Made by a program: the position numbers and the translations under genes. 64,000 nt of DNA from Aminobacterium sp. MB27-C1 (lineage in GTDB: Bacteria; Synergistota; Synergistia; Synergistales; Aminobacteriaceae): positions 1,488,001 to 1,552,000 of the forward strand of contig NZ_CP133089.1 of assembly GCF_030908405.1 (NCBI RefSeq). The letters are read 5' to 3'. Positions 1 through 64,000 of this stretch are shown here, piece after piece; positions within the stretch are counted from its first letter, which is position 1; every line of letters begins with the position of its first letter. Under the pieces are notes generated by a model. It saw only the letters and a program-made list of their open reading frames with translations, was not told where the DNA came from and did no database searches.

Positions 1-863
1 ACTCTTAAAGAAGCTATTCTTTCAGACATCATTCGTTGCTGACGTTCATAAGCTTCTACTAGACCTTGATAATGAGCCCAACCATCTTCCCAAATGTTTT
101 GCCATTCCCAAGCCCTGTTTTTACGTCTTTCCAACGCATCAATATGACACTGAAATGAAGATAGCTTTCTCTCTAAAAAGGCACGTCGGGAAAAGTAGTA
201 ATAACGACGTTTTTCTTCTAGCTCATCTAAAAGCTCCCGAGCCTTCGCAGCGATAACAACTAGAGGCGCAATTTCATCACGACGAGTTGTTAATTCAAAA
301 ACTAAAGTCTCTAAACGCGTCAATTCTTCTGTCGCCGATTTTAACTTTTGGCTCGCATCTTCTCTCTTTTTACGATATTGATCAATGCCAAAAAGAGCCT
401 CTAATACAGCCCGCCTTTGCATCGGCCTCTGATGAATTGCTTCTGCCACTTCACCTTGGCCAATAAAAGAAAAACGTTCGCCTTCTAAATGCCACTGACG
501 TTTCACATCCTCTAAATCTTGCAGGCGAATCCGCATTCCATCTACTGCAATAACCGATCCAGTATCAGAGGCGTAATCTCTTTTTATGGTACAAATCTTC
601 GGATCTTCTCTAAGAGAAAGAGCTACCTCCGTTGATGTAGCAGGCTGAAGACTTATGCTCCCCTGAAAAAGAAGATCACTTTGTTTCGTTATTCTAAGAC
701 ACGTAGGGCTACCCTCTCCAAGTACCCAGCGCAGCCCATCTAGTATATTGCTTTTACCACTACCGTTAGGACCTACAATAGCTGTAAAACCAGGAGAGAA
801 GGTTAGTTCGTGAGTTCCACCGAAACTTTTAAACCCCTTAAGACGAAGTCGTTCGATAAACAC
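1..863 (-). CDS. smc: Chromosome partition protein SMC, N-terminal part (runs off the left edge)
   Basis: About 287 codons of an SMC ATPase are visible, read from a GTG at 861-863 with a GGGAGG ribosome site about 9 bases upstream; the frame is open to base 1. The N-terminal ABC-type head shows the typical opening RLRLKGFKSF, the Walker A motif GPNGSGKSN and the Q-loop region FSFIGQGEVAEAI, followed by charged heptad-like sequence that begins the long coiled coil. SMC forms a dimer with ScpA/ScpB and organises and segregates the chromosome in the cytoplasm. The start lies inside the end of rng (26-base overlap), so it is translated from the same message as the cell-shape operon upstream. Hinge and C-terminal head lie outside the window. 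Confidence 0.93.
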   Translation of the reverse strand, partial: MFIERLRLKGFKSFGGTHELTFSPGFTAIVGPNGSGKSNILDGLRWVLGEGSPTCLRITKQSDLLFQGSISLQPATSTEVALSLREDPKICTIKRDYASDTGSVIAVDGMRIRLQDLEDVKRQWHLEGERFSFIGQGEVAEAIHQRPMQRRAVLEALFGIDQYRKKREDASQKLKSATEELTRLETLVFELTTRRDEIAPLVVIAAKARELLDELEEKRRYYYFSRRAFLERKLSSFQCHIDALERRKNRAWEWQNIWEDGWAHYQGLVEAYERQQRMMSERIASLR

Positions 864-2340
864 GAATCTGAGCCTCCCACTGCTCCATTTGTTCTACGCG
901 ACGCTCTACTATGTCTATTGGCCCCTGAACATCAAGCCTGAACTTTTCCCAAGCAAATTCTGAAGCCGCTACTATGAAGATACGTCTTTGCAACTCTTCT
1001 TCCCATAAGGGGAGATACGTTTCTGCAATATATTGAGCAATAGCAGGGTGTGCTTCTAAAAGCATAGCCTCTGACTTGTTCGAAAGAGCTACTTTTCTCA
1101 AAAAACGTTTGACATGCATAGCTACTGTGTCTTCTTTCAAGACCCAGCCATACCCTCCACAGAAAGGACATCCACGGGTCATAACGGATCGCACATCTGG
1201 GCGAGCTCTCTTTCGAGTTATTTCAACAAGGCCTAATTGAGATACTCCAAAAATCCTTGCTCTATATCGATCGTTCTGAAATACTTCGTCCAGTCTATGA
1301 AGCAGTTTCTGCCTGTCTTCTTCATATTCCATATCTATAAAATCAATAACCACAATTCCGCCAATAGCTCGCAGTCGAAGTTGGCGAGCTATTTCATCAG
1401 CAGCCTCCAAATTAGTATCAAGAACTGTATGGCGCAAGTCAGTATCTCCCACATATTTTCCTGTATTTACATCAATGACAGTGAGAGCTTCTGTATGATC
1501 AATAATAAGATACGCACCAGATCGAAGCCATACTTTTCGATCAAGAGCCGTTTCTAACTCTCTCTCGATTCCATAAAAATCAAAAATAGGGGAATTTCCT
1601 TCATATAAATTAACATCAAGCTCTTTACCGTTCATAATGCGTTTCAAATATTCATTAACTTTATGAAATTCTTCTTCACTATCTATTACTATTTCCCCAA
1701 CGTCTCCAGTCAACTCGTCTCGAAGCACACGTCCAACAAGACCTATGTCTCTATAGATAAGACATGGAGCTGTCTGGACCTCCGCTTCGTGGCTAATTTC
1801 ATTCCACAAATCCAAGAGAACATGCAAGTCGTGAAAAAGAGCTTCTTCCTCTACTCCTTCCGCAGCTGTACGGATAATTACACCAAAGCCTTCTCCTTCT
1901 TCTCTCAGCTTTTTGGCAATGGAGCGAAGACGCTTTCGTTCGTCTTCATTCGATATTCTTTTAGAAACACCTGTTTCCTGTCCATCGGGAACCAGAACAA
2001 GATAACGACCAGGCAAAGAGATTCTGGAGGTCACTCGTGCACCTTTATTTTTTCGAGCTGCCTTAACAACCTGAACAACCACTTCCAAATTAGGCTTTAA
2101 ATCAAGACCTTTGGCATCATTCAAATATAAGAAAGCGTTACGTCCATCGCCCAAATTTACAAAAGCAGCGTGGATTCCAGGTAAAACACTATCAACTCTC
2201 GCCTTATAGATTTCACCTGTTTTCTGACGTTCCCACATCCGTTCTACGAAAATATCAACAAGCCGCCCCTTTTCAAGGATGGCAACCCTCATTTCCTCAG
2301 GATCTAAAGTGTTAGCAATTATTTTTCTGTCTGTCATCAT
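838..2340 (-). CDS. rng: Ribonuclease G/E family endoribonuclease
   Basis: The 500-residue protein has the length and layout of RNase G: an N-terminal segment with an S1 RNA-binding insertion (about residues 37-115), the RNase H-like and DNase I-like catalytic core with the metal-binding region around VIDVNTGK and DFIDM, and a Zn-link CPFC near residue 390. Members cut single-stranded RNA and mature 16S rRNA 5' ends and mRNAs. It lacks the long disordered C-terminal scaffold of RNase E. An AGGGGG ribosome site precedes two tandem ATG codons at 2340. The gene overlaps the DUF2344 gene upstream by 4 bases and smc downstream by 26. Pairing of rng with the radical-SAM/DUF2344 genes is common in Firmicutes and relatives. 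Confidence 0.93.
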   Translation of the reverse strand: MMTDRKIIANTLDPEEMRVAILEKGRLVDIFVERMWERQKTGEIYKARVDSVLPGIHAAFVNLGDGRNAFLYLNDAKGLDLKPNLEVVVQVVKAARKNKGARVTSRISLPGRYLVLVPDGQETGVSKRISNEDERKRLRSIAKKLREEGEGFGVIIRTAAEGVEEEALFHDLHVLLDLWNEISHEAEVQTAPCLIYRDIGLVGRVLRDELTGDVGEIVIDSEEEFHKVNEYLKRIMNGKELDVNLYEGNSPIFDFYGIERELETALDRKVWLRSGAYLIIDHTEALTVIDVNTGKYVGDTDLRHTVLDTNLEAADEIARQLRLRAIGGIVVIDFIDMEYEEDRQKLLHRLDEVFQNDRYRARIFGVSQLGLVEITRKRARPDVRSVMTRGCPFCGGYGWVLKEDTVAMHVKRFLRKVALSNKSEAMLLEAHPAIAQYIAETYLPLWEEELQRRIFIVAASEFAWEKFRLDVQGPIDIVERRVEQMEQWEAQIRVYRTTSS

Positions 2341-2951
2341 ATAACATCCCCCTGAGGAACTACAGGGTCAACATCTGTTCCGTTCCATACCCCCACAGCG
2401 GTACGGACAAGATGCACATCAGGCCAGCCTTTTACATAGTCAGCCTCAACTATTCTTTTCACCAAAGAACCCGCGCCAAAAGCAAAAGGCGAGCCTAAAA
2501 CAAGTTTTAAAAAAGCTCCATCTCTGGAACTATGCATTATCTTCTGAGGCAAGAATATTCCTTCTTCCACATCATCAACAAATCTATCAAAATTCAAAGG
2601 AGAACGAAAAGACAGCAAATACCCCGATGCATCGCAGCTTTTACTTAAAGAAGGTCCTTCATAAATCTGTGCACCTGTTATTGTAAAAGCCTCTGGAATA
2701 CAGCTATTCCACTGATATAAAAAATCGTCATTCCAAGAATCAACCCACATATCAGCAGGCTCTGCAAGCGCTACAACACCTACTGGAAGTTCAGGACCTA
2801 AACTTATTCGAGGTCTTGGTGTAAACCCTTCTGTCAAAGCAAAAACTAAACCTGCTCTTCGTCCTGATCTATACAAAAGCTGGGGCATAGCTATATGGGG
2901 GATAAAACATCCCCGTCCCCTTTTGGCATAGGTAAGCCTTACTCGAATCAT
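2337..2951 (-). CDS. Radical-SAM-associated DUF2344 family protein (TIGR03936-like)
   Basis: The 204-residue protein resembles the small partner found beside or fused to TIGR03960 radical SAM enzymes. It opens with the family's typical RVRLTYAKRGRGCFIPHIAMPQLLYRS-type segment and has the conserved middle FTPRPRISLGPELPVG. The function is not established in the family; a role in RNA modification or another cofactor-dependent reaction is only suggested by constant linkage with the radical SAM partner and rng. Start and stop overlap both neighbours by 4 bases (ATGA type), so translation is probably coupled. In many bacteria the two parts are one polypeptide; here they are separate. Confidence 0.8.
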   Translation of the reverse strand: MIRVRLTYAKRGRGCFIPHIAMPQLLYRSGRRAGLVFALTEGFTPRPRISLGPELPVGVVALAEPADMWVDSWNDDFLYQWNSCIPEAFTITGAQIYEGPSLSKSCDASGYLLSFRSPLNFDRFVDDVEEGIFLPQKIMHSSRDGAFLKLVLGSPFAFGAGSLVKRIVEADYVKGWPDVHLVRTAVGVWNGTDVDPVVPQGDVI

Positions 2952-4786
2952 AGTAACGATCCCCCTTTAGACCACTGGCAGCCATTATTTTGCCAACCAC
3001 ATCCATGGCAGTGAGACCAACGACAATCTGGGGTAAGCTGCTTTTTTACTGCATTTTCATGCTCCGACCATAAAAATGCACGAGATACCCCTGTATCAAT
3101 ATGATCCCAGGGAAGATGCTCACTATGAGATCTTTGACGTGTTGTATAAAAAAGAGGATCTATATCGTTTTCTTCAAAAGCACTAAACCATCGTTGAAGG
3201 GAAAAAGTTTCACTCCACCCATCGAATCGAGCACCCTTTCTCCATGCACTTTCAATAACTTTTGCCAAGCGACGATCGCCTCTGGCAAAGACACCTTCAA
3301 GAAAAGTCTGCTCTGGCTCATGATACTTTAATGACACACGGCGATTATAGATTTGATGTTTTAAAAACTGACCTTTTTCTCGAAGTTCATCAATAGAGTT
3401 TTGTCGTTCCCACTGGAAAGGCGTATGCCCCTTCGGGACAAAACCAGCTACTGAAACAGCAATATTTACATTTCTTTTACATGCCTTACCAATCGACAAA
3501 GCGTGAAGAGCAATATCAATAATTCCTTTTAAATCCTCCTCTGTTTCGGTAGGAAGCCCCATCATGAAATACAATTTGACTCTATTCCAACCATGGTTGA
3601 AGGCAGCATTCAATGAATTATCAATATTTTCTTCTGTTACTCCCTTATTAATAACGTCTCTAAGTCTCTGCGTACCCGCTTCAGGAGCAAAAGTCAAACC
3701 GCCACGACGCATAATTTCAAGGTTCGCAGCTAAATCGACTGAAAAGGAATCCATTCTTAAACTTGGCAAACTCAGTTTTACACCTTTCTCGTCAAGGAAA
3801 GGTGCAACATCGTTAAGCAATGTGTTGAGGCCAGAAAAATCACACGAGGCTAACGAAACCAGGCCAACCTCCTCCCAACCTGAGGCAAGAACAAGTCGTT
3901 GTATTATTTCTTTTATTTCTTCAGGGGTACGTTCTCGCACTGGGCGGTAAATTATACCTGCCTGACAAAAGCGACATCCTCGCGTGCATCCTCTGAAAAT
4001 TTCCACAGGAACTCTATCATGAACAATTCCTGCGGCAGGAACAATAAGACTATCCGGGTAAAAAGCACCACGAAAATCTTGTATCACTTGCCGCTTTATA
4101 GGCAATGTTTGATGAACAGAAGAAAAAGAGACTCCCTCTTCTCCATAGGTAACATCCACAAGAGAAGGAACATAAACTCCCTCTATCCTTGACAATGCCA
4201 ATAAGCGTTCATCTCTCGATAGCCCCTTTGTTTCAGCTAACACATCAACCATCTGGGGAAGTGTAATTTCTCCTGCCCCAAGACAAAAAGCATCAATAAA
4301 AGGCGCTATTGGTTCTGGTGTTAAAGCCCCAGGCCCCCCGGCAAAAACAATAGGGTCACTTTCCCCTCTCTCTTCTGAATAGAGAGGGATTCCTCCTAAA
4401 TCAAGCATTGTTAATATATTAGTAAAGCTTAATTCATATTGAAGGGTAAATCCTACGGCATCAAATGTAGATAGAGGACGATCTGTCTCTATAGAGCCAA
4501 GCAACAGATTGTTTTTCCTCAACAGATCCTCCATGTCAATCCACGGACAATAGGCACGCTCCACATCAGCCCGTGGAAGATGCTTAAGAAGGCTATAAAG
4601 TATCTGGAAACCAACGTAACTCATTCCTATTTCATACACATCAGGAAAGGCCAAACAAAAACGCACAAGAGATGGATCTGGCTCTTTAGGCTTTACCGGT
4701 CCCCACTCGCAACCAGCATAGCGCGAGGGACGGGAAACCTGTGCCAAAAGAGGCCACAGCGCATCCTCAAACTCAGGGAATTTCAT
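2948..4786 (-). CDS. TIGR03960 family B12-binding-like radical SAM protein
   Basis: This 612-residue protein has an N-terminal Rossmann/B12-binding-like region (about residues 40-200) and a radical SAM core whose cluster motif CTRGCRFC lies near residues 264-271. The core continues through a TIM-barrel-like region with GLPTETEED. The C-terminus carries a second Cys/His-rich patch (C-x5-C-x2-C-x5-C, near residues 588-603), possibly for another metal cluster. The substrate is unknown for the family. A GGGAGG site precedes the ATG at 4786. It overlaps the DUF2344 gene by 4 bases and sits 21 bases after rodA, so it belongs to the long operon. I am confident in the family, not in any reaction. Confidence 0.86.
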   Translation of the reverse strand: MKFPEFEDALWPLLAQVSRPSRYAGCEWGPVKPKEPDPSLVRFCLAFPDVYEIGMSYVGFQILYSLLKHLPRADVERAYCPWIDMEDLLRKNNLLLGSIETDRPLSTFDAVGFTLQYELSFTNILTMLDLGGIPLYSEERGESDPIVFAGGPGALTPEPIAPFIDAFCLGAGEITLPQMVDVLAETKGLSRDERLLALSRIEGVYVPSLVDVTYGEEGVSFSSVHQTLPIKRQVIQDFRGAFYPDSLIVPAAGIVHDRVPVEIFRGCTRGCRFCQAGIIYRPVRERTPEEIKEIIQRLVLASGWEEVGLVSLASCDFSGLNTLLNDVAPFLDEKGVKLSLPSLRMDSFSVDLAANLEIMRRGGLTFAPEAGTQRLRDVINKGVTEENIDNSLNAAFNHGWNRVKLYFMMGLPTETEEDLKGIIDIALHALSIGKACKRNVNIAVSVAGFVPKGHTPFQWERQNSIDELREKGQFLKHQIYNRRVSLKYHEPEQTFLEGVFARGDRRLAKVIESAWRKGARFDGWSETFSLQRWFSAFEENDIDPLFYTTRQRSHSEHLPWDHIDTGVSRAFLWSEHENAVKKQLTPDCRWSHCHGCGWQNNGCQWSKGGSLL

Positions 4787-4807
4787 ATAATTCCTCCCAA
4801 CAAAAAT

Positions 4808-5917
4808 CTATTCATAATCTTTCACTGTCGAAAGATATACGCTCATAATGAGAGCCATGGCAATAAAAACAGCTAAGAGAGAACTACCACCATAGCTTAA
4901 GAAAGGAAGTGGCAATCCAGTAACAGGAAGAAGTCCCATGCTCATGCCAATTGATTCTATAACCTGGAACCAAATCCATGTTGCCAAACAAGCGACTAAC
5001 ACCTTTCCTCGTGTATCCTTACAACGAAGACCAGCTTCGATTATTTTCCAAAATAAAATAGAAAAGAGAGCTAATAGCAAAATAGCTCCCAAAAAACCAA
5101 ATTCCTCAGCATAAACGCTAAAGATAAAATCAGTATGTGGTTCCGGCAGAAAACGAAGCTTACTCTGAAGCCCTTGAAGAAAGCCTTTTCCAAACAGCCC
5201 ACCTGAACCAACAGCAATTCGTGATTGAATAACGTTATATCCTGCTCCTAGAGGATCCAGAGCAGGGTTCAAAAAGACAAGTAACCTTTTTTTCTGATAC
5301 TCTTTCAAAAATTGCCACCCTATAGGAAGCAACATAAAACCCAAACTAGTTAGCGTCAAGGTATATTTTTTCGGAGCCCCTGCAATAATTAAAGCAACGA
5401 AAGTCATAAGGCCATATACTATAGTACTCCCCAAGTCTGGTTGTATGAATACAAGTAAACTAGAAACGGAAGCAAGAGCCAGCCCTCCTATAAAACGAGA
5501 TAACGTGTCTGGCGGATATCGACATAAATGTTTGGACAAAACAAGTGCCAGACCTATTTTCCCCGCCTCAGAAGGTTGGAAATGAAAGGGACCGAGGTTC
5601 AGCCAACTTTGAGCACCTTTTATTGTTAACCCCATGATAAGAACGATGAGAAGCAATATGACAGATGCCCAATATAAAGGGTACGCCCAACGAAGCAAGC
5701 GACGATAGCCTATTTTCAATACGAGCAGAAAAACAACAATAGAGATACCGCCCCATACAAGCTGACGGAGAGCAAATCCACCAGTTCTATGAGTAACTCC
5801 TACTCCTGCACTGTATATAGATATAACGCCTAAAGCAAAGAGAGCAAGTACCGAAAAAAAGAGTACTTTATCTCCATATATTATAAGTTCCTTTAACGAT
5901 AGCTTCTTTTCATCCAT
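4808..5917 (-). CDS. rodA: Rod-shape-determining protein RodA (SEDS glycosyltransferase)
   Basis: The 369-residue polytopic membrane protein matches the SEDS family, with about ten hydrophobic segments. Hallmarks include the extracellular segment with FQPSEAGKIGL, the loop LVFIQPDLGST and the C-terminal TGLPLPFLSYGGSS. RodA polymerises lipid II glycan strands together with the class B transpeptidase PBP2 during cell elongation. The same operon encodes PBP2 (mrdA), MreB, MreC and MreD, which supports the RodA rather than FtsW assignment. The ATG at 5917 has only a weak ribosome site; minE ends 15 bases upstream, so coupling is likely. Confidence 0.94.
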   Translation of the reverse strand: MDEKKLSLKELIIYGDKVLFFSVLALFALGVISIYSAGVGVTHRTGGFALRQLVWGGISIVVFLLVLKIGYRRLLRWAYPLYWASVILLLIVLIMGLTIKGAQSWLNLGPFHFQPSEAGKIGLALVLSKHLCRYPPDTLSRFIGGLALASVSSLLVFIQPDLGSTIVYGLMTFVALIIAGAPKKYTLTLTSLGFMLLPIGWQFLKEYQKKRLLVFLNPALDPLGAGYNVIQSRIAVGSGGLFGKGFLQGLQSKLRFLPEPHTDFIFSVYAEEFGFLGAILLLALFSILFWKIIEAGLRCKDTRGKVLVACLATWIWFQVIESIGMSMGLLPVTGLPLPFLSYGGSSLLAVFIAMALIMSVYLSTVKDYE

Positions 5918-5932
5918 CCGGCTTCATAATCT

Positions 5933-6202
5933 CTATTCGCTCTTATTTGTCCTTTTAATTCTCACAACTGGAATGTTTGCAACAAAGGCAACCGATTTAT
6001 CTGCTCTATCGAGATCCATTTCAATGTTACCCGTATCAATCTCCATGTATTTAGAGAGAACTTCTATCATATCCTTACGAAGTTCTTCCATAAGACCAGG
6101 AGAAATATCAGAACGATCATGAATCAATACGATTTGAAGTCGTTCTTTTGCTGTTTTCTTCGTTCCTTGACGTCCGAAAAGTTTTTGAATTATTCCCATC
6201 AT
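5933..6202 (-). CDS. minE: Cell division topological specificity factor MinE
   Basis: The 89-residue protein has MinE's small size and layout: an N-terminal amphipathic stretch (MGIIQKLFG), the MinD-contact helix containing TAKERLQIVLIHDR, and a C-terminal dimerisation domain. MinE stimulates the MinD ATPase and drives pole-to-pole oscillation so that MinCD inhibits FtsZ away from midcell. GGAGGAG lies upstream of a double ATG; the second ATG at 6199 would give the usual MG start. It follows minD by 22 bases in the normal minC-minD-minE order. A MinE, rather than DivIVA, system agrees with a two-membrane cell. Confidence 0.95.
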   Translation of the reverse strand: MMGIIQKLFGRQGTKKTAKERLQIVLIHDRSDISPGLMEELRKDMIEVLSKYMEIDTGNIEMDLDRADKSVAFVANIPVVRIKRTNKSE

Positions 6203-6224
6203 GCTCTTCTCTCCTCCTAGATCT

Positions 6225-7028
6225 CTATAACCCGAACAACCGTCTTATCCCAGAGAAAAATCCGGACCCTTCGTGACTGTTAAGATTCAAAAAGGGTACC
6301 TCTTTTCCAAGAAGACGATCCGCAATATTCGTAAACGCCTGAGAAGCAAGAGACGTATCTCCACTGGTGAGTGGTTCTCCCCTATTCGCTGATTTAACAA
6401 CGCTCTCATCATCAGGTACGATTCCGATAAGTTCTATGGCCAAGACATCAAGAACGTCCTGAACATCAAGCATTTCTCCTTCTTTGACCATTTTCGGTTT
6501 GACTCTGTTGATAACAAGGCGAATAGGTGCTTTTTCCATAGATTCAAGAAGCCCTATGATACGGTCAGCATCGCGCACTGAAGGAATTTCAGGAGTAGTT
6601 ACGACGAGAGCTTCAGTTGCCCCAATTGCAGCATTTTTAAAGCCCCCTTCTATTCCTGCAGGACTATCTATAAGAATAAAATCAAAGTCTTCTTTTTTGA
6701 GCATTTCGCACAGATCTACCATCTGTTCGGGATTTACTGCATCTTTCGTTCGCGTCTGAGCTGCCGGAAGCAAGAAAAGGTTATCTACCCTTTTATCTCG
6801 TATTAAAGCTTGAGGAAGACGGCATGCACCCTCTATAACATCTATAAAGTTGTAGACTACACGATTCTCCAGCCCCATAACAACGTCAAGATTTCTAAGA
6901 CCAATGTCAGCATCAATGGCCACTACTTTAAATCCAGCTTTGGCCAATGCAAAAGAAACGTTAGCGGTAGTTGTTGTTTTACCAACACCACCCTTACCAG
7001 ACGTTACAACTATGACTCGAGGCTCCAC
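6225..7028 (-). CDS. minD: Septum site-determining ATPase MinD
   Basis: This 267-residue deviant Walker P-loop ATPase carries GKGGVGKTTTTAN at residues 11-23, the Walker B-like region FILIDSPAGIEGG and the MinD-specific AIDADIGLRNLD. The C-terminus ends in the amphipathic membrane-targeting helix (FFSGIRRLFGL). ATP-bound dimers sit on the inner membrane and recruit MinC; MinE triggers release. Translation starts at GTG 7028 behind GGAGGG. Position between minC and minE is canonical. Confidence 0.97.
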   Translation of the reverse strand: MEPRVIVVTSGKGGVGKTTTTANVSFALAKAGFKVVAIDADIGLRNLDVVMGLENRVVYNFIDVIEGACRLPQALIRDKRVDNLFLLPAAQTRTKDAVNPEQMVDLCEMLKKEDFDFILIDSPAGIEGGFKNAAIGATEALVVTTPEIPSVRDADRIIGLLESMEKAPIRLVINRVKPKMVKEGEMLDVQDVLDVLAIELIGIVPDDESVVKSANRGEPLTSGDTSLASQAFTNIADRLLGKEVPFLNLNSHEGSGFFSGIRRLFGL

Positions 7029-7053
7029 GAAAATCCCTCCATTCCCTATGTTC

Positions 7054-7722
7054 TTATAATTTTAGTTCTCGAACAAAGAGAGAACCTTGTTCAAGCGTGA
7101 TAATAACAGGGTGTCCCCACCATTCCATTGAACTATCAAGGTAACTTCCTACTTTATGACCCAACCTAACTTGTTTTGCCTGGAAATCTCCTACTACGAT
7201 ATTTTGCCCCTCATCACCATCGGAGCCAGCATGTGCGAGACCTTTCAGACGCCCCCAGATACAAATATTGCCAGAAGCTATTACTTCCGCTCCATCATTG
7301 ATATGTCCAATAACGACAACGTCGCCTCCATGCTCTATTCGCTGACCGGAACGAAGTGACCGTATAAGGAAAAGAGTATCACAACTTTTTCCCTTCCGCG
7401 GAGAAACTTCACGAGCAGGCTCACCCGTTTTCATCCCCCAGGATTGAAGTAAATACTGGCTCTCTGCATCATACGTAACCCACGATGAAATACATACATG
7501 TTGGGCATAAATAAATTCATTAAGAAGACGTATTATAAAATCCTTGCCTAAAGAACGACCTTGAAAGTCAAGAATAACTTTCATCCCCAACAACGCTTTT
7601 GCCTGAGATGAAAGACTAATAAGGTCTGTTAAAACATCTTTTTCAGATAATTCCTCAGGAACAATAAGACGCAGACCTTCACCTGTTCCCTTCAATTGTA
7701 CTGGAGTTTGAAACGTTTCCAT
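7054..7722 (-). CDS. minC: Septum site-determining protein MinC
   Basis: The protein of about 222 residues has an N-terminal domain that acts on FtsZ and a C-terminal right-handed beta-helix rich in glycine turns (GDVVVIGHINDGAEVIASGNI; LKGLAHAG), which dimerises and binds MinD. I prefer the ATG at 7722: the ATG at 7731 lies only one base after AAGGAGT, whereas 7722 lies 9-10 bases from it. It inhibits Z-ring assembly away from midcell. The gene follows mrdA by about 36 bases, joining the Min system to the shape genes in one transcription unit. Confidence 0.94.
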   Translation of the reverse strand: METFQTPVQLKGTGEGLRLIVPEELSEKDVLTDLISLSSQAKALLGMKVILDFQGRSLGKDFIIRLLNEFIYAQHVCISSWVTYDAESQYLLQSWGMKTGEPAREVSPRKGKSCDTLFLIRSLRSGQRIEHGGDVVVIGHINDGAEVIASGNICIWGRLKGLAHAGSDGDEGQNIVVGDFQAKQVRLGHKVGSYLDSSMEWWGHPVIITLEQGSLFVRELKL

Positions 7723-7758
7723 AGACTCCATACTCCTTCCTTCTTCAGGTCGAGAAAC

Positions 7759-9495
7759 CTATTTCGTCAAATCATGCCCTACGAGGTAAGCCAAAATTTC
7801 ACCTACAATAGGAGCCGCTATAGAACTTCCATGTTCTCCTGCTTCAACAACAGCCACAGCAACGTAGCGTGGCTTATCTACCGGTGCATAACCTGCGAAA
7901 AGTGCGTGATCAGCACCATGAGCATTTTGGGCCGTTCCAGTTTTTCCTGCAACAGTTACCCCGAAAGTTCCAGCTCTCCAACCTGTTCCTCCCTTTACAA
8001 CTTTTTCTAATCCCTCTTGAACAATCTGCATATTTTTCTTGGAAATATTCAATTGTTTGGGGGGAACTGCATTTCTTCTATAAAGATAAGGCGTAACTAA
8101 TTCGCCTCCATTAGCAAATACCCCATACATCCGAGCTAATTGAATCGGAGTCATCAAAAGAAAACCTTGTCCAATAGAATAATTGACCGTGTCTCCCTGA
8201 TACCATGATTCCTTTACAACTCTTTCTTTCCATTCACGACCAGCCCTGTTACCAGAAAGCTCCCCAGGAATATCTATCCCTGTCAACTCTCCGACTCCAA
8301 ATTTCTGTCCCCAATTCGCCAGTCTGTTAATTCCTAATTTTATTCCTACTTGATAAAAGTATACATCACATGAACTGCTTAAAGCTTCTTTTAATGATAT
8401 ACTACCATGTCCGCTTCTTTTCCAACACCTAAAAGTTCTACGACCCAATTGAAAAGCTCCGCTACAGAAAAAACTTGTTTTAGGCGTAACTTCCTTTTCT
8501 TCAAGAGCCGCTATGGAAACTAAGGCCTTAAATGTGGATGCAGGAGGATATACTCCCGCAATACTCCGATCAAGCATAGGCCGCTCCGGGTCGTTCAGCA
8601 ATGACCGCCATTCCTTAGCGGACACTCCCCAAGCCAAGGGGTTATTATCATAAGAAGGGGAGGTATAGAGCACTAAAACAGCTCCTGTTTCAACATCCAA
8701 CGCTACAACAGCTCCTCTATTGCCCTCTATAAGATCAGCCGCTAATCTCTGCGCCCCTAAATCAAGAGTAAGGTAGAGATCTTGTCCCTTCACTGGAGGC
8801 TTAAAATCCAGATCTTGAACGCGTCTTCCCCGGGCATCAACTTCTATTGATTCTTCACCGGGAAGTCCTCGTAAAAGAGATTCATATGAATACTCTACGC
8901 CAGCTTTGCCTATAATATCTCCGCCTACATAATCCCCATCTCGTTTCGACTTCAACTCATCTTCACTTATTTCAGCAACATAACCTGTAACATTTGCAGT
9001 CAAAGCCCCTGAAGGATAGGTTCGACGCCATACTGGAACAGGGAAAAGCTGAGAAGGGAATTCCGGGTCAGCAATAAGTTCTGCCATTTGGGTCAATGTA
9101 AGATTTGAAACAACGCGTACAACCCGATAAGGCGCCCAATATTGCCGCTTCACGGTGGCTTTTATTTCTTCAGGCGTTAATGGGATGCCATGTTTTTGGA
9201 ATATCCTTGATGTTTTAACTGCAAGTTCATCTTTTTCGAGATCAAGAGGATACCCCATAATATCGAAGGTGCGGATATTAATTGCCAAAGGGGCACCATT
9301 ACGGTCAAAAATATTTCCACGAGATGGTGCAAGGCGAATAAATCGAAGACGATTATTAGCCGCTAGTTTAATATAGCTATCGGCATGGATAATCTGAAAA
9401 AAGTAAAGGGCCACGGCAAGTAAAGCTATAGAGCCAAGGATGACTACTCTCCATATGCGGAGACGTCGATCTATATCAGTTCGAGAATTAGACAT
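7759..9495 (-). CDS. mrdA: Penicillin-binding protein 2 (peptidoglycan D,D-transpeptidase MrdA)
   Basis: This class B penicillin-binding protein of about 578 residues has one N-terminal membrane anchor (WRVVILGSIALLAVALYFF), a pedestal/dimerisation domain and a C-terminal transpeptidase domain. The catalytic motifs are SXXK in PASTFKAL, SXN in SSCD (Ser-Ser-Cys at the second motif) and KTGTAQN. PBP2 crosslinks new wall during elongation with RodA. An upstream in-frame extension exists, but the ATG at 9493-9495 gives the usual short cytoplasmic N-terminus and a GGAGG site; the start then overlaps the mreD end by 8 bases. It lies in the order mreB-mreC-mreD-mrdA. Confidence 0.95.
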   Translation of the reverse strand: MSNSRTDIDRRLRIWRVVILGSIALLAVALYFFQIIHADSYIKLAANNRLRFIRLAPSRGNIFDRNGAPLAINIRTFDIMGYPLDLEKDELAVKTSRIFQKHGIPLTPEEIKATVKRQYWAPYRVVRVVSNLTLTQMAELIADPEFPSQLFPVPVWRRTYPSGALTANVTGYVAEISEDELKSKRDGDYVGGDIIGKAGVEYSYESLLRGLPGEESIEVDARGRRVQDLDFKPPVKGQDLYLTLDLGAQRLAADLIEGNRGAVVALDVETGAVLVLYTSPSYDNNPLAWGVSAKEWRSLLNDPERPMLDRSIAGVYPPASTFKALVSIAALEEKEVTPKTSFFCSGAFQLGRRTFRCWKRSGHGSISLKEALSSSCDVYFYQVGIKLGINRLANWGQKFGVGELTGIDIPGELSGNRAGREWKERVVKESWYQGDTVNYSIGQGFLLMTPIQLARMYGVFANGGELVTPYLYRRNAVPPKQLNISKKNMQIVQEGLEKVVKGGTGWRAGTFGVTVAGKTGTAQNAHGADHALFAGYAPVDKPRYVAVAVVEAGEHGSSIAAPIVGEILAYLVGHDLTK

Positions 9496-9949
9496 CGTTT
9501 TGTTCGGTCCTCCACGCATAAAGAAGACATGCAAACATAACCATGGGGATAAGAACAGCTTGCTGAACAAGGAAGGCTTTTAAAATAGTCTGCTCACGGA
9601 ATCCCCACATAAGTAATCGAATGAATGTCAAAAGTAGGTGAGAACTCCATACTAAAAGGCCAAAAGCAGTAATGCTTCGGGCTGAAGATGGCAAAGAAAA
9701 CCATATCCATCGGGCAAAAAATATAGATACAACATAAAGTCCAGAAGAAACACCTATGAGACCAGGCCAGCGTAAATCCCATAACAGCCCTCCGATAAAA
9801 CCTATCCAAAGAATAGATATTCCTTCTTCGTGATTTTTTAAAGCTGAATAAAGAAGAACGAGAAGGAAAATTTCAGGAACTAGAAAATGGCCTGAAGAGA
9901 AAACGCGAAGAAGATCTTGAATATACCAAGCTATAACAAAGGAAATCAT
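9488..9949 (-). CDS. mreD: Rod-shape-determining membrane protein MreD
   Basis: The 153-residue protein is very hydrophobic, with about five predicted membrane spans and little conserved sequence, as usual for MreD. The assignment rests on size, topology and position between mreC (4-base overlap) and mrdA (8-base overlap). MreD is part of the elongasome that links cytoplasmic MreB filaments to the periplasmic wall synthases. The segment GFIGGLLWDLRW is typical of the family's middle region. Confidence 0.86.
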   Translation of the reverse strand: MISFVIAWYIQDLLRVFSSGHFLVPEIFLLVLLYSALKNHEEGISILWIGFIGGLLWDLRWPGLIGVSSGLYVVSIFFARWIWFSLPSSARSITAFGLLVWSSHLLLTFIRLLMWGFREQTILKAFLVQQAVLIPMVMFACLLYAWRTEQNDV

Positions 9950-10740
9950 TGTTCAGTATCTCCTTTGAGTACTTCAACACTGTACAATTGAACAAAATCA
10001 GCCCCTGGTTCGATTTTATATGCGACAAAACCTCCAGAAAAATGCCGCAAGTCACCTGTGACCTTTCCTACAGGAAGGCCTGGAGGTAAACTTTCACTAA
10101 CAAGAGCAGTACTCACCGTCATATTTTTTTCTATTGATCTCCCCTCAGGGATATATTGAAGCCATATGTCTCCCTGTCCATCTCCTGTCACAATACCCAA
10201 ATCACGTGTCTGGTCCACAACTACAGGAATAAAAAGAGACGCAGAAGTTATTAGCTCCGCCCATGAATACCCTTTTTCGACACGGGTGATTCGGCCAACA
10301 AGATTTCCGTTTTGCAAAACAGGGGATCCGGGTTGTAGTCCCTTTTCCTTCCCTTGATTTATTCGTATTTCTGTCCACCAATTTTCTGGAGAACGAAGTG
10401 TTATTCGAACATATTCTGCCGACTGCTCGATTTTTTTCTTTATTTCCTCTACTTCATCTTTATTAATAGCTAATTTGAGCACCCAATTCTCTTGCGATAA
10501 CTCTTGTATCTGCGCTATAAGGTCAGCTCTTTCCTTAAACCAAAAAGATACTTTTCTAAGGGTATCACTTAAAAAAACGGCTGGAATTTCAGGATAGTAT
10601 AAAAATTTTCCTACCCAGTCACTTGGTGTACGAAACGCTGAAAGCTGAGGAGCAAGAGCCAACAGCAAAAGGCTCGTAGCAAGGGCCACGAGCCCGTGTA
10701 TAACTTCTTTACTGAAATCGCCAGAGTCTGGCTTGCGCAT
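9946..10740 (-). CDS. mreC: Rod-shape-determining protein MreC
   Basis: The 264-residue protein has a short cytoplasmic start, one membrane anchor (about residues 13-33), a helical coiled-coil stretch (about 70-110, LIAQIQELSQENWVLK onward) and a C-terminal beta-rich periplasmic domain with the MreC pattern GSPVLQNGNLVGRI. It scaffolds PBP2 and RodA in the periplasm. GGAGA precedes the ATG at 10740. mreB lies 18 bases upstream. Confidence 0.93.
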   Translation of the reverse strand: MRKPDSGDFSKEVIHGLVALATSLLLLALAPQLSAFRTPSDWVGKFLYYPEIPAVFLSDTLRKVSFWFKERADLIAQIQELSQENWVLKLAINKDEVEEIKKKIEQSAEYVRITLRSPENWWTEIRINQGKEKGLQPGSPVLQNGNLVGRITRVEKGYSWAELITSASLFIPVVVDQTRDLGIVTGDGQGDIWLQYIPEGRSIEKNMTVSTALVSESLPPGLPVGKVTGDLRHFSGGFVAYKIEPGADFVQLYSVEVLKGDTEQ

Positions 10741-10758
10741 CTTACAATCTCCAATACA

Positions 10759-11817
10759 TTACTGTGAGCCTTTTTCAACAGAGAGAAGAACCTTTTTCAT
10801 ATCATCAAGATTCTCAAGTATTTTCCCCACTCCTTGAGCTACTGAAAAAAGAGGATCTTCAGCAACAATAACGGGTGTACTTAACGATTTCGAAAGGCGT
10901 TCGGGAAGGCCACGAAGTTGGGAAACTCCTCCCGAAAGGATTATACCTTGATCTACAATATCTTTGGAAAGCTCAGGTGGTGTCTGCTCCAAAGCTACCT
11001 TTACCATATCTTCAATTCGACGAATAATAGGTTCAAGAGCCTCTCTAACCTCAGGGGACGTTACAACATCAGCTTTAGGAAGACCATCAGCCAAGTCTCG
11101 CCCCTTTACTGCCATCTCCAATTCTTCTTCTAGTGGGAGAGCCGAACCAATCTGTATTTTCACTTCTTCAGCCGTCGTTTCACCAATGAGAAGAGCATAT
11201 TTTTGTCGTAACATGGCTATAATGGCTTCGTCCATATCCTGCCCTGCAGTACGAAGCGAATTTGTAACCACTATACCTCCAAGGGAAAGAACGGCAACTT
11301 CACTCGTTCCACCACCAATATCAAGAATCATGCTTCCTCGCGGTTCTTTAATCGGAAGGCCAACTCCTATTGCTGCAGCAACAGGCTCTTCAACAACATA
11401 AGCTTCCCGTGCACCAGCCCCTAATGTAGCATCAATAACGGCCTTTCGCTCAACTTCCGTAACTTCCGCAGGAACTGATATGACTACTCTAGGATGAGAT
11501 AAAACCATACTTCCGCCTGCTGCTTTTTTAAGACAATAACGAATCAATTCCTCTGTCATATCAAAGTTAGCTATAACACCATCCTGCATTGGCCATATCG
11601 TATAAACTCCTGTTGGCGTCTTACCTGCCATTGCTTTGGCTTCTCTTCCAACAGCAATAACTTCTATATTTCCGCCGCCTTTTATTTTCTTACGGATAGC
11701 CACAGCAGAAGGCTCGTTAATTACAATTCCCTTCCCCTTCACATATACAACGATATTGGTCGTTCCCAAATCAATACCAACGTCTGTTCCAAACATACCA
11801 GAAAGAAATCTGAACAC
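10759..11817 (-). CDS. mreB: Rod-shape-determining actin homologue MreB
   Basis: MreB forms membrane-bound filaments that direct lateral wall growth. The actin-fold phosphate motifs are present: DVGIDLGTTN at the start, LDIGGGTSEVAVLSLGG in the middle and ILSGGVSQLRGL near the end. I chose GTG at 11815-11817 because GGGGAG lies 7 bases upstream and the resulting VFRFLSGMFGTD opening lines up with the N-terminus of E. coli MreB; the ATG at 11838 overlaps the radC stop and has no ribosome site. The protein is then 352 residues, normal for the family. Confidence 0.95.
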   Translation of the reverse strand: MFRFLSGMFGTDVGIDLGTTNIVVYVKGKGIVINEPSAVAIRKKIKGGGNIEVIAVGREAKAMAGKTPTGVYTIWPMQDGVIANFDMTEELIRYCLKKAAGGSMVLSHPRVVISVPAEVTEVERKAVIDATLGAGAREAYVVEEPVAAAIGVGLPIKEPRGSMILDIGGGTSEVAVLSLGGIVVTNSLRTAGQDMDEAIIAMLRQKYALLIGETTAEEVKIQIGSALPLEEELEMAVKGRDLADGLPKADVVTSPEVREALEPIIRRIEDMVKVALEQTPPELSKDIVDQGIILSGGVSQLRGLPERLSKSLSTPVIVAEDPLFSVAQGVGKILENLDDMKKVLLSVEKGSQ

Positions 11818-11834
11818 TTGAACACTCCCCACCT

Positions 11835-12515
11835 TCATGTGGTATACCGCGAGGGAACCCGTATTTTTTCCCCTCCGGCAGCAATAAAATGCCCAATCAA
11901 TTTTATATCGAGCACTTTGAGATTCCGCTCTACAAACTCAGTTAATAATATATCTTCCCTGCTAGGAGCTAACATACCATTTGGATGGTTATGAACTAAA
12001 ACCATTCCTTTTGCGTCAAGGCGAACAGCCCTTCGAAATAAATATTTTACATCAAGGTACGCTCCTTCAATACCTCCATATGATATCCTATCTCTCGATA
12101 TTATATTTTCCTTATCATCAAGAAACAAAGAAACAATTACTTCTCTATCTTCATGCGAAAGAAGGTGACACAAAGAGATTACCTTATTTTCCCATTTTTC
12201 GCATTCTCCTTCTCTTTCTGTTTCTGTTTCGTATATCATCAAACGTCTGCCTAACTCCATGGCAGCTGCAATAACTGCAACCTTAGCCTTCCCTATACCT
12301 CTTATTTTGTAAAACTCGGAAATGGAGGCTTGTGATATACCTTTCAATCCACCCAACACATGTAATAACTCTGCCGACATTTCAAGAACGTCTCTGTTTC
12401 CACTGCCTGTACGAAGAAGTACTGCAAAAAGTTCTGTTAATGAAAGTGCAGCAACTCCCTCTCGAAAAAGCCTCTCTCTTGGGCGTTCAGAGGGAGGCAA
12501 ATCTTTTAACTTCAC
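11835..12515 (-). CDS. radC: RadC family JAB1/MPN metalloprotein
   Basis: The 226-residue protein has an N-terminal helix-hairpin-helix-like region (ISEFYKIRGIGKAKVAVIAAAMELG) and a C-terminal JAMM metal-binding motif, H-N-H-P-N-G followed by P-S-R-E-D. Despite the old name, a role in DNA repair is unproven. radC often lies next to mreB, as here. Translation starts at a GTG (12515) with only a weak ribosome site, 6 bases after the upstream hydrolase gene. Confidence 0.92.
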   Translation of the reverse strand: MKLKDLPPSERPRERLFREGVAALSLTELFAVLLRTGSGNRDVLEMSAELLHVLGGLKGISQASISEFYKIRGIGKAKVAVIAAAMELGRRLMIYETETEREGECEKWENKVISLCHLLSHEDREVIVSLFLDDKENIISRDRISYGGIEGAYLDVKYLFRRAVRLDAKGMVLVHNHPNGMLAPSREDILLTEFVERNLKVLDIKLIGHFIAAGGEKIRVPSRYTT

Positions 12516-12521
12516 GAAAAA

Positions 12522-13160
12522 CTACTTTTTTCTCTCTGGCCAGAAGGGATTTGACTCTCTTTCCTTCCCAATAGTCGTTTCTGGCCCGTGTCCAGGAAGA
12601 ACTGGCATTGAATCTGGCAGAGTTGTTAATTTTTCAAGAGAACGAGAAAGAAGTTCTCCATCTCCTCCGGGAAGATCTGTTCTCCCAACGCTCCTGGCAA
12701 AAAGCGTATCACCAGACAGGAGCAACAGTTCACCTTTATGATCCACCGCAAAACAAAGACTTCCAGGAGTATGCCCAGGAGTAGCTATAACAGATATCGA
12801 AAATTCACCTATTTGTAGTTTGTCGCCATCCTCCAGTAACCGAGAAGCTTTCCATCCAACAAAATCCAGACCTAACCATTGAGAAAGATTCAAATCTGGA
12901 TCACTTAAAAGATTCTCGTCATCTCGGGAAACGGCAACCCCTTTTGAAGCATAAGGGGCAAGAGAGGAAAGTCCTCCAATGTGATCGATATGAGCATGGG
13001 TCAAAAGAATCCATTCAAGATGGATATCATTTTCTTGCATGAATGAAATTATATCTGCAGGATCTCCGCCTGGGTCAACAAAAAAACCAGTCTTTTGATT
13101 ATCCCAAAAGAGGAAACCATTTGTCCATAAACTTCCCAGGGGAAAGCGCTTATAATTCAT
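12522..13160 (-). CDS. MBL-fold metallohydrolase (glyoxalase II-like)
   Basis: The 212-residue protein has the metallo-beta-lactamase signature THAHIDHIGG, plus the downstream metal ligands in TPGHTPGSLCF, LSGDTLF and PGHGPET. It is compact and lacks the glyoxalase II C-terminal domain, so it belongs to the YcbL/GloB-like hydrolases. The substrate cannot be read from sequence; a small thioester is one possibility. The start codon shares one base with the dtd stop (TAATG), so translation is coupled. Confidence 0.88.
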   Translation of the reverse strand: MNYKRFPLGSLWTNGFLFWDNQKTGFFVDPGGDPADIISFMQENDIHLEWILLTHAHIDHIGGLSSLAPYASKGVAVSRDDENLLSDPDLNLSQWLGLDFVGWKASRLLEDGDKLQIGEFSISVIATPGHTPGSLCFAVDHKGELLLLSGDTLFARSVGRTDLPGGDGELLSRSLEKLTTLPDSMPVLPGHGPETTIGKERESNPFWPERKK

Positions 13161-13609
13161 TAGAGGCCCTCCGGTGTATCAATTATGAGCGTAACTGGAC
13201 CATCATTTACAAGTTCAACCATCATATGAGTTTGAAATACTCCCGTTTGAACAGGTACATTTCGTTCTCTAGCTTTCTCTACAAAAATAGTATAAAGCTT
13301 ATCAGCCACATCGGGGGAAGCCGCTTCAACGAAAGAAGGGCGCCTTCCTTTTCTGCAGTTACCATAAAGAGTAAACTGAGAAACAACAAGCAATTCCCCG
13401 TTTACATCAAGAAGAGATCTGTTCATCTTCTCATCTTCATCTTCAAAAATTCTTAAATTAACTACTTTTTCTACAAGCCAATCTACATCGGCCTCTGTAT
13501 CTTTTACAGAAACACCTAACAAAACAAGAAGCCCTTTATTTATGTTGCTTACCCTTTCAGCATCCACGGTTACTGATGCCGATGATACTCTTTGAACAAC
13601 AGCTCTCAT
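13160..13609 (-). CDS. dtd: D-aminoacyl-tRNA deacylase
   Basis: The 149-residue protein has both active-site signatures of the DTD family: [17 protein letters not shown] and the cross-subunit VNDGPVT element containing the Gly-cisPro that excludes L-amino acids. It removes D-amino acids (and glycine from tRNA-Ala) from tRNA in the cytoplasm. The gene is 9 bases after rel, a very common bacterial pairing. Confidence 0.96.
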
Positions 13610-13618
13610 ATTTTACCT

Positions 13619-15934
13619 TCACCCCCGGATGACTTCTATGACATTCTTAACCGCATTCAATCTAGCAACAACCGTGTAAAGATGCTCTATGTCTCTAACT
13701 CTGATCTCTATCTTCATTCGGGCAAGGGTTCCACCGACAACGTGAGCCTTGATCCCAACAATATTTCCATCACTTGCCATTATAGCCTGAGCTACATCAG
13801 TAAAAAGGCCAGATCTGTCCATAGCTTCGAGCTTCAATCGTGTCGTGTAATAATTCCCTCGCGTTCCAGCACCCCACGAAACGTTTATAAGTCTCGATTC
13901 TCCCGCCTCTTGTAAGTTAGGACAACCTAACCGATGAACAGTAATACCTCGAGTGCGGGTAGAATAACCGACAATTTCATCTCCTGGAACCGGAAGACAA
14001 CAGCTTGCTATAACAACCTGAACACCTTCTGCGCCCTCTACTATAATATCGGAATCTGTTTTCTTTATGCCGGAAACTGGTACTTCTTCGGGTATTTCTG
14101 GTAATGCAGGAATCTGAGCCTTTCCTATCAGTTTCTGTATGAGCGTTGAAGGATTTAACGTATTGTTTCCAACAGCGACGAGGATATCTTCCCCATTGGA
14201 GTGCCCTATTTCACGGGCTATTTTATTGAGAAGGGGAATGAGTTCCTCATACTCTGTATTTATTTCTTCAACATTCCGTCTCTTTATTTCGCGTTCAAGA
14301 AGTTCATATCCGCGTTGAATTTTTTCTTGACGTTCCGCTTTTTCCTGCTGTCGGAAATATGAACGTATTTTACTCTTCGCTTTTCCACTTCTAGCCATTT
14401 TTAGCCAATCACGAGAAGGTGTTCCCTGGGGAGATGTAATAATTTTTACTATATCTCCATTCTTCACCTCGTAAGTCAGCGAAACAATTCTATTGTTAAC
14501 CATAGCTCCTACACATCGGTTACCCACCTGTGTATGGATCGCATATGCAAAGTCTATAGGCGTCGATCCCTTGGGCAGTGAAACGACCTTTCCCTGGGGC
14601 GTAAAAACAAAAACATCAGATGTAAGGACATCTTCTTTCAAACGCTCTAAAAACTCTGAGGGACCAACTTCATGATCTCCTTCCAGGGCTTGGCGAATCC
14701 AAGTCAGACGAGCATCTAAATCATCGAGGACATTGCCTCCCTCTTTATATCGCCAGTGAGCTGCAATACCATATTCTGCAAGTCTGTTCATATCAGATGT
14801 TCGTATTTGAACCTCTAACGGTTCTCCCATAGGCCCCACAACAGTTGTATGGAGAGACTGATACATATTTGTTTTCGGATTAGCTATATAGTCGTCAAAT
14901 TGTCCGGGGATAGGTTTCCATATTGTATGAACAATACCTAAAACAGAATAACATGTTGCTACATCGTCTACGACAACTCTCAAAGCCAAAAGATCGTATA
15001 GCTGTTCAACAGAAAGCTTTTTACGGTTCATTTTTTCATATATGCTATAAAAATGCTTAGCGCGGCCTTTAACTCTGAAGTGAATATTTTCTTGTTTTAG
15101 TCGTTCCTGGAGGATTTCTATTGCTTTTTTAATAATAGCTTCTCGCTCAGGTAATTTTTTTCGAACTCGACGACGTATTTCATAATACATATCAGGATCG
15201 GAATATTTAAAGGCCAAATCTTCTAAGCCTCGTTTAACTTGATATATTCCCAAGCGGTGAGCTAAAGGAGCATATATTTCCAGCGTTTCCTTTGCTATTC
15301 GTAACTGTTTATCTTTGCGAAGAGCCCCTAGCGTTCGCATATTATGAAGCCTGTCTGCCAATTTGATAAGAACAACACGAATATCCTTGGCCATAACAAC
15401 AAACATTTTTCGAAGATTTTCAGCTTGATAATCTTCAAAAGATTTAAAAGGCAGTTTTCCTAATTTAGTAACGCCATCAACAAGGGTAACGACTTCTTCC
15501 CCGAAGGTTGACTTCACTTTTTCGGCAGAAAGAGCCGTGTCTTCAAGAACATCATGGAGAAGAGCTGCAATAAGCGTTACAACATCAAGCTGCATATCTG
15601 CCAGTATTGAAGCCACATTAATACTATGTACCACATATGGATCGCCACTTGAACGTTTTTGCTCACCATGAGCTTCCGCTGCAATAACGAAAGCTTCGCC
15701 TAATTTTTTTAACTCTTCCTTTGTTAAATAATAAGTGACCTTCGACCATAATTCGTGCCAAGCAAATTTAACAGAAATAGTTCTTTCGGTCTCTGGAATT
15801 CGGCCAATGTAGCTATCACGCAACTTCCCCAACGTCTTCTTATCAAGTCCCAAGCTCTTAAGATGACGTTCTTGCTCACTAGGATCAATTGGATCTATTT
15901 CATATTCCAAAGAATCAGTATGTATCTCTACCAT
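13619..15934 (-). CDS. rel: Bifunctional (p)ppGpp synthetase/hydrolase Rel
   Basis: This protein of about 771 residues has the full RSH layout: an HD hydrolase domain (DPYVVHS, LLHDVLEDT, RLHNMRTL) in the N-terminal third, the synthetase domain (GLVH-like GIVHTIWKPIP, NMYQSLHTTV, EVQIRT, AEYGIAAHW), a TGS domain (DVFVFTPQGKVVSLP) and a C-terminal ACT domain. Both catalytic centres look intact, so it should make and degrade (p)ppGpp. An upstream TTG is also in frame, but ATG 15932-15934 has AAGGTGA 7-8 bases before it. recJ lies 20 bases upstream and dtd 9 bases downstream. Confidence 0.95.
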   Translation of the reverse strand: MVEIHTDSLEYEIDPIDPSEQERHLKSLGLDKKTLGKLRDSYIGRIPETERTISVKFAWHELWSKVTYYLTKEELKKLGEAFVIAAEAHGEQKRSSGDPYVVHSINVASILADMQLDVVTLIAALLHDVLEDTALSAEKVKSTFGEEVVTLVDGVTKLGKLPFKSFEDYQAENLRKMFVVMAKDIRVVLIKLADRLHNMRTLGALRKDKQLRIAKETLEIYAPLAHRLGIYQVKRGLEDLAFKYSDPDMYYEIRRRVRKKLPEREAIIKKAIEILQERLKQENIHFRVKGRAKHFYSIYEKMNRKKLSVEQLYDLLALRVVVDDVATCYSVLGIVHTIWKPIPGQFDDYIANPKTNMYQSLHTTVVGPMGEPLEVQIRTSDMNRLAEYGIAAHWRYKEGGNVLDDLDARLTWIRQALEGDHEVGPSEFLERLKEDVLTSDVFVFTPQGKVVSLPKGSTPIDFAYAIHTQVGNRCVGAMVNNRIVSLTYEVKNGDIVKIITSPQGTPSRDWLKMARSGKAKSKIRSYFRQQEKAERQEKIQRGYELLEREIKRRNVEEINTEYEELIPLLNKIAREIGHSNGEDILVAVGNNTLNPSTLIQKLIGKAQIPALPEIPEEVPVSGIKKTDSDIIVEGAEGVQVVIASCCLPVPGDEIVGYSTRTRGITVHRLGCPNLQEAGESRLINVSWGAGTRGNYYTTRLKLEAMDRSGLFTDVAQAIMASDGNIVGIKAHVVGGTLARMKIEIRVRDIEHLYTVVARLNAVKNVIEVIRG

Positions 15935-15953
15935 GGCTCGGTCACCTTTCAAA

Positions 15954-17618
15954 TCAAGAGTCTACAACAATATAATCGAGCATAAACTGAAGATGGGCTT
16001 GCCCACGCCAATAATTAATACTCGGATGGTAGACCCAGCCCTCAATTTTAGACGAAGGTATAGACTGAAGCATTTCCACACTGTTAAAAGCAACGAGAGA
16101 CTCTGAACCACATTGTATCTTTGCATGAATGCCTGTTTTTCCCAATGGAATAACTTGCTCATCTCCCTGTCTTTCGCAAAAAAGCAACGGACAAGGATTC
16201 CCCATTCCAAAGGGACCAAGAGGCAACGCAGCATTCCAATCCTCAAAGGTGATTCGTGAAGGATGTAAGGCTAATGCAGATATTTCAGGCTCTTCATATT
16301 TTACACTAGAAAGTATTTGCTCTAAATCCACTTTAAGCTTCTCCCAATTATCTTTGGTCACAGAAAAACCTGCTGCTTGCTTATGCCCACCCCAAGCCTC
16401 AAGTTGCCCAGCAAGACAATCAAGAACATGTACAGCATTTCCGCCGTCTGGCATACGCAATGTTCCTCGGATCCAGTCTCGTACAGGTGCCGCCAAGACT
16501 ACAGGAGCATTCTTTTCAGAACATAGGCGACTCGCTACACCACTCAAAACACCGACTGGCCAAGATTCTTCAAAAAGAACATGTTTCGAATCTTCATCGA
16601 CAACTTTCGCAGCCTCTTTGGTTATTCGTGTTGAAAGGTTTTGTCTCTTTCTATTTATTGAAATAAGTTCCTCCACGCGACTATCAATGTTATCTTCACC
16701 AATTAAAACTTTTACTGCGAGATCTGCATAAGAAAGGCGACCAGCAGCATTAAGACAAGGTATAACTTTCATGGCAAGATGTTCTTCATTAATGAAACGC
16801 TGGGAAAGCCCTAATTTTCTAATAAGCTGCTCCAATCCAATCCGGCTGGAAAAACGAATTTTCTGAATGCCTTCCTTTACCAAAGCTCTGTTTAAAATTT
16901 CAAGAGGCATACAATCAGCGACGGTGGACAAAGCTACTAAATCAAGACGATCTAGCAGCCACCTACGCGGCATAATTTCAAACTGATAGGCCCACATCCA
17001 TAATACAGCTGTTGCACAAAGCCGACGAGCCTCATTATCGCCATCTATTTGTGGATTAACGACAAAAGAGTCAGGAATTTCATCTCTGTCTGGTAGGTGA
17101 TGATCAAAAACAAAAACATTCATCCCCTCTTTACGAGCCGCTTGTAAGATATCTTTATCTTTTGTACCACAATCAACAATAACAAGGGTATCACACCCTG
17201 CTCCAAGAAGTTGTTGAACAACGTCTTGATGAAGCCCATACCCTTCAAAATGCCTGTGAGGAATATAATATCTGACTCCTGTTGCTTGCCTTTGACATAA
17301 TTCCATTGCTAAAGTTGTGGATGAAACTCCATCCACATCATAATCACCATAGACAACAACATTGCCCAATGAAGAAAGACTTCGCCATTTATCCGCCACC
17401 ACTTTTGCCGCTTCACCAAGAAAACAGGAAGACGTTAAGAAATCAAGGCTCGGACGAAGCCAGGCCCGAGCCTTGTCTATATCGTGAAGAGAAAATCTTC
17501 CTTGCATATCTAAAAGAGCAGCAACGAGAGGCGAACAATTTAATTCATTGGCAATGCTGTAACTTGTTGTTGCCGGCACTGCCACTTTAAGTTTCGATCT
17601 TGAACAAAAAGATGTCAC
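15954..17618 (-). CDS. recJ: Single-stranded-DNA-specific exonuclease RecJ
   Basis: The 554-residue DHH/DHHA1 phosphoesterase shows the motifs YGDYDVDGVSST, VDCGTKD and FDHHLPD, then the DHHA1 GGHKQAAGF. RecJ degrades single-stranded DNA 5' to 3' in recombination and repair. It starts at GTG 17616-17618, overlapping the LapA-like gene stop by 4 bases (GTGA). The N-terminus is slightly shorter than in E. coli RecJ but the core is complete. recJ followed by rel and dtd is a frequent cluster. Confidence 0.93.
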   Translation of the reverse strand: MTSFCSRSKLKVAVPATTSYSIANELNCSPLVAALLDMQGRFSLHDIDKARAWLRPSLDFLTSSCFLGEAAKVVADKWRSLSSLGNVVVYGDYDVDGVSSTTLAMELCQRQATGVRYYIPHRHFEGYGLHQDVVQQLLGAGCDTLVIVDCGTKDKDILQAARKEGMNVFVFDHHLPDRDEIPDSFVVNPQIDGDNEARRLCATAVLWMWAYQFEIMPRRWLLDRLDLVALSTVADCMPLEILNRALVKEGIQKIRFSSRIGLEQLIRKLGLSQRFINEEHLAMKVIPCLNAAGRLSYADLAVKVLIGEDNIDSRVEELISINRKRQNLSTRITKEAAKVVDEDSKHVLFEESWPVGVLSGVASRLCSEKNAPVVLAAPVRDWIRGTLRMPDGGNAVHVLDCLAGQLEAWGGHKQAAGFSVTKDNWEKLKVDLEQILSSVKYEEPEISALALHPSRITFEDWNAALPLGPFGMGNPCPLLFCERQGDEQVIPLGKTGIHAKIQCGSESLVAFNSVEMLQSIPSSKIEGWVYHPSINYWRGQAHLQFMLDYIVVDS

Positions 17619-18007
17619 TGTTTGTCATTTTCCTCTCTTTGCGTAAAGTCTGGTTCTACTATTTCAGTTTCTGCATGCGTTTGCACTTTTTCTACGGTTG
17701 AAGAAGATACCGCTGCCGTAGCATTCATAGCATTAAGCAACGACATGCGTTCCTCTTCCATCTTTTTTACCTTGCCTTCTAACTCACGAATCTGTTTCTT
17801 ATACTTTACTCGTGATTCGAGAGCTGCAGACATGGAAACAAGCCACATGAGAACGCAGCCTCCTGCAAAAACAGCTACCTCCCAAATACCTTGAGGAACC
17901 TGACGAGTCCATATTAAAAACTTGACAGTAATCTCCCCTGTATTCTGAAAAGCAAAAACCGCAGATAACATCATTGCAAGTCCCACAGCTAAAGCGTAAC
18001 TCCTCAT
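17615..18007 (-). CDS. LapA-domain (DUF1049) membrane protein
   Basis: The 130-residue protein has two N-terminal membrane segments (about residues 5-22 and 40-62) separated by the DUF1049-type stretch FAFQNTGEITVKFLIWT, followed by a coiled coil (about 68-95) and a polar acidic tail. LapA/YciS proteins work with LapB in lipopolysaccharide assembly control in Proteobacteria; whether that holds here is unknown. AGGAGG precedes the ATG. It lies 30 bases after the radical SAM gene and overlaps recJ by 4 bases. Confidence 0.78.
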   Translation of the reverse strand: MRSYALAVGLAMMLSAVFAFQNTGEITVKFLIWTRQVPQGIWEVAVFAGGCVLMWLVSMSAALESRVKYKKQIRELEGKVKKMEEERMSLLNAMNATAAVSSSTVEKVQTHAETEIVEPDFTQREENDKQ

Positions 18008-18037
18008 GTGACTCCCTCCTCAGGATCCGACTACCCA

Positions 18038-19495
18038 CTAACGACGAGAGCCGGCTGGTAGATTCATCCTTTCGAGCCACTCTTTTTTATCTTCTTTTTC
18101 GAGGCTCTTCAGATACTTTTCTTTTTCTCCATGCTTCCACAATGGATCATAAATCTCTTTCATTTCACGTGCATATTCATCAAGAGCGCGAGGAATGCTA
18201 CCAGAAAGTATTTTTTCTAACCCTTCGTGACACGGCCTTGCTCCAAATTTTTTGACAGCATCTCGTAGCACTTCTGGATGATCCAAAATCATACACGGAC
18301 GAAGAAGGTTATCATCTCCATCGTATGGAAGTTGGTTACGAATATACGTGAAGAATGGACTTCCTGCAATCTCCACAAGAGATTTTTCCCTAATATTATC
18401 AACTGCAAAGGGAGCAAAAACACATGGCTCAACGCTTCCATCAGAAATCACATGCCAATAACGCTCTCCAGCAGCCATACACCCATCAACATATGGCCCG
18501 TCATTCCAAAAATCACCTATGAAGATTGGAAATTCTCCACTATGGCGCCACTCTTCAACCTTTTTATGTAACATTGAACGCTGCTTAGGTGTCGACATGT
18601 ACGTCAAGTCGGGATTTTCCCCTATTGGAACGTATTGAAAAAACCATCCTATTTTACAACCTCTGTCTATCATCGTCTTAATAAATTCATCGCTCGACAT
18701 ATAATCCGCTGTATTACGCGTATATGTAGCACTAAATCCGAACATTACTCCGGCTTCGTTAAGTCGACGATAAGCAGCTATCACCTTATCATATATTCCC
18801 TGACCACGTCGTAAATCAGTGAGTTCTCGACTTCCTTCCACAGAAATCATGGGCATAACATTACCCAAATCAACAAGTCGTTGCACCATTGTATCATCGA
18901 GAAGTGTTCCATTTGTATAGACCTGGAAGTAACAATCGTCATGTTTTTCCCACAAATCAAGCAAATCATTGCGGAAAAAAGCTTCTCCTCCAGAAAATGT
19001 AAAAAAGTACATGCCCAGCTCTTTTGCATCGGTAAGAAGCTTATCAAGTTCTCCAAATGTAAGTTCATTACTTGTGTCATATTCGGCAGCATAACATCCC
19101 TTGCAATGAAGGTTACATTTCATTGTAGGGCTAATAACCATGAAATTAGGCAAATGGACATTATACTCTTTCTCTTTTTTGTCACGGATGCCTCTGCCAA
19201 GGACCATAAAGTTAACAACAAGATTTTGAATAAATTTGGAAAGGCAGTGAGGATTGAGTTCCAGGGCAATTCGACGAACAACCCCCACAAAGGGATCATT
19301 CTGTAGAACCATGTCTGAAAGCTGTTTAAAAGTTTCTCGATGATACCGCGCAGGAGCAATACTTGCAATTGCTCTGAAAAGAGATGCTAGTTGTCTATCA
19401 TCCCCTTTCCGAAGCATTAATGCAGCTTTTTCGATAGCTTTTTGGGAAAAATGCCCTTTAGCTTTATCGATCATTGAAATGGCCACTTTCATCAT
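18038..19495 (-). CDS. Radical SAM protein with C-terminal SPASM-like cysteines, substrate unknown
   Basis: The 485-residue protein has a helical N-terminal region of about 120 residues, then a radical SAM core with CNLHCKGCYA near residue 135, FTFSGGEAFFR and YTNGTLLDD, and a C-terminal extension with the auxiliary-cluster pattern DGSVEPCVFAPF followed by CMIL and PCHEG cysteines. This layout fits peptide- or protein-modifying radical SAM enzymes, but no precursor peptide lies beside it. AAAGGAG directly abuts a double ATG; GTG at 19486 has better spacing and may be the true start. It is the first gene of the long left operon, with the secF terminator just upstream. Confidence 0.8.
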   Translation of the reverse strand: MMKVAISMIDKAKGHFSQKAIEKAALMLRKGDDRQLASLFRAIASIAPARYHRETFKQLSDMVLQNDPFVGVVRRIALELNPHCLSKFIQNLVVNFMVLGRGIRDKKEKEYNVHLPNFMVISPTMKCNLHCKGCYAAEYDTSNELTFGELDKLLTDAKELGMYFFTFSGGEAFFRNDLLDLWEKHDDCYFQVYTNGTLLDDTMVQRLVDLGNVMPMISVEGSRELTDLRRGQGIYDKVIAAYRRLNEAGVMFGFSATYTRNTADYMSSDEFIKTMIDRGCKIGWFFQYVPIGENPDLTYMSTPKQRSMLHKKVEEWRHSGEFPIFIGDFWNDGPYVDGCMAAGERYWHVISDGSVEPCVFAPFAVDNIREKSLVEIAGSPFFTYIRNQLPYDGDDNLLRPCMILDHPEVLRDAVKKFGARPCHEGLEKILSGSIPRALDEYAREMKEIYDPLWKHGEKEKYLKSLEKEDKKEWLERMNLPAGSRR

Positions 19496-19602
19496 CTCCT
19501 TTAAGTGATTTTGACCTTGACCATTTACTTTTTTTCGAAAAGGCGAATTTTTTTCATTTTAATAGAGTATTTGCATTAAGTAAAGCAAATATAAAACATG
19601 TT

Positions 19603-19643
19603 AAAAAAACAGGGGGCAAGAAAGAAAGTTCTTTCGCCCCCTG
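19603..19643 (-). terminator. Rho-independent terminator after secF
   Basis: Read on the minus strand, an 8-base GC-rich stem (CAGGGGGC with GCCCCCTG) extended by AAG/CTT pairs is followed by seven T. It ends the secD-secF unit about 35 bases after the secF stop and insulates the radical SAM-rel-mre-min operon downstream. Confidence 0.93.
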
Positions 19644-19675
19644 GGATCCTCTATTACAAATAAGAGAAAATTACA

Positions 19676-20551
19676 TTATTTTTTGTTAGTATCTTTTAAA
19701 TACCATTCCGTTAATAGAGAGCCTGCCACATAAATCGAACTATATGTTCCTACGACGATACCAACAAGCAAAGCTAAAGAGAAATTAGCTATAACCGGTC
19801 CACCCCAAATGAAAAGGGCAAGTACAGGTAGGAACGTTGTCAAAGATGTATTGATCGTTCTTGACAGAGTTTGATTGATAGACATATCAAGCAAGTTGGC
19901 AATTCCCTCTTGTCTCAAATACTTCCAATTTTCACGTACTCTATCAAGTACGACTATTGTATCATTAAGAGAATAACCGACAATAGTTAAAATAGCAGCG
20001 ATGAAAGGCAAACTAATCTCTCGACCAGTAAGACTGAATACACCCAATGTAATAATAGAGTCATGAATTAGTGCAGCAACGCTAACTACGGCAAATCTAA
20101 ACCGGAAGCGAACTGTTATATACGCTAAAATTCCCAAAAGGGCAAGTCCCACAGCAATTAACGCTTCGCGGCGCAATTTTTCGCCAACAACTGGTCCTAC
20201 CTTCTCGAATCGAAGCACTTCCATGTCCTGATATTTATCTTTAAGTGACTGGATAACTTCTTTGCGAGATTCCTCTGTATCGGCATTAACTCGAATAATA
20301 ACTCCGCGATCGCTATAAGCCTGAATAACAGCCTGTTTTTGGCCGACTCCTGCCAAAACATTACGAACATCCCCTACTGGGACAGGAGAACTAAACTCTA
20401 CTTGAACAACGTTACCTCCTGTGAAGTCTATACCCAGATTAAGTCCCTTCACTAAAAGGAGTCCAAGGCTCACTACAATAAGTACCAGGCTAAGAAGGAG
20501 CGCTTGTCGCCGATGCTTCATAAGTTGAAAAGAAAACTTTTTATTGAACAT
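19676..20551 (-). CDS. secF: Protein translocase subunit SecF
   Basis: This protein of about 291 residues has six membrane segments, a first periplasmic domain and the SecF hallmarks LGIDFTGGNVVQVEF, VGYSLNDTIVVLDRVREN and the end region TSLTTFLPVLALFIWGG. SecDF uses the proton or sodium gradient to help release secreted proteins on the periplasmic side. I prefer ATG 20551 over TTG 20557 because GGGGGG lies 7 bases upstream of it. secD ends 17 bases upstream. Confidence 0.95.
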   Translation of the reverse strand: MFNKKFSFQLMKHRRQALLLSLVLIVVSLGLLLVKGLNLGIDFTGGNVVQVEFSSPVPVGDVRNVLAGVGQKQAVIQAYSDRGVIIRVNADTEESRKEVIQSLKDKYQDMEVLRFEKVGPVVGEKLRREALIAVGLALLGILAYITVRFRFRFAVVSVAALIHDSIITLGVFSLTGREISLPFIAAILTIVGYSLNDTIVVLDRVRENWKYLRQEGIANLLDMSINQTLSRTINTSLTTFLPVLALFIWGGPVIANFSLALLVGIVVGTYSSIYVAGSLLTEWYLKDTNKK

Positions 20552-20568
20552 GTGCAAACCCCCCTCGC

Positions 20569-21963
20569 CTATGAACGGTGACTAGAAAAAGAAGCTTTAG
20601 AACCACTCATGAGAGCCTGGAGCAAAACACGGGTGACAATAACTGCGCTGAAAACGCTCGCTAAAATCCCTATGCTTAACGTAACAGCAAACCCTCGAAC
20701 AGGACCACTTCCAAAATAATAGAGAACTCCTGCCGCTATAAGAGTAGTAACGTTGGCATCAAGAATGGTTGTTAACGCTTTTTTAAATCCTGCATCAATT
20801 GCAGCACTAGGCGTTTTACCCATTTCAGACTCTTCTTTTACTCTTTCATAAATCAAGATGTTTCCATCTACTGCCATTCCGATAGTCAAAATAATACCGG
20901 CTATTCCTGGCAAAGTCAGAGTTGCCTTCAAGCTGATAAGGCCAGCAAAGACAAGAAGGATACATACACCAAGCGCAACATCGGCTGCTAAACCAAGACT
21001 TCTATAGTAAAGCAACATAAAGCCCAAAACAAGCAAAGTACCAATAAGTCCCGCTTTAAGTCCAGATCTGACAGAATCTGCTCCGAGGCTGGGTCCAACA
21101 GATCGGTTTTCTATTACTTCTACAGGAACAGGAAGGGCGCCTGCTCGAAGCATTATGGCCAAACGCTGAGCTTCTGTAGCAGAGAAACGTCCTGAAATCT
21201 GCGCATTACCACCACTGATACGCTCTTGAACCACAGGCGCAGAAACTACATTTCCGTCAAGGATAATAGCTATCTGTTTCCCTACATTATCTGCCGTCGC
21301 CTGTTCAAAAAGCTTTGCACCTTCAGAATTAAACTCAAGAGTAACAACTGCCCGCCCCAAATTATCAAACTGAGTCTTGGCATCAACAAGATGTTTCCCG
21401 CTTACAAGAGCTGAACCAAGCAAAAAATATCTGCCTTCATCATCTTGGGCGACAATTGCACCTTCAATAGTTTGAGACTGTTTTTCCAGTTCAGATTTGT
21501 ATGTTTCAATTTCACTCTTAGCTTCGTTCCATCTTTCTTGGGCCGTTTTGAATTCTTCGTCGTTAACATAATTAGGCCGTTCAGGGCCAGGAGGGACTGC
21601 CGGAGTTGCACCGATAACCTTCCGGAACTCAAGCAAGGCTGTTTTTCCAATAAGCTCAAGTGCTGCTTCAGGATCTTCCACACCTGGCAAATCGACTATT
21701 ACACGATCCCGTCCCTCTCGCTGAATCACCGGTTCCGCAACACCATACTGATCTATACGATTTCTTAAAACAGCCAATAGCCGTTCTATACTATCGTCAG
21801 TAAGGACACTACCTGGCACAGACTTTGCCTGGAGAACAATATGCGCTCCGCCTTTCAAGTCAAGACCTAAATTTATCTTTCCTTTTATAGGAAAGACAGA
21901 GAGCAGGGCGGCAACAATTACCACTGCAACTAAGACAAGCCGCCATCGGTCTTTCTTCAACAT
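20569..21963 (-). CDS. secD: Protein translocase subunit SecD
   Basis: The 464-residue protein shows the SecD opening NLGLDLKGGAHIVLQ, the P1 head/base domain with VDLPGVEDPE, then six membrane segments with GMAVDGNILIYERVKEE and TTILDANVTTLIAA. A charged helical insertion (around residues 145-175) lies within the periplasmic part. It works with SecF and SecYEG. The secD-secF order is canonical, but a strong hairpin separates it from yajC upstream. Confidence 0.95.
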   Translation of the reverse strand: MLKKDRWRLVLVAVVIVAALLSVFPIKGKINLGLDLKGGAHIVLQAKSVPGSVLTDDSIERLLAVLRNRIDQYGVAEPVIQREGRDRVIVDLPGVEDPEAALELIGKTALLEFRKVIGATPAVPPGPERPNYVNDEEFKTAQERWNEAKSEIETYKSELEKQSQTIEGAIVAQDDEGRYFLLGSALVSGKHLVDAKTQFDNLGRAVVTLEFNSEGAKLFEQATADNVGKQIAIILDGNVVSAPVVQERISGGNAQISGRFSATEAQRLAIMLRAGALPVPVEVIENRSVGPSLGADSVRSGLKAGLIGTLLVLGFMLLYYRSLGLAADVALGVCILLVFAGLISLKATLTLPGIAGIILTIGMAVDGNILIYERVKEESEMGKTPSAAIDAGFKKALTTILDANVTTLIAAGVLYYFGSGPVRGFAVTLSIGILASVFSAVIVTRVLLQALMSGSKASFSSHRS

Positions 21964-22021
21964 GACTTTAACCTCCCTAAACCTTAAGTTCCAAAAACTT
22001 TAACATTGAACAAAATCATAG

Positions 22022-22053
22022 AAAAAGGAGCGGACACTCAGAGTATCCACTCC
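22022..22053 (-). terminator. Intercistronic terminator between yajC and secD
   Basis: On the minus strand GGAGTGGA pairs with TCCGCTCC (one G-T pair) around an 11-base loop, followed by five T. It lies 27 bases after yajC and about 60 bases before secD, so yajC transcripts should mostly end here and only readthrough would reach secDF. Confidence 0.82.
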
Positions 22054-22079
22054 ATTTACACTATAATATAAGAGTTAAC

Positions 22080-22466
22080 CTACTTCTCTTCATCTTCCTT
22101 TGTCTCTTCTTCAGAAGGAGCCTCGGAAGTAGCTTTTTCATTGCTTACTGCTGGCTCAGCTGCTGCAGATCTCTTATTGATGATAGAAGATTTGAGAATA
22201 CGAACCTTCACACCGTCTGCTATTTCAAGAATTATGCTGTCATCTTTCACTTCGCGAACTGTACCAAAAAAGCCACCTGCAGTTATAACCTGATCGCCAC
22301 GAGTCAGGGCTGCCAAAAGATCATCATGCTGCTTTTGACGTTTCTTTTGCGGCCTAATGATAAAGAAATAAAAAATAAGCACAAATATTACGAGAGGGAA
22401 AAGCATCCCCAAAAGACCACCTTGCGCTCCACCAGCTCCTGTTGTCTGACCACACTGCTGATTCAA
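22080..22466 (-). CDS. yajC: Preprotein translocase accessory protein YajC
   Basis: This small single-span inner membrane protein (about 128 residues) has the YajC pattern: a hydrophobic helix LLGMLFPLVIFVLIFYFFIIRPQKKRQKQ-type segment, then a cytoplasmic domain with GDQVITAGGFFGTV, and an acidic C-terminal tail. YajC associates with SecDF. I prefer TTG at 22464-22466 because GAGGAGG lies 8 bases upstream; the ATG at 22493 directly abuts its putative ribosome site. The Glu/Lys-rich tail is longer than in E. coli. Confidence 0.92.
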   Translation of the reverse strand: MNQQCGQTTGAGGAQGGLLGMLFPLVIFVLIFYFFIIRPQKKRQKQHDDLLAALTRGDQVITAGGFFGTVREVKDDSIILEIADGVKVRILKSSIINKRSAAAEPAVSNEKATSEAPSEEETKEDEEK

Positions 22467-22511
22467 ATAAAACGCCTCCTCTTCTAAATTCATCCCTTTG
22501 AGTTCAACAGT

Positions 22512-22530
22512 GATATTCTAGCAGAATATC
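22512..22530 (-). promoter_or_regulatory. Extended -10 promoter candidate overlapping a palindrome, upstream of yajC
   Basis: On the minus strand TGCTAGAAT matches an extended -10 element. It sits inside the perfect inverted repeat GATATTC-TGCTA-GAATATC. A repressor bound to this palindrome would block the promoter; equally it could be a weak hairpin after rex. No good -35 is visible, which fits an extended -10 promoter. Confidence 0.4.
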
Positions 22531-22552
22531 AAATCCATAAAAGGGTTTATTA

Positions 22553-23179
22553 TTACTCTTCTCTATGTTTGAGATAAAAAAGTAATTTTTCGAGCTCTAC
22601 AGATATATCTACACTATAAACAAGCACACTATCAGGGGCAACAATAGCCAAGGGAGAAAAGTTAAGAATCCCTTTTACAGTGCCGACAGAAACTATTTTA
22701 TCAACACATTCCTGAGCCACGGATGATGGTACCGTCAAAATAATAACTTCAATACCATTCTTCTTCATGACATCATATATGTCATCCATGTGATAGCAAG
22801 GAATACCAGCAACTCTTTTCCCTACTTTTTCAGGATCTACGTCAAAAAGCACTTTAATATCAAATTTTGAGCTTTTGAAAGCTTTATGCCCGAGAAGGGC
22901 TTCGCCCAGACGTCCGACCCCCACAAGGGCTATAGGCCATTTTCGCGGAGAAGCAAGTATTTCATCAACATGTCTATACAGTTTCTCTACGTGATAACCC
23001 ACCCCCCTTTTTCCAATTTCACCGAAATAAGAAAGATCTTTTCTTACCTGACTCGCTTTAAAAGCAAGCATCTCTCCTATTTCTTGGGAAGAAACTACCT
23101 TCTGACCTTCATGATAAAGCTGCTCTAATAATCGATGATATTGAACAAGCCTTTCAACTGTAGGTTCAGCAATTTTCAT
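22553..23179 (-). CDS. rex: Redox-sensing transcriptional repressor Rex
   Basis: The 208-residue protein has an N-terminal winged helix (residues 1-80, with SSQEIGEMLAFKASQVRKDLSYFGEIGKRGVGY) and a Rossmann NAD(H)-binding domain (ALVGVGRLGEALL), ending in a swapped C-terminal helix. Rex represses fermentation and redox genes and is released when NADH rises. AAGGACG precedes the ATG. It is placed between eno and yajC; no obvious Rex palindrome was identified in the window. Confidence 0.95.
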   Translation of the reverse strand: MKIAEPTVERLVQYHRLLEQLYHEGQKVVSSQEIGEMLAFKASQVRKDLSYFGEIGKRGVGYHVEKLYRHVDEILASPRKWPIALVGVGRLGEALLGHKAFKSSKFDIKVLFDVDPEKVGKRVAGIPCYHMDDIYDVMKKNGIEVIILTVPSSVAQECVDKIVSVGTVKGILNFSPLAIVAPDSVLVYSVDISVELEKLLFYLKHREE

Positions 23180-23226
23180 TTTTTCACGTCCTTCAATCTT
23201 CTCTCAAAATATGTGCGGCCCTCTGA

Positions 23227-24507
23227 CTATGAAATTTTGAAACGAGACAGCCCCGCATAGCCAGTTCCAAATCCTTCTATTTCTTCCTCTATGCGAAGGA
23301 GTTGGTTATATTTTGCTACTCTGTCAATACGTGCTGGAGCTCCGCTCTTAATTTGACCTGCTGCTACAGCAACGGCCAGATCACTAATAAACGTGTCATC
23401 CGTCTCTCCAGACCGGTGGGAAATAACGGTGCTATATCCATGACGTACAGCCATATCAATAACATTCATTGTTTCACTTACCGTCCCTATTTGATTCAAT
23501 TTAATCAGTATAGAGTTGGCAACTTTCTGATTAAACCCTTCTTGCAACCGCTCTGGATTCGTAACAAAGATATCATCTCCAACCAATTGCACAGACGTTC
23601 CTAATGCATGAGTCAGAGACGCCCACCCCTTCCAATCGTCTTCAGCCATTCCATCTTCAATAGAAACAACTGGATATGCTTTGCAGAGATCAGTATAATA
23701 CGAAATTATATCGCCTGTATCCAGAGTTCTTCCTTCACCGGCAAACTCATATTTACCATCTTTGTATATCTCAGAAGCAGCAACATCAAGGGCTAAACTT
23801 ATCTGATCACCAGGAGTATAACCAGCTTTTTCTACAGCTTCAAGGATCAAATCGATGGCCTCTCTATTGCTTTGCAAGTTGGGAGCAAAGCCACCTTCAT
23901 CACCAATTGCCGTACTGTATCCACGAGTCTTAAGCGTCTTTTTCAAAGAATGGTAGGTCTCTGCTGCCATACGAAGGGCTTCTGCAAAAGAACTCGCTCC
24001 ATGGGGAACAATCATGAATTCCTGTATATCAAGATTATTATCGGCATGAGCACCGCCATTGATTACGTTCATCATTGGGGTAGGCAAAAGATATGGTCTA
24101 ATTCCTCCCAAATAAGCCCAAAGTGGAAGGCCATGATCTTCGGCTGCTGCTCGTGCGACAGCCATTGAAACTCCAAGGATAGCATTGGCTCCCAAATTTG
24201 ATTTGTTATCTGTTCCATCTATTTCTAATAACGCCATATCAATGGAAGCCTGCTCTGAAGGATCACTCCCCACAAGTTCCGGCCCAATTTTATCGTTTAT
24301 ATTTCCGACAGCCGTCAATACCCCCTTACCCATATAGCGGTTTCCACCATCCCGCAATTCCAAAGCTTCATGAGTACCTGTAGAAGCTCCGGAGGGTACC
24401 GCAGCTGTTGCTATAATGCCGTTATCAAGCCAAACCTCTACCTCTACTGTAGGATTTCCTCGTGAATCAAGAATTTCTCTTCCATAAACACCCGCTATGA
24501 TACCCAT
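23227..24507 (-). CDS. eno: Enolase
   Basis: This protein of 426 residues shows the enolase signatures [32 protein letters not shown], the Mg-ligand motif [26 protein letters not shown] and [11 protein letters not shown]. It interconverts 2-phosphoglycerate and phosphoenolpyruvate. ATG 24507 is favoured: GGAG lies 9 bases upstream, while the earlier TTG has no ribosome site. Confidence 0.97.
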
Positions 24508-24537
24508 CCCTATCATCTCCAATTCAAAAAATTCCGT

Positions 24538-24813
24538 TTACCACGGCTTTTCATCAGATTTAACACGACGTTCCTCTTGCAACTCGTAAGGTATTGACTC
24601 TTTTCTTCTTATCATCTTTTCGTCGTCAATTAAAACTTTTATCGTGAGAACACGTGTTGGGTAGGCTATTTCTACAGTGTCTCCCATCCGAACCTGAGCG
24701 GAAGAACGACATTGGCGACCATTGAGGCGCACGGCTCCTACTTCTACCATCTCCTGAGCCACGACTCTCCTTTTTACTAACCTTGACTCTTTCAAATATT
24801 TATCAAGTCTCAC
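24538..24813 (-). CDS. rqcP: S4-domain RNA-binding protein, RqcP/Hsp15-like
   Basis: The 91-residue protein is an S4 fold: MRLDKYLKESRLVKRRVVAQEMVEVGAVRLNGR is the typical alpha-L RNA-binding motif. Family members RqcP (YabO) and Hsp15 bind 50S-peptidyl-tRNA complexes and help alanine tailing during ribosome rescue with RqcH. It starts at GTG 24813 behind GGAGG and lies between dnaG and eno. An RqcH gene is not in the window. Confidence 0.85.
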   Translation of the reverse strand: MRLDKYLKESRLVKRRVVAQEMVEVGAVRLNGRQCRSSAQVRMGDTVEIAYPTRVLTIKVLIDDEKMIRRKESIPYELQEERRVKSDEKPW

Positions 24814-24861
24814 ATTGTTCCTCCATACACAAATCTAGATTAAGTATAACAAAAATTTGTA

Positions 24862-26604
24862 TTAGCGAGCTTTCAAATTTTTGGCAATTTTACTATACTC
24901 TTCTAGCTCTTCTCTCGTTGCTTTACCTTGCAACATCCTTTTCTCAATTCTTTTAAAAACATTTTCTGACTTTCTTCTATGCAATGCTTCTGAAACAGCT
25001 TTCCAACACTCTTCTTCTTCACTGAAAGAGTCACAAAAAGCCCCTCCAGAAGCCAAAATTCTAAATGGGAGTGTTTCACTCAAATTACGCCAATGCTCTT
25101 CTAGCTTTTCTGGAGATTGCCCAGAGAAAAGAGCTGCTATCATACCCTTAAGCCCTTCATTATCTATAAGCAGAAAAACTTCATCAGGGTCAACTGTTCG
25201 ACGCCGCACGGGGTTATTCCAAAGACAATATACGAGTGCCGCCTCAAGAGGGTCAATAGTTTCATTTAAAGCATTATGTTCCTCTTTTTGAGCATCTCCG
25301 TCTCTGTGCTCTGACACATTTGATTTTGACACGTTTCTTGCCACACGCAGAGAGTCAAGCTGAAGCTGCAATTCGTGAGGAAGAACTCCTAAAACAGCAC
25401 TTACTCTCGGAACATAAGGCGCAATATCGATAGGATTCAGCTGAGCAAATCCTTGAAGTAAATCTTCAACGGCAGTTCTTCTTGTCTGAGGATTTTCAAG
25501 TTGCGATTGTCGCAAAGAAAGGTGGAAAAGGACTAAAGGCAACGCTCTGTTCAGCGATTTATTGAACAGAGCCTTTCCATCTTCATGGGAAAGCAAATCA
25601 TCTGGATCTTTTCCTGAAGGCAATCCAACGACGCGAACATCCAAGCCACATTGCTGCAAAACATACATACTCCGTACTGTAGCCTCTTGTCCAGCTGTAT
25701 CTGAATCGTAACAAATAAAGCAAAGATCCGTAAAGCGTTTTAATAGGCGCGCCTGATCTTCTGTCAAGGCTGTACCTAAGGACGCAATAGTTTCTTTATA
25801 TCCTGAAAGATGCAATCGGATTGCATCCATATATCCTTCAACAAGAATCGCTCGCTTCTTTTCTCGAATCTCTTGTTTAGCTACGTGTAATAAATAGAGA
25901 TTTTGACGCTTACTGTATAAAAGTCCTTCTGGGCTATTAATATATTTTGCTCCATCTCCATCTGTAACTCTTCCGCCAAAAGCAAGAAGTTTTCCTGAAA
26001 CGTCGCGGATAGGAAAAATAATTCTACCCCTAAAACGATCATATACTCCTTTTGTTCCCTCTATGACAAGTCCACAATCCAATGCTTCTTTTAGAGAGGT
26101 TTTTTCTTTTTTCAAATGGCTCCATAATGAATCCCATGAAGATGGAGCCCAACCTAACTCAAACATTGGTGCATCTTCTGGCGTTATATCTCTCTTATTG
26201 AGATAATGCAATGCTATACGTCCACCAGGCTCTTTCAAAGCTGTACGATAAAATAGTAAAGAGAGCTCCATAATATCAAATAAAGAACGTTTGTCCTCAC
26301 TTTTCCCAGACACAGAAGGAACAGAAAGAGTCACTCCAGCCTTGCGAGCAAGAATTTCTAGAGCTTCTCTAAAGTCTAGTCCTTCAATTTTCATAATAAA
26401 CGAAAAAATGTCTCCGCCTTCTCCACATCCAAAACAGTGAAAAGTCTGCCGATCAGGAGAGACTATAAAAGAAGGGGTCTTTTCTTGATGGAAGGGACAC
26501 AAGCCTTTAAAGTTTTTGCCTGTCTTATGAAGACGAACATAGTCGCCTACAACATCAACAATATCAAGTCGTTCTTTTATAAGACGAACTGCATCCTCAC
26601 CCAC
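24862..26604 (-). CDS. dnaG: DNA primase DnaG
   Basis: The 580-residue protein has the zinc-binding CHC2 domain (CPFH, then CFGCGEGG, residues about 39-68), the catalytic core with GGRVTDGDGAKYINSPE and a TOPRIM domain (AILVEGYMD; CYDSDTAGQEA), and a helicase-binding C-terminal region that is weakly conserved. It makes RNA primers at the replication fork. Start is GTG 26604 behind GGAGGTGA. No rpoD follows in this window; rqcP and eno do. Confidence 0.95.
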   Translation of the reverse strand: MGEDAVRLIKERLDIVDVVGDYVRLHKTGKNFKGLCPFHQEKTPSFIVSPDRQTFHCFGCGEGGDIFSFIMKIEGLDFREALEILARKAGVTLSVPSVSGKSEDKRSLFDIMELSLLFYRTALKEPGGRIALHYLNKRDITPEDAPMFELGWAPSSWDSLWSHLKKEKTSLKEALDCGLVIEGTKGVYDRFRGRIIFPIRDVSGKLLAFGGRVTDGDGAKYINSPEGLLYSKRQNLYLLHVAKQEIREKKRAILVEGYMDAIRLHLSGYKETIASLGTALTEDQARLLKRFTDLCFICYDSDTAGQEATVRSMYVLQQCGLDVRVVGLPSGKDPDDLLSHEDGKALFNKSLNRALPLVLFHLSLRQSQLENPQTRRTAVEDLLQGFAQLNPIDIAPYVPRVSAVLGVLPHELQLQLDSLRVARNVSKSNVSEHRDGDAQKEEHNALNETIDPLEAALVYCLWNNPVRRRTVDPDEVFLLIDNEGLKGMIAALFSGQSPEKLEEHWRNLSETLPFRILASGGAFCDSFSEEEECWKAVSEALHRRKSENVFKRIEKRMLQGKATREELEEYSKIAKNLKAR

Positions 26605-26635
26605 CTGAGATCACCTCCACTTAATACAGCATAAG

Positions 26636-26665
26636 AAAAAAGGGGAAGGATATCAATCCTTCCCC
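26636..26665 (-). terminator. Rho-independent terminator after hppA
   Basis: On the minus strand a nine-base stem GGGGAAGGA/TCCTTCCCC with a short loop is followed by six T, 38 bases after the hppA stop. Confidence 0.94.
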
Positions 26666-26702
26666 TCAGAAAATACAATCTTTACAATAAACTTTACCTA
26701 AC

Positions 26703-28664
26703 TTACATGAAGAGAGGAGCTAAAACCAAAGCTACGACTGACATCAACTTAATCAAAATATTCAAGCTTGGACCAGACGTATCTTTGAAAGGATCTCCCA
26801 CTGTGTCTCCTACAACTGCAGCAGCGTGATTACTTGTTCCCTTACCGCCGAAGTTTCCTTCTTCTATGTACTTTTTGGCGTTATCCCACGCACCACCCGA
26901 GTTTGACATGAAGATAGCCATCATAACACCGGTAACGATAGATCCTCCGAGAAGACCACCCAATGCTTCAGGACCAAGAATCAATCCAACAAGAATAGGG
27001 GTAATGACAGCCAAAAGACCAGGAATAACCATTTCTTTCAAAGCAGCGCCAGTTGAAATATCAACACATCGCTCATACTCTGGGCGTCCTGTTCCCTCCA
27101 TAATGCCTGGAATCTCACGGAACTGTCTTCGGACTTCATCAATCATGGATTGAGCAGCTCGTCCAACAGCCTGAATTGTCAAAGCGCTGAAAAGGAAAGG
27201 TAACATGCCTCCGATGAACAACCCCACCATAACCTGAGGATCTTTTAAGTCAATGGCATCAAGATTAACAGCATGCGCATATGCAGCAAAAAGAGCTAAC
27301 GCTGTAAGAGCTGCGGAACCAATGGCCAAACCTTTACCCATAGCAGCTGTAGTATTCCCTACGGCGTCAAGTTTATCGGTAATTTCGCGAACTTCATGAG
27401 GAAGGTGACTCATTTCTGCGATTCCACCAGCGTTATCAGCGATAGGTCCGTAAGCATCAACGCTCAGTGTCATTCCAGTGATTGAAAGCATACCAACGGC
27501 TGCACATGCAATACCGAAGAGGCCTCCAAATTTATAACCAACAAGAGAAGCAACACAGATCAGTATAACAGGTATAACAGTGGATTTCATTCCCACAGCT
27601 ATACCGGAAAGAATAACAGTAGCTGGTCCTGTCTCTGAGGATTTGGCGATCTGCTTAACAGAATTATAGTCTCCAGACGTATAAATTTCAGTCACATAAC
27701 CAATGAGAACTCCCACAGCCACTCCGGAAAGAACAGCCCAGAAAAGAGTTAAGTCTCCCAAAACAGCTTTGGTTACAAAGAAAGAGCCTGCAATCATAAC
27801 TCCGCCTGTTACAAAGGTACCTATTCTGAGAGCAACCTGTGCATTGCCGCCTTCTTTAACACGGACAAACATCGTTCCGATAATGGCTGAAACAATTCCT
27901 AAACCAGCCAGAAGAAGGGGATAGTAAATGCCACGACCTCCAAAAACGGTCAAACCAATAGCCATAGCTGCAATAATCGAATTTACATATGATTCAAAAA
28001 GGTCGGCACCCATTCCGGCAATATCTCCAACGTTATCACCAACGTTATCGGCAATAACAGCTGGATTACGTGGGTCGTCTTCAGGAATTCCGGCTTCAAC
28101 TTTACCAACCAAGTCAGCTCCCACATCGGCAGCTTTAGTATAAATGCCTCCACCAACACGAGCGAAAAGAGCAATGGAGCTTGCTCCGAAACCAAAACCT
28201 GTTATGATGTTGGGATCCTTGAAAAGAACGTAGCAAAGCATTATTCCAAGAACACCAAGACCGACAACAGACATCCCCATAACGCTTCCGCCACGGAAAG
28301 CGACACCAAGAGCCTCATTCATTCCATGAGTGGCAGCATAAGAAGTTCTTCCATTAGAGCGTGTGGCAACTGTCATGCCAATATATCCAGCGATAGCACT
28401 GAAGAGAGCACCTACTAAGAAAGAAACAGCTGTCCCCATGCCGATTTTAAAGCCAAGAAGAGCTCCAACAAGTATTGCGAAAGGGAACAACCAACGATAC
28501 TCCCTCGAAAGGAAAGCCATTGCCCCACCATGAATGATTTCTGAAAGTTCATTAACTCTTTCGTTTTTGACTTCAAACGCTTTAATTTTGCTATATGCAA
28601 AGAAAGCGTAAACGAGAGCCAGAACTCCAGATCCTACTACGATCCAAAACGCCTGAGAATCCAT
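26703..28664 (-). CDS. hppA: Membrane-bound ion-translocating pyrophosphatase
   Basis: The 653-residue polytopic protein (about 16 membrane segments) carries the pyrophosphate-binding signatures [23 protein letters not shown]-type and [21 protein letters not shown] near residues 190-225, and the C-terminal [15 protein letters not shown]. The motif GNTTAA near residue 435 is the potassium-dependent form (the independent type has GNTTKA), so hydrolysis should need K+. Whether it pumps H+ or Na+ cannot be decided by eye. It recovers energy from PPi, useful for an amino acid fermenter. GGGAGG precedes the ATG, and terminators lie on both sides, so it is monocistronic. Confidence 0.96.
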
Positions 28665-28698
28665 ACAAAGAAACCTCCCTTTAATTCATAAAAACTTG

Positions 28699-28727
28699 AA
28701 AAAGACAGCCCGCCTCAATAGGCGGGC
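28699..28727 (-). terminator. Terminator between the MobB-like gene and hppA
   Basis: On the minus strand GCCCGCC pairs with GGCGGGC around a six-base loop, followed by TGTC and five T. It ends the nitrilase/permease/MobB direction before hppA. Confidence 0.88.
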
Positions 28728-28789
28728 AACTACGGCCAAAAACTCAGTCAATTATAGTAAGGAGAGATAGTAAAGACAAGTGATAAAAC

Positions 28790-29440
28790 CTATTTCCTTT
28801 TGTCTTTCTTTATAAATATTTCAATATTTCCATTTAATTTTCCTATTTTCTTCAAAGAAGAGAGCATGCCCTTTATGCCACCCTCGATAAACTCCGCTAC
28901 AAAAGGTTTTAAATGTATATACTCCCCTTCTACAGTCAGAGTAAGTTTATTGGGATTTGCCTTACGAGATAATGAAAGAATATATTCCGCCAAAAATTTT
29001 TCTTCTCCAACATAAAATATTTGTCTTGAACATTTCGTCTCTTTTTCTCTCTTTGAATTCAAACTGTAAAAAGCAACAACTCCCAAAATATCTGAAGGAC
29101 AATCTTCAGGTTCTCCTATCCAAACCTTCGGGTAGGAGAAAGATTTTCCCCCTTCAATTAGAAGAATGTCAAGATCAGGCTCTATATTATACTGTATTTT
29201 TTCAAGGGGCAAGTCTCCTGCTTTTTCATATCGATAACCATCAACACCCCAATAAAGCACCGGGATATCGTATAATAAAGCTTTTCCCGTATCTGTATGG
29301 CATGATGATAAAACTTTTTCATGAGAGTGTTTGACATAAGTAACTTTAGCATCAGCTTCCTTTAGATATTCAAGCAATAAAAGGCAAAGGCTTGTTTTAC
29401 CACTGTTTTTTATCCCAGCGACAGTAAAAATAAAAGCCAT
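28790..29440 (-). CDS. MobB-like P-loop GTPase (molybdopterin-guanine dinucleotide accessory protein)
   Basis: The 216-residue protein starts with a P-loop, AGIKNSGKTSL, followed by the MobB-type second motif VTYVKHSH and a Walker B-like DILLIEGGKS. MobB binds GTP and helps attach the nucleotide to molybdopterin. The C-terminal third (about residues 150-216) is not typical of the short E. coli MobB and has a Lys-rich end. It lies 6 bases after the AI-2E permease. No molybdoenzyme gene is near, so a tungsten or molybdenum role is inferred from family only. Confidence 0.78.
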   Translation of the reverse strand: MAFIFTVAGIKNSGKTSLCLLLLEYLKEADAKVTYVKHSHEKVLSSCHTDTGKALLYDIPVLYWGVDGYRYEKAGDLPLEKIQYNIEPDLDILLIEGGKSFSYPKVWIGEPEDCPSDILGVVAFYSLNSKREKETKCSRQIFYVGEEKFLAEYILSLSRKANPNKLTLTVEGEYIHLKPFVAEFIEGGIKGMLSSLKKIGKLNGNIEIFIKKDKRK

Positions 29441-29446
29441 ATCAAG

Positions 29447-30607
29447 TCACTCTTTCGCCCGATCTGAAGGAGTCTCAATCGGACTTGTTTTCACGCTGTA
29501 TTCTCGTATGTAGCCCTTCCAGATATTTCTATAGCTATCAAGCAAAAAGACAAAAAGGCTTATGATCAAAGGCCCCAAGAACAATCCGAGAAAACCCCAA
29601 GATGCTAAACCCCCGACAACACCTATAAAAATAATAAGTACGTGAGCTTTTCCTCCGCCAGAAATAAATATGGGACGAATAAAATTATCGACCATACTCA
29701 CAATGGTAAGTCCCCAGATTGAAAGAATAAGAGCTTCTTTTATCTGCCCATTGTAAAAAAGATATATAGCTCCCGGCCCCCAAATAAGTGGTGTACCAAT
29801 AAAGGGTATCATTGCCAGCAATGCCATAATTGCGCCAAAAAGTGCAGGGCTAGGGAGTCCTACATACCACCATCCCAGAGCTCCGAGAACACCCTGAATA
29901 CCGGCGGTAAGGGTGATGCCATAAATAACCGCTTGTAGAATTTGCTTTGCCCTATTGAAAAAAGCTTCTTTTTCTTTTAAAGGAAGAGGCACAATATCAT
30001 TTACATAGTCTAGAATAACGTGTCCGTCTCTAATCATGAAGAAAGAAGCCACAACAATAACTATAAGTTGATAAAGGATACGTATAGAATCTCCCAAAAA
30101 AGATCTGGAGGTATCTGCTAACGTGGAGGCAATCCATGACCCAATCTGTTCTATGACATTGACTAAGAAGGGATAATCCTCTAAGAAAGGACGTATTCTA
30201 TTGGCAATTATTTCAGGGAAGAAAAGATTCATCAGTCCTTTGCCTTGTTCAATGTTCACCTTTGACAAAATCGAGGCGAGATGTCCATATATTCGTATTC
30301 CTTCCCTAGCCAGTGTAACGCCTACAAAGATGGCTGGTACAACTATAAGAAGAATGAGAATCGCTGTGGATAGGACAGCTGCAACGTTAGGGTATTTCCC
30401 CTTAAATAATTTTCCGTGAATAATTTTATAAAAAGGATAAACAAAAAACGACAATATGGCTGACCATGCCAACGGACGAAGCAGATTAAAGGACACCAGA
30501 TATGCAAGAGCACCCAATGCTAAAAAAACAATTGTAAACGGAAGGAAAAAATTTCGAATCCGTTTATAAGGCCGCCGACTCTGGTATGTCAAAACAATCT
30601 CTCCCAT
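29447..30607 (-). CDS. AI-2E/PerM family permease
   Basis: The protein of about 386 residues has the family pattern: paired N-terminal spans, a long amphipathic extracytoplasmic middle (about residues 95-160) and C-terminal spans with GLPSPALFGAIMALLAMIPFIGTPLIWGP and the end motif GGLASWGFLGLFLGPLI. The family includes TqsA and Na+/H+ antiporters, so the substrate is open. The start is uncertain: ATG 30607 lacks a good site, whereas TTG 30592 has GGGAG 8 bases upstream. A TATAAT at 30619-30624 might drive this gene. Confidence 0.83.
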   Translation of the reverse strand: MGEIVLTYQSRRPYKRIRNFFLPFTIVFLALGALAYLVSFNLLRPLAWSAILSFFVYPFYKIIHGKLFKGKYPNVAAVLSTAILILLIVVPAIFVGVTLAREGIRIYGHLASILSKVNIEQGKGLMNLFFPEIIANRIRPFLEDYPFLVNVIEQIGSWIASTLADTSRSFLGDSIRILYQLIVIVVASFFMIRDGHVILDYVNDIVPLPLKEKEAFFNRAKQILQAVIYGITLTAGIQGVLGALGWWYVGLPSPALFGAIMALLAMIPFIGTPLIWGPGAIYLFYNGQIKEALILSIWGLTIVSMVDNFIRPIFISGGGKAHVLIIFIGVVGGLASWGFLGLFLGPLIISLFVFLLDSYRNIWKGYIREYSVKTSPIETPSDRAKE

Positions 30608-30629
30608 CCCACACTTCAATTATAAACAT

Positions 30630-31556
30630 TTATTTTTCATGAACTATTAATTCTGTAACATCTGGCCTCGAATAGTGGCCGCAGACATCAAATTCCATTC
30701 TAGCCCTTGCAGACTCATCGGGATTAATGTCGGCATAAATGATGCATTCTTTATCCCAAACAGGTTCAGTAACATAGTGACCGTAAGGATCGATAATGGC
30801 AGAGCCTCCATTACAGGGTGTATCAGGCAGCTTTTCAATTTCAGCAGCAGGGCCATGGTATCCAACAGGATACATTTCTTTTGTAAAATACTGATTAACA
30901 TGAAAAACATAACATTTGCCCTCAATAGCAATGTGCTTAATAGTACTATGCCATTCAGGATTATTGTTAGTATTGGGGCATAGATATAATGAAACCCCCT
31001 TCTGATAAAGTGCTACACGAGCGAGAGGCATATAGTTTTCCCAGCAAATCAAAGCTCCCATTTTCCCCCATGGCGTATCAACTACAGGAAAATAATCCTT
31101 GTTGGCATCTGCCCAAATCACTCGTTCTGTACCTGTAGGCTTCAACTTCCGATGATTACACAGCAGGTCTCCTTCCGGGGAGAAAATCATATTGGAACAG
31201 TACAATGAACCATTATTATAGTCCCGCTCGGTATAGCCTATGCTAACATAGGCACGTGCCTCTTTTGCTGCAGCACCTATCTTATCAGTATCTCCACTAG
31301 GGCAGAGGAGTGCATTGTCATAATAGATTTTCCAGTCATCTCGACAAGCTTCCGTTCGTGAACCGACGGTAAATCCATATGTCAATCCATACGGATAACA
31401 AGGAATAATAGACTCAGGAAATATAATCAATTCTGCTCCATTCGCGCCAGCTTCTCTAATTTGTCCACAAACCTTTTCGATAGTGGAATTCTTATCAAAC
31501 ATAACTGGGGAAGCCTGGACCAAGGCAACTTTTAAATATTTTGATAAGTCTTTCAT
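30630..31556 (-). CDS. Nitrilase (carbon-nitrogen hydrolase family)
   Basis: The 308-residue protein has the nitrilase catalytic triad: Glu in FPESIIPCYPYG, Lys in HRKLKPTGTERVIW and Cys in GALICWENYMPL. The CWENYMP form is that of true aliphatic or aromatic nitrilases rather than amidases, so it should turn an organic nitrile into the acid and ammonia. I set the start at ATG 31556, preceded by GGAGGTTGCT. The gene has its own upstream promoter candidate and stands divergent from the MATE exporter. Confidence 0.88.
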   Translation of the reverse strand: MKDLSKYLKVALVQASPVMFDKNSTIEKVCGQIREAGANGAELIIFPESIIPCYPYGLTYGFTVGSRTEACRDDWKIYYDNALLCPSGDTDKIGAAAKEARAYVSIGYTERDYNNGSLYCSNMIFSPEGDLLCNHRKLKPTGTERVIWADANKDYFPVVDTPWGKMGALICWENYMPLARVALYQKGVSLYLCPNTNNNPEWHSTIKHIAIEGKCYVFHVNQYFTKEMYPVGYHGPAAEIEKLPDTPCNGGSAIIDPYGHYVTEPVWDKECIIYADINPDESARARMEFDVCGHYSRPDVTELIVHEK

Positions 31557-31600
31557 AGCAACCTCCAAGCAAAATACAACTTATATTGTCCAACAGTAAA

Positions 31601-31609
31601 AGTATACCA
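31601..31609 (-). promoter_or_regulatory. Extended -10 promoter candidate for the nitrilase
   Basis: On the minus strand TGGTATACT matches TG-N-TATAAT with one change, about 45 bases before the nitrilase ATG. No convincing -35 box is visible at 17 bases. Confidence 0.45.
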
Positions 31610-31700
31610 GTTCCATAGACAAAGAGTATATAGATTTATTGTTGATTATAAAATCACCTTGATTTATAATATCGAATTCGTATTCAATATATACCGCAAG

Positions 31701-31743
31701 TTGACGGTGTATTTTTTTACTCTCATTATTGAATATAAATTCA
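31701..31743 (+). promoter_or_regulatory. Promoter and operator-like palindrome for the MATE-TetR operon
   Basis: TTGACG (31701-31706) and CATTAT (31724-31729) are separated by 17 bases. Immediately downstream, TGAAT-ATAA-ATTCA (31730-31743) is a perfect inverted repeat over the expected transcription start, a natural place for the TetR-type repressor encoded by the second gene of the operon. A perfect CGAATTCG lies further upstream at 31673-31680. Confidence 0.55.
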
Positions 31744-31762
31744 TTTTTAAGGAGATACTCGA

Positions 31763-33106
31763 ATGAACAAAGAAGAAAGAGTTCAACTTATGTTACATGG
31801 AGATTTAAAGAAAACCTTATTAAAAATGGGTATTCCAACCGTGTTTGGAATGCTTATCAATGCTCTGTATATCGTTGTTGATGGCTATTTTGTTACTGGA
31901 CTTGGTACATCGGCTTTTGCCGCAGTCTCTGTAGTATTTCCATTGGTTCAGATTGTTATTGGGATCGGTCTCGTTTTCGGTACAGGAGGTTCTTCCTATA
32001 TAGCTCGATTGCTGGGAGCTGGGGAAAAAGAGCGTGCTAATCGCACTGCATCTACGACCCTGTTCGGCGGGTTGATAGGAAGTATTTTTTTCATAGTCCT
32101 TTTTCTCCTGTTTATCAAACCTCTGCTCTTTACGTTGGGAGCTACTGAACAAAGCTATGGTTTTGCCCACAAATACGCCACTATTATCCTATCTGGATCA
32201 ATATTCAATATTCTGTCTATCATAATGGGCAATTTAACGATAGCGGAAGGACGCGTAAAACTTACTATGATAGGAATGACAACAGGAGCTGTTCTCAATA
32301 TTATTCTTGATCCAATTTTTATATATACTCTGTCCATGGGTGTTTCTGGTGCTGCCATTGCCACTGTCTTAGCAGAATTCATTGCTAATATATTTTATTT
32401 CCAGTTTATTTTACGGAAGAAGAGCTATCTTCATTATTCTCTCAAAAACTTTCGACCAGATAAAATTATGTTGCAAGAAATTTTCAAGATTGGTCTCCCT
32501 AGCTTTTTTGTTCAACTGCTTACTAGTCTTTCTATGGGGTATACCAATCAACAAGCCAGAATGCTTGGCGGAGATGACATGGTGGCAGCAATGGGCGTCA
32601 TGTTACGCTTGATGGCATTGGGATCTTTTGTGGTTTTTGGTTATACTAAAGGTTATCAACCCGTTGTTGGAGCAAATTATGGAGCAAAACAGTATCATCG
32701 AGTACGCTTGGCTATCCGCACTACTCTTCTTTGGCTCACTAGTTTCTGCGCTATTTTTGGAATATCGATTGCTCTTTTCAGTCATCCCATCGCTATGGCA
32801 TTTTCAAACGACTCTTTAGAAGTTTCAAAGCTCGCCTCAAAAGCACTTTTATTAAATGGGCTTATCTTCATTGGTTTCGGATTTCAATGTACCTATTCGC
32901 AGGCGTTTCTGGCGCTAGGGAGAGGTAAGGAAAGTTTTATACTGAATATATCTCGACAAGGAATATTTTTCTTCCCAGCAATGTATTTTTTATCTAAATA
33001 CTTTGGGATCAAAGGTATTTTTTGGGCTCAACCTATAGCTGATATTTGCACGATTATCCAAACGTTATTTTTAGTTCTTCGAGCAAATAAAACACTGCAC
33101 TTTTGA
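31763..33106 (+). CDS. MATE family multidrug efflux protein
   Basis: The 447-residue protein has twelve predicted membrane segments in two similar halves, with typical MATE segments IPTVFGMLINALYIVVDGYFV, GAVLNIILDPIFIY and the second-half QPVVGANYGAKQ. MATE proteins export cationic compounds using Na+ or H+ gradients. AAGGAG lies 8 bases before the ATG. The tetR gene begins 20 bases after this gene ends, so the exporter is probably induced by a ligand of that regulator. Confidence 0.92.
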   Translation: MNKEERVQLMLHGDLKKTLLKMGIPTVFGMLINALYIVVDGYFVTGLGTSAFAAVSVVFPLVQIVIGIGLVFGTGGSSYIARLLGAGEKERANRTASTTLFGGLIGSIFFIVLFLLFIKPLLFTLGATEQSYGFAHKYATIILSGSIFNILSIIMGNLTIAEGRVKLTMIGMTTGAVLNIILDPIFIYTLSMGVSGAAIATVLAEFIANIFYFQFILRKKSYLHYSLKNFRPDKIMLQEIFKIGLPSFFVQLLTSLSMGYTNQQARMLGGDDMVAAMGVMLRLMALGSFVVFGYTKGYQPVVGANYGAKQYHRVRLAIRTTLLWLTSFCAIFGISIALFSHPIAMAFSNDSLEVSKLASKALLLNGLIFIGFGFQCTYSQAFLALGRGKESFILNISRQGIFFFPAMYFLSKYFGIKGIFWAQPIADICTIIQTLFLVLRANKTLHF

Positions 33107-33126
33107 CAATAAGGGGGAGGAAGTTT

Positions 33127-33699
33127 ATGCCGCAAGTTTTAAAAGAAGAAATTCGTGAACGAATTTTTTACGCAGCAGAGGAAGTTTTTTATGAAAAAGA
33201 CTTTCGAAGTGCAAAAATGCAAGACATTGCGAATCGTGCAGGGATTCCGGTAGGACTTATCTACTCCTATTATAAAAACAAAGAAGACCTGTTCAATGAT
33301 GTAGTTGAACCTGTATATTTTGCTTTTCATCAAGCAATTAAAGAAGAAGAATCGTCTCTACATGGATTTACTTCGAAAAGTTCTCAAGATGCTGGAGTAA
33401 TATATATGAACAACCTTTTTGCAAATCATAAAAAACTTGTAATTTTAGTGGACAAGGGCTCTGGGACAAAGCACGCACACGCAAAAGATGAGCTTGTTCA
33501 TATTCTTGAACTTCATATTCGGAAAGCGCTAGATTCAAAAACAATCAGACACTATGACAACATGCTTATTCACATTCTAGCATCCAATTTTACGGAAAGT
33601 TTGCTGGAAATTGCACGCCATTACAAAAATGATCAATGGGCTCAAGAGATGTTTGCTTTAGTTAATCAGTGTTATTTCAAGGGAGTTGACTCTTTGTGA
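33127..33699 (+). CDS. TetR/AcrR family transcriptional regulator
   Basis: The 190-residue protein has an N-terminal helix-turn-helix (about residues 8-55: RERIFYAAEEVFYEKDF, MQDIANRAGIPVGLIYSYYKNKEDLF) and a helical ligand-binding domain without recognisable specificity. I start at ATG 33127, which has GGGGGAGG just upstream; an in-frame earlier ATG at 33103 lies inside the MATE gene and has no site. It likely represses its own operon through the palindrome at 31730-31743. Confidence 0.9.
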   Translation: MPQVLKEEIRERIFYAAEEVFYEKDFRSAKMQDIANRAGIPVGLIYSYYKNKEDLFNDVVEPVYFAFHQAIKEEESSLHGFTSKSSQDAGVIYMNNLFANHKKLVILVDKGSGTKHAHAKDELVHILELHIRKALDSKTIRHYDNMLIHILASNFTESLLEIARHYKNDQWAQEMFALVNQCYFKGVDSL

Positions 33700-33704
33700 A
33701 AAAG

Positions 33705-33732
33705 CAGAGCGGCTTCAAAAGAAGCCGCTCTG
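33705..33732. terminator. Bidirectional terminator between tetR and guaA
   Basis: A 12-base perfect stem CAGAGCGGCTTC/GAAGCCGCTCTG closes on a four-base loop. The minus-strand side is followed by CTTTTTC and serves guaA; the plus-strand side has only an AT-rich tail and would serve the MATE-tetR operon. Confidence 0.88.
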
Positions 33733-33759
33733 AATATTTATAGAATTATTTGTAAGCGC

Positions 33760-35292
33760 TTACTCCCACTCTATAGTGGAGGGTGGCTTACTGGTAACAT
33801 CAAGGACAACCCTGTTAATTCCCTTAACAGCATTACAAATTCTCCGAGACGTTCTATCTAATACATCGTAAGGAACACGCACCCAATCAGCAGTCATTCC
33901 ATCTGCAGATTCAACTGCACGAAGAGCAACCACTTCAGCGTAGGTTCTTGAATCTCCCATAACTCCTACGGTCTTAACTGGCAAAAGAATACAGAAAGAC
34001 TGCCACACTGTAGGATAGAGGTCACTCTTTGAAAACTCTTCTCTAAAGATTTCATCTGCAGCTCTTAATGTCTCAAGACGTTCTTTTGTAAGTTCTCCCA
34101 AGCATCTCACTGCCAGGCCAGGACCAGGGAAAGGCTGTCTATTAACGATATCGTCTGGAATTCCCAATAATGTACCTATTGTCCGCACTTCGTCTTTAAA
34201 AAGATCGCGCAGAGGTTCAAGAACCTTTAGTTTCATATCATCAGGCAATCCACCAACATTATGATGGCTCTTAATGACAGAAGCACCTTTTCCTTTTTGA
34301 CCGCTCTCAATAACGTCTGGGTAGAGAGTTCCCTGAAGAAGCCATTCTGCATCCTCAACTTTAGCTGCTTCCGCTTCAAAAACGCGTATAAAGGTCTCCC
34401 CTATTATCTTTCGTTTTCGTTCAGGATCGGTAACACCCTTTAGGGCTTCCAAGAAACGATCACTAGCGTCCACATAATGCACATTAAGATCTAATTGCTT
34501 ATATTGCTCCAAAACTCGCTCAGCTTCCTGATACCTTAATAAACCATTATTAACAAATATACATTCGAGACGATCACCAATAGCCTTTGCAGTCAACACA
34601 GCAGCGACAGTTGAATCGACTCCGCCAGAAAGACCACAAATGACTCTAGTATTCTGGGTCGTCTTTTTTATATCCTCAACCATGGTATCAATCCAGTTTC
34701 CAAGATCCCAATCTCCAGTACATGAACAAATATTGAAAAGGAAGTTGGAAAGAATTGCCGTTCCGTTCTGCGTATGAGCAACTTCAGGATGAAACTGCAA
34801 TCCCCAAATATGTTTTTCTTCCATTGCGAAGGCTGCAGGAACCCCACCATCTGTTTCTGCCAAAAGCTTTGCCCCATCTGGAAGTTTGGAAATATGATCA
34901 CCATGACTCATCCATACTTCAAATGTCTCAGGCACACTCTTCAAAAGCAAAGAATTCAACTCTTTCAGAGAAATGGCTGTTCGCCCATACTCCCGGCTTA
35001 CTCCGGAATCGACATGCCCACCTAAAAGTTTTGTCAAAAGCTGCATTCCGTAACATACTCCCAAAATAGGAACACCAATATTAAAAAGATCTGCAGAAAC
35101 AGTTGGGCTGCCTTCTTCCATAACGCTCTGAGGTCCACCAGATATAATAACGCCACGAGGCTGACGTTGACGAATATCGTCAACAGAGGTATCCCAAGGC
35201 AATATTTCGCTATGCACCTTCAGTTCCCTTATTCTTCTAGCTATCAGCTGTGTGAACTGAGAGCCACAATCAAGAATCACTATATTATCCAT
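33760..35292 (-). CDS. guaA: GMP synthase (glutamine-hydrolysing)
   Basis: The 510-residue enzyme has an N-terminal class I glutamine amidotransferase domain (GVCYGMQLL with the nucleophile Cys, HPEVAHT) and a C-terminal ATP pyrophosphatase domain (GLSGGVDSTVAAVL, then KSHHNVGGLP and the end KPPSTIEWE). It converts XMP to GMP. GGAGG precedes the ATG. It stands alone between two terminators; I see no purine riboswitch in the short leader. Confidence 0.98.
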   Translation of the reverse strand: MDNIVILDCGSQFTQLIARRIRELKVHSEILPWDTSVDDIRQRQPRGVIISGGPQSVMEEGSPTVSADLFNIGVPILGVCYGMQLLTKLLGGHVDSGVSREYGRTAISLKELNSLLLKSVPETFEVWMSHGDHISKLPDGAKLLAETDGGVPAAFAMEEKHIWGLQFHPEVAHTQNGTAILSNFLFNICSCTGDWDLGNWIDTMVEDIKKTTQNTRVICGLSGGVDSTVAAVLTAKAIGDRLECIFVNNGLLRYQEAERVLEQYKQLDLNVHYVDASDRFLEALKGVTDPERKRKIIGETFIRVFEAEAAKVEDAEWLLQGTLYPDVIESGQKGKGASVIKSHHNVGGLPDDMKLKVLEPLRDLFKDEVRTIGTLLGIPDDIVNRQPFPGPGLAVRCLGELTKERLETLRAADEIFREEFSKSDLYPTVWQSFCILLPVKTVGVMGDSRTYAEVVALRAVESADGMTADWVRVPYDVLDRTSRRICNAVKGINRVVLDVTSKPPSTIEWE

Positions 35293-35370
35293 TTACATTC
35301 CTCCGAAAAAGAGCAAAATTCTCAAGGTAAATTCGTACTTCAATTATATTACCAGAAAGAGAAAAGAGGG

Positions 35371-35403
35371 AAAAGAAAAGCCTCCACTTTCGTGGAGGCT
35401 TTT
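35371..35403 (-). terminator. Terminator after groEL
   Basis: On the minus strand GAAAAGCCTCCAC pairs with GTGGAGGCTTTTC around a four-base loop and is followed by more T-rich sequence, about 35 bases after the groEL stop. Confidence 0.9.
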
Positions 35404-35437
35404 CTTCATATTTATATTTTGTCGATTGCTGATATTC

Positions 35438-37117
<1,680 letters not shown>

Positions 37118-37408
37118 TTACTTCTCAACGATAGCGAGTACATCGCGCTCGCTGAAAATGACAAATTCGTCTCCGTCAAGCTTTACTTCAGTTCCAGCAT
37201 ATTTACTAAAAATAATGCGATCGCCGACTTTAACTTCAAGAGGAAGCTTCTGTCCGTTTTCAAGAACCTTACCGGTTCCCACTGCAATAACTTCTCCCTC
37301 CTGGGGTTTTTCTTTTGCAGTGTCTGGAAGAACAATGCCTCCCTTTGTTTTCTCTTCCTGATTGATGACCTTAACGACAAGACGATCACCAAGTGGCTTT
37401 AAATTCAT
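37118..37408 (-). CDS. groS: Co-chaperonin GroES
   Basis: The 96-residue protein shows [12 protein letters not shown], the mobile loop [17 protein letters not shown] and [15 protein letters not shown]. It caps the GroEL ring. The operon groES-groEL is led by a vegetative-type promoter and a perfect CIRCE element, so HrcA repression is expected. Confidence 0.98.
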
Positions 37409-37450
37409 TCGAGAATCCCTCCCTAAAAGATAAATATCTCTTTTAACATA

Positions 37451-37477
37451 TTAGCACTCAATGTCATCGAGTGCTAA
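37451..37477 (-). promoter_or_regulatory. CIRCE operator (HrcA site) of groESL
   Basis: The sequence is a perfect TTAGCACTC-N9-GAGTGCTAA inverted repeat, the classical CIRCE consensus. It lies a few bases downstream of the predicted transcription start and about 43 bases before the groES ATG. hrcA itself is not in the window. Confidence 0.97.
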
Positions 37478-37490
37478 CCGAACGGCTTAG

Positions 37491-37519
37491 ATATTAATTG
37501 TCCTGCTTTTGAATCTCAA
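37491..37519 (-). promoter_or_regulatory. Promoter of groESL
   Basis: On the minus strand TTGAGA (37514-37519) and TAATAT (37491-37496) are separated by exactly 17 bases, placing the start just before the CIRCE element. Confidence 0.75.
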
Positions 37520-37614
37520 GGATGGTTAAATGTAATTAGCTGAATTTATTCTTGATAATCCATCATTTCCTCGTTATTTCTCCTATATTCTTACTTTTAA
37601 ATTCTTTTAAAATA

Positions 37615-38628
37615 CTAAACCAGTGTCCATGAGGGGTTAGGCGCTAACAAAAGATCTGATATATCCCCTTTTTGATATCTATTGAAGGCAGCTGCTGCAA
37701 TCATTACAGCATTGTCAGTGCAACGAATTGCTGGAGGAATAAAAACCATCCAATCCTTTTTTTTCATCAGAGCCTCTCTCAATCCTCTATTAGCTGCAAC
37801 GCCACCAGAGATAGCAACTTTCCGAATACCTGTAACTTCGACCGCCCTTTCTAGCTTGGTCATAAGGGCTTCCACTGCAGCTTTTTGAAATGAAGCGCAT
37901 AAATTTGCCACTGGGAGTTCGACTTTCTTCTCTTTCAAATCATTCACAGCCCACAACACCGCTGTTTTCAAACCACTAAAACTAAAAGCAATTTCATTAC
38001 TGGATTTTAACGGGACAGGAAAAGAAAAGGCTTTAGGATCGCCTTCGTGAGCGAGTGAATCGATCACTGGCCCCCCAGGATATCCCAAATCCAATAGTTT
38101 GGCCACCTTGTCGTAAGCTTCCCCCGCAGCATCATCACGAGTAGCACCTAAAAGACTGTATCTGCCAAAATCTTCTACCAAAACTATCTCTGTATGTCCT
38201 CCTGAAACAATAAGACAGATAAAAGGTGGAACTAGGTCAGGAGATGCTACAACGTTTGCAAAAAGATGTCCCTCAAGATGGTTAACGCCAAGAAGGGGCA
38301 ACTTCCATGTCTGAGCCATAGCCTTTGCAGTCATAACCCCTACCATCAAAGACCCCATCAAGCCGGGACCTGCTGTGACTGCAACAAGAGAAAGCTCTTG
38401 AGCCGGTTTAGTTATGCCGGCATCGCCTAATGCTTTATGAACAAGAGGCAAAATAGCCTCCAGGTGCTTTCTCGACGCAAATTCAGGCACAACCCCCCCA
38501 AAAGGGGCATGATCTTTAATCTGGCTCGATATTAAATCAGCCTTTACGTTCCGCTGTCCTTCCAATATAGCAACAGCAGTATCATCACAACTACTTTCTA
38601 TTCCTAATGTTAAAAAGCTTTTTTTCAC
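37615..38628 (-). CDS. tsaD: tRNA threonylcarbamoyladenosine synthase subunit TsaD
   Basis: The 337-residue ASKHA-fold protein has the opening LGIESSCDDTAVA, the metal-binding HLEGHLFAN, SGGHTEIVLV, and the C-terminal SGGVAANRGLRE. It transfers the threonylcarbamoyl group to A37 of ANN-decoding tRNAs with TsaB and TsaE. Translation starts at GTG 38628 behind GAGGTGA. It follows the secreted unknown by 6 bases, so it belongs to the murJ unit. Confidence 0.97.
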   Translation of the reverse strand: MKKSFLTLGIESSCDDTAVAILEGQRNVKADLISSQIKDHAPFGGVVPEFASRKHLEAILPLVHKALGDAGITKPAQELSLVAVTAGPGLMGSLMVGVMTAKAMAQTWKLPLLGVNHLEGHLFANVVASPDLVPPFICLIVSGGHTEIVLVEDFGRYSLLGATRDDAAGEAYDKVAKLLDLGYPGGPVIDSLAHEGDPKAFSFPVPLKSSNEIAFSFSGLKTAVLWAVNDLKEKKVELPVANLCASFQKAAVEALMTKLERAVEVTGIRKVAISGGVAANRGLREALMKKKDWMVFIPPAIRCTDNAVMIAAAAFNRYQKGDISDLLLAPNPSWTLV

Positions 38629-38634
38629 CTATTG

Positions 38635-39192
38635 TCACCTCTTTGGTACATTGAAAACCCCGGTGTATTGCTCATATGAGAGTTCTACATTTCGTCCTTT
38701 AATCACATATTTAGATGGAACCGAAAAAGCTAACGTTCCAATTGTGTCGGGAGGCAAATCACCCATAGCCATAAAATCTTTATTCGTCAAAATATCCTTT
38801 GGATCGACGTTATGAGTGCCAACTTTTATATTTTCTGGAGAAAAATCCCATCTTTTTATGGTCTTATAGCGCATAACAAAGAGTGCTCTGTTTCGCAATT
38901 CTTTATTTGAAAAATGGCTGGCGTGCCATTTTAACCAATCAGGAGCATGCGGATCAGAAACAATCCCTTTAGAAAGAGATTCATCAACATAAATAAACGC
39001 AACTTGAGCTCGCGCCCCAATGACCATGTCTCCCAACGCTTCTCCCTCTATCCAAATTACAGTTGTTCGTTCATCAATTTTTTGTTGCAGAGTATCGGCT
39101 GCGCTTGCAGGCATGCTTGAACAAAAAATAGAGATAGCTAAACACAATAGAAAAGCAATTTTTTTCCCGCAGCGCGTTGTTCTATTGATCAT
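38635..39192 (-). CDS. Secreted protein of unknown function
   Basis: I do not recognise this protein of about 185 residues. It begins with a clear signal peptide (basic start, hydrophobic core IAFLLCLAISIFC, cleavage after ASA near residue 31). The mature part is mixed alpha/beta with no cysteines, consistent with a periplasmic protein. ATG 39192 has GGGAG 9 bases upstream and overlaps the end of murJ by 11 bases; longer in-frame extensions run inside murJ and are unlikely. Its place between murJ and tsaD may be conserved in relatives, but no function follows from that. Confidence 0.75.
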   Translation of the reverse strand: MINRTTRCGKKIAFLLCLAISIFCSSMPASAADTLQQKIDERTTVIWIEGEALGDMVIGARAQVAFIYVDESLSKGIVSDPHAPDWLKWHASHFSNKELRNRALFVMRYKTIKRWDFSPENIKVGTHNVDPKDILTNKDFMAMGDLPPDTIGTLAFSVPSKYVIKGRNVELSYEQYTGVFNVPKR

Positions 39193-40768
39193 TATGAGAA
39201 TCTCCCTTCTGGTCTGTCTCTTTCTTTTTTGTAAATGCTCCTCGCAACCACTGCCATTCATGAAATTTAAAAAGCAATGTTCCCACACCATAAATCGCCG
39301 CACCCAGAATCATTACAGCAAATAGCCAGCTGCATCTTACAATAAGGCTCTCCTCAATGGGAAAAGGATAGAGAGCTTTAAATTTCAATAACGCAGCTGT
39401 CATAATTCCTAATATGGTCCCCATCCGAAATGTCCACTTCATACCCAAAATTTCTAATGGATGATTAATTCTCCGAGCTAAAAGATATCCACCAACAAAA
39501 GAAGAGAAGGTGAATCCTAAAGACGCAGCAAGAGCCAAACCGGCAAATCCCATAGGCTTAACAAGAATAAGACAGAATATAACATTGGAAACCACGCTCG
39601 ACAATGTTACAAGTAAAGCTGAACGGGGGGTGCTCTGTGCATAAAGTCCCCTGAGAAGAACAGTTGTACAAGCCATTCCAGGTAGTCCCCAAGCATACAT
39701 AGCCAAAGCAACTCCTGTTGCATGCCACGCCCAAGCGTTAAAGGCTCCCCTAAAAAATAATATATTAACCACTTCATCAGCAACGAGAACAAGACCCACT
39801 GTAACAGGAAGAACCACAAAAAGAGCAAACCGTACCGCATCTCGCATTGTCTCTCGAAACTCCTTTGTATCGCCAACCGCACAACGAGAAAGTTCCGGCA
39901 AGACTGCCTGAGATATGGCAATTACAAAAAGTCCTAAAGGCAATTGGATAACTCTATTGGCATAATTCAAAACAGAAATAGCCCCATCCTGAAGAAAGGA
40001 TCCTAACATACGACTTATAACGGGATTGACCTGATTCAACGATAATCCAGCGGCATAAGGAAAGAAAAGTTTCATTACTTTTCGAAGTTCAGGATCTTTG
40101 AATCGAGGCTTTTCCGGCAAAAGCATTATCCCTTTGAATCCACTCCAAACCCATTGGAGAGCCATTTGACAAAAACCTCCAGCCAAAACGGCAATAATAA
40201 GTGTCCATATTCCAAAACGAGAGGCCATTACGAGAAGAATGATGAGATAGACAATATTGCTCAGCGCAGGTGCTATAGCTGGAACAAAATAAGAATCAAG
40301 ACTATTAAGAACCCCCATAGCTAAAGCAGCAAGCGAAACAAAAATTAAAAAAGGGAACATCCATCGTGTCATAGAAATTGCCAAAGAGGCTTTGACAGGG
40401 TCGAAACCTGGGGCCATAATTTTGACAAGATAGGGAGACAAAAGGACTCCCCCTAACACAACAGCTGAACCTGCCAGAAGGAGAATGCATAAAGATTGCC
40501 GCGCTAAGTTCCTAGCCTTGTCTTTTCCTTTTTGAAGAAGAGTCTGGGAAAAAACAGGCACAAACGCAGCCGAAAGAGCTCCCTCTGCCAGCATTTGTCG
40601 AGATAGATTAGCTAACGTATATGCAATATAGAAGGCATCAAGTTGACTTGATGCCCCAAAAATAGCAGCTGTTACAATTTCTCGCGCTAAGCCTAAAATT
40701 CGGCTAGCAAAAGTTCCAACCATCATTACTAGAGCGTGTTTAACCATTCGGGAAACACGAGAGGACAT
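39182..40768 (-). CDS. murJ: Lipid II flippase MurJ
   Basis: The 528-residue protein has about fourteen membrane segments of the MVF/MurJ family. Typical segments are the opening ASRILGLAREIVTAAIFGAS, DAFYIAYTLANLSRQMLAEGALSAAFVPVF, and RVIQLPLGLFVIAISQAVLPELSR. It moves lipid II across the inner membrane for wall synthesis. AGGAGG precedes the ATG. It is the first gene of the murJ-unknown-tsaD unit, divergent from the maturation protease gene 45 bases away. Confidence 0.95.
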   Translation of the reverse strand: MSSRVSRMVKHALVMMVGTFASRILGLAREIVTAAIFGASSQLDAFYIAYTLANLSRQMLAEGALSAAFVPVFSQTLLQKGKDKARNLARQSLCILLLAGSAVVLGGVLLSPYLVKIMAPGFDPVKASLAISMTRWMFPFLIFVSLAALAMGVLNSLDSYFVPAIAPALSNIVYLIILLVMASRFGIWTLIIAVLAGGFCQMALQWVWSGFKGIMLLPEKPRFKDPELRKVMKLFFPYAAGLSLNQVNPVISRMLGSFLQDGAISVLNYANRVIQLPLGLFVIAISQAVLPELSRCAVGDTKEFRETMRDAVRFALFVVLPVTVGLVLVADEVVNILFFRGAFNAWAWHATGVALAMYAWGLPGMACTTVLLRGLYAQSTPRSALLVTLSSVVSNVIFCLILVKPMGFAGLALAASLGFTFSSFVGGYLLARRINHPLEILGMKWTFRMGTILGIMTAALLKFKALYPFPIEESLIVRCSWLFAVMILGAAIYGVGTLLFKFHEWQWLRGAFTKKKETDQKGDSHNDQ

Positions 40769-40813
40769 GAAATACGCCTCCTGAAAAAATTAGCAAGAAA
40801 TGAGGTGCTTTCT

Positions 40814-41290
40814 TTGAGTTCTATTATACTTTGGGGTATTGGCAACCCCCTTTTTGGCGACGACGGTGTCGGTCCATTTGTTGCTGACGCGCTACGAAAA
40901 GAAGGACTACAACGCTCGATAACCGCTATTAATTGCGAAACTATGCCTGAAAATTATGTTGCTGATTTAAGACGGAAAAGTCCAAACACACTTCTCATCA
41001 TTGATGCTGCCGATATGAATCTTGCTCCTGGTTCTCTTCGGCGCATTCCTTTTGACATGGTAGAAAATATCAGCTTCAGCACTCACGGCTTACCGTTAGG
41101 AATGCTTCTAGGAGATTTAGTGCAAAAGATCTCTGTCATCTACATAGGAATACAACCATCAAACCAAGATCTAGGGGCTCCTATATCAAACGAAGTAAAA
41201 AAGGCCGCTCAAGAGCTTCTCGTAATACTTGGAAAAGAAGATTTTGAAAGTATACCCCTACTTCACCATGAAAACCTGTCACCCAAATAA
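40814..41290 (+). CDS. Hydrogenase-type maturation endopeptidase (HycI/HyaD family)
   Basis: The protein of about 158 residues has the nickel-hydrogenase maturation protease motifs: GIGNPLFGDDGVGPFV at the start, an acidic DAADM and STHGLPLGML, which supply the three metal ligands (Asp, Asp, His). Such proteases trim the C-terminus of the large hydrogenase subunit after nickel insertion. I favour TTG 40814, with GAGG about 9 bases upstream; an ATG at 40736 lies inside murJ on the other strand. No hydrogenase structural gene is in the window. The 3' end overlaps the lptB end by 28 bases. Confidence 0.85.
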   Translation: MSSIILWGIGNPLFGDDGVGPFVADALRKEGLQRSITAINCETMPENYVADLRRKSPNTLLIIDAADMNLAPGSLRRIPFDMVENISFSTHGLPLGMLLGDLVQKISVIYIGIQPSNQDLGAPISNEVKKAAQELLVILGKEDFESIPLLHHENLSPK

Positions 41291-41991
41291 AATTTTCTTG
41301 CAACATCACTCTGGGCAACTTCATCGGGGGAGCCTTCTATTACTATTTCTCCCTGATGTATAAGATAGGTTCGATCTGTAATAGCCAAGGTGTCACGAAC
41401 ATTATGATCCGTAAGCAAAATACCGTATCCCTTAGCTCGAAGACTCAATATAATCTGCTGAATATCGTAAACAGCAATAGGATCTATGCCGCTAAAGGGC
41501 TCATCAAGCAATATAAAATCCGGCATTATGGAAAGGCACCTGGCTATTTCGACTCGACGCCGTTCTCCACCACTGAGAGCATACCCAGGAATATTAGCTA
41601 AATTAGTCAGGCCAAATTCTTCCAGTATGTGGGAAACCATCATATCCATTTCTTTCTTACTCTTTCCCTGTTCTTGGAAAATAACTTCTATATTTTCTTT
41701 TACTGTAAGATTTCTGAAAACAGAGGCCTCTTGAGGAAGATATCCCACACCTATACGCGCTCGTCTGAACATGGGGAAGGGTGTAATGTCTCTTGAATCA
41801 ATCATCACTCGACCTGAGTCAGGTTTAATAAGACCTACAATCATATAAAAAGTGGTCGTCTTTCCTGCACCATTAGGACCAAGGAGCCCCACAATTTCAC
41901 CCATATGAACATCAATATTCACAGATGAAACTACAGTGCGCCCTTTATAGGCCTTACAAACATTACGGGCCTTAAGAATCTTTGCGCTCAT
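41263..41991 (-). CDS. lptB: LPS export ABC transporter ATPase LptB
   Basis: The 242-residue ABC ATPase has Walker A GPNGAGKTTTFYM, the family's Q-loop region YLPQEASVFRNLTV, signature LSGGERRRVEIARCL and Walker B FILLDEPFSGIDP. LptB powers extraction of lipopolysaccharide by LptFG and its passage to LptA. It overlaps the lptA gene by 20 bases. This supports an outer membrane with LPS-like lipid. Confidence 0.95.
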   Translation of the reverse strand: MSAKILKARNVCKAYKGRTVVSSVNIDVHMGEIVGLLGPNGAGKTTTFYMIVGLIKPDSGRVMIDSRDITPFPMFRRARIGVGYLPQEASVFRNLTVKENIEVIFQEQGKSKKEMDMMVSHILEEFGLTNLANIPGYALSGGERRRVEIARCLSIMPDFILLDEPFSGIDPIAVYDIQQIILSLRAKGYGILLTDHNVRDTLAITDRTYLIHQGEIVIEGSPDEVAQSDVARKFYLGDRFSW

Positions 41992-42748
41992 CTTCTGAGT
42001 TTCCTTTCTTATCCTGCATCTGAATTGTAACTTGGGGTTTTCCTGATGCAGACATCTTTCCTGACTTCGGAGAGTAAAGTATTTCTTCTGCTCTTAGCGT
42101 ACGTTCCGGCTGTACCGCGAGAGCATTGCCTCGCACTTTTACCAGATCCTGAGCTTGGGAATAAACAGCGTTAGAACCTGTAATACGAGTTTTTTGTCCA
42201 TCAGTTCCAGTTATGATAATTACAACATTTCCAGAAGCTTGAATATCCGATGTTTCCCCATTCTTGATTTTTCCTTTTATTGAAGAAGCTGAAAGAAACA
42301 TTTTCTGCTGACTGTCCTCAAATTTTTTTACTTTTTCTGCTTCAAAAGCAGTTTTACTCACTTTCAGCTCCTGAGCCTCTACAGAACGCGGCCCAATATA
42401 CCCAGATACGCCTCCTAACAAGGAATACCAACCATTTTCAGAAAGGTCGCCTTCCAAAGTCGTACTCTTAAGATCTACAGGTTCTTGTTCCCATTTTCCA
42501 GTAATATGAACTCCACCTAATAGAGTCACGTGGCGATTATCAAGATTTCCCTTTCCAGTAGGAGCCATAATAAGCAAATCAACTCTCTGTATGCGAACGT
42601 TGCCATCAGCAGTAAAATCACCTGTTCTAGAGTGATACACCATGCTATCTGCCGTTACATGGGCCTCTACCGCCCATAAAGTACCTGCACAGATACAAAG
42701 CAAGGCCAAAATAGTTAAAATTTTTACATGCCTGAGGCTTTTTTTCAT
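41972..42748 (-). CDS. lptA: LptA/OstA-like LPS transport periplasmic protein
   Basis: The 258-residue protein has a signal peptide or N-terminal anchor (residues 8-27, cleavage-like AVEA) followed by OstA beta-jellyroll repeats: VTADSMVYHSRTGDFTADGNVRI, then TTLEGDLSENG, DIQASGNVVI and VRGNALAVQPERTLRAEEILYS. It likely bridges the periplasm for LPS. It is longer than E. coli LptA and has a Lys/Asp-rich tail. lptA-lptB order is canonical. Confidence 0.86.
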   Translation of the reverse strand: MKKSLRHVKILTILALLCICAGTLWAVEAHVTADSMVYHSRTGDFTADGNVRIQRVDLLIMAPTGKGNLDNRHVTLLGGVHITGKWEQEPVDLKSTTLEGDLSENGWYSLLGGVSGYIGPRSVEAQELKVSKTAFEAEKVKKFEDSQQKMFLSASSIKGKIKNGETSDIQASGNVVIIITGTDGQKTRITGSNAVYSQAQDLVKVRGNALAVQPERTLRAEEILYSPKSGKMSASGKPQVTIQMQDKKGNSEDERKDS

Positions 42749-42834
42749 ATACCTTACACCGTCCCCGTAAAAGATACGACGTAAAAACGCCGCAGTTATT
42801 CTACATTATATCTGCTATTGGAAGAAGCTCTCTA

Positions 42835-43269
42835 TTAGGACTTCTTCTTTTCTTGAAATTTCCACTCTAAAGCCTCTATGGCATCGTCAACAGTAGAAGA
42901 TGAAACAACGCATGTCACAGCACTTTCCGTTGCTAAAATCATATCAATATTTATGCCTTTATGAGCGAGAGCAGAAAAAACCTTTGAAGGAAGTTTTATA
43001 TCAGTTCCATCAATCAAAACAGATACCTTCGCGATCTCAGAATCAAAGGTTACCCCCTGCGCTCCAATTTCCATAGACACAGCTCGGCAAACACGTATTG
43101 CTCCCTCTATTCCACTCTTTTGAACTAGAAAAGCAATATCATTAACTTGTCCTCTCATAACGCTCTGAACAATCATTTCCACTCTGATTTCAGCATCGGC
43201 AAGGGCAGAAAACAAAGAAGCAGCTATACCTGGAATATCTGGAACCCCCAACAGGGCAACTTTGGCCAC
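42835..43269 (-). CDS. Stand-alone aspartokinase-type double ACT-domain regulatory protein
   Basis: From GTG 43269 the protein has 144 residues and matches only the C-terminal regulatory part of aspartate kinase: two ACT units beginning VALLGVPDIPGIAASLFSALADA and VSVLIDGTDIKLPSKVFSALAHKGINIDMI. There is no kinase domain. It follows thrB in a threonine T-box operon, so it may bind threonine or lysine and act in trans on aspartokinase or another step. The GTG has no ribosome site; a strong GGGGAGG lies 8 bases before an in-frame ATA at 43315-43317, which would add 16 residues. No ATG, GTG or TTG lies between that site and 43269. Confidence 0.82.
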   Translation of the reverse strand: MAKVALLGVPDIPGIAASLFSALADAEIRVEMIVQSVMRGQVNDIAFLVQKSGIEGAIRVCRAVSMEIGAQGVTFDSEIAKVSVLIDGTDIKLPSKVFSALAHKGINIDMILATESAVTCVVSSSTVDDAIEALEWKFQEKKKS

Positions 43270-43346
43270 ATCTAAGCTTTTCTGAATCTGACTGTTAGTT
43301 TTCTTTTTGGCAGTTATTTTAAAAACCTCCCCTCAAAAGTGTAGAT

Positions 43347-44255
43347 TTAAAGCACGCTTAAGCCTTCACGCTCTTCACTAAGAACAAAAAAACGGGAGCG
43401 AATACCGTATCGTGAAAAGATGGAGCACATATGTCTGGCAACGTCTCCTGCAACTTCTTCTGTAAAGGCTATCATACTTGGGCCAGATCCGCTAATGGCA
43501 ACTCCGAGACAACCGGGAGCATTAGAAAGTTCGTTAAGTATATCTTCTCCACCAGGAAAAAGGCGAGCTCGAAAAGGCTGATGTAACCGATCCCCCATAG
43601 CCCAAGGTAAATTGTTCCAATTGCCGGTACTCCACGAAGCAGCAAGAAGGGCTGCTCGGCTTATATTATAAACAGCATCTTTCAAAAATACTTTTTCGGG
43701 AAGGGCATCTCTGGCACTTTGTGTACTTACGCGCACATCAGGAACAGCGACAACAGCAAATATGTTTTCAGGTAAGGGGGGCAATTTAACAAACCTGACA
43801 TTTTCTTCATCAATGCCGCTCACAACCATACCTCCCATACAACAAGGAACGACATTATCCGGATGTCCTTCAAGCTGAACCATTAACGGCAATAATTCTT
43901 CTTTAGGAAGAGGAGCTTCTCTCAACACATTAGCAATAGCTATACCAGCGACAATCGCTGTGGAAGAACTTCCCAATCCTCTAGCCATAGGAATAGCATT
44001 TAAAGAACACAGGTCAAGGCCAGGTGGATCTATTCCCCATTTTTTACAGGCATACTCATAACTCTGGACAAGGGCATTGTTATCTTGGCATAACTCTCCG
44101 CTACCTTCCCCTATTACTTCAATGTTATATGAGCCTGATTTTAAAAAACCTTTAACATCGAAAAAGTTGTATAGCGTTAATGCCAACCCTAACGTATCAA
44201 ATCCAGATCCTAAATTAGCACTTGAAGCCGGAACTTTTACTCTAAAAAGCCTCAT
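43347..44255 (-). CDS. thrB: Homoserine kinase
   Basis: The 302-residue GHMP kinase has the opening VKVPASSANLGSGFDTLGLAL, the ATP-binding PMARGLGSSSTAIVAG near residue 90 and the C-terminal GVAISGSGPSMIAF. It phosphorylates homoserine for threonine synthesis. It overlaps thrC by 4 bases (ATGA), so the two are translationally coupled. Confidence 0.96.
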   Translation of the reverse strand: MRLFRVKVPASSANLGSGFDTLGLALTLYNFFDVKGFLKSGSYNIEVIGEGSGELCQDNNALVQSYEYACKKWGIDPPGLDLCSLNAIPMARGLGSSSTAIVAGIAIANVLREAPLPKEELLPLMVQLEGHPDNVVPCCMGGMVVSGIDEENVRFVKLPPLPENIFAVVAVPDVRVSTQSARDALPEKVFLKDAVYNISRAALLAASWSTGNWNNLPWAMGDRLHQPFRARLFPGGEDILNELSNAPGCLGVAISGSGPSMIAFTEEVAGDVARHMCSIFSRYGIRSRFFVLSEEREGLSVL

Positions 44256-45301
44256 AGTCCTAAAACTCCCCCCAACGCTTCAATTGTGCCATCGACAGCA
44301 ATAGGATCAGGCAATCCCTTGAGAGGAGCATCGGGGTCCTTTAAACCATTTCCAGTGAGGATAAGAACAATGCGCAATCCCTGCGGTAGTTTTCCACTCC
44401 TCTTCAATTTGAGAAGAAACGCAAGAGGAGCACACGAAGCGGGTTCTGCAAAGACACCATCATGAGAAGCAAGTTCACGTTGAGCCTCAAGAATTTCTTC
44501 GTCAGAAACAGAAGCAAATTGGCCACAACTCATTTGAATGGCCTTAATAGCTTTTTCAGCATTTACGGGGTTACCGATTCGAATAGCAGTAGCAACTGTC
44601 TCTGGATTCTCCACAGTATATCCACGAACAAGAGGTGCAGCTCCCTCTGCCTGCACCCCCATCAAACGAGGCATAGTATTTATTTTTCCTATCTCTTTGT
44701 AGTATTCCAACCCTGCAGCGTAAGCACTAATATTTCCAGCATTTCCAACAGGTAAAACGATCCAATCGGGAGCCACCGACAATTCGTCGCAGATTTCCCA
44801 AGCGGCAGAACGTTGCCCCCAAAGGCGATAAGGGTTAAGAGAATTGACAAGGGTAACTTTTTTAGATGAGGCAAGTTCTCTCGCCAAACGTAGAGCTTCA
44901 TCGAAATTTCCTCGTACAGCAACAACCTTTGCACCGTAAATCAGAGCCTGCGTTAGCTTCCCTAAAGCTACTTTTCCCTCTGGCAATAAGACAAAACATG
45001 AGAGTCCCGCAGATGCTGCGTAAGCAGCTGCAGAAGCAGAAGTATTTCCAGTAGAGGCACATATAACGGCATTCGACTTTTCTTCAAGAGCTTTAGCCAC
45101 AGCCATAACCATACCTCTATCTTTAAAGGAACCACTTGGATTAAGGCCATCAAACTTAGCCCAAAGAGTGACGTCCAACTCACGACTCAAGTTTTTTAAA
45201 GGAATAAGAGGAGTATCCCCTTCAAGCAACGTTATACGTGGTGTTACCTGAGTTAGAGGTAGATCCTTCTCGTATCTATATAGTATTCCCTGCCTAGCCA
45301 T
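44252..45301 (-). CDS. thrC: Threonine synthase
   Basis: The 349-residue PLP enzyme of fold type II has the PLP lysine in GSFKDRGM, the phosphate-binding loop PVGNAGNISAYA and the end ILTGNGLKDPD. It turns O-phosphohomoserine into threonine. AAGGAGG precedes the ATG. As the first gene after the T-box leader, its transcription should rise when tRNA-Thr is uncharged. Confidence 0.96.
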   Translation of the reverse strand: MARQGILYRYEKDLPLTQVTPRITLLEGDTPLIPLKNLSRELDVTLWAKFDGLNPSGSFKDRGMVMAVAKALEEKSNAVICASTGNTSASAAAYAASAGLSCFVLLPEGKVALGKLTQALIYGAKVVAVRGNFDEALRLARELASSKKVTLVNSLNPYRLWGQRSAAWEICDELSVAPDWIVLPVGNAGNISAYAAGLEYYKEIGKINTMPRLMGVQAEGAAPLVRGYTVENPETVATAIRIGNPVNAEKAIKAIQMSCGQFASVSDEEILEAQRELASHDGVFAEPASCAPLAFLLKLKRSGKLPQGLRIVLILTGNGLKDPDAPLKGLPDPIAVDGTIEALGGVLGL

Positions 45302-45319
45302 TTTTCGCCCTCCTTAAAA

Positions 45320-45598
45320 AATAAAAAGCCCACATCTCTCCAAATAGGAGACGATGTGGGCTACACTCGCGGTTCCACTCCATTTCCGGCATAAGCCGGC
45401 TCTCTTTCCGCAACAGATAATAGGGTGCGGTTTCCGTGTCTTATCCCTATACTACAGGCTTCGACACAAGCTCCAAGGTGGTCTTCGTTCAGACAATCCG
45501 CAAAAAGCTCTCAGCCGCTGGCTTTTCTCTCTGTTCCGGATAAATACAAAACTACTTTCCTCTTCATCGCTCGTACCACAAACAAATTTTACATTTGA
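45320..45598 (-). ncRNA. T-box leader, threonine-specific (ACC specifier), upstream of thrC
   Basis: On the minus strand the leader contains the stem I opening GATGAAGAGGAAAGTAG, the AGAGAG/GGCTGAGAGC element, and GAACGAAG-ACC-A-CCTTGGAGC, which lines up with the specifier loop of the glyQS T-box and puts threonine codon ACC at 45480-45482. The conserved T-box AGTGGAACCGCG lies at 45368-45379. A long terminator stem (AGCCCACATC... with GATGTGGGCT) and a T-rich run at about 45320-45362 follow, directly before thrC. Uncharged tRNA-Thr should stabilise the antiterminator. The TGGA bulge predicts U as discriminator base. Confidence 0.93.
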
Positions 45599-45604
45599 GG
45601 TAAT

Positions 45605-45633
45605 CTTATATACTTAGTTTATATATCTGTCAA
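45605..45633 (-). promoter_or_regulatory. Promoter of the threonine T-box operon
   Basis: On the minus strand a perfect TTGACA (45628-45633) and TATAAG (45605-45610) are 17 bases apart. The start would fall near 45598, just before stem I of the T-box, and only 14 bases after the aldolase stop codon. Confidence 0.88.
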
Positions 45634-45646
45634 GAAGAGATTTTTT

Positions 45647-46903
45647 CTAATCTGTATAATCTTGACCGTCCTTTAAGGAATGTCCTGGTACACGATCAAC
45701 TGTAAAATCGGATCTTTTCCCTAAAATTGCTTGTTCGGGAGTACCATTATGATCAGAGCGTTTTGCAATAAACTCAAGAACTCTATCAGCAGAATCCACT
45801 GCATTAAATGCCTTAATAAAACGCGTTGCCCATTCCTCTGTTTCATCAACAATTCGCCCTATAATTTCAGGGGACTCGCTCTGAATTATATCTCCCATGG
45901 GCAAATTAGCTTTTTTATAATTTCCGTCTTTTCTACTGTATCCTTGAGCGTCACACCACTCTACAATTTTCTGCCATGTTTGCTCAGTTACACCACGATT
46001 CGGCTCTTTGACATACGCACCGTTTTCTGTAATGGCGTTCCCCGTATCTGGATCCATTTTGATTCCAAATATAATGTTCTGGAAAAGAGTCGCAACATTT
46101 CCCTTATTAATGCCAAAACGGGCAAATTTAGCCACCTTTTCAATAGGAGTACCAGAAATACCGTGCTGCGCAATTGACGCACCATAAGGGCGAATAGCAT
46201 TGGCTATTTCAAGGGTTCTTTCAAGATCTATGCCTTCCTGCTGGCCTGTATCATAAGTTCCATGCAAACTGCCATTAGAAATAGCAAGAAGATCTGGGAA
46301 GATTCCCCACGAATTAAGCCCTCCAATAAAGAATTTTGCTTCCTCTACTGTGGTTAATTCCCCTGGCCCTTTTATCTCACCTACTTCAACTTCCAATCCA
46401 AGATAGGGAGGAATATGCATTGCTACATCACGAGTGCTGCAAAGATTTTCCCAATCTGGCAAATGAGAGGCATCAATGGCAACAGAAGTCCATCCTTCTT
46501 GAATAATTGAAGGAATATGACTTACAGCCTTGAAAAGATCCGCTTCGGACTTAATAGCATAATGGTCGACATGCAGACCAAAGATCACACCATGTCCCAA
46601 TTCAGAAGAAGTTTTTACTGCATATTCCGGAAGATTTTGGAAATTTCCGGCACAGTACGTCGCTTCTGACTTCGCTATCTCAATAAAAACAGCCGCATTC
46701 AATTTTTTAGCAGCCCTGAACACACCTTTTATTGTCAAAGGGTTCCGTGCATTAGCTGCAAGAATAATAGCATTTGCTTCTCTGAAGGCTCTAACAATGT
46801 CTCGACCACTGACCAATCCAACTTCTTCATTTCCCCATAAAGCCTGAACGTTCAGAGGGCGTTTTTTCAGCATCTCTTTATATGAGGCGCTGTTCGTTCT
46901 CAT
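45647..46903 (-). CDS. fba: Class II fructose-bisphosphate aldolase family protein
   Basis: The 418-residue TIM-barrel protein has class II aldolase metal and active-site motifs: LHVDHYA, EVEVGEIKGP, NGSLHG and AQHGISGTP, the last two carrying zinc-binding histidines. It is longer than classical FbaA, mainly by a C-terminal extension of about 80 residues (WATRFIKAFNAVDSADRV onward). Fructose-1,6-bisphosphate cleavage is the default expectation, but tagatose or other ketose bisphosphates are possible. ATG 46903 follows AAGGAG at 12-13 bases. Confidence 0.83.
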   Translation of the reverse strand: MRTNSASYKEMLKKRPLNVQALWGNEEVGLVSGRDIVRAFREANAIILAANARNPLTIKGVFRAAKKLNAAVFIEIAKSEATYCAGNFQNLPEYAVKTSSELGHGVIFGLHVDHYAIKSEADLFKAVSHIPSIIQEGWTSVAIDASHLPDWENLCSTRDVAMHIPPYLGLEVEVGEIKGPGELTTVEEAKFFIGGLNSWGIFPDLLAISNGSLHGTYDTGQQEGIDLERTLEIANAIRPYGASIAQHGISGTPIEKVAKFARFGINKGNVATLFQNIIFGIKMDPDTGNAITENGAYVKEPNRGVTEQTWQKIVEWCDAQGYSRKDGNYKKANLPMGDIIQSESPEIIGRIVDETEEWATRFIKAFNAVDSADRVLEFIAKRSDHNGTPEQAILGKRSDFTVDRVPGHSLKDGQDYTD

Positions 46904-46998
46904 CCGTTGTCACGCTCCTTATATAATTTTCCTAAAATATTTTTATCTCAAATATAGACACCCATAAATGACATACAATACACTATACCACAAGCTTT

Positions 46999-47997
46999 TT
47001 ATAGGGCTTGTTCAACCTTACGAATTGTCTCATCATCAAGCCAATTCATCCAATCCTCTTTGTATTCCTTGAGATACCAAAGAGCTGTTTCTTCTGCAGT
47101 TGCTTTATTTTTTTGCATATAAGCTAACGCCCTATTAGACTTATCTAACGTTGATTGATACTTTTTCAAGAAAGTGACAATATCAGGATTTTTTTTTGCA
47201 AAATCAGCATTAATAAGTTTAAGAACTTTTGATTTGGGATAGGCGCATCCATGATTTTCTTCCCATTTTTCCTGATCGAACAATGGTTCTTCAAGCATTG
47301 TCATATCAAGAGTACCCATTATTGCGGTCGGTTCCCAATGATAAACCAGAATCGGCTCTCCTCTTTGATAGGCACGCATAATAACTGTCGTCAAAGCTGT
47401 TCCTGATCCTGGATCGAACGCTATGAAATATTCATCTAATCCATACGCTTCGAATTTATCTTTATTAATGGAATGACAAACCCATCCAGAAGGAGCATTA
47501 TAAAATCTTCCTTTGTTTGGTTCCTCTGGATCTTTGAAAAATTCCCAATATTTTGGAAGATCCATCACAGACTTTAGATTCGGCAATATTGGATCAATCC
47601 CTCGTTCGGGATCTCCTTTAATAACGTATGTAGGGACATACCAACCTTGAGGAGCGTCAGGATAAGTATTGCCAAGACTAAGAACCTTTCCTGCTTCTTT
47701 GTTACGTTTCCACCATTCAGGAACGTTATCAACCCAAAGGTCCAATACTACATCATAATTTCCTCGCTCAAGCCCCAAAAGACCTGGCATTGAGTCAGCA
47801 AAAACATAGTCTATTTTTTTGCCATATCCGTGTTCCAGAATAAAACCAGCCACTCTATTATGTATTTGAACAGAATCATAACTTAGATCAATCATAACAA
47901 TCTCTTTTTGACTGGCTAATGCTTTTGGGGAGAAAGGGGAAATTATTAGAGACAAACCACTTATGAGAAGTATTATCGAAACAAAATATTTTTTCAT
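46999..47997 (-). CDS. Glycine betaine/proline-type ABC transporter substrate-binding protein (OpuAC/ProX)
   Basis: The protein of about 332 residues starts with a signal peptide (MKKYFVSIILLISG, cleavage after ALA near residue 28). The mature part is an OpuAC-type periplasmic binding protein with aromatic residues expected for a quaternary-ammonium cage (WVDNVPEWWK, HWEPTAIMG). ATG 47997 has AAAGGAGG upstream; the in-frame extension is non-coding. No permease or ATPase gene is adjacent, so it is an orphan binding component that must work with a transporter encoded elsewhere. There is no lipobox, fitting a soluble periplasmic protein. Confidence 0.85.
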   Translation of the reverse strand: MKKYFVSIILLISGLSLIISPFSPKALASQKEIVMIDLSYDSVQIHNRVAGFILEHGYGKKIDYVFADSMPGLLGLERGNYDVVLDLWVDNVPEWWKRNKEAGKVLSLGNTYPDAPQGWYVPTYVIKGDPERGIDPILPNLKSVMDLPKYWEFFKDPEEPNKGRFYNAPSGWVCHSINKDKFEAYGLDEYFIAFDPGSGTALTTVIMRAYQRGEPILVYHWEPTAIMGTLDMTMLEEPLFDQEKWEENHGCAYPKSKVLKLINADFAKKNPDIVTFLKKYQSTLDKSNRALAYMQKNKATAEETALWYLKEYKEDWMNWLDDETIRKVEQAL

Positions 47998-48331
47998 ATA
48001 GCTACCTCCTTTATTCCTAAGCGAAGACATATGAAGCATAGCTATACAATTTTCTTTCGGGGAATAAACCATTAACAATAATTAGTTAACAAAAAACACA
48101 ACACTACATAATAAAAAAATCACCAGCAATTTAGTAGTTTGTCACGCCATTTATTTTCTTCTAGTAAAAATATGCTTCATATGCACAACACTCACTATAA
48201 ATTAACATGTTGGAACTATTGCGTCAAAGAAAGAAGGGCACTTATCACTAACAATCCTACTATATTGCAAACAGAAAAGAAGAATTCTTTTGTAAAATCC
48301 TTCTTTTCTGTTCAGTTAAAAAACTAAGATT
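47998..48331. other. 334-base non-coding region upstream of the betaine-binding protein gene
   Basis: This AT-rich stretch holds the paired palindromes described separately, a possible minus-strand promoter (TTGACG then TAATTT, 17 apart, near 48196-48225) and, near the transporter end, an inverted repeat of ACAGAAAAGAAG (48271-48282 with 48300-48311) that may end the transporter transcript but lacks a good T-run. I see no convincing gene. Confidence 0.5.
48028..48183. promoter_or_regulatory. Two copies of an operator-like palindrome, CATATGAAGCATA
   Basis: CATATGAAGCATA at 48028-48040 and its exact reverse complement at 48171-48183 form a 13-base inverted repeat separated by 130 bases. Each copy is itself a palindrome, TATG-AAG-CATA. 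One lies about 31 bases before the start codon of the binding-protein gene and one near a possible promoter, a layout that fits a regulator binding at two sites. Confidence 0.5.
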
Positions 48332-49672
48332 TTAACGTAAACCATTCCACATGATCATAATGATAGCTATAGGAGCAAAAAAGCGCAGTATCAAAAGCCA
48401 TGGAGACATAAGAGCAAAGTCAAGTCGGCCATTGTTGGAAACATCATCTTTGATTCTATCTGTTACAACCCATCCAACAAATAAAGAGATCAAAAGACCA
48501 CCTGTAGTCAAAAGGATGTTATTGCATACCCAGTCCATGGCATCAAGAAAACTCTTTCCAAAGAGATTAATAGGATAGGCTCCCTGAGAAAGAGCCGATG
48601 GAATTCCGAGAAGAAAGATAGCTGTTCCCATAAGAAAGCAACTTTTTCTTCTACTCCATTTCAACTCATCTTTACAGTAAGATACAACAACCTCGAAAAG
48701 AGATACTGACGAGGTAAGAGCAGCTATAAAGAGAAGTGCAAAAAAGAGCGCTGACCAGACCATACCGCCCCACATTTTCGAAAAAACTGCGGGCAAAGTT
48801 ATAAAAGTGAGACCCGCCCCAGCCCCTGCATCGATGCCAAAAGAAAAAACAGTAGGGAAAATGATCAATCCAGCAAGAAAAGCAACAAGGGTATCAAGAA
48901 GAGTAACTGTAGCAACTGATTTAGGAATATTTTCATTCTTACCAATGTAGCTGCCAAAAGTTATGAGAATTCCCATACCGAGAGAAAGTGAATAAAAAGC
49001 TTGTCCTAAAGCATCAATAATAGTACTTCCTGTAACTTTTGAAAAATCTGGCTTAAGATAAAAAGCAATACCTTTTGATGCGCCTGGAAGCGTCAAAGCC
49101 CTGACAACAAGTATCAGTATGATAAGGAAAAGTCCTGGCATTAGAATTTTGCTGGCCCGTTCAATACCTTGACCAACACCTTTATACACCACCATAACAA
49201 CCATAAGCATAAAAGCAAAAAAAGCCAGAAGAACTTGAGTAGGATTAGCAATAAAACCTAAAAAAGCATTCTGTACAGCCGACGTATCATTAAGAGACAT
49301 AAGGCCTGTGAAAGACTTAAAAATATAAGCGAATGTCCAACCTCCGATAACGGCATAATAAGAAAGAATAATAAAGGCTACAGCCAGCCCCATCCAACCA
49401 ACGAGAGGCCAGGCGCCTCCTTTTAGCTCTTTGAAAGCTCCCACAGCATTCTTTTTCGCTGCGCGACCAATAGCAAACTCTGCCAACATTACTGATGCTC
49501 CTATAGTAAATGCCAAAGCAATGTATATCACGAGAAATGCAGCTCCACCATTTTTACCCGTAATATAGGGGAAACGCCAGATATTTCCAAGACCAACTGC
49601 TGATCCCGCTGACGCAAGAAGAAAGCCAACCCGGCTTCCCCACTGCTCCCTTTCTTTTTCTTCTTGTCTCAT
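48332..49672 (-). CDS. LeuT-type neurotransmitter:sodium symporter, probably for branched-chain amino acids
   Basis: The protein of about 446 residues has 11-12 membrane segments. The first carries the unwound substrate/sodium site GSAVGLGNIWRFPYITGKNGG, and ITFGSYIGKNENIPKS matches the segment 6 region. Bacterial members (LeuT, MhsT, TnaT) import hydrophobic amino acids with Na+. ATG 49672 has GGGAGGG upstream. The gene is preceded by a promoter, an Ile/Leu/Val-rich leader peptide and a terminator that could be disabled by an alternative fold, so expression should rise when isoleucine, leucine or valine is short. Substrate specificity is inferred from that control. Confidence 0.9.
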   Translation of the reverse strand: MRQEEKEREQWGSRVGFLLASAGSAVGLGNIWRFPYITGKNGGAAFLVIYIALAFTIGASVMLAEFAIGRAAKKNAVGAFKELKGGAWPLVGWMGLAVAFIILSYYAVIGGWTFAYIFKSFTGLMSLNDTSAVQNAFLGFIANPTQVLLAFFAFMLMVVMVVYKGVGQGIERASKILMPGLFLIILILVVRALTLPGASKGIAFYLKPDFSKVTGSTIIDALGQAFYSLSLGMGILITFGSYIGKNENIPKSVATVTLLDTLVAFLAGLIIFPTVFSFGIDAGAGAGLTFITLPAVFSKMWGGMVWSALFFALLFIAALTSSVSLFEVVVSYCKDELKWSRRKSCFLMGTAIFLLGIPSALSQGAYPINLFGKSFLDAMDWVCNNILLTTGGLLISLFVGWVVTDRIKDDVSNNGRLDFALMSPWLLILRFFAPIAIIMIMWNGLR

Positions 49673-49790
49673 AAAAATCCCTCCCTGTAATATTTGAATA
49701 TTCAAAACAGATAGACGCATAACATAAGCGCTCTTTATGGCGTTAGTAATTTAGCTATTTAAGAATTTAATGTGATCTTGATGACTGAAT

Positions 49791-49880
49791 AAAAAAAAGG
49801 GCCGAACCCTAAAAAGGGCCCGACCCCGAAAAGTCTGCTGGCTAAAATCAAATGCCAGTAGGCGCTCCGGAAGAGGGCCC
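49791..49880 (-). promoter_or_regulatory. Transcription attenuator of the LeuT-type transporter gene
   Basis: On the minus strand a 12-pair stem (arms 49815-49826 and 49799-49810, four-T loop, some G-T pairs) is followed by eight T at 49791-49798: a strong terminator. Upstream, GGGCCCTCTTCC (49869-49880) inside the leader peptide gene can pair with GGGGTCGGGCCC (49816-49827), which is the 5' arm of the terminator, with a small CTGGC/GCCAG hairpin (49838-49858) between. These folds exclude each other, as in amino acid biosynthetic attenuators. Confidence 0.85.
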
Positions 49881-49943
49881 GCAGCTAATAATAACGAGGA
49901 GTATAATTATTATGTTAACTAAAGTATTTCGATTTATAATCAC
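49848..49943 (-). CDS. Branched-chain-amino-acid-rich leader peptide (31 residues)
   Basis: The open frame starts at GTG 49941-49943 with AAGGAGGGG six bases upstream and ends at TGA 49848-49850. Among its 31 residues are nine Ile, three Leu and two internal Val, including an uninterrupted NIIIILLVIIS core at residues 10-20; the C-terminal part (CGPSSGAPTGI) is encoded by the RNA that forms the antiterminator arm. A ribosome stalled at the Ile/Leu/Val codons would leave that arm free and allow readthrough; a ribosome at the stop codon would cover it and let the terminator form. The product is probably not functional as a peptide. It is too short for usual gene finders. Confidence 0.87.
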   Translation of the reverse strand: MIINRNTLVNIIIILLVIISCGPSSGAPTGI

Positions 49944-49994
49944 TACGTTCCCCTCCTTGCCTCTGGTGTATTTTGTATCCTCGAAAGTGGCGCT

Positions 49995-50023
49995 ATTCTA
50001 TATGTTATTTTCAGACTTGTCAA
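49995..50023 (-). promoter_or_regulatory. Promoter of the leader peptide-transporter operon
   Basis: On the minus strand a perfect TTGACA (50018-50023) and TAGAAT (49995-50000) are 17 bases apart. The predicted start near 49988 lies about 45 bases before the leader peptide GTG. Confidence 0.85.
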
Positions 50024-50084
50024 ATTCTATTTTATTAAATATTTCAAGGTTCACCATTAAACACATTTCTGCGAAGAAAAGGGG

Positions 50085-50113
50085 TTGCAGTTTCATAAAG
50101 ACCATGGTAATAT
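50085..50113 (+). promoter_or_regulatory. Promoter of the tRNA-Gln/tRNA-Glu unit
   Basis: TTGCAG (50085-50090) and TAATAT (50108-50113) are 17 bases apart, about 28 bases before tRNA-Gln. Confidence 0.7.
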
Positions 50114-50141
50114 ACCCATCGCTGTGTGAGACGTAGAATGT

Positions 50142-50215
50142 TGGGGAATGGTGCAACGGCAGCACGCCTGACTCTGGATCAGGTAATCCTGGTTCGAATC
50201 CAGGTTCCCCAGCCA
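50142..50215 (+). tRNA. tRNA-Gln (CTG anticodon)
   Basis: All cloverleaf parts are present: acceptor TGGGGAA/TTCCCCA, anticodon stem CCTGA/TCAGG around loop CTCTGGA (anticodon CTG, reads CAG), and T-loop GGTTCGAATCC. The discriminator is G and CCA is encoded. Confidence 0.96.
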
Positions 50216-50223
50216 GAAAAAGA

Positions 50224-50299
50224 GGCCCCATCGACTAGTGGTCAAGGTCGTCACCCTCTCAAGGTGGAGACACGGGTTCGAATCCCGTTGGGGCTACCA
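50224..50299 (+). tRNA. tRNA-Glu (CTC anticodon)
   Basis: Acceptor GGCCCCA/TGGGGCT, anticodon stem TCACC/GGTGG with loop CTCTCAA (anticodon CTC, reads GAG), T arm ACGGG-TTCGAAT-CCCGT, discriminator A and an encoded CCA. It lies eight bases after tRNA-Gln and is probably cotranscribed. Confidence 0.96.
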
Positions 50300-50312
50300 A
50301 TATAAATTTAAA

Positions 50313-50341
50313 AGAGGCTAGAAATTCTAGCCTCTTTTTTT
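50313..50341. terminator. Bidirectional terminator between the tRNAs and speD
   Basis: AGAGGCTAG pairs with CTAGCCTCT around a five-base loop; seven T follow on the plus strand and an A-run precedes it, so it can end both the tRNA unit and speD. Confidence 0.92.
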
Positions 50342-50377
50342 GCTTTTTGGATAACAACGAGAGAAGAAGAGAACTCT

Positions 50378-50794
50378 CTACTTGCCTTCGTCTTCCTCTT
50401 TTAATCTCTCTTCCCAAGTAATAAACGAGTGGTAGTAAAGTTCGTCGCCATCATCAATTCCACGGGTAATTTCTGTTATGTGGGTATGGGCGGCACCAAT
50501 CTGCTCCAATACATATTTTACAGCTACCTCTGGCATACTGTGTTCCCCACAGGTATAGATATCAAGAGCCATATACTGAGCTTCTGGCCATGTATGGACA
50601 GAAAGATGCGATTCACTGATGACCACAACGCCGCTCACTCCATTGGGAGGAAATCGATGAAAGGACACGGACCAAACCTGCGTATTTGCTCTTTTTGCCG
50701 CTTCCACTAAAATCTCTTGCAACCGTTCAACCTGTCCGATAACGTCCCCACATCCCGAAGCCTCAACAATAAAGTGGTACCCCTTTGGTGACAT
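50378..50794 (-). CDS. speD: S-adenosylmethionine decarboxylase proenzyme SpeD
   Basis: The 138-residue protein is the short bacterial form. The self-cleavage site ES-HLSVHTWPE (about residues 61-73) generates the pyruvoyl group on the new Ser end; the conserved YTCGEH follows. It makes decarboxylated AdoMet for spermidine. The C-terminal tail is acidic and slightly longer than in Bacillus or Thermotoga forms. No speE gene is adjacent. Confidence 0.95.
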   Translation of the reverse strand: MSPKGYHFIVEASGCGDVIGQVERLQEILVEAAKRANTQVWSVSFHRFPPNGVSGVVVISESHLSVHTWPEAQYMALDIYTCGEHSMPEVAVKYVLEQIGAAHTHITEITRGIDDGDELYYHSFITWEERLKEEDEGK

Positions 50795-50959
50795 TTACCC
50801 TCCTCCTCTTTCTACAAACAAAATTGCCCTCAGGCCAAGTGGAATAAGTATAGTACAAAAGAACACAAAAGCACAAAAAAGAAAGTAAAAAATCTTGAAT
50901 ACTTTTCACACTGTTCCCAGCACAAAAAACTATAAAGCAAAACGATAGTTAGCTAATTA

Positions 50960-50988
50960 TTGTGAACGCTTTAAAACGGGGGTAAAAT
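50960..50988 (+). promoter_or_regulatory. Promoter candidate for the DUF1624-like gene
   Basis: TTGTGA (50960-50965) and TAAAAT (50983-50988) are 17 bases apart, about 30 bases before the ATG at 51019. Confidence 0.5.
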
Positions 50989-51018
50989 TAAAATTAAAAG
51001 TGTAAGGAGGATAAAAAG

Positions 51019-52173
51019 ATGGAAACAAGTTATTTAAAGTCTGGTAAAAGGATTCTTGAACTAGATGCCGCTCGCGGAATCCTCATGATTTTAATGGCTC
51101 TTGACCATTCTTCATCATTTATAGGTAACATTCACTTTAGTGAAATGTGGGCTTTGCCCATGCCGGATTATGGTAATTCTCTGCTCGCTTTTTTCACGCG
51201 ATGGATTACACATCCTTGTGCTCCTGGTTTCACTTTCCTTATGGGAACCGGAATGATTCTCTTTGTTGAATCAAGGATAAAACGCGGTTGGAAAGCGCAT
51301 GCTATGCTTCGTCACTTTTTCATCAGAGGATTTATTCTTCTATTTTTATCACTCACTTTAGAGAATTTCTTTTGGAATTGGGGATTTTTAACTAAACAAG
51401 GTGGTCCCAAATGGTTCATCTTTTTCACTATTATTTCAACATTGGGTATCTCTATGATGGCAAGTTCGCTGTTAATGAAATTACGCTCCTTATGGTTAGT
51501 AATCTTTTCGATGATTTGCATTATTGTAACTCCGTTCTTTCTTCCCTTAGGTCTCCCTATAAAAGAAATAGCTGGGCAACTTTCTATGTCTCAAATTCTT
51601 CTCTTTACACCTTGGGAATTTAAAACCTTTGTGGGGCCAATAGCTTTTTGGGTCTACCCACTTATGCCCTGGTTAAGTATAACTCTTTTAGGCATAATAT
51701 TCGGACGCATTCTTATCAAGTACAGAGATGGTGCCTTTAAAAAAACAGGCTTGGTCGGCGGAGCTTTTCTACTTATCTTTGCCGCAATGAGATTCGCTGG
51801 ATCTTTAGCCAATATAAATACACTGAAACCAAATGGACTAATAAGCTTTCTTTCCATCACTAAGTACCCACCAAGCATAACTTTTATCCTCTTAACTCTC
51901 GGCATTTTATTTCTCGTGTTGGCAATGCTTAACCATTTTGCTTCTCATATGAGTGATAAAAACCCTTTAGTAATTTTTGGGAGAGTGCCTTTGTTCTATT
52001 ACATGCTCCACCTTGCTCTTTTTAGTGTTATGGGCAAAATCATCTCTGCATCAGGATATGCTGTAGCATACGGGGCATGGGGGACAGGAATCATTTTGCT
52101 TTATTTTCCCTGCAAATGGTATGCTAGATTCAAGAAAAGTACCTCTATAGATTCAATTTGGAGGCTATTCTAA
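51019..52173 (+). CDS. DUF1624/heparan-alpha-glucosaminide N-acetyltransferase-like membrane protein
   Basis: The 384-residue protein has about ten membrane segments and opens with the family pattern RILELDAARGILMILMALDHSSSFIG, where the His in LDH is a conserved site. Related eukaryotic HGSNAT moves acetyl groups across a membrane; bacterial members are mostly uncharacterised and may acylate envelope glycans. AAGGAGG precedes the ATG. It is a single gene between speD and tRNA-Ala with no glycan genes nearby. Confidence 0.75.
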   Translation: METSYLKSGKRILELDAARGILMILMALDHSSSFIGNIHFSEMWALPMPDYGNSLLAFFTRWITHPCAPGFTFLMGTGMILFVESRIKRGWKAHAMLRHFFIRGFILLFLSLTLENFFWNWGFLTKQGGPKWFIFFTIISTLGISMMASSLLMKLRSLWLVIFSMICIIVTPFFLPLGLPIKEIAGQLSMSQILLFTPWEFKTFVGPIAFWVYPLMPWLSITLLGIIFGRILIKYRDGAFKKTGLVGGAFLLIFAAMRFAGSLANINTLKPNGLISFLSITKYPPSITFILLTLGILFLVLAMLNHFASHMSDKNPLVIFGRVPLFYYMLHLALFSVMGKIISASGYAVAYGAWGTGIILLYFPCKWYARFKKSTSIDSIWRLF

Positions 52174-52197
52174 GATCATATAGTTAAGACAAAACAT

Positions 52198-52234
52198 AAA
52201 AAAGCAGCTGATGGAATATTCCATCAGCTGCTTT
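52198..52234. terminator. 34-base perfect palindrome acting as terminator of tRNA-Ala
   Basis: AAAGCAGCTGATGGAAT is followed directly by its reverse complement, giving two perfect 17-base arms with no fixed loop. On the minus strand it ends in six T, just after tRNA-Ala; on the plus strand it lies 27 bases after the DUF1624-like gene but lacks a T-run. Confidence 0.87.
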
Positions 52235-52244
52235 ATCATTCTAA

Positions 52245-52320
<76 letters not shown>

Positions 52321-52338
52321 GCATCGCGAAACGTGAGT

Positions 52339-52367
52339 ATTATAAGTAGCCACAGCAGTTCTGTCAA
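52339..52367 (-). promoter_or_regulatory. Consensus promoter of tRNA-Ala
   Basis: On the minus strand TTGACA (52362-52367) and TATAAT (52339-52344) are exactly 17 bases apart, a perfect sigma-70 type promoter. The start falls about 12 bases before the tRNA. Confidence 0.93.
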
Positions 52368-52502
52368 CCTCTGAAAATTTTATTTTCTTAAAAGGGGACC
52401 TAAAATCACTGCCTAAGAAGGGTCTCAAGCATGATTGTCCTTATATATTGGCAATGAGAAAATATAAAGATACCTAAATATAACCATGAGGAGAACTTTT
52501 CC

Positions 52503-54257
52503 ATGACTTTAAAAAAATTAGCAACAACACTTTGCTGTTTTTCCACTTTAGCCCTTTTTTATCTCTGGGGATCTATTCCAGCTGAAGCTATAACTCGTGG
52601 AATAATGGCGGAAGCTATTGTTGATGCTTTAGCGATACCCAGATGGACAGGAGAAGAAAGATTCTCTGATGTGCCTGAAAATCATCCCGCCTTTTCAGCC
52701 ATAGAAACAGCACGGTCATACGGCATTATATATCCAGGAGAACGTTTTCACCCTGATTTGGAAGCAACACGAATTGAAGCCCTTTATTTCGCTTTTAAGG
52801 CTATGGGGTGGTCTCATGAAGCTTCGCTTATGGGGAAACTCAATTTTGAAGAAAATAACGAGATTCCGGAATATATGGTTTCATATCTATCTCTTGGCAA
52901 GACTTGTGTACCAAGTGCTCCTCAAAAGTTCTTGACTGAACCTAAAGGAAATTTAACGGATGACGATCTTAAAAGTTTAGTTGATTGGTTGTTGCAATGT
53001 CGTCAATCAATTGTCTGGGATGAGATATTTCACGGGAAATATACGTCTTTACGCATACATCGCGAAAAGATAGGGACACCTCCTCGTTCATGGGCTATTT
53101 TTGTAAAAGAAGCGCCTGATAAGAATTCAGCTCTTCTATTGCAAGAAAAAATATCTCTTCAGGGATTACCTGCTTTTATAGCAAATACTGAATGTGCTTT
53201 TGCCGTATTTGTCGGTCCTTATTCTAATTACGTAAAAGCATGGGAAACCCTCTCTGCTATGCCTTCGGAATTTGTTGGGAATGTAGTCCCCTACAGTGAG
53301 CAAGGGAGCAACGCTCTTTTTTGGGCAGCTATATGCTCAATAGATGGATATTATCCATCTATCATAACTGCACCTTCTCAAGGAAGATCTCTAGCCTCAT
53401 TAAGTAATATAGCCAAGAAGGCAAAGGCAGAAGGAGGGATTAATGGTGGTTTTTTCGCTAGTAAAAAACCTATCGGGACCTTACTTATCGATGGGGAACC
53501 TGTTTCTCCCTCATATACGTCACGTTCTGCCATTGGGTGGTCAGATAAAGGAGAGGCTTTCTTCGGCAATGGAGAGTTTCGAATAGTGCTGCGAAAAGAA
53601 AACTGGATCGCGCCAGTACCCCTTTTAAATACAATGCCTCCACAAAATAGCTTGGCCCTTTTTTCGTCTGAAGCAGGTCCTCTTGCTCGTCCTCTGCCCC
53701 AAGACAGCCAAGCCTTCTTATTAACTAACGGGCATGTTAGTGAGCTTAATGGAATATCTAAAGCTAAACGAATAGTTCCTTCAGGAAGTCTTCTTTTAGC
53801 TGCTCGAGGAACAGGAATACAAGTTGTACGCTCTTTACTGGAAAAAGGGAATCCACTCTCTGTTGAAGTTGAGTGGCGTGACCCAGTTATGCAAAAATCA
53901 AAGTTTGCGTTACAAGGGGGACCAATGCTTTTAAAAGATGGAGAGTTACAATCAAAAAATGAAGGTTTTTCTGTAAATCTTCGTAATCAAAAACATCCAC
54001 GCACCCTTGTAGGGTCAAATGGTAAGAAACTTTGGTGGGTCGTTATCGATGGCCGAGATCCATGGCACAGCAACGGGGTAACCCTCATGGAAGCAGCTCG
54101 ACTTGCAGATAACTTGGGAATCTCTACCCTTCTGAATCTTGACGGAGGAGGCTCTTCAGAGCTTATATGGAAAGACTACATCATTAATTCCATTCCTGGT
54201 GGGAAGGAACGCCCTTTGCCTTACGGCATTTTCTTTGGTTCGGAAGAGGGGGAATGA
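52503..54257 (+). CDS. Exported SLH-SPOR-phosphodiester glycosidase (NAGPA) domain protein
   Basis: The 584-residue protein has a signal peptide (residues 1-29, cleavage after AEA). An SLH unit follows at about 50-107 (FSDVPENHPAFSAIETARSYGII), a SPOR-like unit at about 195-265 (SWAIFVKEAPDKNSA, CAFAVFVGPYSN) and a NAGPA domain at about 305-584 with GGINGGFFA, ALQGGPMLLKDG, VVIDGRDPWHSNG and LNLDGGGSSELI. NAGPA-type enzymes cleave phosphodiester-linked sugars or related exopolysaccharide bonds. SLH and SPOR units bind wall polymers, so the protein probably acts at the peptidoglycan-outer membrane interface. GAGGAG precedes the ATG. Its last 37 bases overlap the mscS end. Confidence 0.84.
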   Translation: MTLKKLATTLCCFSTLALFYLWGSIPAEAITRGIMAEAIVDALAIPRWTGEERFSDVPENHPAFSAIETARSYGIIYPGERFHPDLEATRIEALYFAFKAMGWSHEASLMGKLNFEENNEIPEYMVSYLSLGKTCVPSAPQKFLTEPKGNLTDDDLKSLVDWLLQCRQSIVWDEIFHGKYTSLRIHREKIGTPPRSWAIFVKEAPDKNSALLLQEKISLQGLPAFIANTECAFAVFVGPYSNYVKAWETLSAMPSEFVGNVVPYSEQGSNALFWAAICSIDGYYPSIITAPSQGRSLASLSNIAKKAKAEGGINGGFFASKKPIGTLLIDGEPVSPSYTSRSAIGWSDKGEAFFGNGEFRIVLRKENWIAPVPLLNTMPPQNSLALFSSEAGPLARPLPQDSQAFLLTNGHVSELNGISKAKRIVPSGSLLLAARGTGIQVVRSLLEKGNPLSVEVEWRDPVMQKSKFALQGGPMLLKDGELQSKNEGFSVNLRNQKHPRTLVGSNGKKLWWVVIDGRDPWHSNGVTLMEAARLADNLGISTLLNLDGGGSSELIWKDYIINSIPGGKERPLPYGIFFGSEEGE

Positions 54258-55090
54258 AGCCATACTTCCGATTGTGGCACAGCAATACGTATACCAGAAC
54301 GATCGAAAGCTTCCTTCACGCGTAGGCGGTATTCTCGCGATAAAACCCACTGGTCACCTGGTGTCGTATCAAAGAGGGTTCTCAATAATATAGAACTATC
54401 GAGAAAATCGAGAATTCCCTGTACTGTAGGAGGCCCTATAAAAAGAGAAGGGTTCTCTTCCTGCAAGCTATTGGCTGTCTCTTCCATAATGTGCATAGCC
54501 TGACGAACATCTGTATCGAAGGGCACGCGCAACTTTATGGTCGCACGAGACCAGTTTTTCGTGTAGTTAGTAATGCCATTAATGCTTCCATTGGGAATAA
54601 TAATAAGATTTCCATCAATATCTCGTAGGTGAGTGGTTCGAAGGGTTAACTTTTCTACTGTTCCGCCCCCCATAGACGTTTCTATCCAATCCCCTACACC
54701 ATAATGATCTTCTAATACGACAAAGATACCGTTTAAAAAATCACGAATTATATTCTGTGCAGCCATGGAGATTCCCAAACCTGCTAATCCAACTCCTGTA
54801 AGTATAGGAGTAATATTCACACCGAAACTACCTATGATGCTCAGCACAAATACAATGGCAATAACCCATTTCACAACATTTAATGTAATACCTTTCAATG
54901 TCTCTACCCGTTGTAAAGCAGATGGGCGTCTTTCATTATTTTCACTTTTTTCTATCCGTTTTCGAAGAAGATCAAAACTTCTGGAAAGGGCCAAAAGAAC
55001 AATCTTACTAACAATAATCCAAGCAATGAGTAAACCTAATGCAACAATGAGCTGATGAGCAAAAGGAAATGCAGCCCTGATCCCTTCCAT
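54221..55090 (-). CDS. mscS: Small-conductance mechanosensitive channel (MscS family)
   Basis: The 289-residue protein has three membrane segments; the pore-lining third is GVGLAGLGISMAAQNIIRDFLNGIFVVLEDHYGVGDWIE. A beta domain (TVEKLTLRTTHLRDIDGNLIIIPNG) and a C-terminal alpha/beta domain follow. It releases solutes on osmotic downshift. AAGGAG precedes the ATG. Confidence 0.93.
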   Translation of the reverse strand: MEGIRAAFPFAHQLIVALGLLIAWIIVSKIVLLALSRSFDLLRKRIEKSENNERRPSALQRVETLKGITLNVVKWVIAIVFVLSIIGSFGVNITPILTGVGLAGLGISMAAQNIIRDFLNGIFVVLEDHYGVGDWIETSMGGGTVEKLTLRTTHLRDIDGNLIIIPNGSINGITNYTKNWSRATIKLRVPFDTDVRQAMHIMEETANSLQEENPSLFIGPPTVQGILDFLDSSILLRTLFDTTPGDQWVLSREYRLRVKEAFDRSGIRIAVPQSEVWLHSPSSEPKKMP

Positions 55091-55122
55091 TTTTTTCTCT
55101 CCTTATCTCTGCACAATAAAAC

Positions 55123-55569
55123 TTACATATCTGTTATATCTTCTATGTTAATATCTGAATGGTATCGCTTCATATATGAATTAAAAGCTTCTAGCTGACT
55201 AATTTTAAAAGGGATCTGCCATCCCTTACCGTTCTCTTTAAAAAAACGAGCATAAAACATATTTTTCTTACGCTGTAAAACTACAGAATTAATAACATCC
55301 CATGACAACGTTTCTTCTTTTTTCTTTCCCCAAACAGATCGAACATGAACAACTCCCTCTGGAGAAAGAGACATAGAGGTAGAAATGCCTCCTATAGAAA
55401 AACATACAACTCCCACTAAAATATAGGGAAACATCAGCTTCAACTCAGCAATAGAATGAGAAAAGAGCTTACCCAGCCCCAGCGCTAAAATTATGAAACC
55501 AACGGCTGATGCCATAATCCTCAGCCATTTAGGAAGAGCAAAAGAAGACTCTAAATTTTGTGTTTTCAT
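55123..55569 (-). CDS. Membrane protein of unknown function
   Basis: I do not recognise this 148-residue protein. It has a short cytoplasmic start, two hydrophobic spans (about residues 19-36 and 46-66) and a C-terminal beta-rich soluble part with EGVVHVRSVWGKKKEETLSWDVINSVVLQRKK, a pattern reminiscent of bacterial PH-like domains in two-span proteins. GGGGG precedes the ATG. It lies 12 bases after the parvulin gene and 32 before mscS. Confidence 0.7.
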   Translation of the reverse strand: MKTQNLESSFALPKWLRIMASAVGFIILALGLGKLFSHSIAELKLMFPYILVGVVCFSIGGISTSMSLSPEGVVHVRSVWGKKKEETLSWDVINSVVLQRKKNMFYARFFKENGKGWQIPFKISQLEAFNSYMKRYHSDINIEDITDM

Positions 55570-55581
55570 AACTTACCCCCG

Positions 55582-56445
55582 TTAAGGAATACGTATTTCA
55601 TCAAGAGCTTCACTCTCGTTTGATATTTCTACCCCTTTTTTAAGGTTAAGCAATTCTTCATTGATATATTCTGCCTCTAGGTCTTTTTGAACTTGTTCCT
55701 TGACTTGCTCATATGGCAAAAGAGCTCCGCCTTTTTCCTCAAGCAATTGAATGATGTGAAATCCGTACTCCGCTTTTATCGGCTCACTAAAATCCGTTAC
55801 TTTCATCCTCTTAACAACATTAAAGACTTCAGGAAGTTCGCTTTCTTTAATCCATCCCATATCACCGCCATCACGCGCCGTAGAAAAATCCAAGCTAAGC
55901 TGAGTGGCAAGTTTTTCGAAGGGAATTCCTGTTAAAAGACGAAGCAAGACAGAGTGAGCTTCAGCCATATTTCCGACAAGTATATGGCGAATATGGTATT
56001 GTTTTTCTTGCGTGTATAATTCCGAGTGGTTTTTATAAAAAAGTTTGGACGTTTTCTCGCTAAGATCCCAATTTTTAGAAAGAGATTCAACGTATGCATC
56101 TGCTAATACGTTTAAACGTGTCCATCTTAGACGAGCTGCGACATCAGCGTTGAACTGTAACCCTTTAAGTTGGGCTCCTCGCGCTAAAAGCAGCATATTC
56201 GTAACGCCATCAAGAAGCTCATTTTGTTCATCATTGCTCATCCGCTGAACTATCAATGCAGCTAAAGCTCTGTCAACTCCTGTGTGCTCTTGTATCAGAA
56301 AGAGAATGTCATCATTGCTAACTGTTTCAATTCCAACACGAACTGGTTCTTTAAACTCTTTGGCTTCAATCACTGATGGAAAAGTTATAGCTGTTACAAT
56401 GCAACAAAGAATAGGAATAATAACTTTTTTAATACTTGTGGGCAT
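55582..56445 (-). CDS. Parvulin-type peptidyl-prolyl isomerase/foldase (PpiC/SurA/PrsA-like)
   Basis: The 287-residue protein has an N-terminal signal peptide or anchor (residues 7-28, ending VIEA), a helical SurA/PrsA-like chaperone region, then a parvulin domain at about 145-245 with QYHIRHILVGNMAEA, ARDGGDMGWIKESELPEVF and FSEPIKAEYGFHIIQLLE. It should help fold secreted or outer-membrane proteins in the periplasm. AAAGGAGG precedes the ATG. Neighbours are a membrane ClpP-fold protease and a small membrane protein. Confidence 0.88.
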   Translation of the reverse strand: MPTSIKKVIIPILCCIVTAITFPSVIEAKEFKEPVRVGIETVSNDDILFLIQEHTGVDRALAALIVQRMSNDEQNELLDGVTNMLLLARGAQLKGLQFNADVAARLRWTRLNVLADAYVESLSKNWDLSEKTSKLFYKNHSELYTQEKQYHIRHILVGNMAEAHSVLLRLLTGIPFEKLATQLSLDFSTARDGGDMGWIKESELPEVFNVVKRMKVTDFSEPIKAEYGFHIIQLLEEKGGALLPYEQVKEQVQKDLEAEYINEELLNLKKGVEISNESEALDEIRIP

Positions 56446-56460
56446 TACAAAGTGCCTCCT

Positions 56461-57306
56461 TTACCGCCTTGCGTCTGAATGATTACCATCTGGAGCTGAA
56501 GGATAAGGAATAGGAACATACTGAACAGAAGGACGTCCTAGCCCTGATTGAGGATACAGCTTCATAATATTACAAATTTGAGAAGAAAGATCTGTATTCA
56601 CCGGCAATCCTAGAGACACCGCTTCTTCCGCAGTTATAGGGTAATCGTGTGTCCATCGACCTTCAGTTAATACTGTAGCCAGTTCTATTGCCTTTTCTTC
56701 TCCCATTTTATCTTTTAAAAGGTTATATACAAAAGAACGTGTTTGTTTCACGGCTTTCCTGCTCACGTCAGCAAGTATTAGAGTTGTATCATCAATTTCA
56801 GAGACTGGTTTCTCTTCAACAGCTCTTAATATAGAAGCTGCGGGATATTGCCCTATTTGAGGATCCACCGGGCCGAGTACTGCATGTTTATCCATAAGAA
56901 TTTCATCAGCTGCAAGAGCAATGAGAGTTCCCCCAGACATTGCATAGTGAGGAACAACAACTGTAACTTTTGCCGGATGTTTGTTCAATGCATAAGCTAT
57001 TTGTTCTGCAGCAAGCAATAAACCTCCCGGAGTATGAATAATGAGATCTATGGGTGTCCCCTCTGAAGTAAGACGAATGGCTCGAAGCACTTCTTCAGAA
57101 TCCTCTATGTTTATGAAGTTCCGAGAAAACATTCCAAAAAAACCGATGCTCTCTTGTCGATGAATAAGCGTAATGATTCTACTTTTACGACGTTTTTCGC
57201 ACGTTCTAAGTGCCGTAATTCTTCTCCAATGTAACAATTGCTGCTTGAGTTGGGGATAGATGAAAAAGAAGACAAAGAATAGAAACCATATATTAGATCC
57301 TTCCAT
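56461..57306 (-). CDS. Membrane-anchored ClpP/crotonase-fold serine protease (SDH family)
   Basis: The 281-residue protein has one N-terminal membrane span (residues 5-20) followed by a ClpP/SppA-like domain: IDLIIHTPGGLLLAAEQIA, the nucleophile region HYAMSGGTLIALAADEILMD and LGPVDPQIG. This is the DUF114/serine dehydrogenase proteinase group, related to signal-peptide peptidase SppA. It probably degrades membrane or exported peptides at the inner membrane. AAGGAGG precedes the ATG. It is 15 bases upstream of the parvulin gene, suggesting a joint role in envelope protein quality control. Confidence 0.85.
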   Translation of the reverse strand: MEGSNIWFLFFVFFFIYPQLKQQLLHWRRITALRTCEKRRKSRIITLIHRQESIGFFGMFSRNFINIEDSEEVLRAIRLTSEGTPIDLIIHTPGGLLLAAEQIAYALNKHPAKVTVVVPHYAMSGGTLIALAADEILMDKHAVLGPVDPQIGQYPAASILRAVEEKPVSEIDDTTLILADVSRKAVKQTRSFVYNLLKDKMGEEKAIELATVLTEGRWTHDYPITAEEAVSLGLPVNTDLSSQICNIMKLYPQSGLGRPSVQYVPIPYPSAPDGNHSDARR

Positions 57307-57379
57307 GAGGCACCTCCTTCATTAAATTCAGGGGGATAGTGCCTTTTATTGTACATGGCAGAACTCTCTCTGTCATCAT

Positions 57380-57406
57380 AAAAAAAGGCGGCTTTAAACT
57401 GCCGCC
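57380..57406 (-). terminator. Terminator of clpC overlapping its stop codon
   Basis: On the minus strand GGCGGC/GCCGCC closes over AGTTTAAA and is followed by seven T. The 5' arm encodes the last Ala codons of ClpC and the loop holds the TAA stop, so translating ribosomes would reach into the hairpin. Confidence 0.88.
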
Positions 57407-59889
57407 TTTTTTTCTTTCTTTTGTTTTTTGGGAGTCTTTCTACTTTTGACCGTAATCTCTCCGTTACTCAAACCGATAAAAACCTGACTCCCCCGTTTAA
57501 CTTTTCCTTCAAGAAGAAGATCAGCTAATCGGTCCTCAATAAGCTGTTGTATTTTACGGCGCAAAGGTCTGGCTCCAAACTTAGGGTTGTAACCCTTTTC
57601 AAGAATAAACCCCTTCGCCTCTTCACTTACATTGATATCGATATCGTGGACTAACAGTCTCTTTTTAATCTCATTTAACATAATATCGACTATAGACAAC
57701 ATTTCTTTTTTGTTCAAAGGTCTGAAGACAACCATTTCATCAATACGATTTATAAATTCTGGTCTAAATGTTTTCTGAACAGCATCTAAAATATATGATT
57801 TTGTTTTGCTCCAATCAAAATAGCCGTCTGTCTCTTCAGTTACAGAAAAGCCCAGAGACGTACCTTTTGCTAGTTCCTTAGCTCCAACATTACTTGTCAT
57901 AATAATGACAGCATTTCTGAAATCTACTGTATGTCCCTGACCATCTGTAAGTCGCCCATCTTCAAGAATCTGAAGTAAGGTATTAAAAATGTCTTCATGA
58001 GCTTTTTCTATTTCGTCGAAAAGGACAACTGAGTATGGACGACGCCTTATCGCTTCTGTTAGTTTTCCACCTTCATCGTAGCCCACATAGCCAGGAGGAG
58101 CTCCTATAAGTTTACCAACCTCATGGCGTTCCATAAATTCACTCATGTCCAAGCGAATCATGGCTTCTTCACTTCCAAAAAGAAACTCGGCCAATCTTCT
58201 GGCTAACTCCGTCTTTCCGACACCAGTGGGACCAAGGAAAAGAAAACTTCCTACAGGACGTCGAGGATCTTTCATTCCACTTCTTGCACGTCGTATAGCT
58301 CTTGAAACAGCATTAACAGCCTCATCCTGCCCAATAAGCTGGCGATGAATTTCCTCTTCCATTCGAAGTAATCGATGAGATTCTTCCTCTGTCAATTGCG
58401 CCACAGGAATATTTGTCCATTCGCTTACAATCGTCGCGATATCATCAAAACCAACAAGAGGCTTTTCTTGGTGTCTTCTTGATTGCCAGTTTTTCTTATT
58501 CATTTCAAGTTCTTCAGATATCTGACGCTCGGTATCACGTAAACGTGCTGCCTTTTCAAATTCCTGTGATGTTACTGCCGCCTCTTTTTCCTTACGAACT
58601 TCTTCAAGATGATATTCTATATCTTTCAACTCTGCAGGAATTTCCATAGTTTTAAGCCGGGCACGAGCCGCTGCTTCATCGATAAGATCAATCGCCTTGT
58701 CGGGAAGAAAACGATCCGTAATGTAGCGGGATGAAAGTCGAGCCGCTGCTACAAGTGCATCGTCAGCAATATTTACTCTATGGTGAGATTCGTATCGATC
58801 TCGAAGCCCCTCAAGAATATGCACCGTATCATCGATAGAAGGTTCATCAACAAAAACAGGCTGGAAACGGCGTTCAAGGGCCGCATCCTTTTCTATATAT
58901 TTTCTATACTCTTCAAGAGTTGTTGCGCCTATAACTTGAAATTCTCCTCGAGACAAACTCGGCTTAAGAATATTAGCCGCATCAACAGCCCCTTCAGCTC
59001 CACCAGCTCCAATTATTGTGTGAATCTCGTCAATAAAGATGATAATATCTCCAGCCTCTCGAAGTTCCTTCAAAAGCTTCCTCATTCGCTCTTCGAATTC
59101 ACCTCTATACTTCGTGCCTGCAACGAGATTACCCATATTCAGCTGAACTATTTTTTTCCCTCGCAAAATTTCTGCGATATTACCATCGTTTATCTTTTGC
59201 GCGAGTCCTTCAACAATAGCTGTTTTTCCTACTCCTGGATCGCCAAGAAGAATAGGATTGTTCTTTGTGCGTCTCGCAAGAATTTGAATAACTCTCTGAA
59301 TTTCTTTATCTCTGCCTATTACCGGATCTAATTCATCTTTCTTGCTTTTTTCAGACAAATCAACGCCTAGCTGATCAAGGGTCGGCGTTTTGCTGTTCAT
59401 TCGATTCTGACCGTCTCCCAGCATTTCGGTTTGGGGCATTCCATCCGCCTCGTTATTGCTGATAAAACGTCCTATTTCTCGCTGTATTACCGTCATATCG
59501 ATTCCCAAAGATAAAAGAATCTGTGCAGCAACACCTTCTCCTTCTGCCAAGAGACCAAGAAGAACATGCTCTGTTCCTACATAGTTAACCCCCATATTTC
59601 TAGCTTCTTTAATAGCGAGATCAAGCACCCTTTTAGCCCTAGGACTCAAGGGAAGATCAATAGGCTTCAAAATAGGTTGTCCTTTGCCTACAAGTTCTTC
59701 TATCTGACGGCGCACTTCTAAAAAATTGACACCTAATGAATTTAATACTTGAGCTGCAACTCCTTCGCCCTCTACTAAAAGCCCCAGAAGTATATGTTCT
59801 GTGCCAATCACATCATGCCCCATACGAAGAGCTTCTCTGTGAGCAAGCTGAACTACTTTTTTACCTCGTTCTGTAAAAAATTGCCACAT
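57394..59889 (-). CDS. clpC: AAA+ protease ATPase/chaperone ClpC
   Basis: The 831-residue Hsp100 protein has two N-terminal Clp repeats (about residues 1-150), a first AAA module ([13 protein letters not shown]), a coiled middle domain with a UVR-type stretch, a second AAA module ([15 protein letters not shown]) and the D2 small domain. The region around [10 protein letters not shown] and a Lys-rich tail end the protein. ClpC unfolds substrates for ClpP. ctsR lies 29 bases upstream and the operon has a CtsR operator, so heat and protein stress should induce it. The adaptor genes mcsA and mcsB found in Bacillus are absent here. Confidence 0.97.
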
Positions 59890-59918
59890 AGCTTTTCATC
59901 CTTTCAAATGGTACTCCT

Positions 59919-60401
59919 TTAAGCAAGAGCAAGACCTCGAAGCATTCTTCTCAACACCTCTGCTTGCAAAGCGTTACGTTTATATGGTGAAACATCAAAA
60001 TCAGACGTGGCCAGCTCATCAACAAAACGCATAGCAATTTCTATTAAAAGACGTTCTCTGGAAGAAAGAAGTTCTCTCTCTTGTAAAGCTGCTAATAATC
60101 TCTTAGCATCTTGCTCACTGATAGCATTTCCAACTATTTCATCAATATGATTAACCTTTTCTTCCGGCATATCGTAACAAATACGTACAATACGAATATA
60201 TCCGTGTCCACCACGTTGGCTCTCTACAATGTAACCTCTTTCTGGAGTAAAACGACTTCTTAAAACATAATTAATCTGACTAGGAACGCAGCCAAAAATC
60301 TCTGCAAGATCCTTACGTCGTAGAGAAACTGCGTCTTCCTCTACTTCATCTTCAAAAAGTTTATTAATGTAATCTTCAATAATCTCAGTTAGGCTAGGCA
60401 T
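59919..60401 (-). CDS. ctsR: Transcriptional repressor CtsR
   Basis: The 160-residue protein matches CtsR: SLTEIIEDYINKLF at the start, the winged helix with FGCVPSQINYVLRSRFTPERGYIVESQRGGHGYIRI (the glycine-rich wing acts as thermosensor in Bacillus) and a helical C-terminal dimer domain. It represses clp genes and its own operon. AGGAGG precedes the ATG. Confidence 0.96.
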   Translation of the reverse strand: MPSLTEIIEDYINKLFEDEVEEDAVSLRRKDLAEIFGCVPSQINYVLRSRFTPERGYIVESQRGGHGYIRIVRICYDMPEEKVNHIDEIVGNAISEQDAKRLLAALQERELLSSRERLLIEIAMRFVDELATSDFDVSPYKRNALQAEVLRRMLRGLALA

Positions 60402-60438
60402 AGCTGAAACCTCCTACACCAAATCGTTGGGTATTCTT

Positions 60439-60468
60439 ATTGTAGAGGGATGGTCAACATTAGTCAAG
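60439..60468 (-). promoter_or_regulatory. Promoter of ctsR-clpC overlapped by a CtsR box
   Basis: On the minus strand TTGACT (60462-60467) and TACAAT (60439-60444) are 17 bases apart. On the plus strand GGTCAAC-ATT-AGTCAAG (60452-60468) matches the CtsR heptad repeat with its three-base spacer and covers the -35 box, giving a clear autorepression layout. Confidence 0.85.
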
Positions 60469-60493
60469 ATAGGCATCCTCTGTACAAAAGTGA

Positions 60494-61096
60494 TCACTTT
60501 TCGCCAATTCTCGACTCTTCTCCGTGTTGCATTCGTTTTATATTTTCTCGATGGCGAAATGATGCTAATAAGGCCATGAAGAGAACAGCCAACACGTAGG
60601 AAGGTTTGAGTTTCAAAATTAAGAAAAAAACAGGGAGGCTAAACAACGATATAAGGGATGCCAATGACACATATCGTGACACTTTCATTACTCCATACCA
60701 GATTATTCCAGCAGTGAGTGCAGCGTATGAGCTATAGGGAGGAATCATAAAAAAGACAACTCCAAAAGTTGTTGCCACTCCTTTTCCCCCCTTAAAACCG
60801 AGCCATAAGGGGAAATTGTGACCACAAACGCTGGCGAAGGCAATTGCTGCAATAAGGGGGGGGCTTTCTACATTCATTACTCTTGCAAGAATCAAAACAA
60901 CGCCACCCTTTATCATGTCAATCAACGTTACGGCTACAGCCCACTTTTTACCCATTCGGCGCCCGACATTAGTCGCACCAATATTCCCTGAACCAAAATT
61001 TCGAATATCTTCGTTACGCAAAAGTTTTACGATAACATACCCAGTAGGGAACGAGCCTGCCAAATACCCTACGAGAACCCATATCCAGCCAGACAT
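60494..61096 (-). CDS. plsY: Acyl-phosphate:glycerol-3-phosphate acyltransferase PlsY
   Basis: The 200-residue integral membrane protein has five hydrophobic segments and the PlsY motifs YLAGSFPTGYVI, RNFGSGNIGATNVGR and LGFKGGKGVATTFG. It acylates glycerol-3-phosphate in phospholipid synthesis. AGGAGG precedes the ATG; the acyl-CoA synthetase gene ends two bases upstream of it. A 16-base palindrome (60486-60501) covers the stop codon. Confidence 0.95.
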   Translation of the reverse strand: MSGWIWVLVGYLAGSFPTGYVIVKLLRNEDIRNFGSGNIGATNVGRRMGKKWAVAVTLIDMIKGGVVLILARVMNVESPPLIAAIAFASVCGHNFPLWLGFKGGKGVATTFGVVFFMIPPYSSYAALTAGIIWYGVMKVSRYVSLASLISLFSLPVFFLILKLKPSYVLAVLFMALLASFRHRENIKRMQHGEESRIGEK

Positions 61097-61098
61097 TT

Positions 61099-63153
61099 TT
61101 ACCTCCTCACAACAAAAGCATCAACAACAACAGACCCCTTTTTTTTAACAAAAACAGGGTTTATTTCTAACTGAACAAGCTGATCTTCTATGCACGCCAA
61201 ATTAGAGAGACGAGCAACCATCTTAGCAAAGGCCGCAACATCATAACTAGGCCTGCCCCAGGCACCCTTTAAGAGGGAGTACCCCTTCAAATCTCGAATC
61301 ATCGCCATAGCGTTTTCTTCATCTACAGGAGCTATTCGCAACACACTATCTCGAACGGCACTCGCATAAACGCCTCCCAGACCAACAGAAAGGACAGAGC
61401 CAAAGATAGTATCTCTTTTTATGGCCACAGTACATTCGATACCATCTTTAAGCATTTCCTGAACAAGAACACCTCTTATGTCAGCCTCTGGATTGGCCAA
61501 GCGAGCTTTTTCTAGAGTTCGCCCGTATGCATTCCTCAACTCTTCTTCGCTATTCAAGTTTAGAGCAATAATACGAGCTTCACTTTTATGAACGATATTA
61601 GGAGACATTACTTTGAGAGCAACAGGGTATCCAATCATTTCGGCAGCTTCAAGTGCTTCTTCCAAAGATTGACATAAGTACTCTCTCGTTACATCGATAT
61701 TGTGGAAAGCAAGCAATCTCTTTGCATCATATTCTGTCATTTTTTGTGGCAATTTAGGAAGTAGATCCTCTCCTTTTATCACGCATTCCTCACAACTTAC
61801 TGGCATCATTTTATCAAGAGATGGAACTGGAGCACTTAGACCGGCAAGTGCTCGAGCACACCTTCTAGGGCTGGTAAAGAATGGAATGCCTTCCTCATTC
61901 AACATTTCTTTAACTTCCTCTTCCTCAATATCTCCAATGGAACAACAAACTATAGGATGCGTTTTCTGGCGAGCTACATCAAGTAAAGCAGCCAAAATAT
62001 TACGAACCTCTTCACCCTTGCTTTCAGTAAGTATTGCTGTAATTATATCCAGGTTTGGAGAATCCATAAGACGACGAAGAAGATACGATATATCCTCTGA
62101 TCCTTCGGCACCAAGAGAAGCTAAATCGATAGGATTTTTAACGTAAACATTATCAGGAAGACTTTTCTTAAATTCTCTCTGTAAATCTTCGGGAATAGAG
62201 GGAACCTTCAGCCCCTCTTCAAAACAATTATCTGAAAATGTAATTCCGGCTCCTTGAGAAGGGGAAACAATAACAGTTTTTCGGCCATTCGGTGGTATAA
62301 ATGAATTATAAACTCTTGCAAGGTCAACAATTTCATCCACATCTCGAAGAGGAAGTATTCCGAATTGTCTAAATGCAGCATTCCAAATTGAAGAATTTCC
62401 CGCAACAACAGAAACATGACTAGTAATAGCCTGGCGAGAAGATACATTAAGCCCGCCTTTAAGAACGCCTATCCGAACCCCTTTTATATTCGCGTCACGA
62501 GCCATTCTTAAAAATGCAATTCCATCATGTAACCCTTCTAAGCAAAAAAGCAATAATTTTACAGAGGAATCCTTTAGTATCCATCTGCCAATATCCACTG
62601 TGTCAATATCGGCCGTGCCCCCAGTTGTTACAACATAACGGAAATTTGTTCCCGCCATCCTAGCAGCAGATGCGATAGCAAACCCCAAATCACCGCTTTG
62701 AGATACGAGAGCAACTTTTCCACATTTATCTTCCCAGCTAAAACTTCCTTGAAAAGGAGAAATAACAACATTATGCTTTAAATTCATAAATCCCATAGAA
62801 TCCGGGCCTAGAAGACATACTTTTTCCTCTTCCAAACGCTTGTTTACTCTATTGATATCTTCCTGACTCCAAATGCTACTTTGTTCTGAAGAAAGGAGCA
62901 TAATATACGGAATTTTTTGTTCTGCACATATATCTATCCAAGGTAATACTCTCGGCAATGGGACATCTAAAACAGCCAAATCTGAAGATTTTACTGGCTC
63001 TGTGCCATCATGAACTTCAAAAATTTGCCCTGTAAATGCAGACTGCTTTAAAGTTTCTACTGCCCGAGCACACGCACCTCGCCACGCAGATCCCTCACCA
63101 ATAAAAGTAACTGACTGAGGACTAAATAATCTATCCAAATTAGCATTGAACAT
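61099..63153 (-). CDS. acd: ADP-forming acetyl/acyl-CoA synthetase (fused alpha-beta)
   Basis: The 684-residue protein fuses a CoA-binding/succinyl-CoA-ligase-like alpha part (residues 1 to about 450) with an ATP-grasp beta part (about 465-684, KLPQKMTEYDAKRLLAFHNI, VALKVMSPNIVHKSEARI, GVLVQEMLKDGIECTV). The phosphohistidine candidates are in ITSHVSVVAG and IVHKSE. Such enzymes make ATP from acyl-CoA thioesters formed during amino acid fermentation. Which acyl-CoA is used is not visible. AAGGACTG precedes the ATG. It is followed closely by plsY. Confidence 0.88.
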   Translation of the reverse strand: MFNANLDRLFSPQSVTFIGEGSAWRGACARAVETLKQSAFTGQIFEVHDGTEPVKSSDLAVLDVPLPRVLPWIDICAEQKIPYIMLLSSEQSSIWSQEDINRVNKRLEEEKVCLLGPDSMGFMNLKHNVVISPFQGSFSWEDKCGKVALVSQSGDLGFAIASAARMAGTNFRYVVTTGGTADIDTVDIGRWILKDSSVKLLLFCLEGLHDGIAFLRMARDANIKGVRIGVLKGGLNVSSRQAITSHVSVVAGNSSIWNAAFRQFGILPLRDVDEIVDLARVYNSFIPPNGRKTVIVSPSQGAGITFSDNCFEEGLKVPSIPEDLQREFKKSLPDNVYVKNPIDLASLGAEGSEDISYLLRRLMDSPNLDIITAILTESKGEEVRNILAALLDVARQKTHPIVCCSIGDIEEEEVKEMLNEEGIPFFTSPRRCARALAGLSAPVPSLDKMMPVSCEECVIKGEDLLPKLPQKMTEYDAKRLLAFHNIDVTREYLCQSLEEALEAAEMIGYPVALKVMSPNIVHKSEARIIALNLNSEEELRNAYGRTLEKARLANPEADIRGVLVQEMLKDGIECTVAIKRDTIFGSVLSVGLGGVYASAVRDSVLRIAPVDEENAMAMIRDLKGYSLLKGAWGRPSYDVAAFAKMVARLSNLACIEDQLVQLEINPVFVKKKGSVVVDAFVVRR

Positions 63154-63185
63154 TAGAGATCAGTCCTTCCTGATGCTCACATAGA

Positions 63186-63216
63186 AATAAGGGAGAGCTT
63201 GACGCCCTCCCTTATT
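63186..63216 (-). terminator. Terminator after the RelA/SpoT-fold gene
   Basis: On the minus strand AATAAGGGAG pairs with CTCCCTTATT around an 11-base loop and is followed by TCTATG; the T-run is weak but the stem is perfect. Confidence 0.7.
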
Positions 63217-63241
63217 ATAATCAACTATGGGAAGAGAAAAA

Positions 63242-64000
63242 TTAATCGACGAGACCTTTTATTCGATCCGAACCTTTTTTGACATTTAAAGCAACAAGAT
63301 CTTTCTCTTGAAGCACATCCCATTTCATATTTAAAAGTAATAAGAACAAAGCAGAAAACCCATCAACACGCCAATTTGCGTTCTCTTTTTCAAAAGCTTT
63401 AACAATGGATTCCAACTGTTCCATACCGAGGCCGTTCTTGTGAATATCTTTGATAAAGCGATCTAAATCTTCTATTGTTTTTATTTCAGAAGCTTGCAAC
63501 ATATCATAAAGATATGTAAAGCTCTCAGCTAAATATTCTTCAGTTGGATAAAAAGCAGGGAAACCGGCTTTAACTGCATTTGCTGCCCATTCTTCCGCTA
63601 TCTCTTTATGTTCTTTAAAATAATCTGCTAAATTTTGTTGAGAAAGAACCTGAGATTGCTTTTCCTCTTCTTGTACAGGCTCCGTTCGAGAAGGAGCAAC
63701 AAGCATAGAAGAATCCTTCGCCGCATCCCACAAAGCTAAAAAGCCTTCGTCAGCTTCTTCAAGAAGTGCACTAAGCCGTATAAGTTTTCTTTTCAATTTC
63801 TTCTGTGTCAAAGTATCAGTGGCGGTGGTACTCACTTTGGGAGAAATTGTAGCCCATGCTTCTTGGATCACTGTCCGAACAAGCACTGTACACTTTAAAT
63901 CTCTATATTTACTCCACTCCCGAAGTCTGCTCCGCTCATTTGAAAGAGAAACAACATATGAAATAGAAGGATACCCAAATCTTTCAGGGTCATTCACCAA
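63242..64000 (-). CDS. RelA/SpoT-fold protein with degenerate catalytic motifs (5' part outside the window)
   Basis: Only the C-terminal 252 residues are visible; the frame is open to the right edge, so the start there is not real. The first 80 residues match the second half of a (p)ppGpp synthetase domain (FGYPSISYVVSLSNERSR, KCTVLVRTVIQEAWATI, then a helical segment with LSALLEEADEGFLAL). The family's EIQIRT and QHAWAEIEH residues are replaced: Glu by Thr, Gln by Leu, His by Glu, and the final EHD by SPK. The last 150 residues are helical with no recognised domain. It may be an inactive synthetase-like sensor or toxin relative. It ends just before a hairpin. Confidence 0.72.
   Translation of the reverse strand: MVNDPERFGYPSISYVVSLSNERSRLREWSKYRDLKCTVLVRTVIQEAWATISPKVSTTATDTLTQKKLKRKLIRLSALLEEADEGFLALWDAAKDSSMLVAPSRTEPVQEEEKQSQVLSQQNLADYFKEHKEIAEEWAANAVKAGFPAFYPTEEYLAESFTYLYDMLQASEIKTIEDLDRFIKDIHKNGLGMEQLESIVKAFEKENANWRVDGFSALFLLLLNMKWDVLQEKDLVALNVKKGSDRIKGLVD

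Follow-up and report, generated by a model that had tools for sequence, protein, structure and literature searches.

The window analysed in this study is a stretch of 64,000 nucleotides from Aminobacterium sp. MB27-C1, to which all coordinates refer unless another locus is named. On its minus strand, at 48332..49672, lies a gene encoding a 446-residue transporter of the sodium:neurotransmitter-symporter (NSS) family, whose closest relative of solved structure is MhsT. This gene is preceded by a leader locus on the same strand. A sigma-70-type promoter, TTGACA-17-TAGAAT (49995..50023), drives the leader transcript; it matches the consensus at 11 of 12 positions and is kept in two congeneric genomes, G001 (TTGACA..TAGAAT) and G002 (TTGACA..TAAGAT). 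The Shine-Dalgarno sequence AAGGAGGGG (49950..49958) ends 6 nt before the GTG start of a leader open reading frame of 31 codons (49848..49943), which reads MIINRNTLVNIIIILLVIISCGPSSGAPTGI. Codons 8-19 (49887..49922), TTA GTT AAC ATA ATA ATT ATA CTC CTC GTT ATT ATT, specify Ile, Leu or Val in 11 of 12 cases and are referred to below as the control codons. Two tRNA genes are found on the opposite strand at 50142-50296, about 120 bp upstream of the promoter, and a tRNA sequence is also present upstream of the orthologous leader of G001.

The RNA downstream of the control codons can adopt two sets of pairings. Directly 3' of these codons, regions 1 and 2 can form a pause hairpin, GCUGCGGG/UCCGGAGC (49864..49885, minus strand), with the pairing GCUGCRGG/CCYGGAGC. 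The same part of the leader frame contains the antiterminator 5' strand, GGGCCCUCUUCCGGAG (49865..49880, minus strand), whereas region 3, the antiterminator 3' strand (49816..49833, minus strand), contains the terminator 5' arm, CUUUUCGGGGUCGGGCCC. In the antiterminator, 5'-GGGCCC-UC-UUCCGGAG (49880-49865) pairs with 5'-CUU(UU)CGGGG-UC-GGGCCC (49833-49816), which takes up the terminator 5' arm and, in this sequence, gives 14 bp with a 2x2 internal loop. A hairpin around the leader stop codon, CUGGC/GCCAG (49838..49858, minus strand), is enclosed by the antiterminator. The intrinsic terminator (regions 3:4; 49791..49827, minus strand) consists of a hairpin of 12-13 pairs at 49827-49798, followed by eight T at 49798-49791, which are eight U in the transcript. 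The original prediction had described a consensus promoter, a 31-codon frame that has a strong ribosome site and a core rich in Ile, Leu and Val, a 12-pair terminator with eight T, and an alternative pairing of the terminator 5' arm within the leader frame, and all four of these claims held. In folding, the complete leader surpasses dinucleotide shuffles by 3.0 sd, 1 of 200 shuffles being equally good. Nevertheless, chance is excluded chiefly because the same elements precede the orthologous gene in all nine genomes described below, and because relatives were found with covariance models.

With regard to conservation, 183 genomes of the order were searched, and nine, belonging to three genera of three families, were found to possess an orthologue of the transporter at the threshold of at least 71% identity. 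All nine close orthologues keep the leader frame, the I/L/V(M) block and the hairpins. The Shine-Dalgarno match of 6-7 nt, the leader frame, the position of the stop codon and the terminator are conserved in 9/9, and the insertions and deletions within the frame are multiples of 3. The orthologous leader peptides include MNVNLNILINIIIILLVIISCGSSSGVPTGV, MKKPSCFIVNIIVSLVVISCRSHPGALVGV and MKGFDRIAVSLMISLLGLISARSLPGALACP. The prediction would have been refuted had related genomes kept the transporter without a conserved leader, and it survived this check. Leaders of this kind were looked for and found to be absent at the four NSS paralogues of the window's genome and at 22 loci with 54-64% identical NSS proteins in other genomes. 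A scan of named public genomes for relatives of the transporter yielded one more distant relative. The transporter gene is broken or shortened in two further genomes of the same genus as some of the orthologues: the leader is intact in one (G114, locus L082), and the attenuator carries an 11-base insertion in the other (G116, locus L084), where gene and switch look as if they might be decaying together.

Both pairings are supported by covariation. Over the nine sequences, the pause hairpin is paired in 95% of cells and includes a G-C/A-U compensatory pair. The antiterminator is found in register in all nine, with 126 of 144 cells paired over 16 positions; compensatory changes occur between families (G-C/A-U and C-G/U-A) and within the genus, where one pair is C-G in the window's genome, U-A in G002 and U-G in G001. 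The stop-codon hairpin is present in all three families, with compensatory changes and 78% of cells paired. In a MAFFT alignment, the state comprising pause, stop and terminator hairpins shows 91.3% of cells paired and the antiterminator 90.5%, against 29-69% for slid partners. As the nine orthologues fall in three genera, the number of independent covariation events is small. The parts, their conservation, their covariation and the mutual exclusivity of the two pairings are established by comparing sequences. In this way the locus fulfils the structural criteria of a leader-peptide attenuator, namely a short frame with a Shine-Dalgarno sequence near a promoter, relevant control codons, and an exclusive terminator and antiterminator. 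The relevance of the control codons to the transporter itself rests on its homology to MhsT and LeuT.

The regulated protein is a full-length member of the NSS/SLC6 family, as shown by its match to the SNF profile (Pfam PF00209, 3.6e-67). Among proteins of known structure, MhsT (PDB 4us3) was the best match (3e-107, residues 4-442), followed by LeuT (PDB 2a65; 2e-48). These matches are at the level of the family only, and the substrate of the transporter is inferred. Its relatives are transporters of hydrophobic amino acids, and MhsT is not strictly specific for branched-chain amino acids. The Na+-coupled uptake of Ile, Leu and Val is therefore an inference from relatives, without uptake data, and the import of branched-chain amino acids in response to charged tRNA-Ile, -Leu and -Val, as originally predicted, remains inferred. 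A search for ilvC gave no match in the window's genome or its two congeners, whereas it detected the gene in all nine other genomes examined and in 14 control genomes. Two of the three genomes of the genus carry ilvD, and leuA is present in the window's genome and in G001. From the absence of ilvC, it is inferred that the usual route to valine and isoleucine is probably closed to this genus. Given that ilvC is lacking, uptake should matter for Ile and Val, and this gives a reason to link an uptake gene to a shortage of Ile, Leu and Val.

We consider it very likely (probability of about 0.88) that the element is a ribosome-mediated transcription attenuator which controls the transporter gene by sensing charged tRNA-Ile, -Leu and -Val, although no experimental data are available. 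When these tRNAs are charged, the ribosome would translate the leader through the core and cover region 2, so that region 3 would pair with region 4 and transcription would end at about 49791. Scarcity of these charged tRNAs would instead make the ribosome stall on codons 8-19, leaving region 2 free. Region 2 would then pair with region 3 in the 14-bp antiterminator enclosing the stop-codon hairpin, no terminator would form, and the transporter would be made. The translation of the leader, the stalling at uncharged tRNA, the termination near 49791 and the identity of the substrate are all inferred.

The switch was examined by folding over the family of related leaders described below. The native duplex between regions 2 and 3 has a mean energy of -27.8 kcal/mol in 79 members, versus -21.6 kcal/mol when partners are swapped (sd of the permuted mean 0.39). 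In 37 dereplicated members (less than 75% similarity), the corresponding values are -24.7 and -19.6 kcal/mol (sd 0.50), and none of 10,000 permutations was as low. Folding was also performed with a 28-nt ribosome mask on transcripts reaching the end of region 3, which is a crude model yielding equilibrium folds and not kinetics. Averaged over 74 leaders, region 2 binds the terminator 5' arm with an occupancy of 0.57-0.69 when the A site lies 2-10 codons before the core, and of 0.00-0.08 once the A site has advanced 1-8 codons beyond the core start. A ribosome placed at the stop codon gives a mean antiterminator value of 0.42; in that position the outcome would rest on the second terminator arm, which emerges next. 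Without a ribosome, the prefix RNA still forms the antiterminator (mean 0.57). The terminator is strongly favoured only in the full-length RNA, which in the window's genome folds into it. In the masked folding of this same leader, stalls at codons 11-16 give 0.23-0.47, those at codons 17-18 give 0.70-0.76, and one at codon 19 gives 0.02; the low occupancy for codons 11-16 arises because the AU-rich leader folds on itself. This simple model gives the expected switch between stalls before the core and stalls on it, with some codons of the window's genome and the stop-codon position ambiguous. Together with the conserved leader and the compensatory changes, the proposal of an attenuator of the ilv/leu type is supported.

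The original prediction covered a single member of what proved to be a family: throughout the Synergistota, the same core, with other codons, stands before ilv, leu, met, hom, aro and pan genes. A first covariance model (R1), built from the nine orthologous leaders, matched many genomes, with relatives at E values down to 1e-18 to 1e-24 located before functionally matching genes. From 42 diverse matches a second model (R2) was derived, which found matches in 138 of 188 genomes of the phylum at E<=1e-3; this cut-off admits some ordinary terminators, and the stronger matches were relied on. At E<=1e-10, matches cover all ten families of the order and, by a manual count of the match table, about 94 genomes and 40 of 63 genera. 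A family outside the order but within the phylum has leaders such as MQAYNSSMGFMVIIALVLVIISLRRGSPPGVIGV with the same core. All members share one RNA core, usually encoding ..CGSPPGA.., and the position of the control codons just 5' of this core is common to the whole family. The leader in the window scores 79.9 bits with R2, of whose training alignment it was part. The background reaches 20.4 bits in E. coli (73 kb searched) and 25.2 bits at the guaA terminator (window 33700-33808), a plain terminator which, at 25 bits, served as a measure of background. Matches near 20-26 bits were mostly plain terminators despite small automatic E-values, as was the match at the end of E. coli thrC, and they were not counted.

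The leaders and the genes behind them were read for 81 family matches, and the codons just 5' of the core were found to match the downstream gene: Ile, Val and Leu before ilvN/ilvC, Leu before leuA/leuC, Met before metNIQ, Thr and Met before homoserine dehydrogenase, and Phe, Tyr and Trp before aromatic-related genes. The window's genome carries nine further attenuators of this family (G000:C1:2156794, 230775, 1637663, 2166597, 850966, 848307, 764358, 1604999 and 53591; loci L067-L071 and L143-L145), of which four have aromatic codons and two controlled proteins have no Pfam family. Their control blocks are SLSLLLLG before leuA, VTITTMTT before homoserine dehydrogenase, MMMCMC before metN, metI and metQ, LILILALII before a lactate-permease-family transporter and a 2-hydroxyacid racemase (LarAH10), and VVVII before an FAD-dependent protein. 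The aromatic blocks are FFYYWF before a 408-aa protein assigned to no family, along with a HisC-like aminotransferase, FYFYFWF before a sodium:solute symporter and an enzyme of the malate/sulfolactate-dehydrogenase type, FFEYYY before an AMP-binding ligase (L143:739-1998), and FFFGFWY before a 394-aa protein, likewise assigned to no family, and an M20 peptidase (L145:743-3143). The last two suggest that aromatic amino acids could be recovered from aryl acids or peptides. In another genome of the phylum, G043, the blocks are FGMGTMTT before homoserine dehydrogenase, FFFSFFF before a DAHP synthase located 1.2 kb downstream of the leader, IIIIAIII before ilvN/ilvC, and NLLGLLDH before leuC. The ilvN/ilvC genes of this genome are preceded by two tandem copies of the Ile attenuator (L076:8207-8317 and 8447-8622), the second of which runs into N and may therefore be an assembly artefact.

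The fit between codons and genes was assessed in a permutation test with 46 leaders standing before independently named genes (ilv, leu, met, hom), by the fraction of matching residues in a 14-residue window. The score was 23.1, versus 15.6 for permuted labels (sd 0.9; maximum 19.3 in 20,000 shuffles). These figures are inflated by related genomes, and no tree correction was applied. The match of codons to genes is shown by sequence comparison, and the element in the window belongs to a Synergistota family that places a single RNA core, with exchanged control codons, before different amino-acid genes.

Three other explanations were weighed, and all of them appear very unlikely. The small frame could encode a functional hydrophobic peptide, acting in the membrane or in trans, in which case the hairpin would only terminate a short gene and the transporter would be transcribed from elsewhere. 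In favour of this, the peptide is hydrophobic, and action in trans has been described for a leader peptide of Sinorhizobium (PMC7298713). However, the peptide varies freely while the RNA complementarity is kept, the block of residues switches to Met, Thr or Phe/Tyr/Trp with the downstream gene, and compensatory changes link the terminator 5' arm to the leader. Alternatively, the nascent peptide itself could be the sensor, a conserved C-terminal motif (often SPPG) arresting or pausing the ribosome according to a free amino acid or the state of EF-P, in place of stalling by uncharged tRNA at the control codons. PPG is a known pausing motif and is encoded in the core of 33 of the 81 family leaders, and the codon positions in the core do not allow a decision between constraint at the level of the RNA and of the peptide. 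In contrast, neither the leader in the window (GPSSGAP) nor its eight orthologues contain PP, and the variable block fits the amino acid made by the operon, as sensing of tRNA predicts.

An RNA-binding protein, a riboswitch or a T-box could also use the same terminator and antiterminator, the leader frame being incidental, given that such switches are common to all these classes. Against this, the only Rfam matches above the gathering cut-off in the window are tRNAs, nine family loci have none at threshold, and the T-box model is matched in neither. Moreover, the Shine-Dalgarno sequence, the start, the frame and the gene-matched codons are conserved in leaders throughout the phylum. Termite-leu, a candidate RNA (PMC2864571), was also suspected, and no Rfam match supports this identity.

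Ribosome-mediated attenuation itself is a known mechanism. The leaders of E. coli ilvGMEDA (ilvL) and leuABCD (leuL) likewise possess a frame with tandem Ile/Leu/Val or Leu codons, exclusive 1:2, 2:3 and 3:4 pairings and an intrinsic terminator, but they control enzyme genes, whereas the first Synergistota member drives a transporter. R2 does not match ilvL, leuL or thrL in the 73 kb of E. coli that were the only control outside the phylum, and the E. coli attenuators for different amino acids are not known to share one RNA core. Leu and branched-chain attenuators of Staphylococcus aureus and Listeria (PMC5794164, PMC5864092) show that leader frames rich in such codons, with a terminator and antiterminator, occur before ilv genes outside the Proteobacteria; they differ in controlling biosynthesis operons and, to our knowledge, have no relationship to this core, although the sequences were not compared. 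Actinobacterial ilvB and trp leaders have short frames with branched-chain or Trp codons overlapping terminators, and the trp leaders have conserved complementary triplets; some of these leaders lack identifiable antiterminators, and no core common to several amino acids is reported in the relevant sections (PMC1262725). The T-box riboswitches of Firmicutes similarly use one RNA chassis for many amino acids and for transporters, with a codon setting the specificity, but they bind tRNA directly, need no leader translation and were not matched here. A survey of 2010 (PMC2965389) counted only Proteobacteria and Actinobacteria as groups with demonstrated leader-peptide systems, the atypical ermC leader apart, and itself added Firmicutes. 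Neither a case of attenuation in Synergistota nor an NSS transporter under leader-peptide control was found in the open-licence literature searched. Within the limits of that literature, it is likely that two features are new: the reuse of one core with exchanged control codons for at least five amino-acid groups in most of a phylum, and the attenuation of an NSS transporter.

A bolder reading is that the core is a multi-purpose chassis, whose region 2 would pair with the terminator arm upon a stall and with the leader's own Shine-Dalgarno sequence when free. The latter pairing would shut off translation of the leader, leaving the terminator free to form; the Pro-Pro-Gly of many members would park the translating ribosome on region 2; and copying of the chassis with exchange of control codons would have carried the family through the phylum, making it a leader-peptide counterpart of the T-box. 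We regard this reading as unlikely. The Shine-Dalgarno sequence in the window is complementary to region 2, and across the family this duplex reaches -12.4 kcal/mol, versus -8.2 kcal/mol for shuffled region 2. This complementarity or the Pro-Pro-Gly in the core could conceivably set the default state, although neither is established.

Synergistota are a phylum of amino-acid fermenters whose gene regulation is little known. If the attenuator reading is correct, a single reusable element controls much of the synthesis and uptake of amino acids in these bacteria, and the family offers a natural series for studying how attenuators change specificity yet keep the switch. The control codons could also be read as a functional label, by which unknown genes behind Ile/Val, Leu or Phe/Tyr/Trp leaders, and likewise transporters such as the one in the window, gain a predicted amino acid. 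At L160, L155, L153, L150 and L151, leaders ending VLVLLIIGGPPSGGFG with the same type of attenuator precede a conserved region with unassigned proteins, two of which were tested and had no Pfam or NCBIfam match. In G043, the block VVVVVDV precedes panB (L078:3542-4513). The pantothenate pathway starts from a valine precursor and aspartate, and, on the basis of this pathway knowledge, the codons fit valine and aspartate, both of which are tied to pantothenate synthesis.
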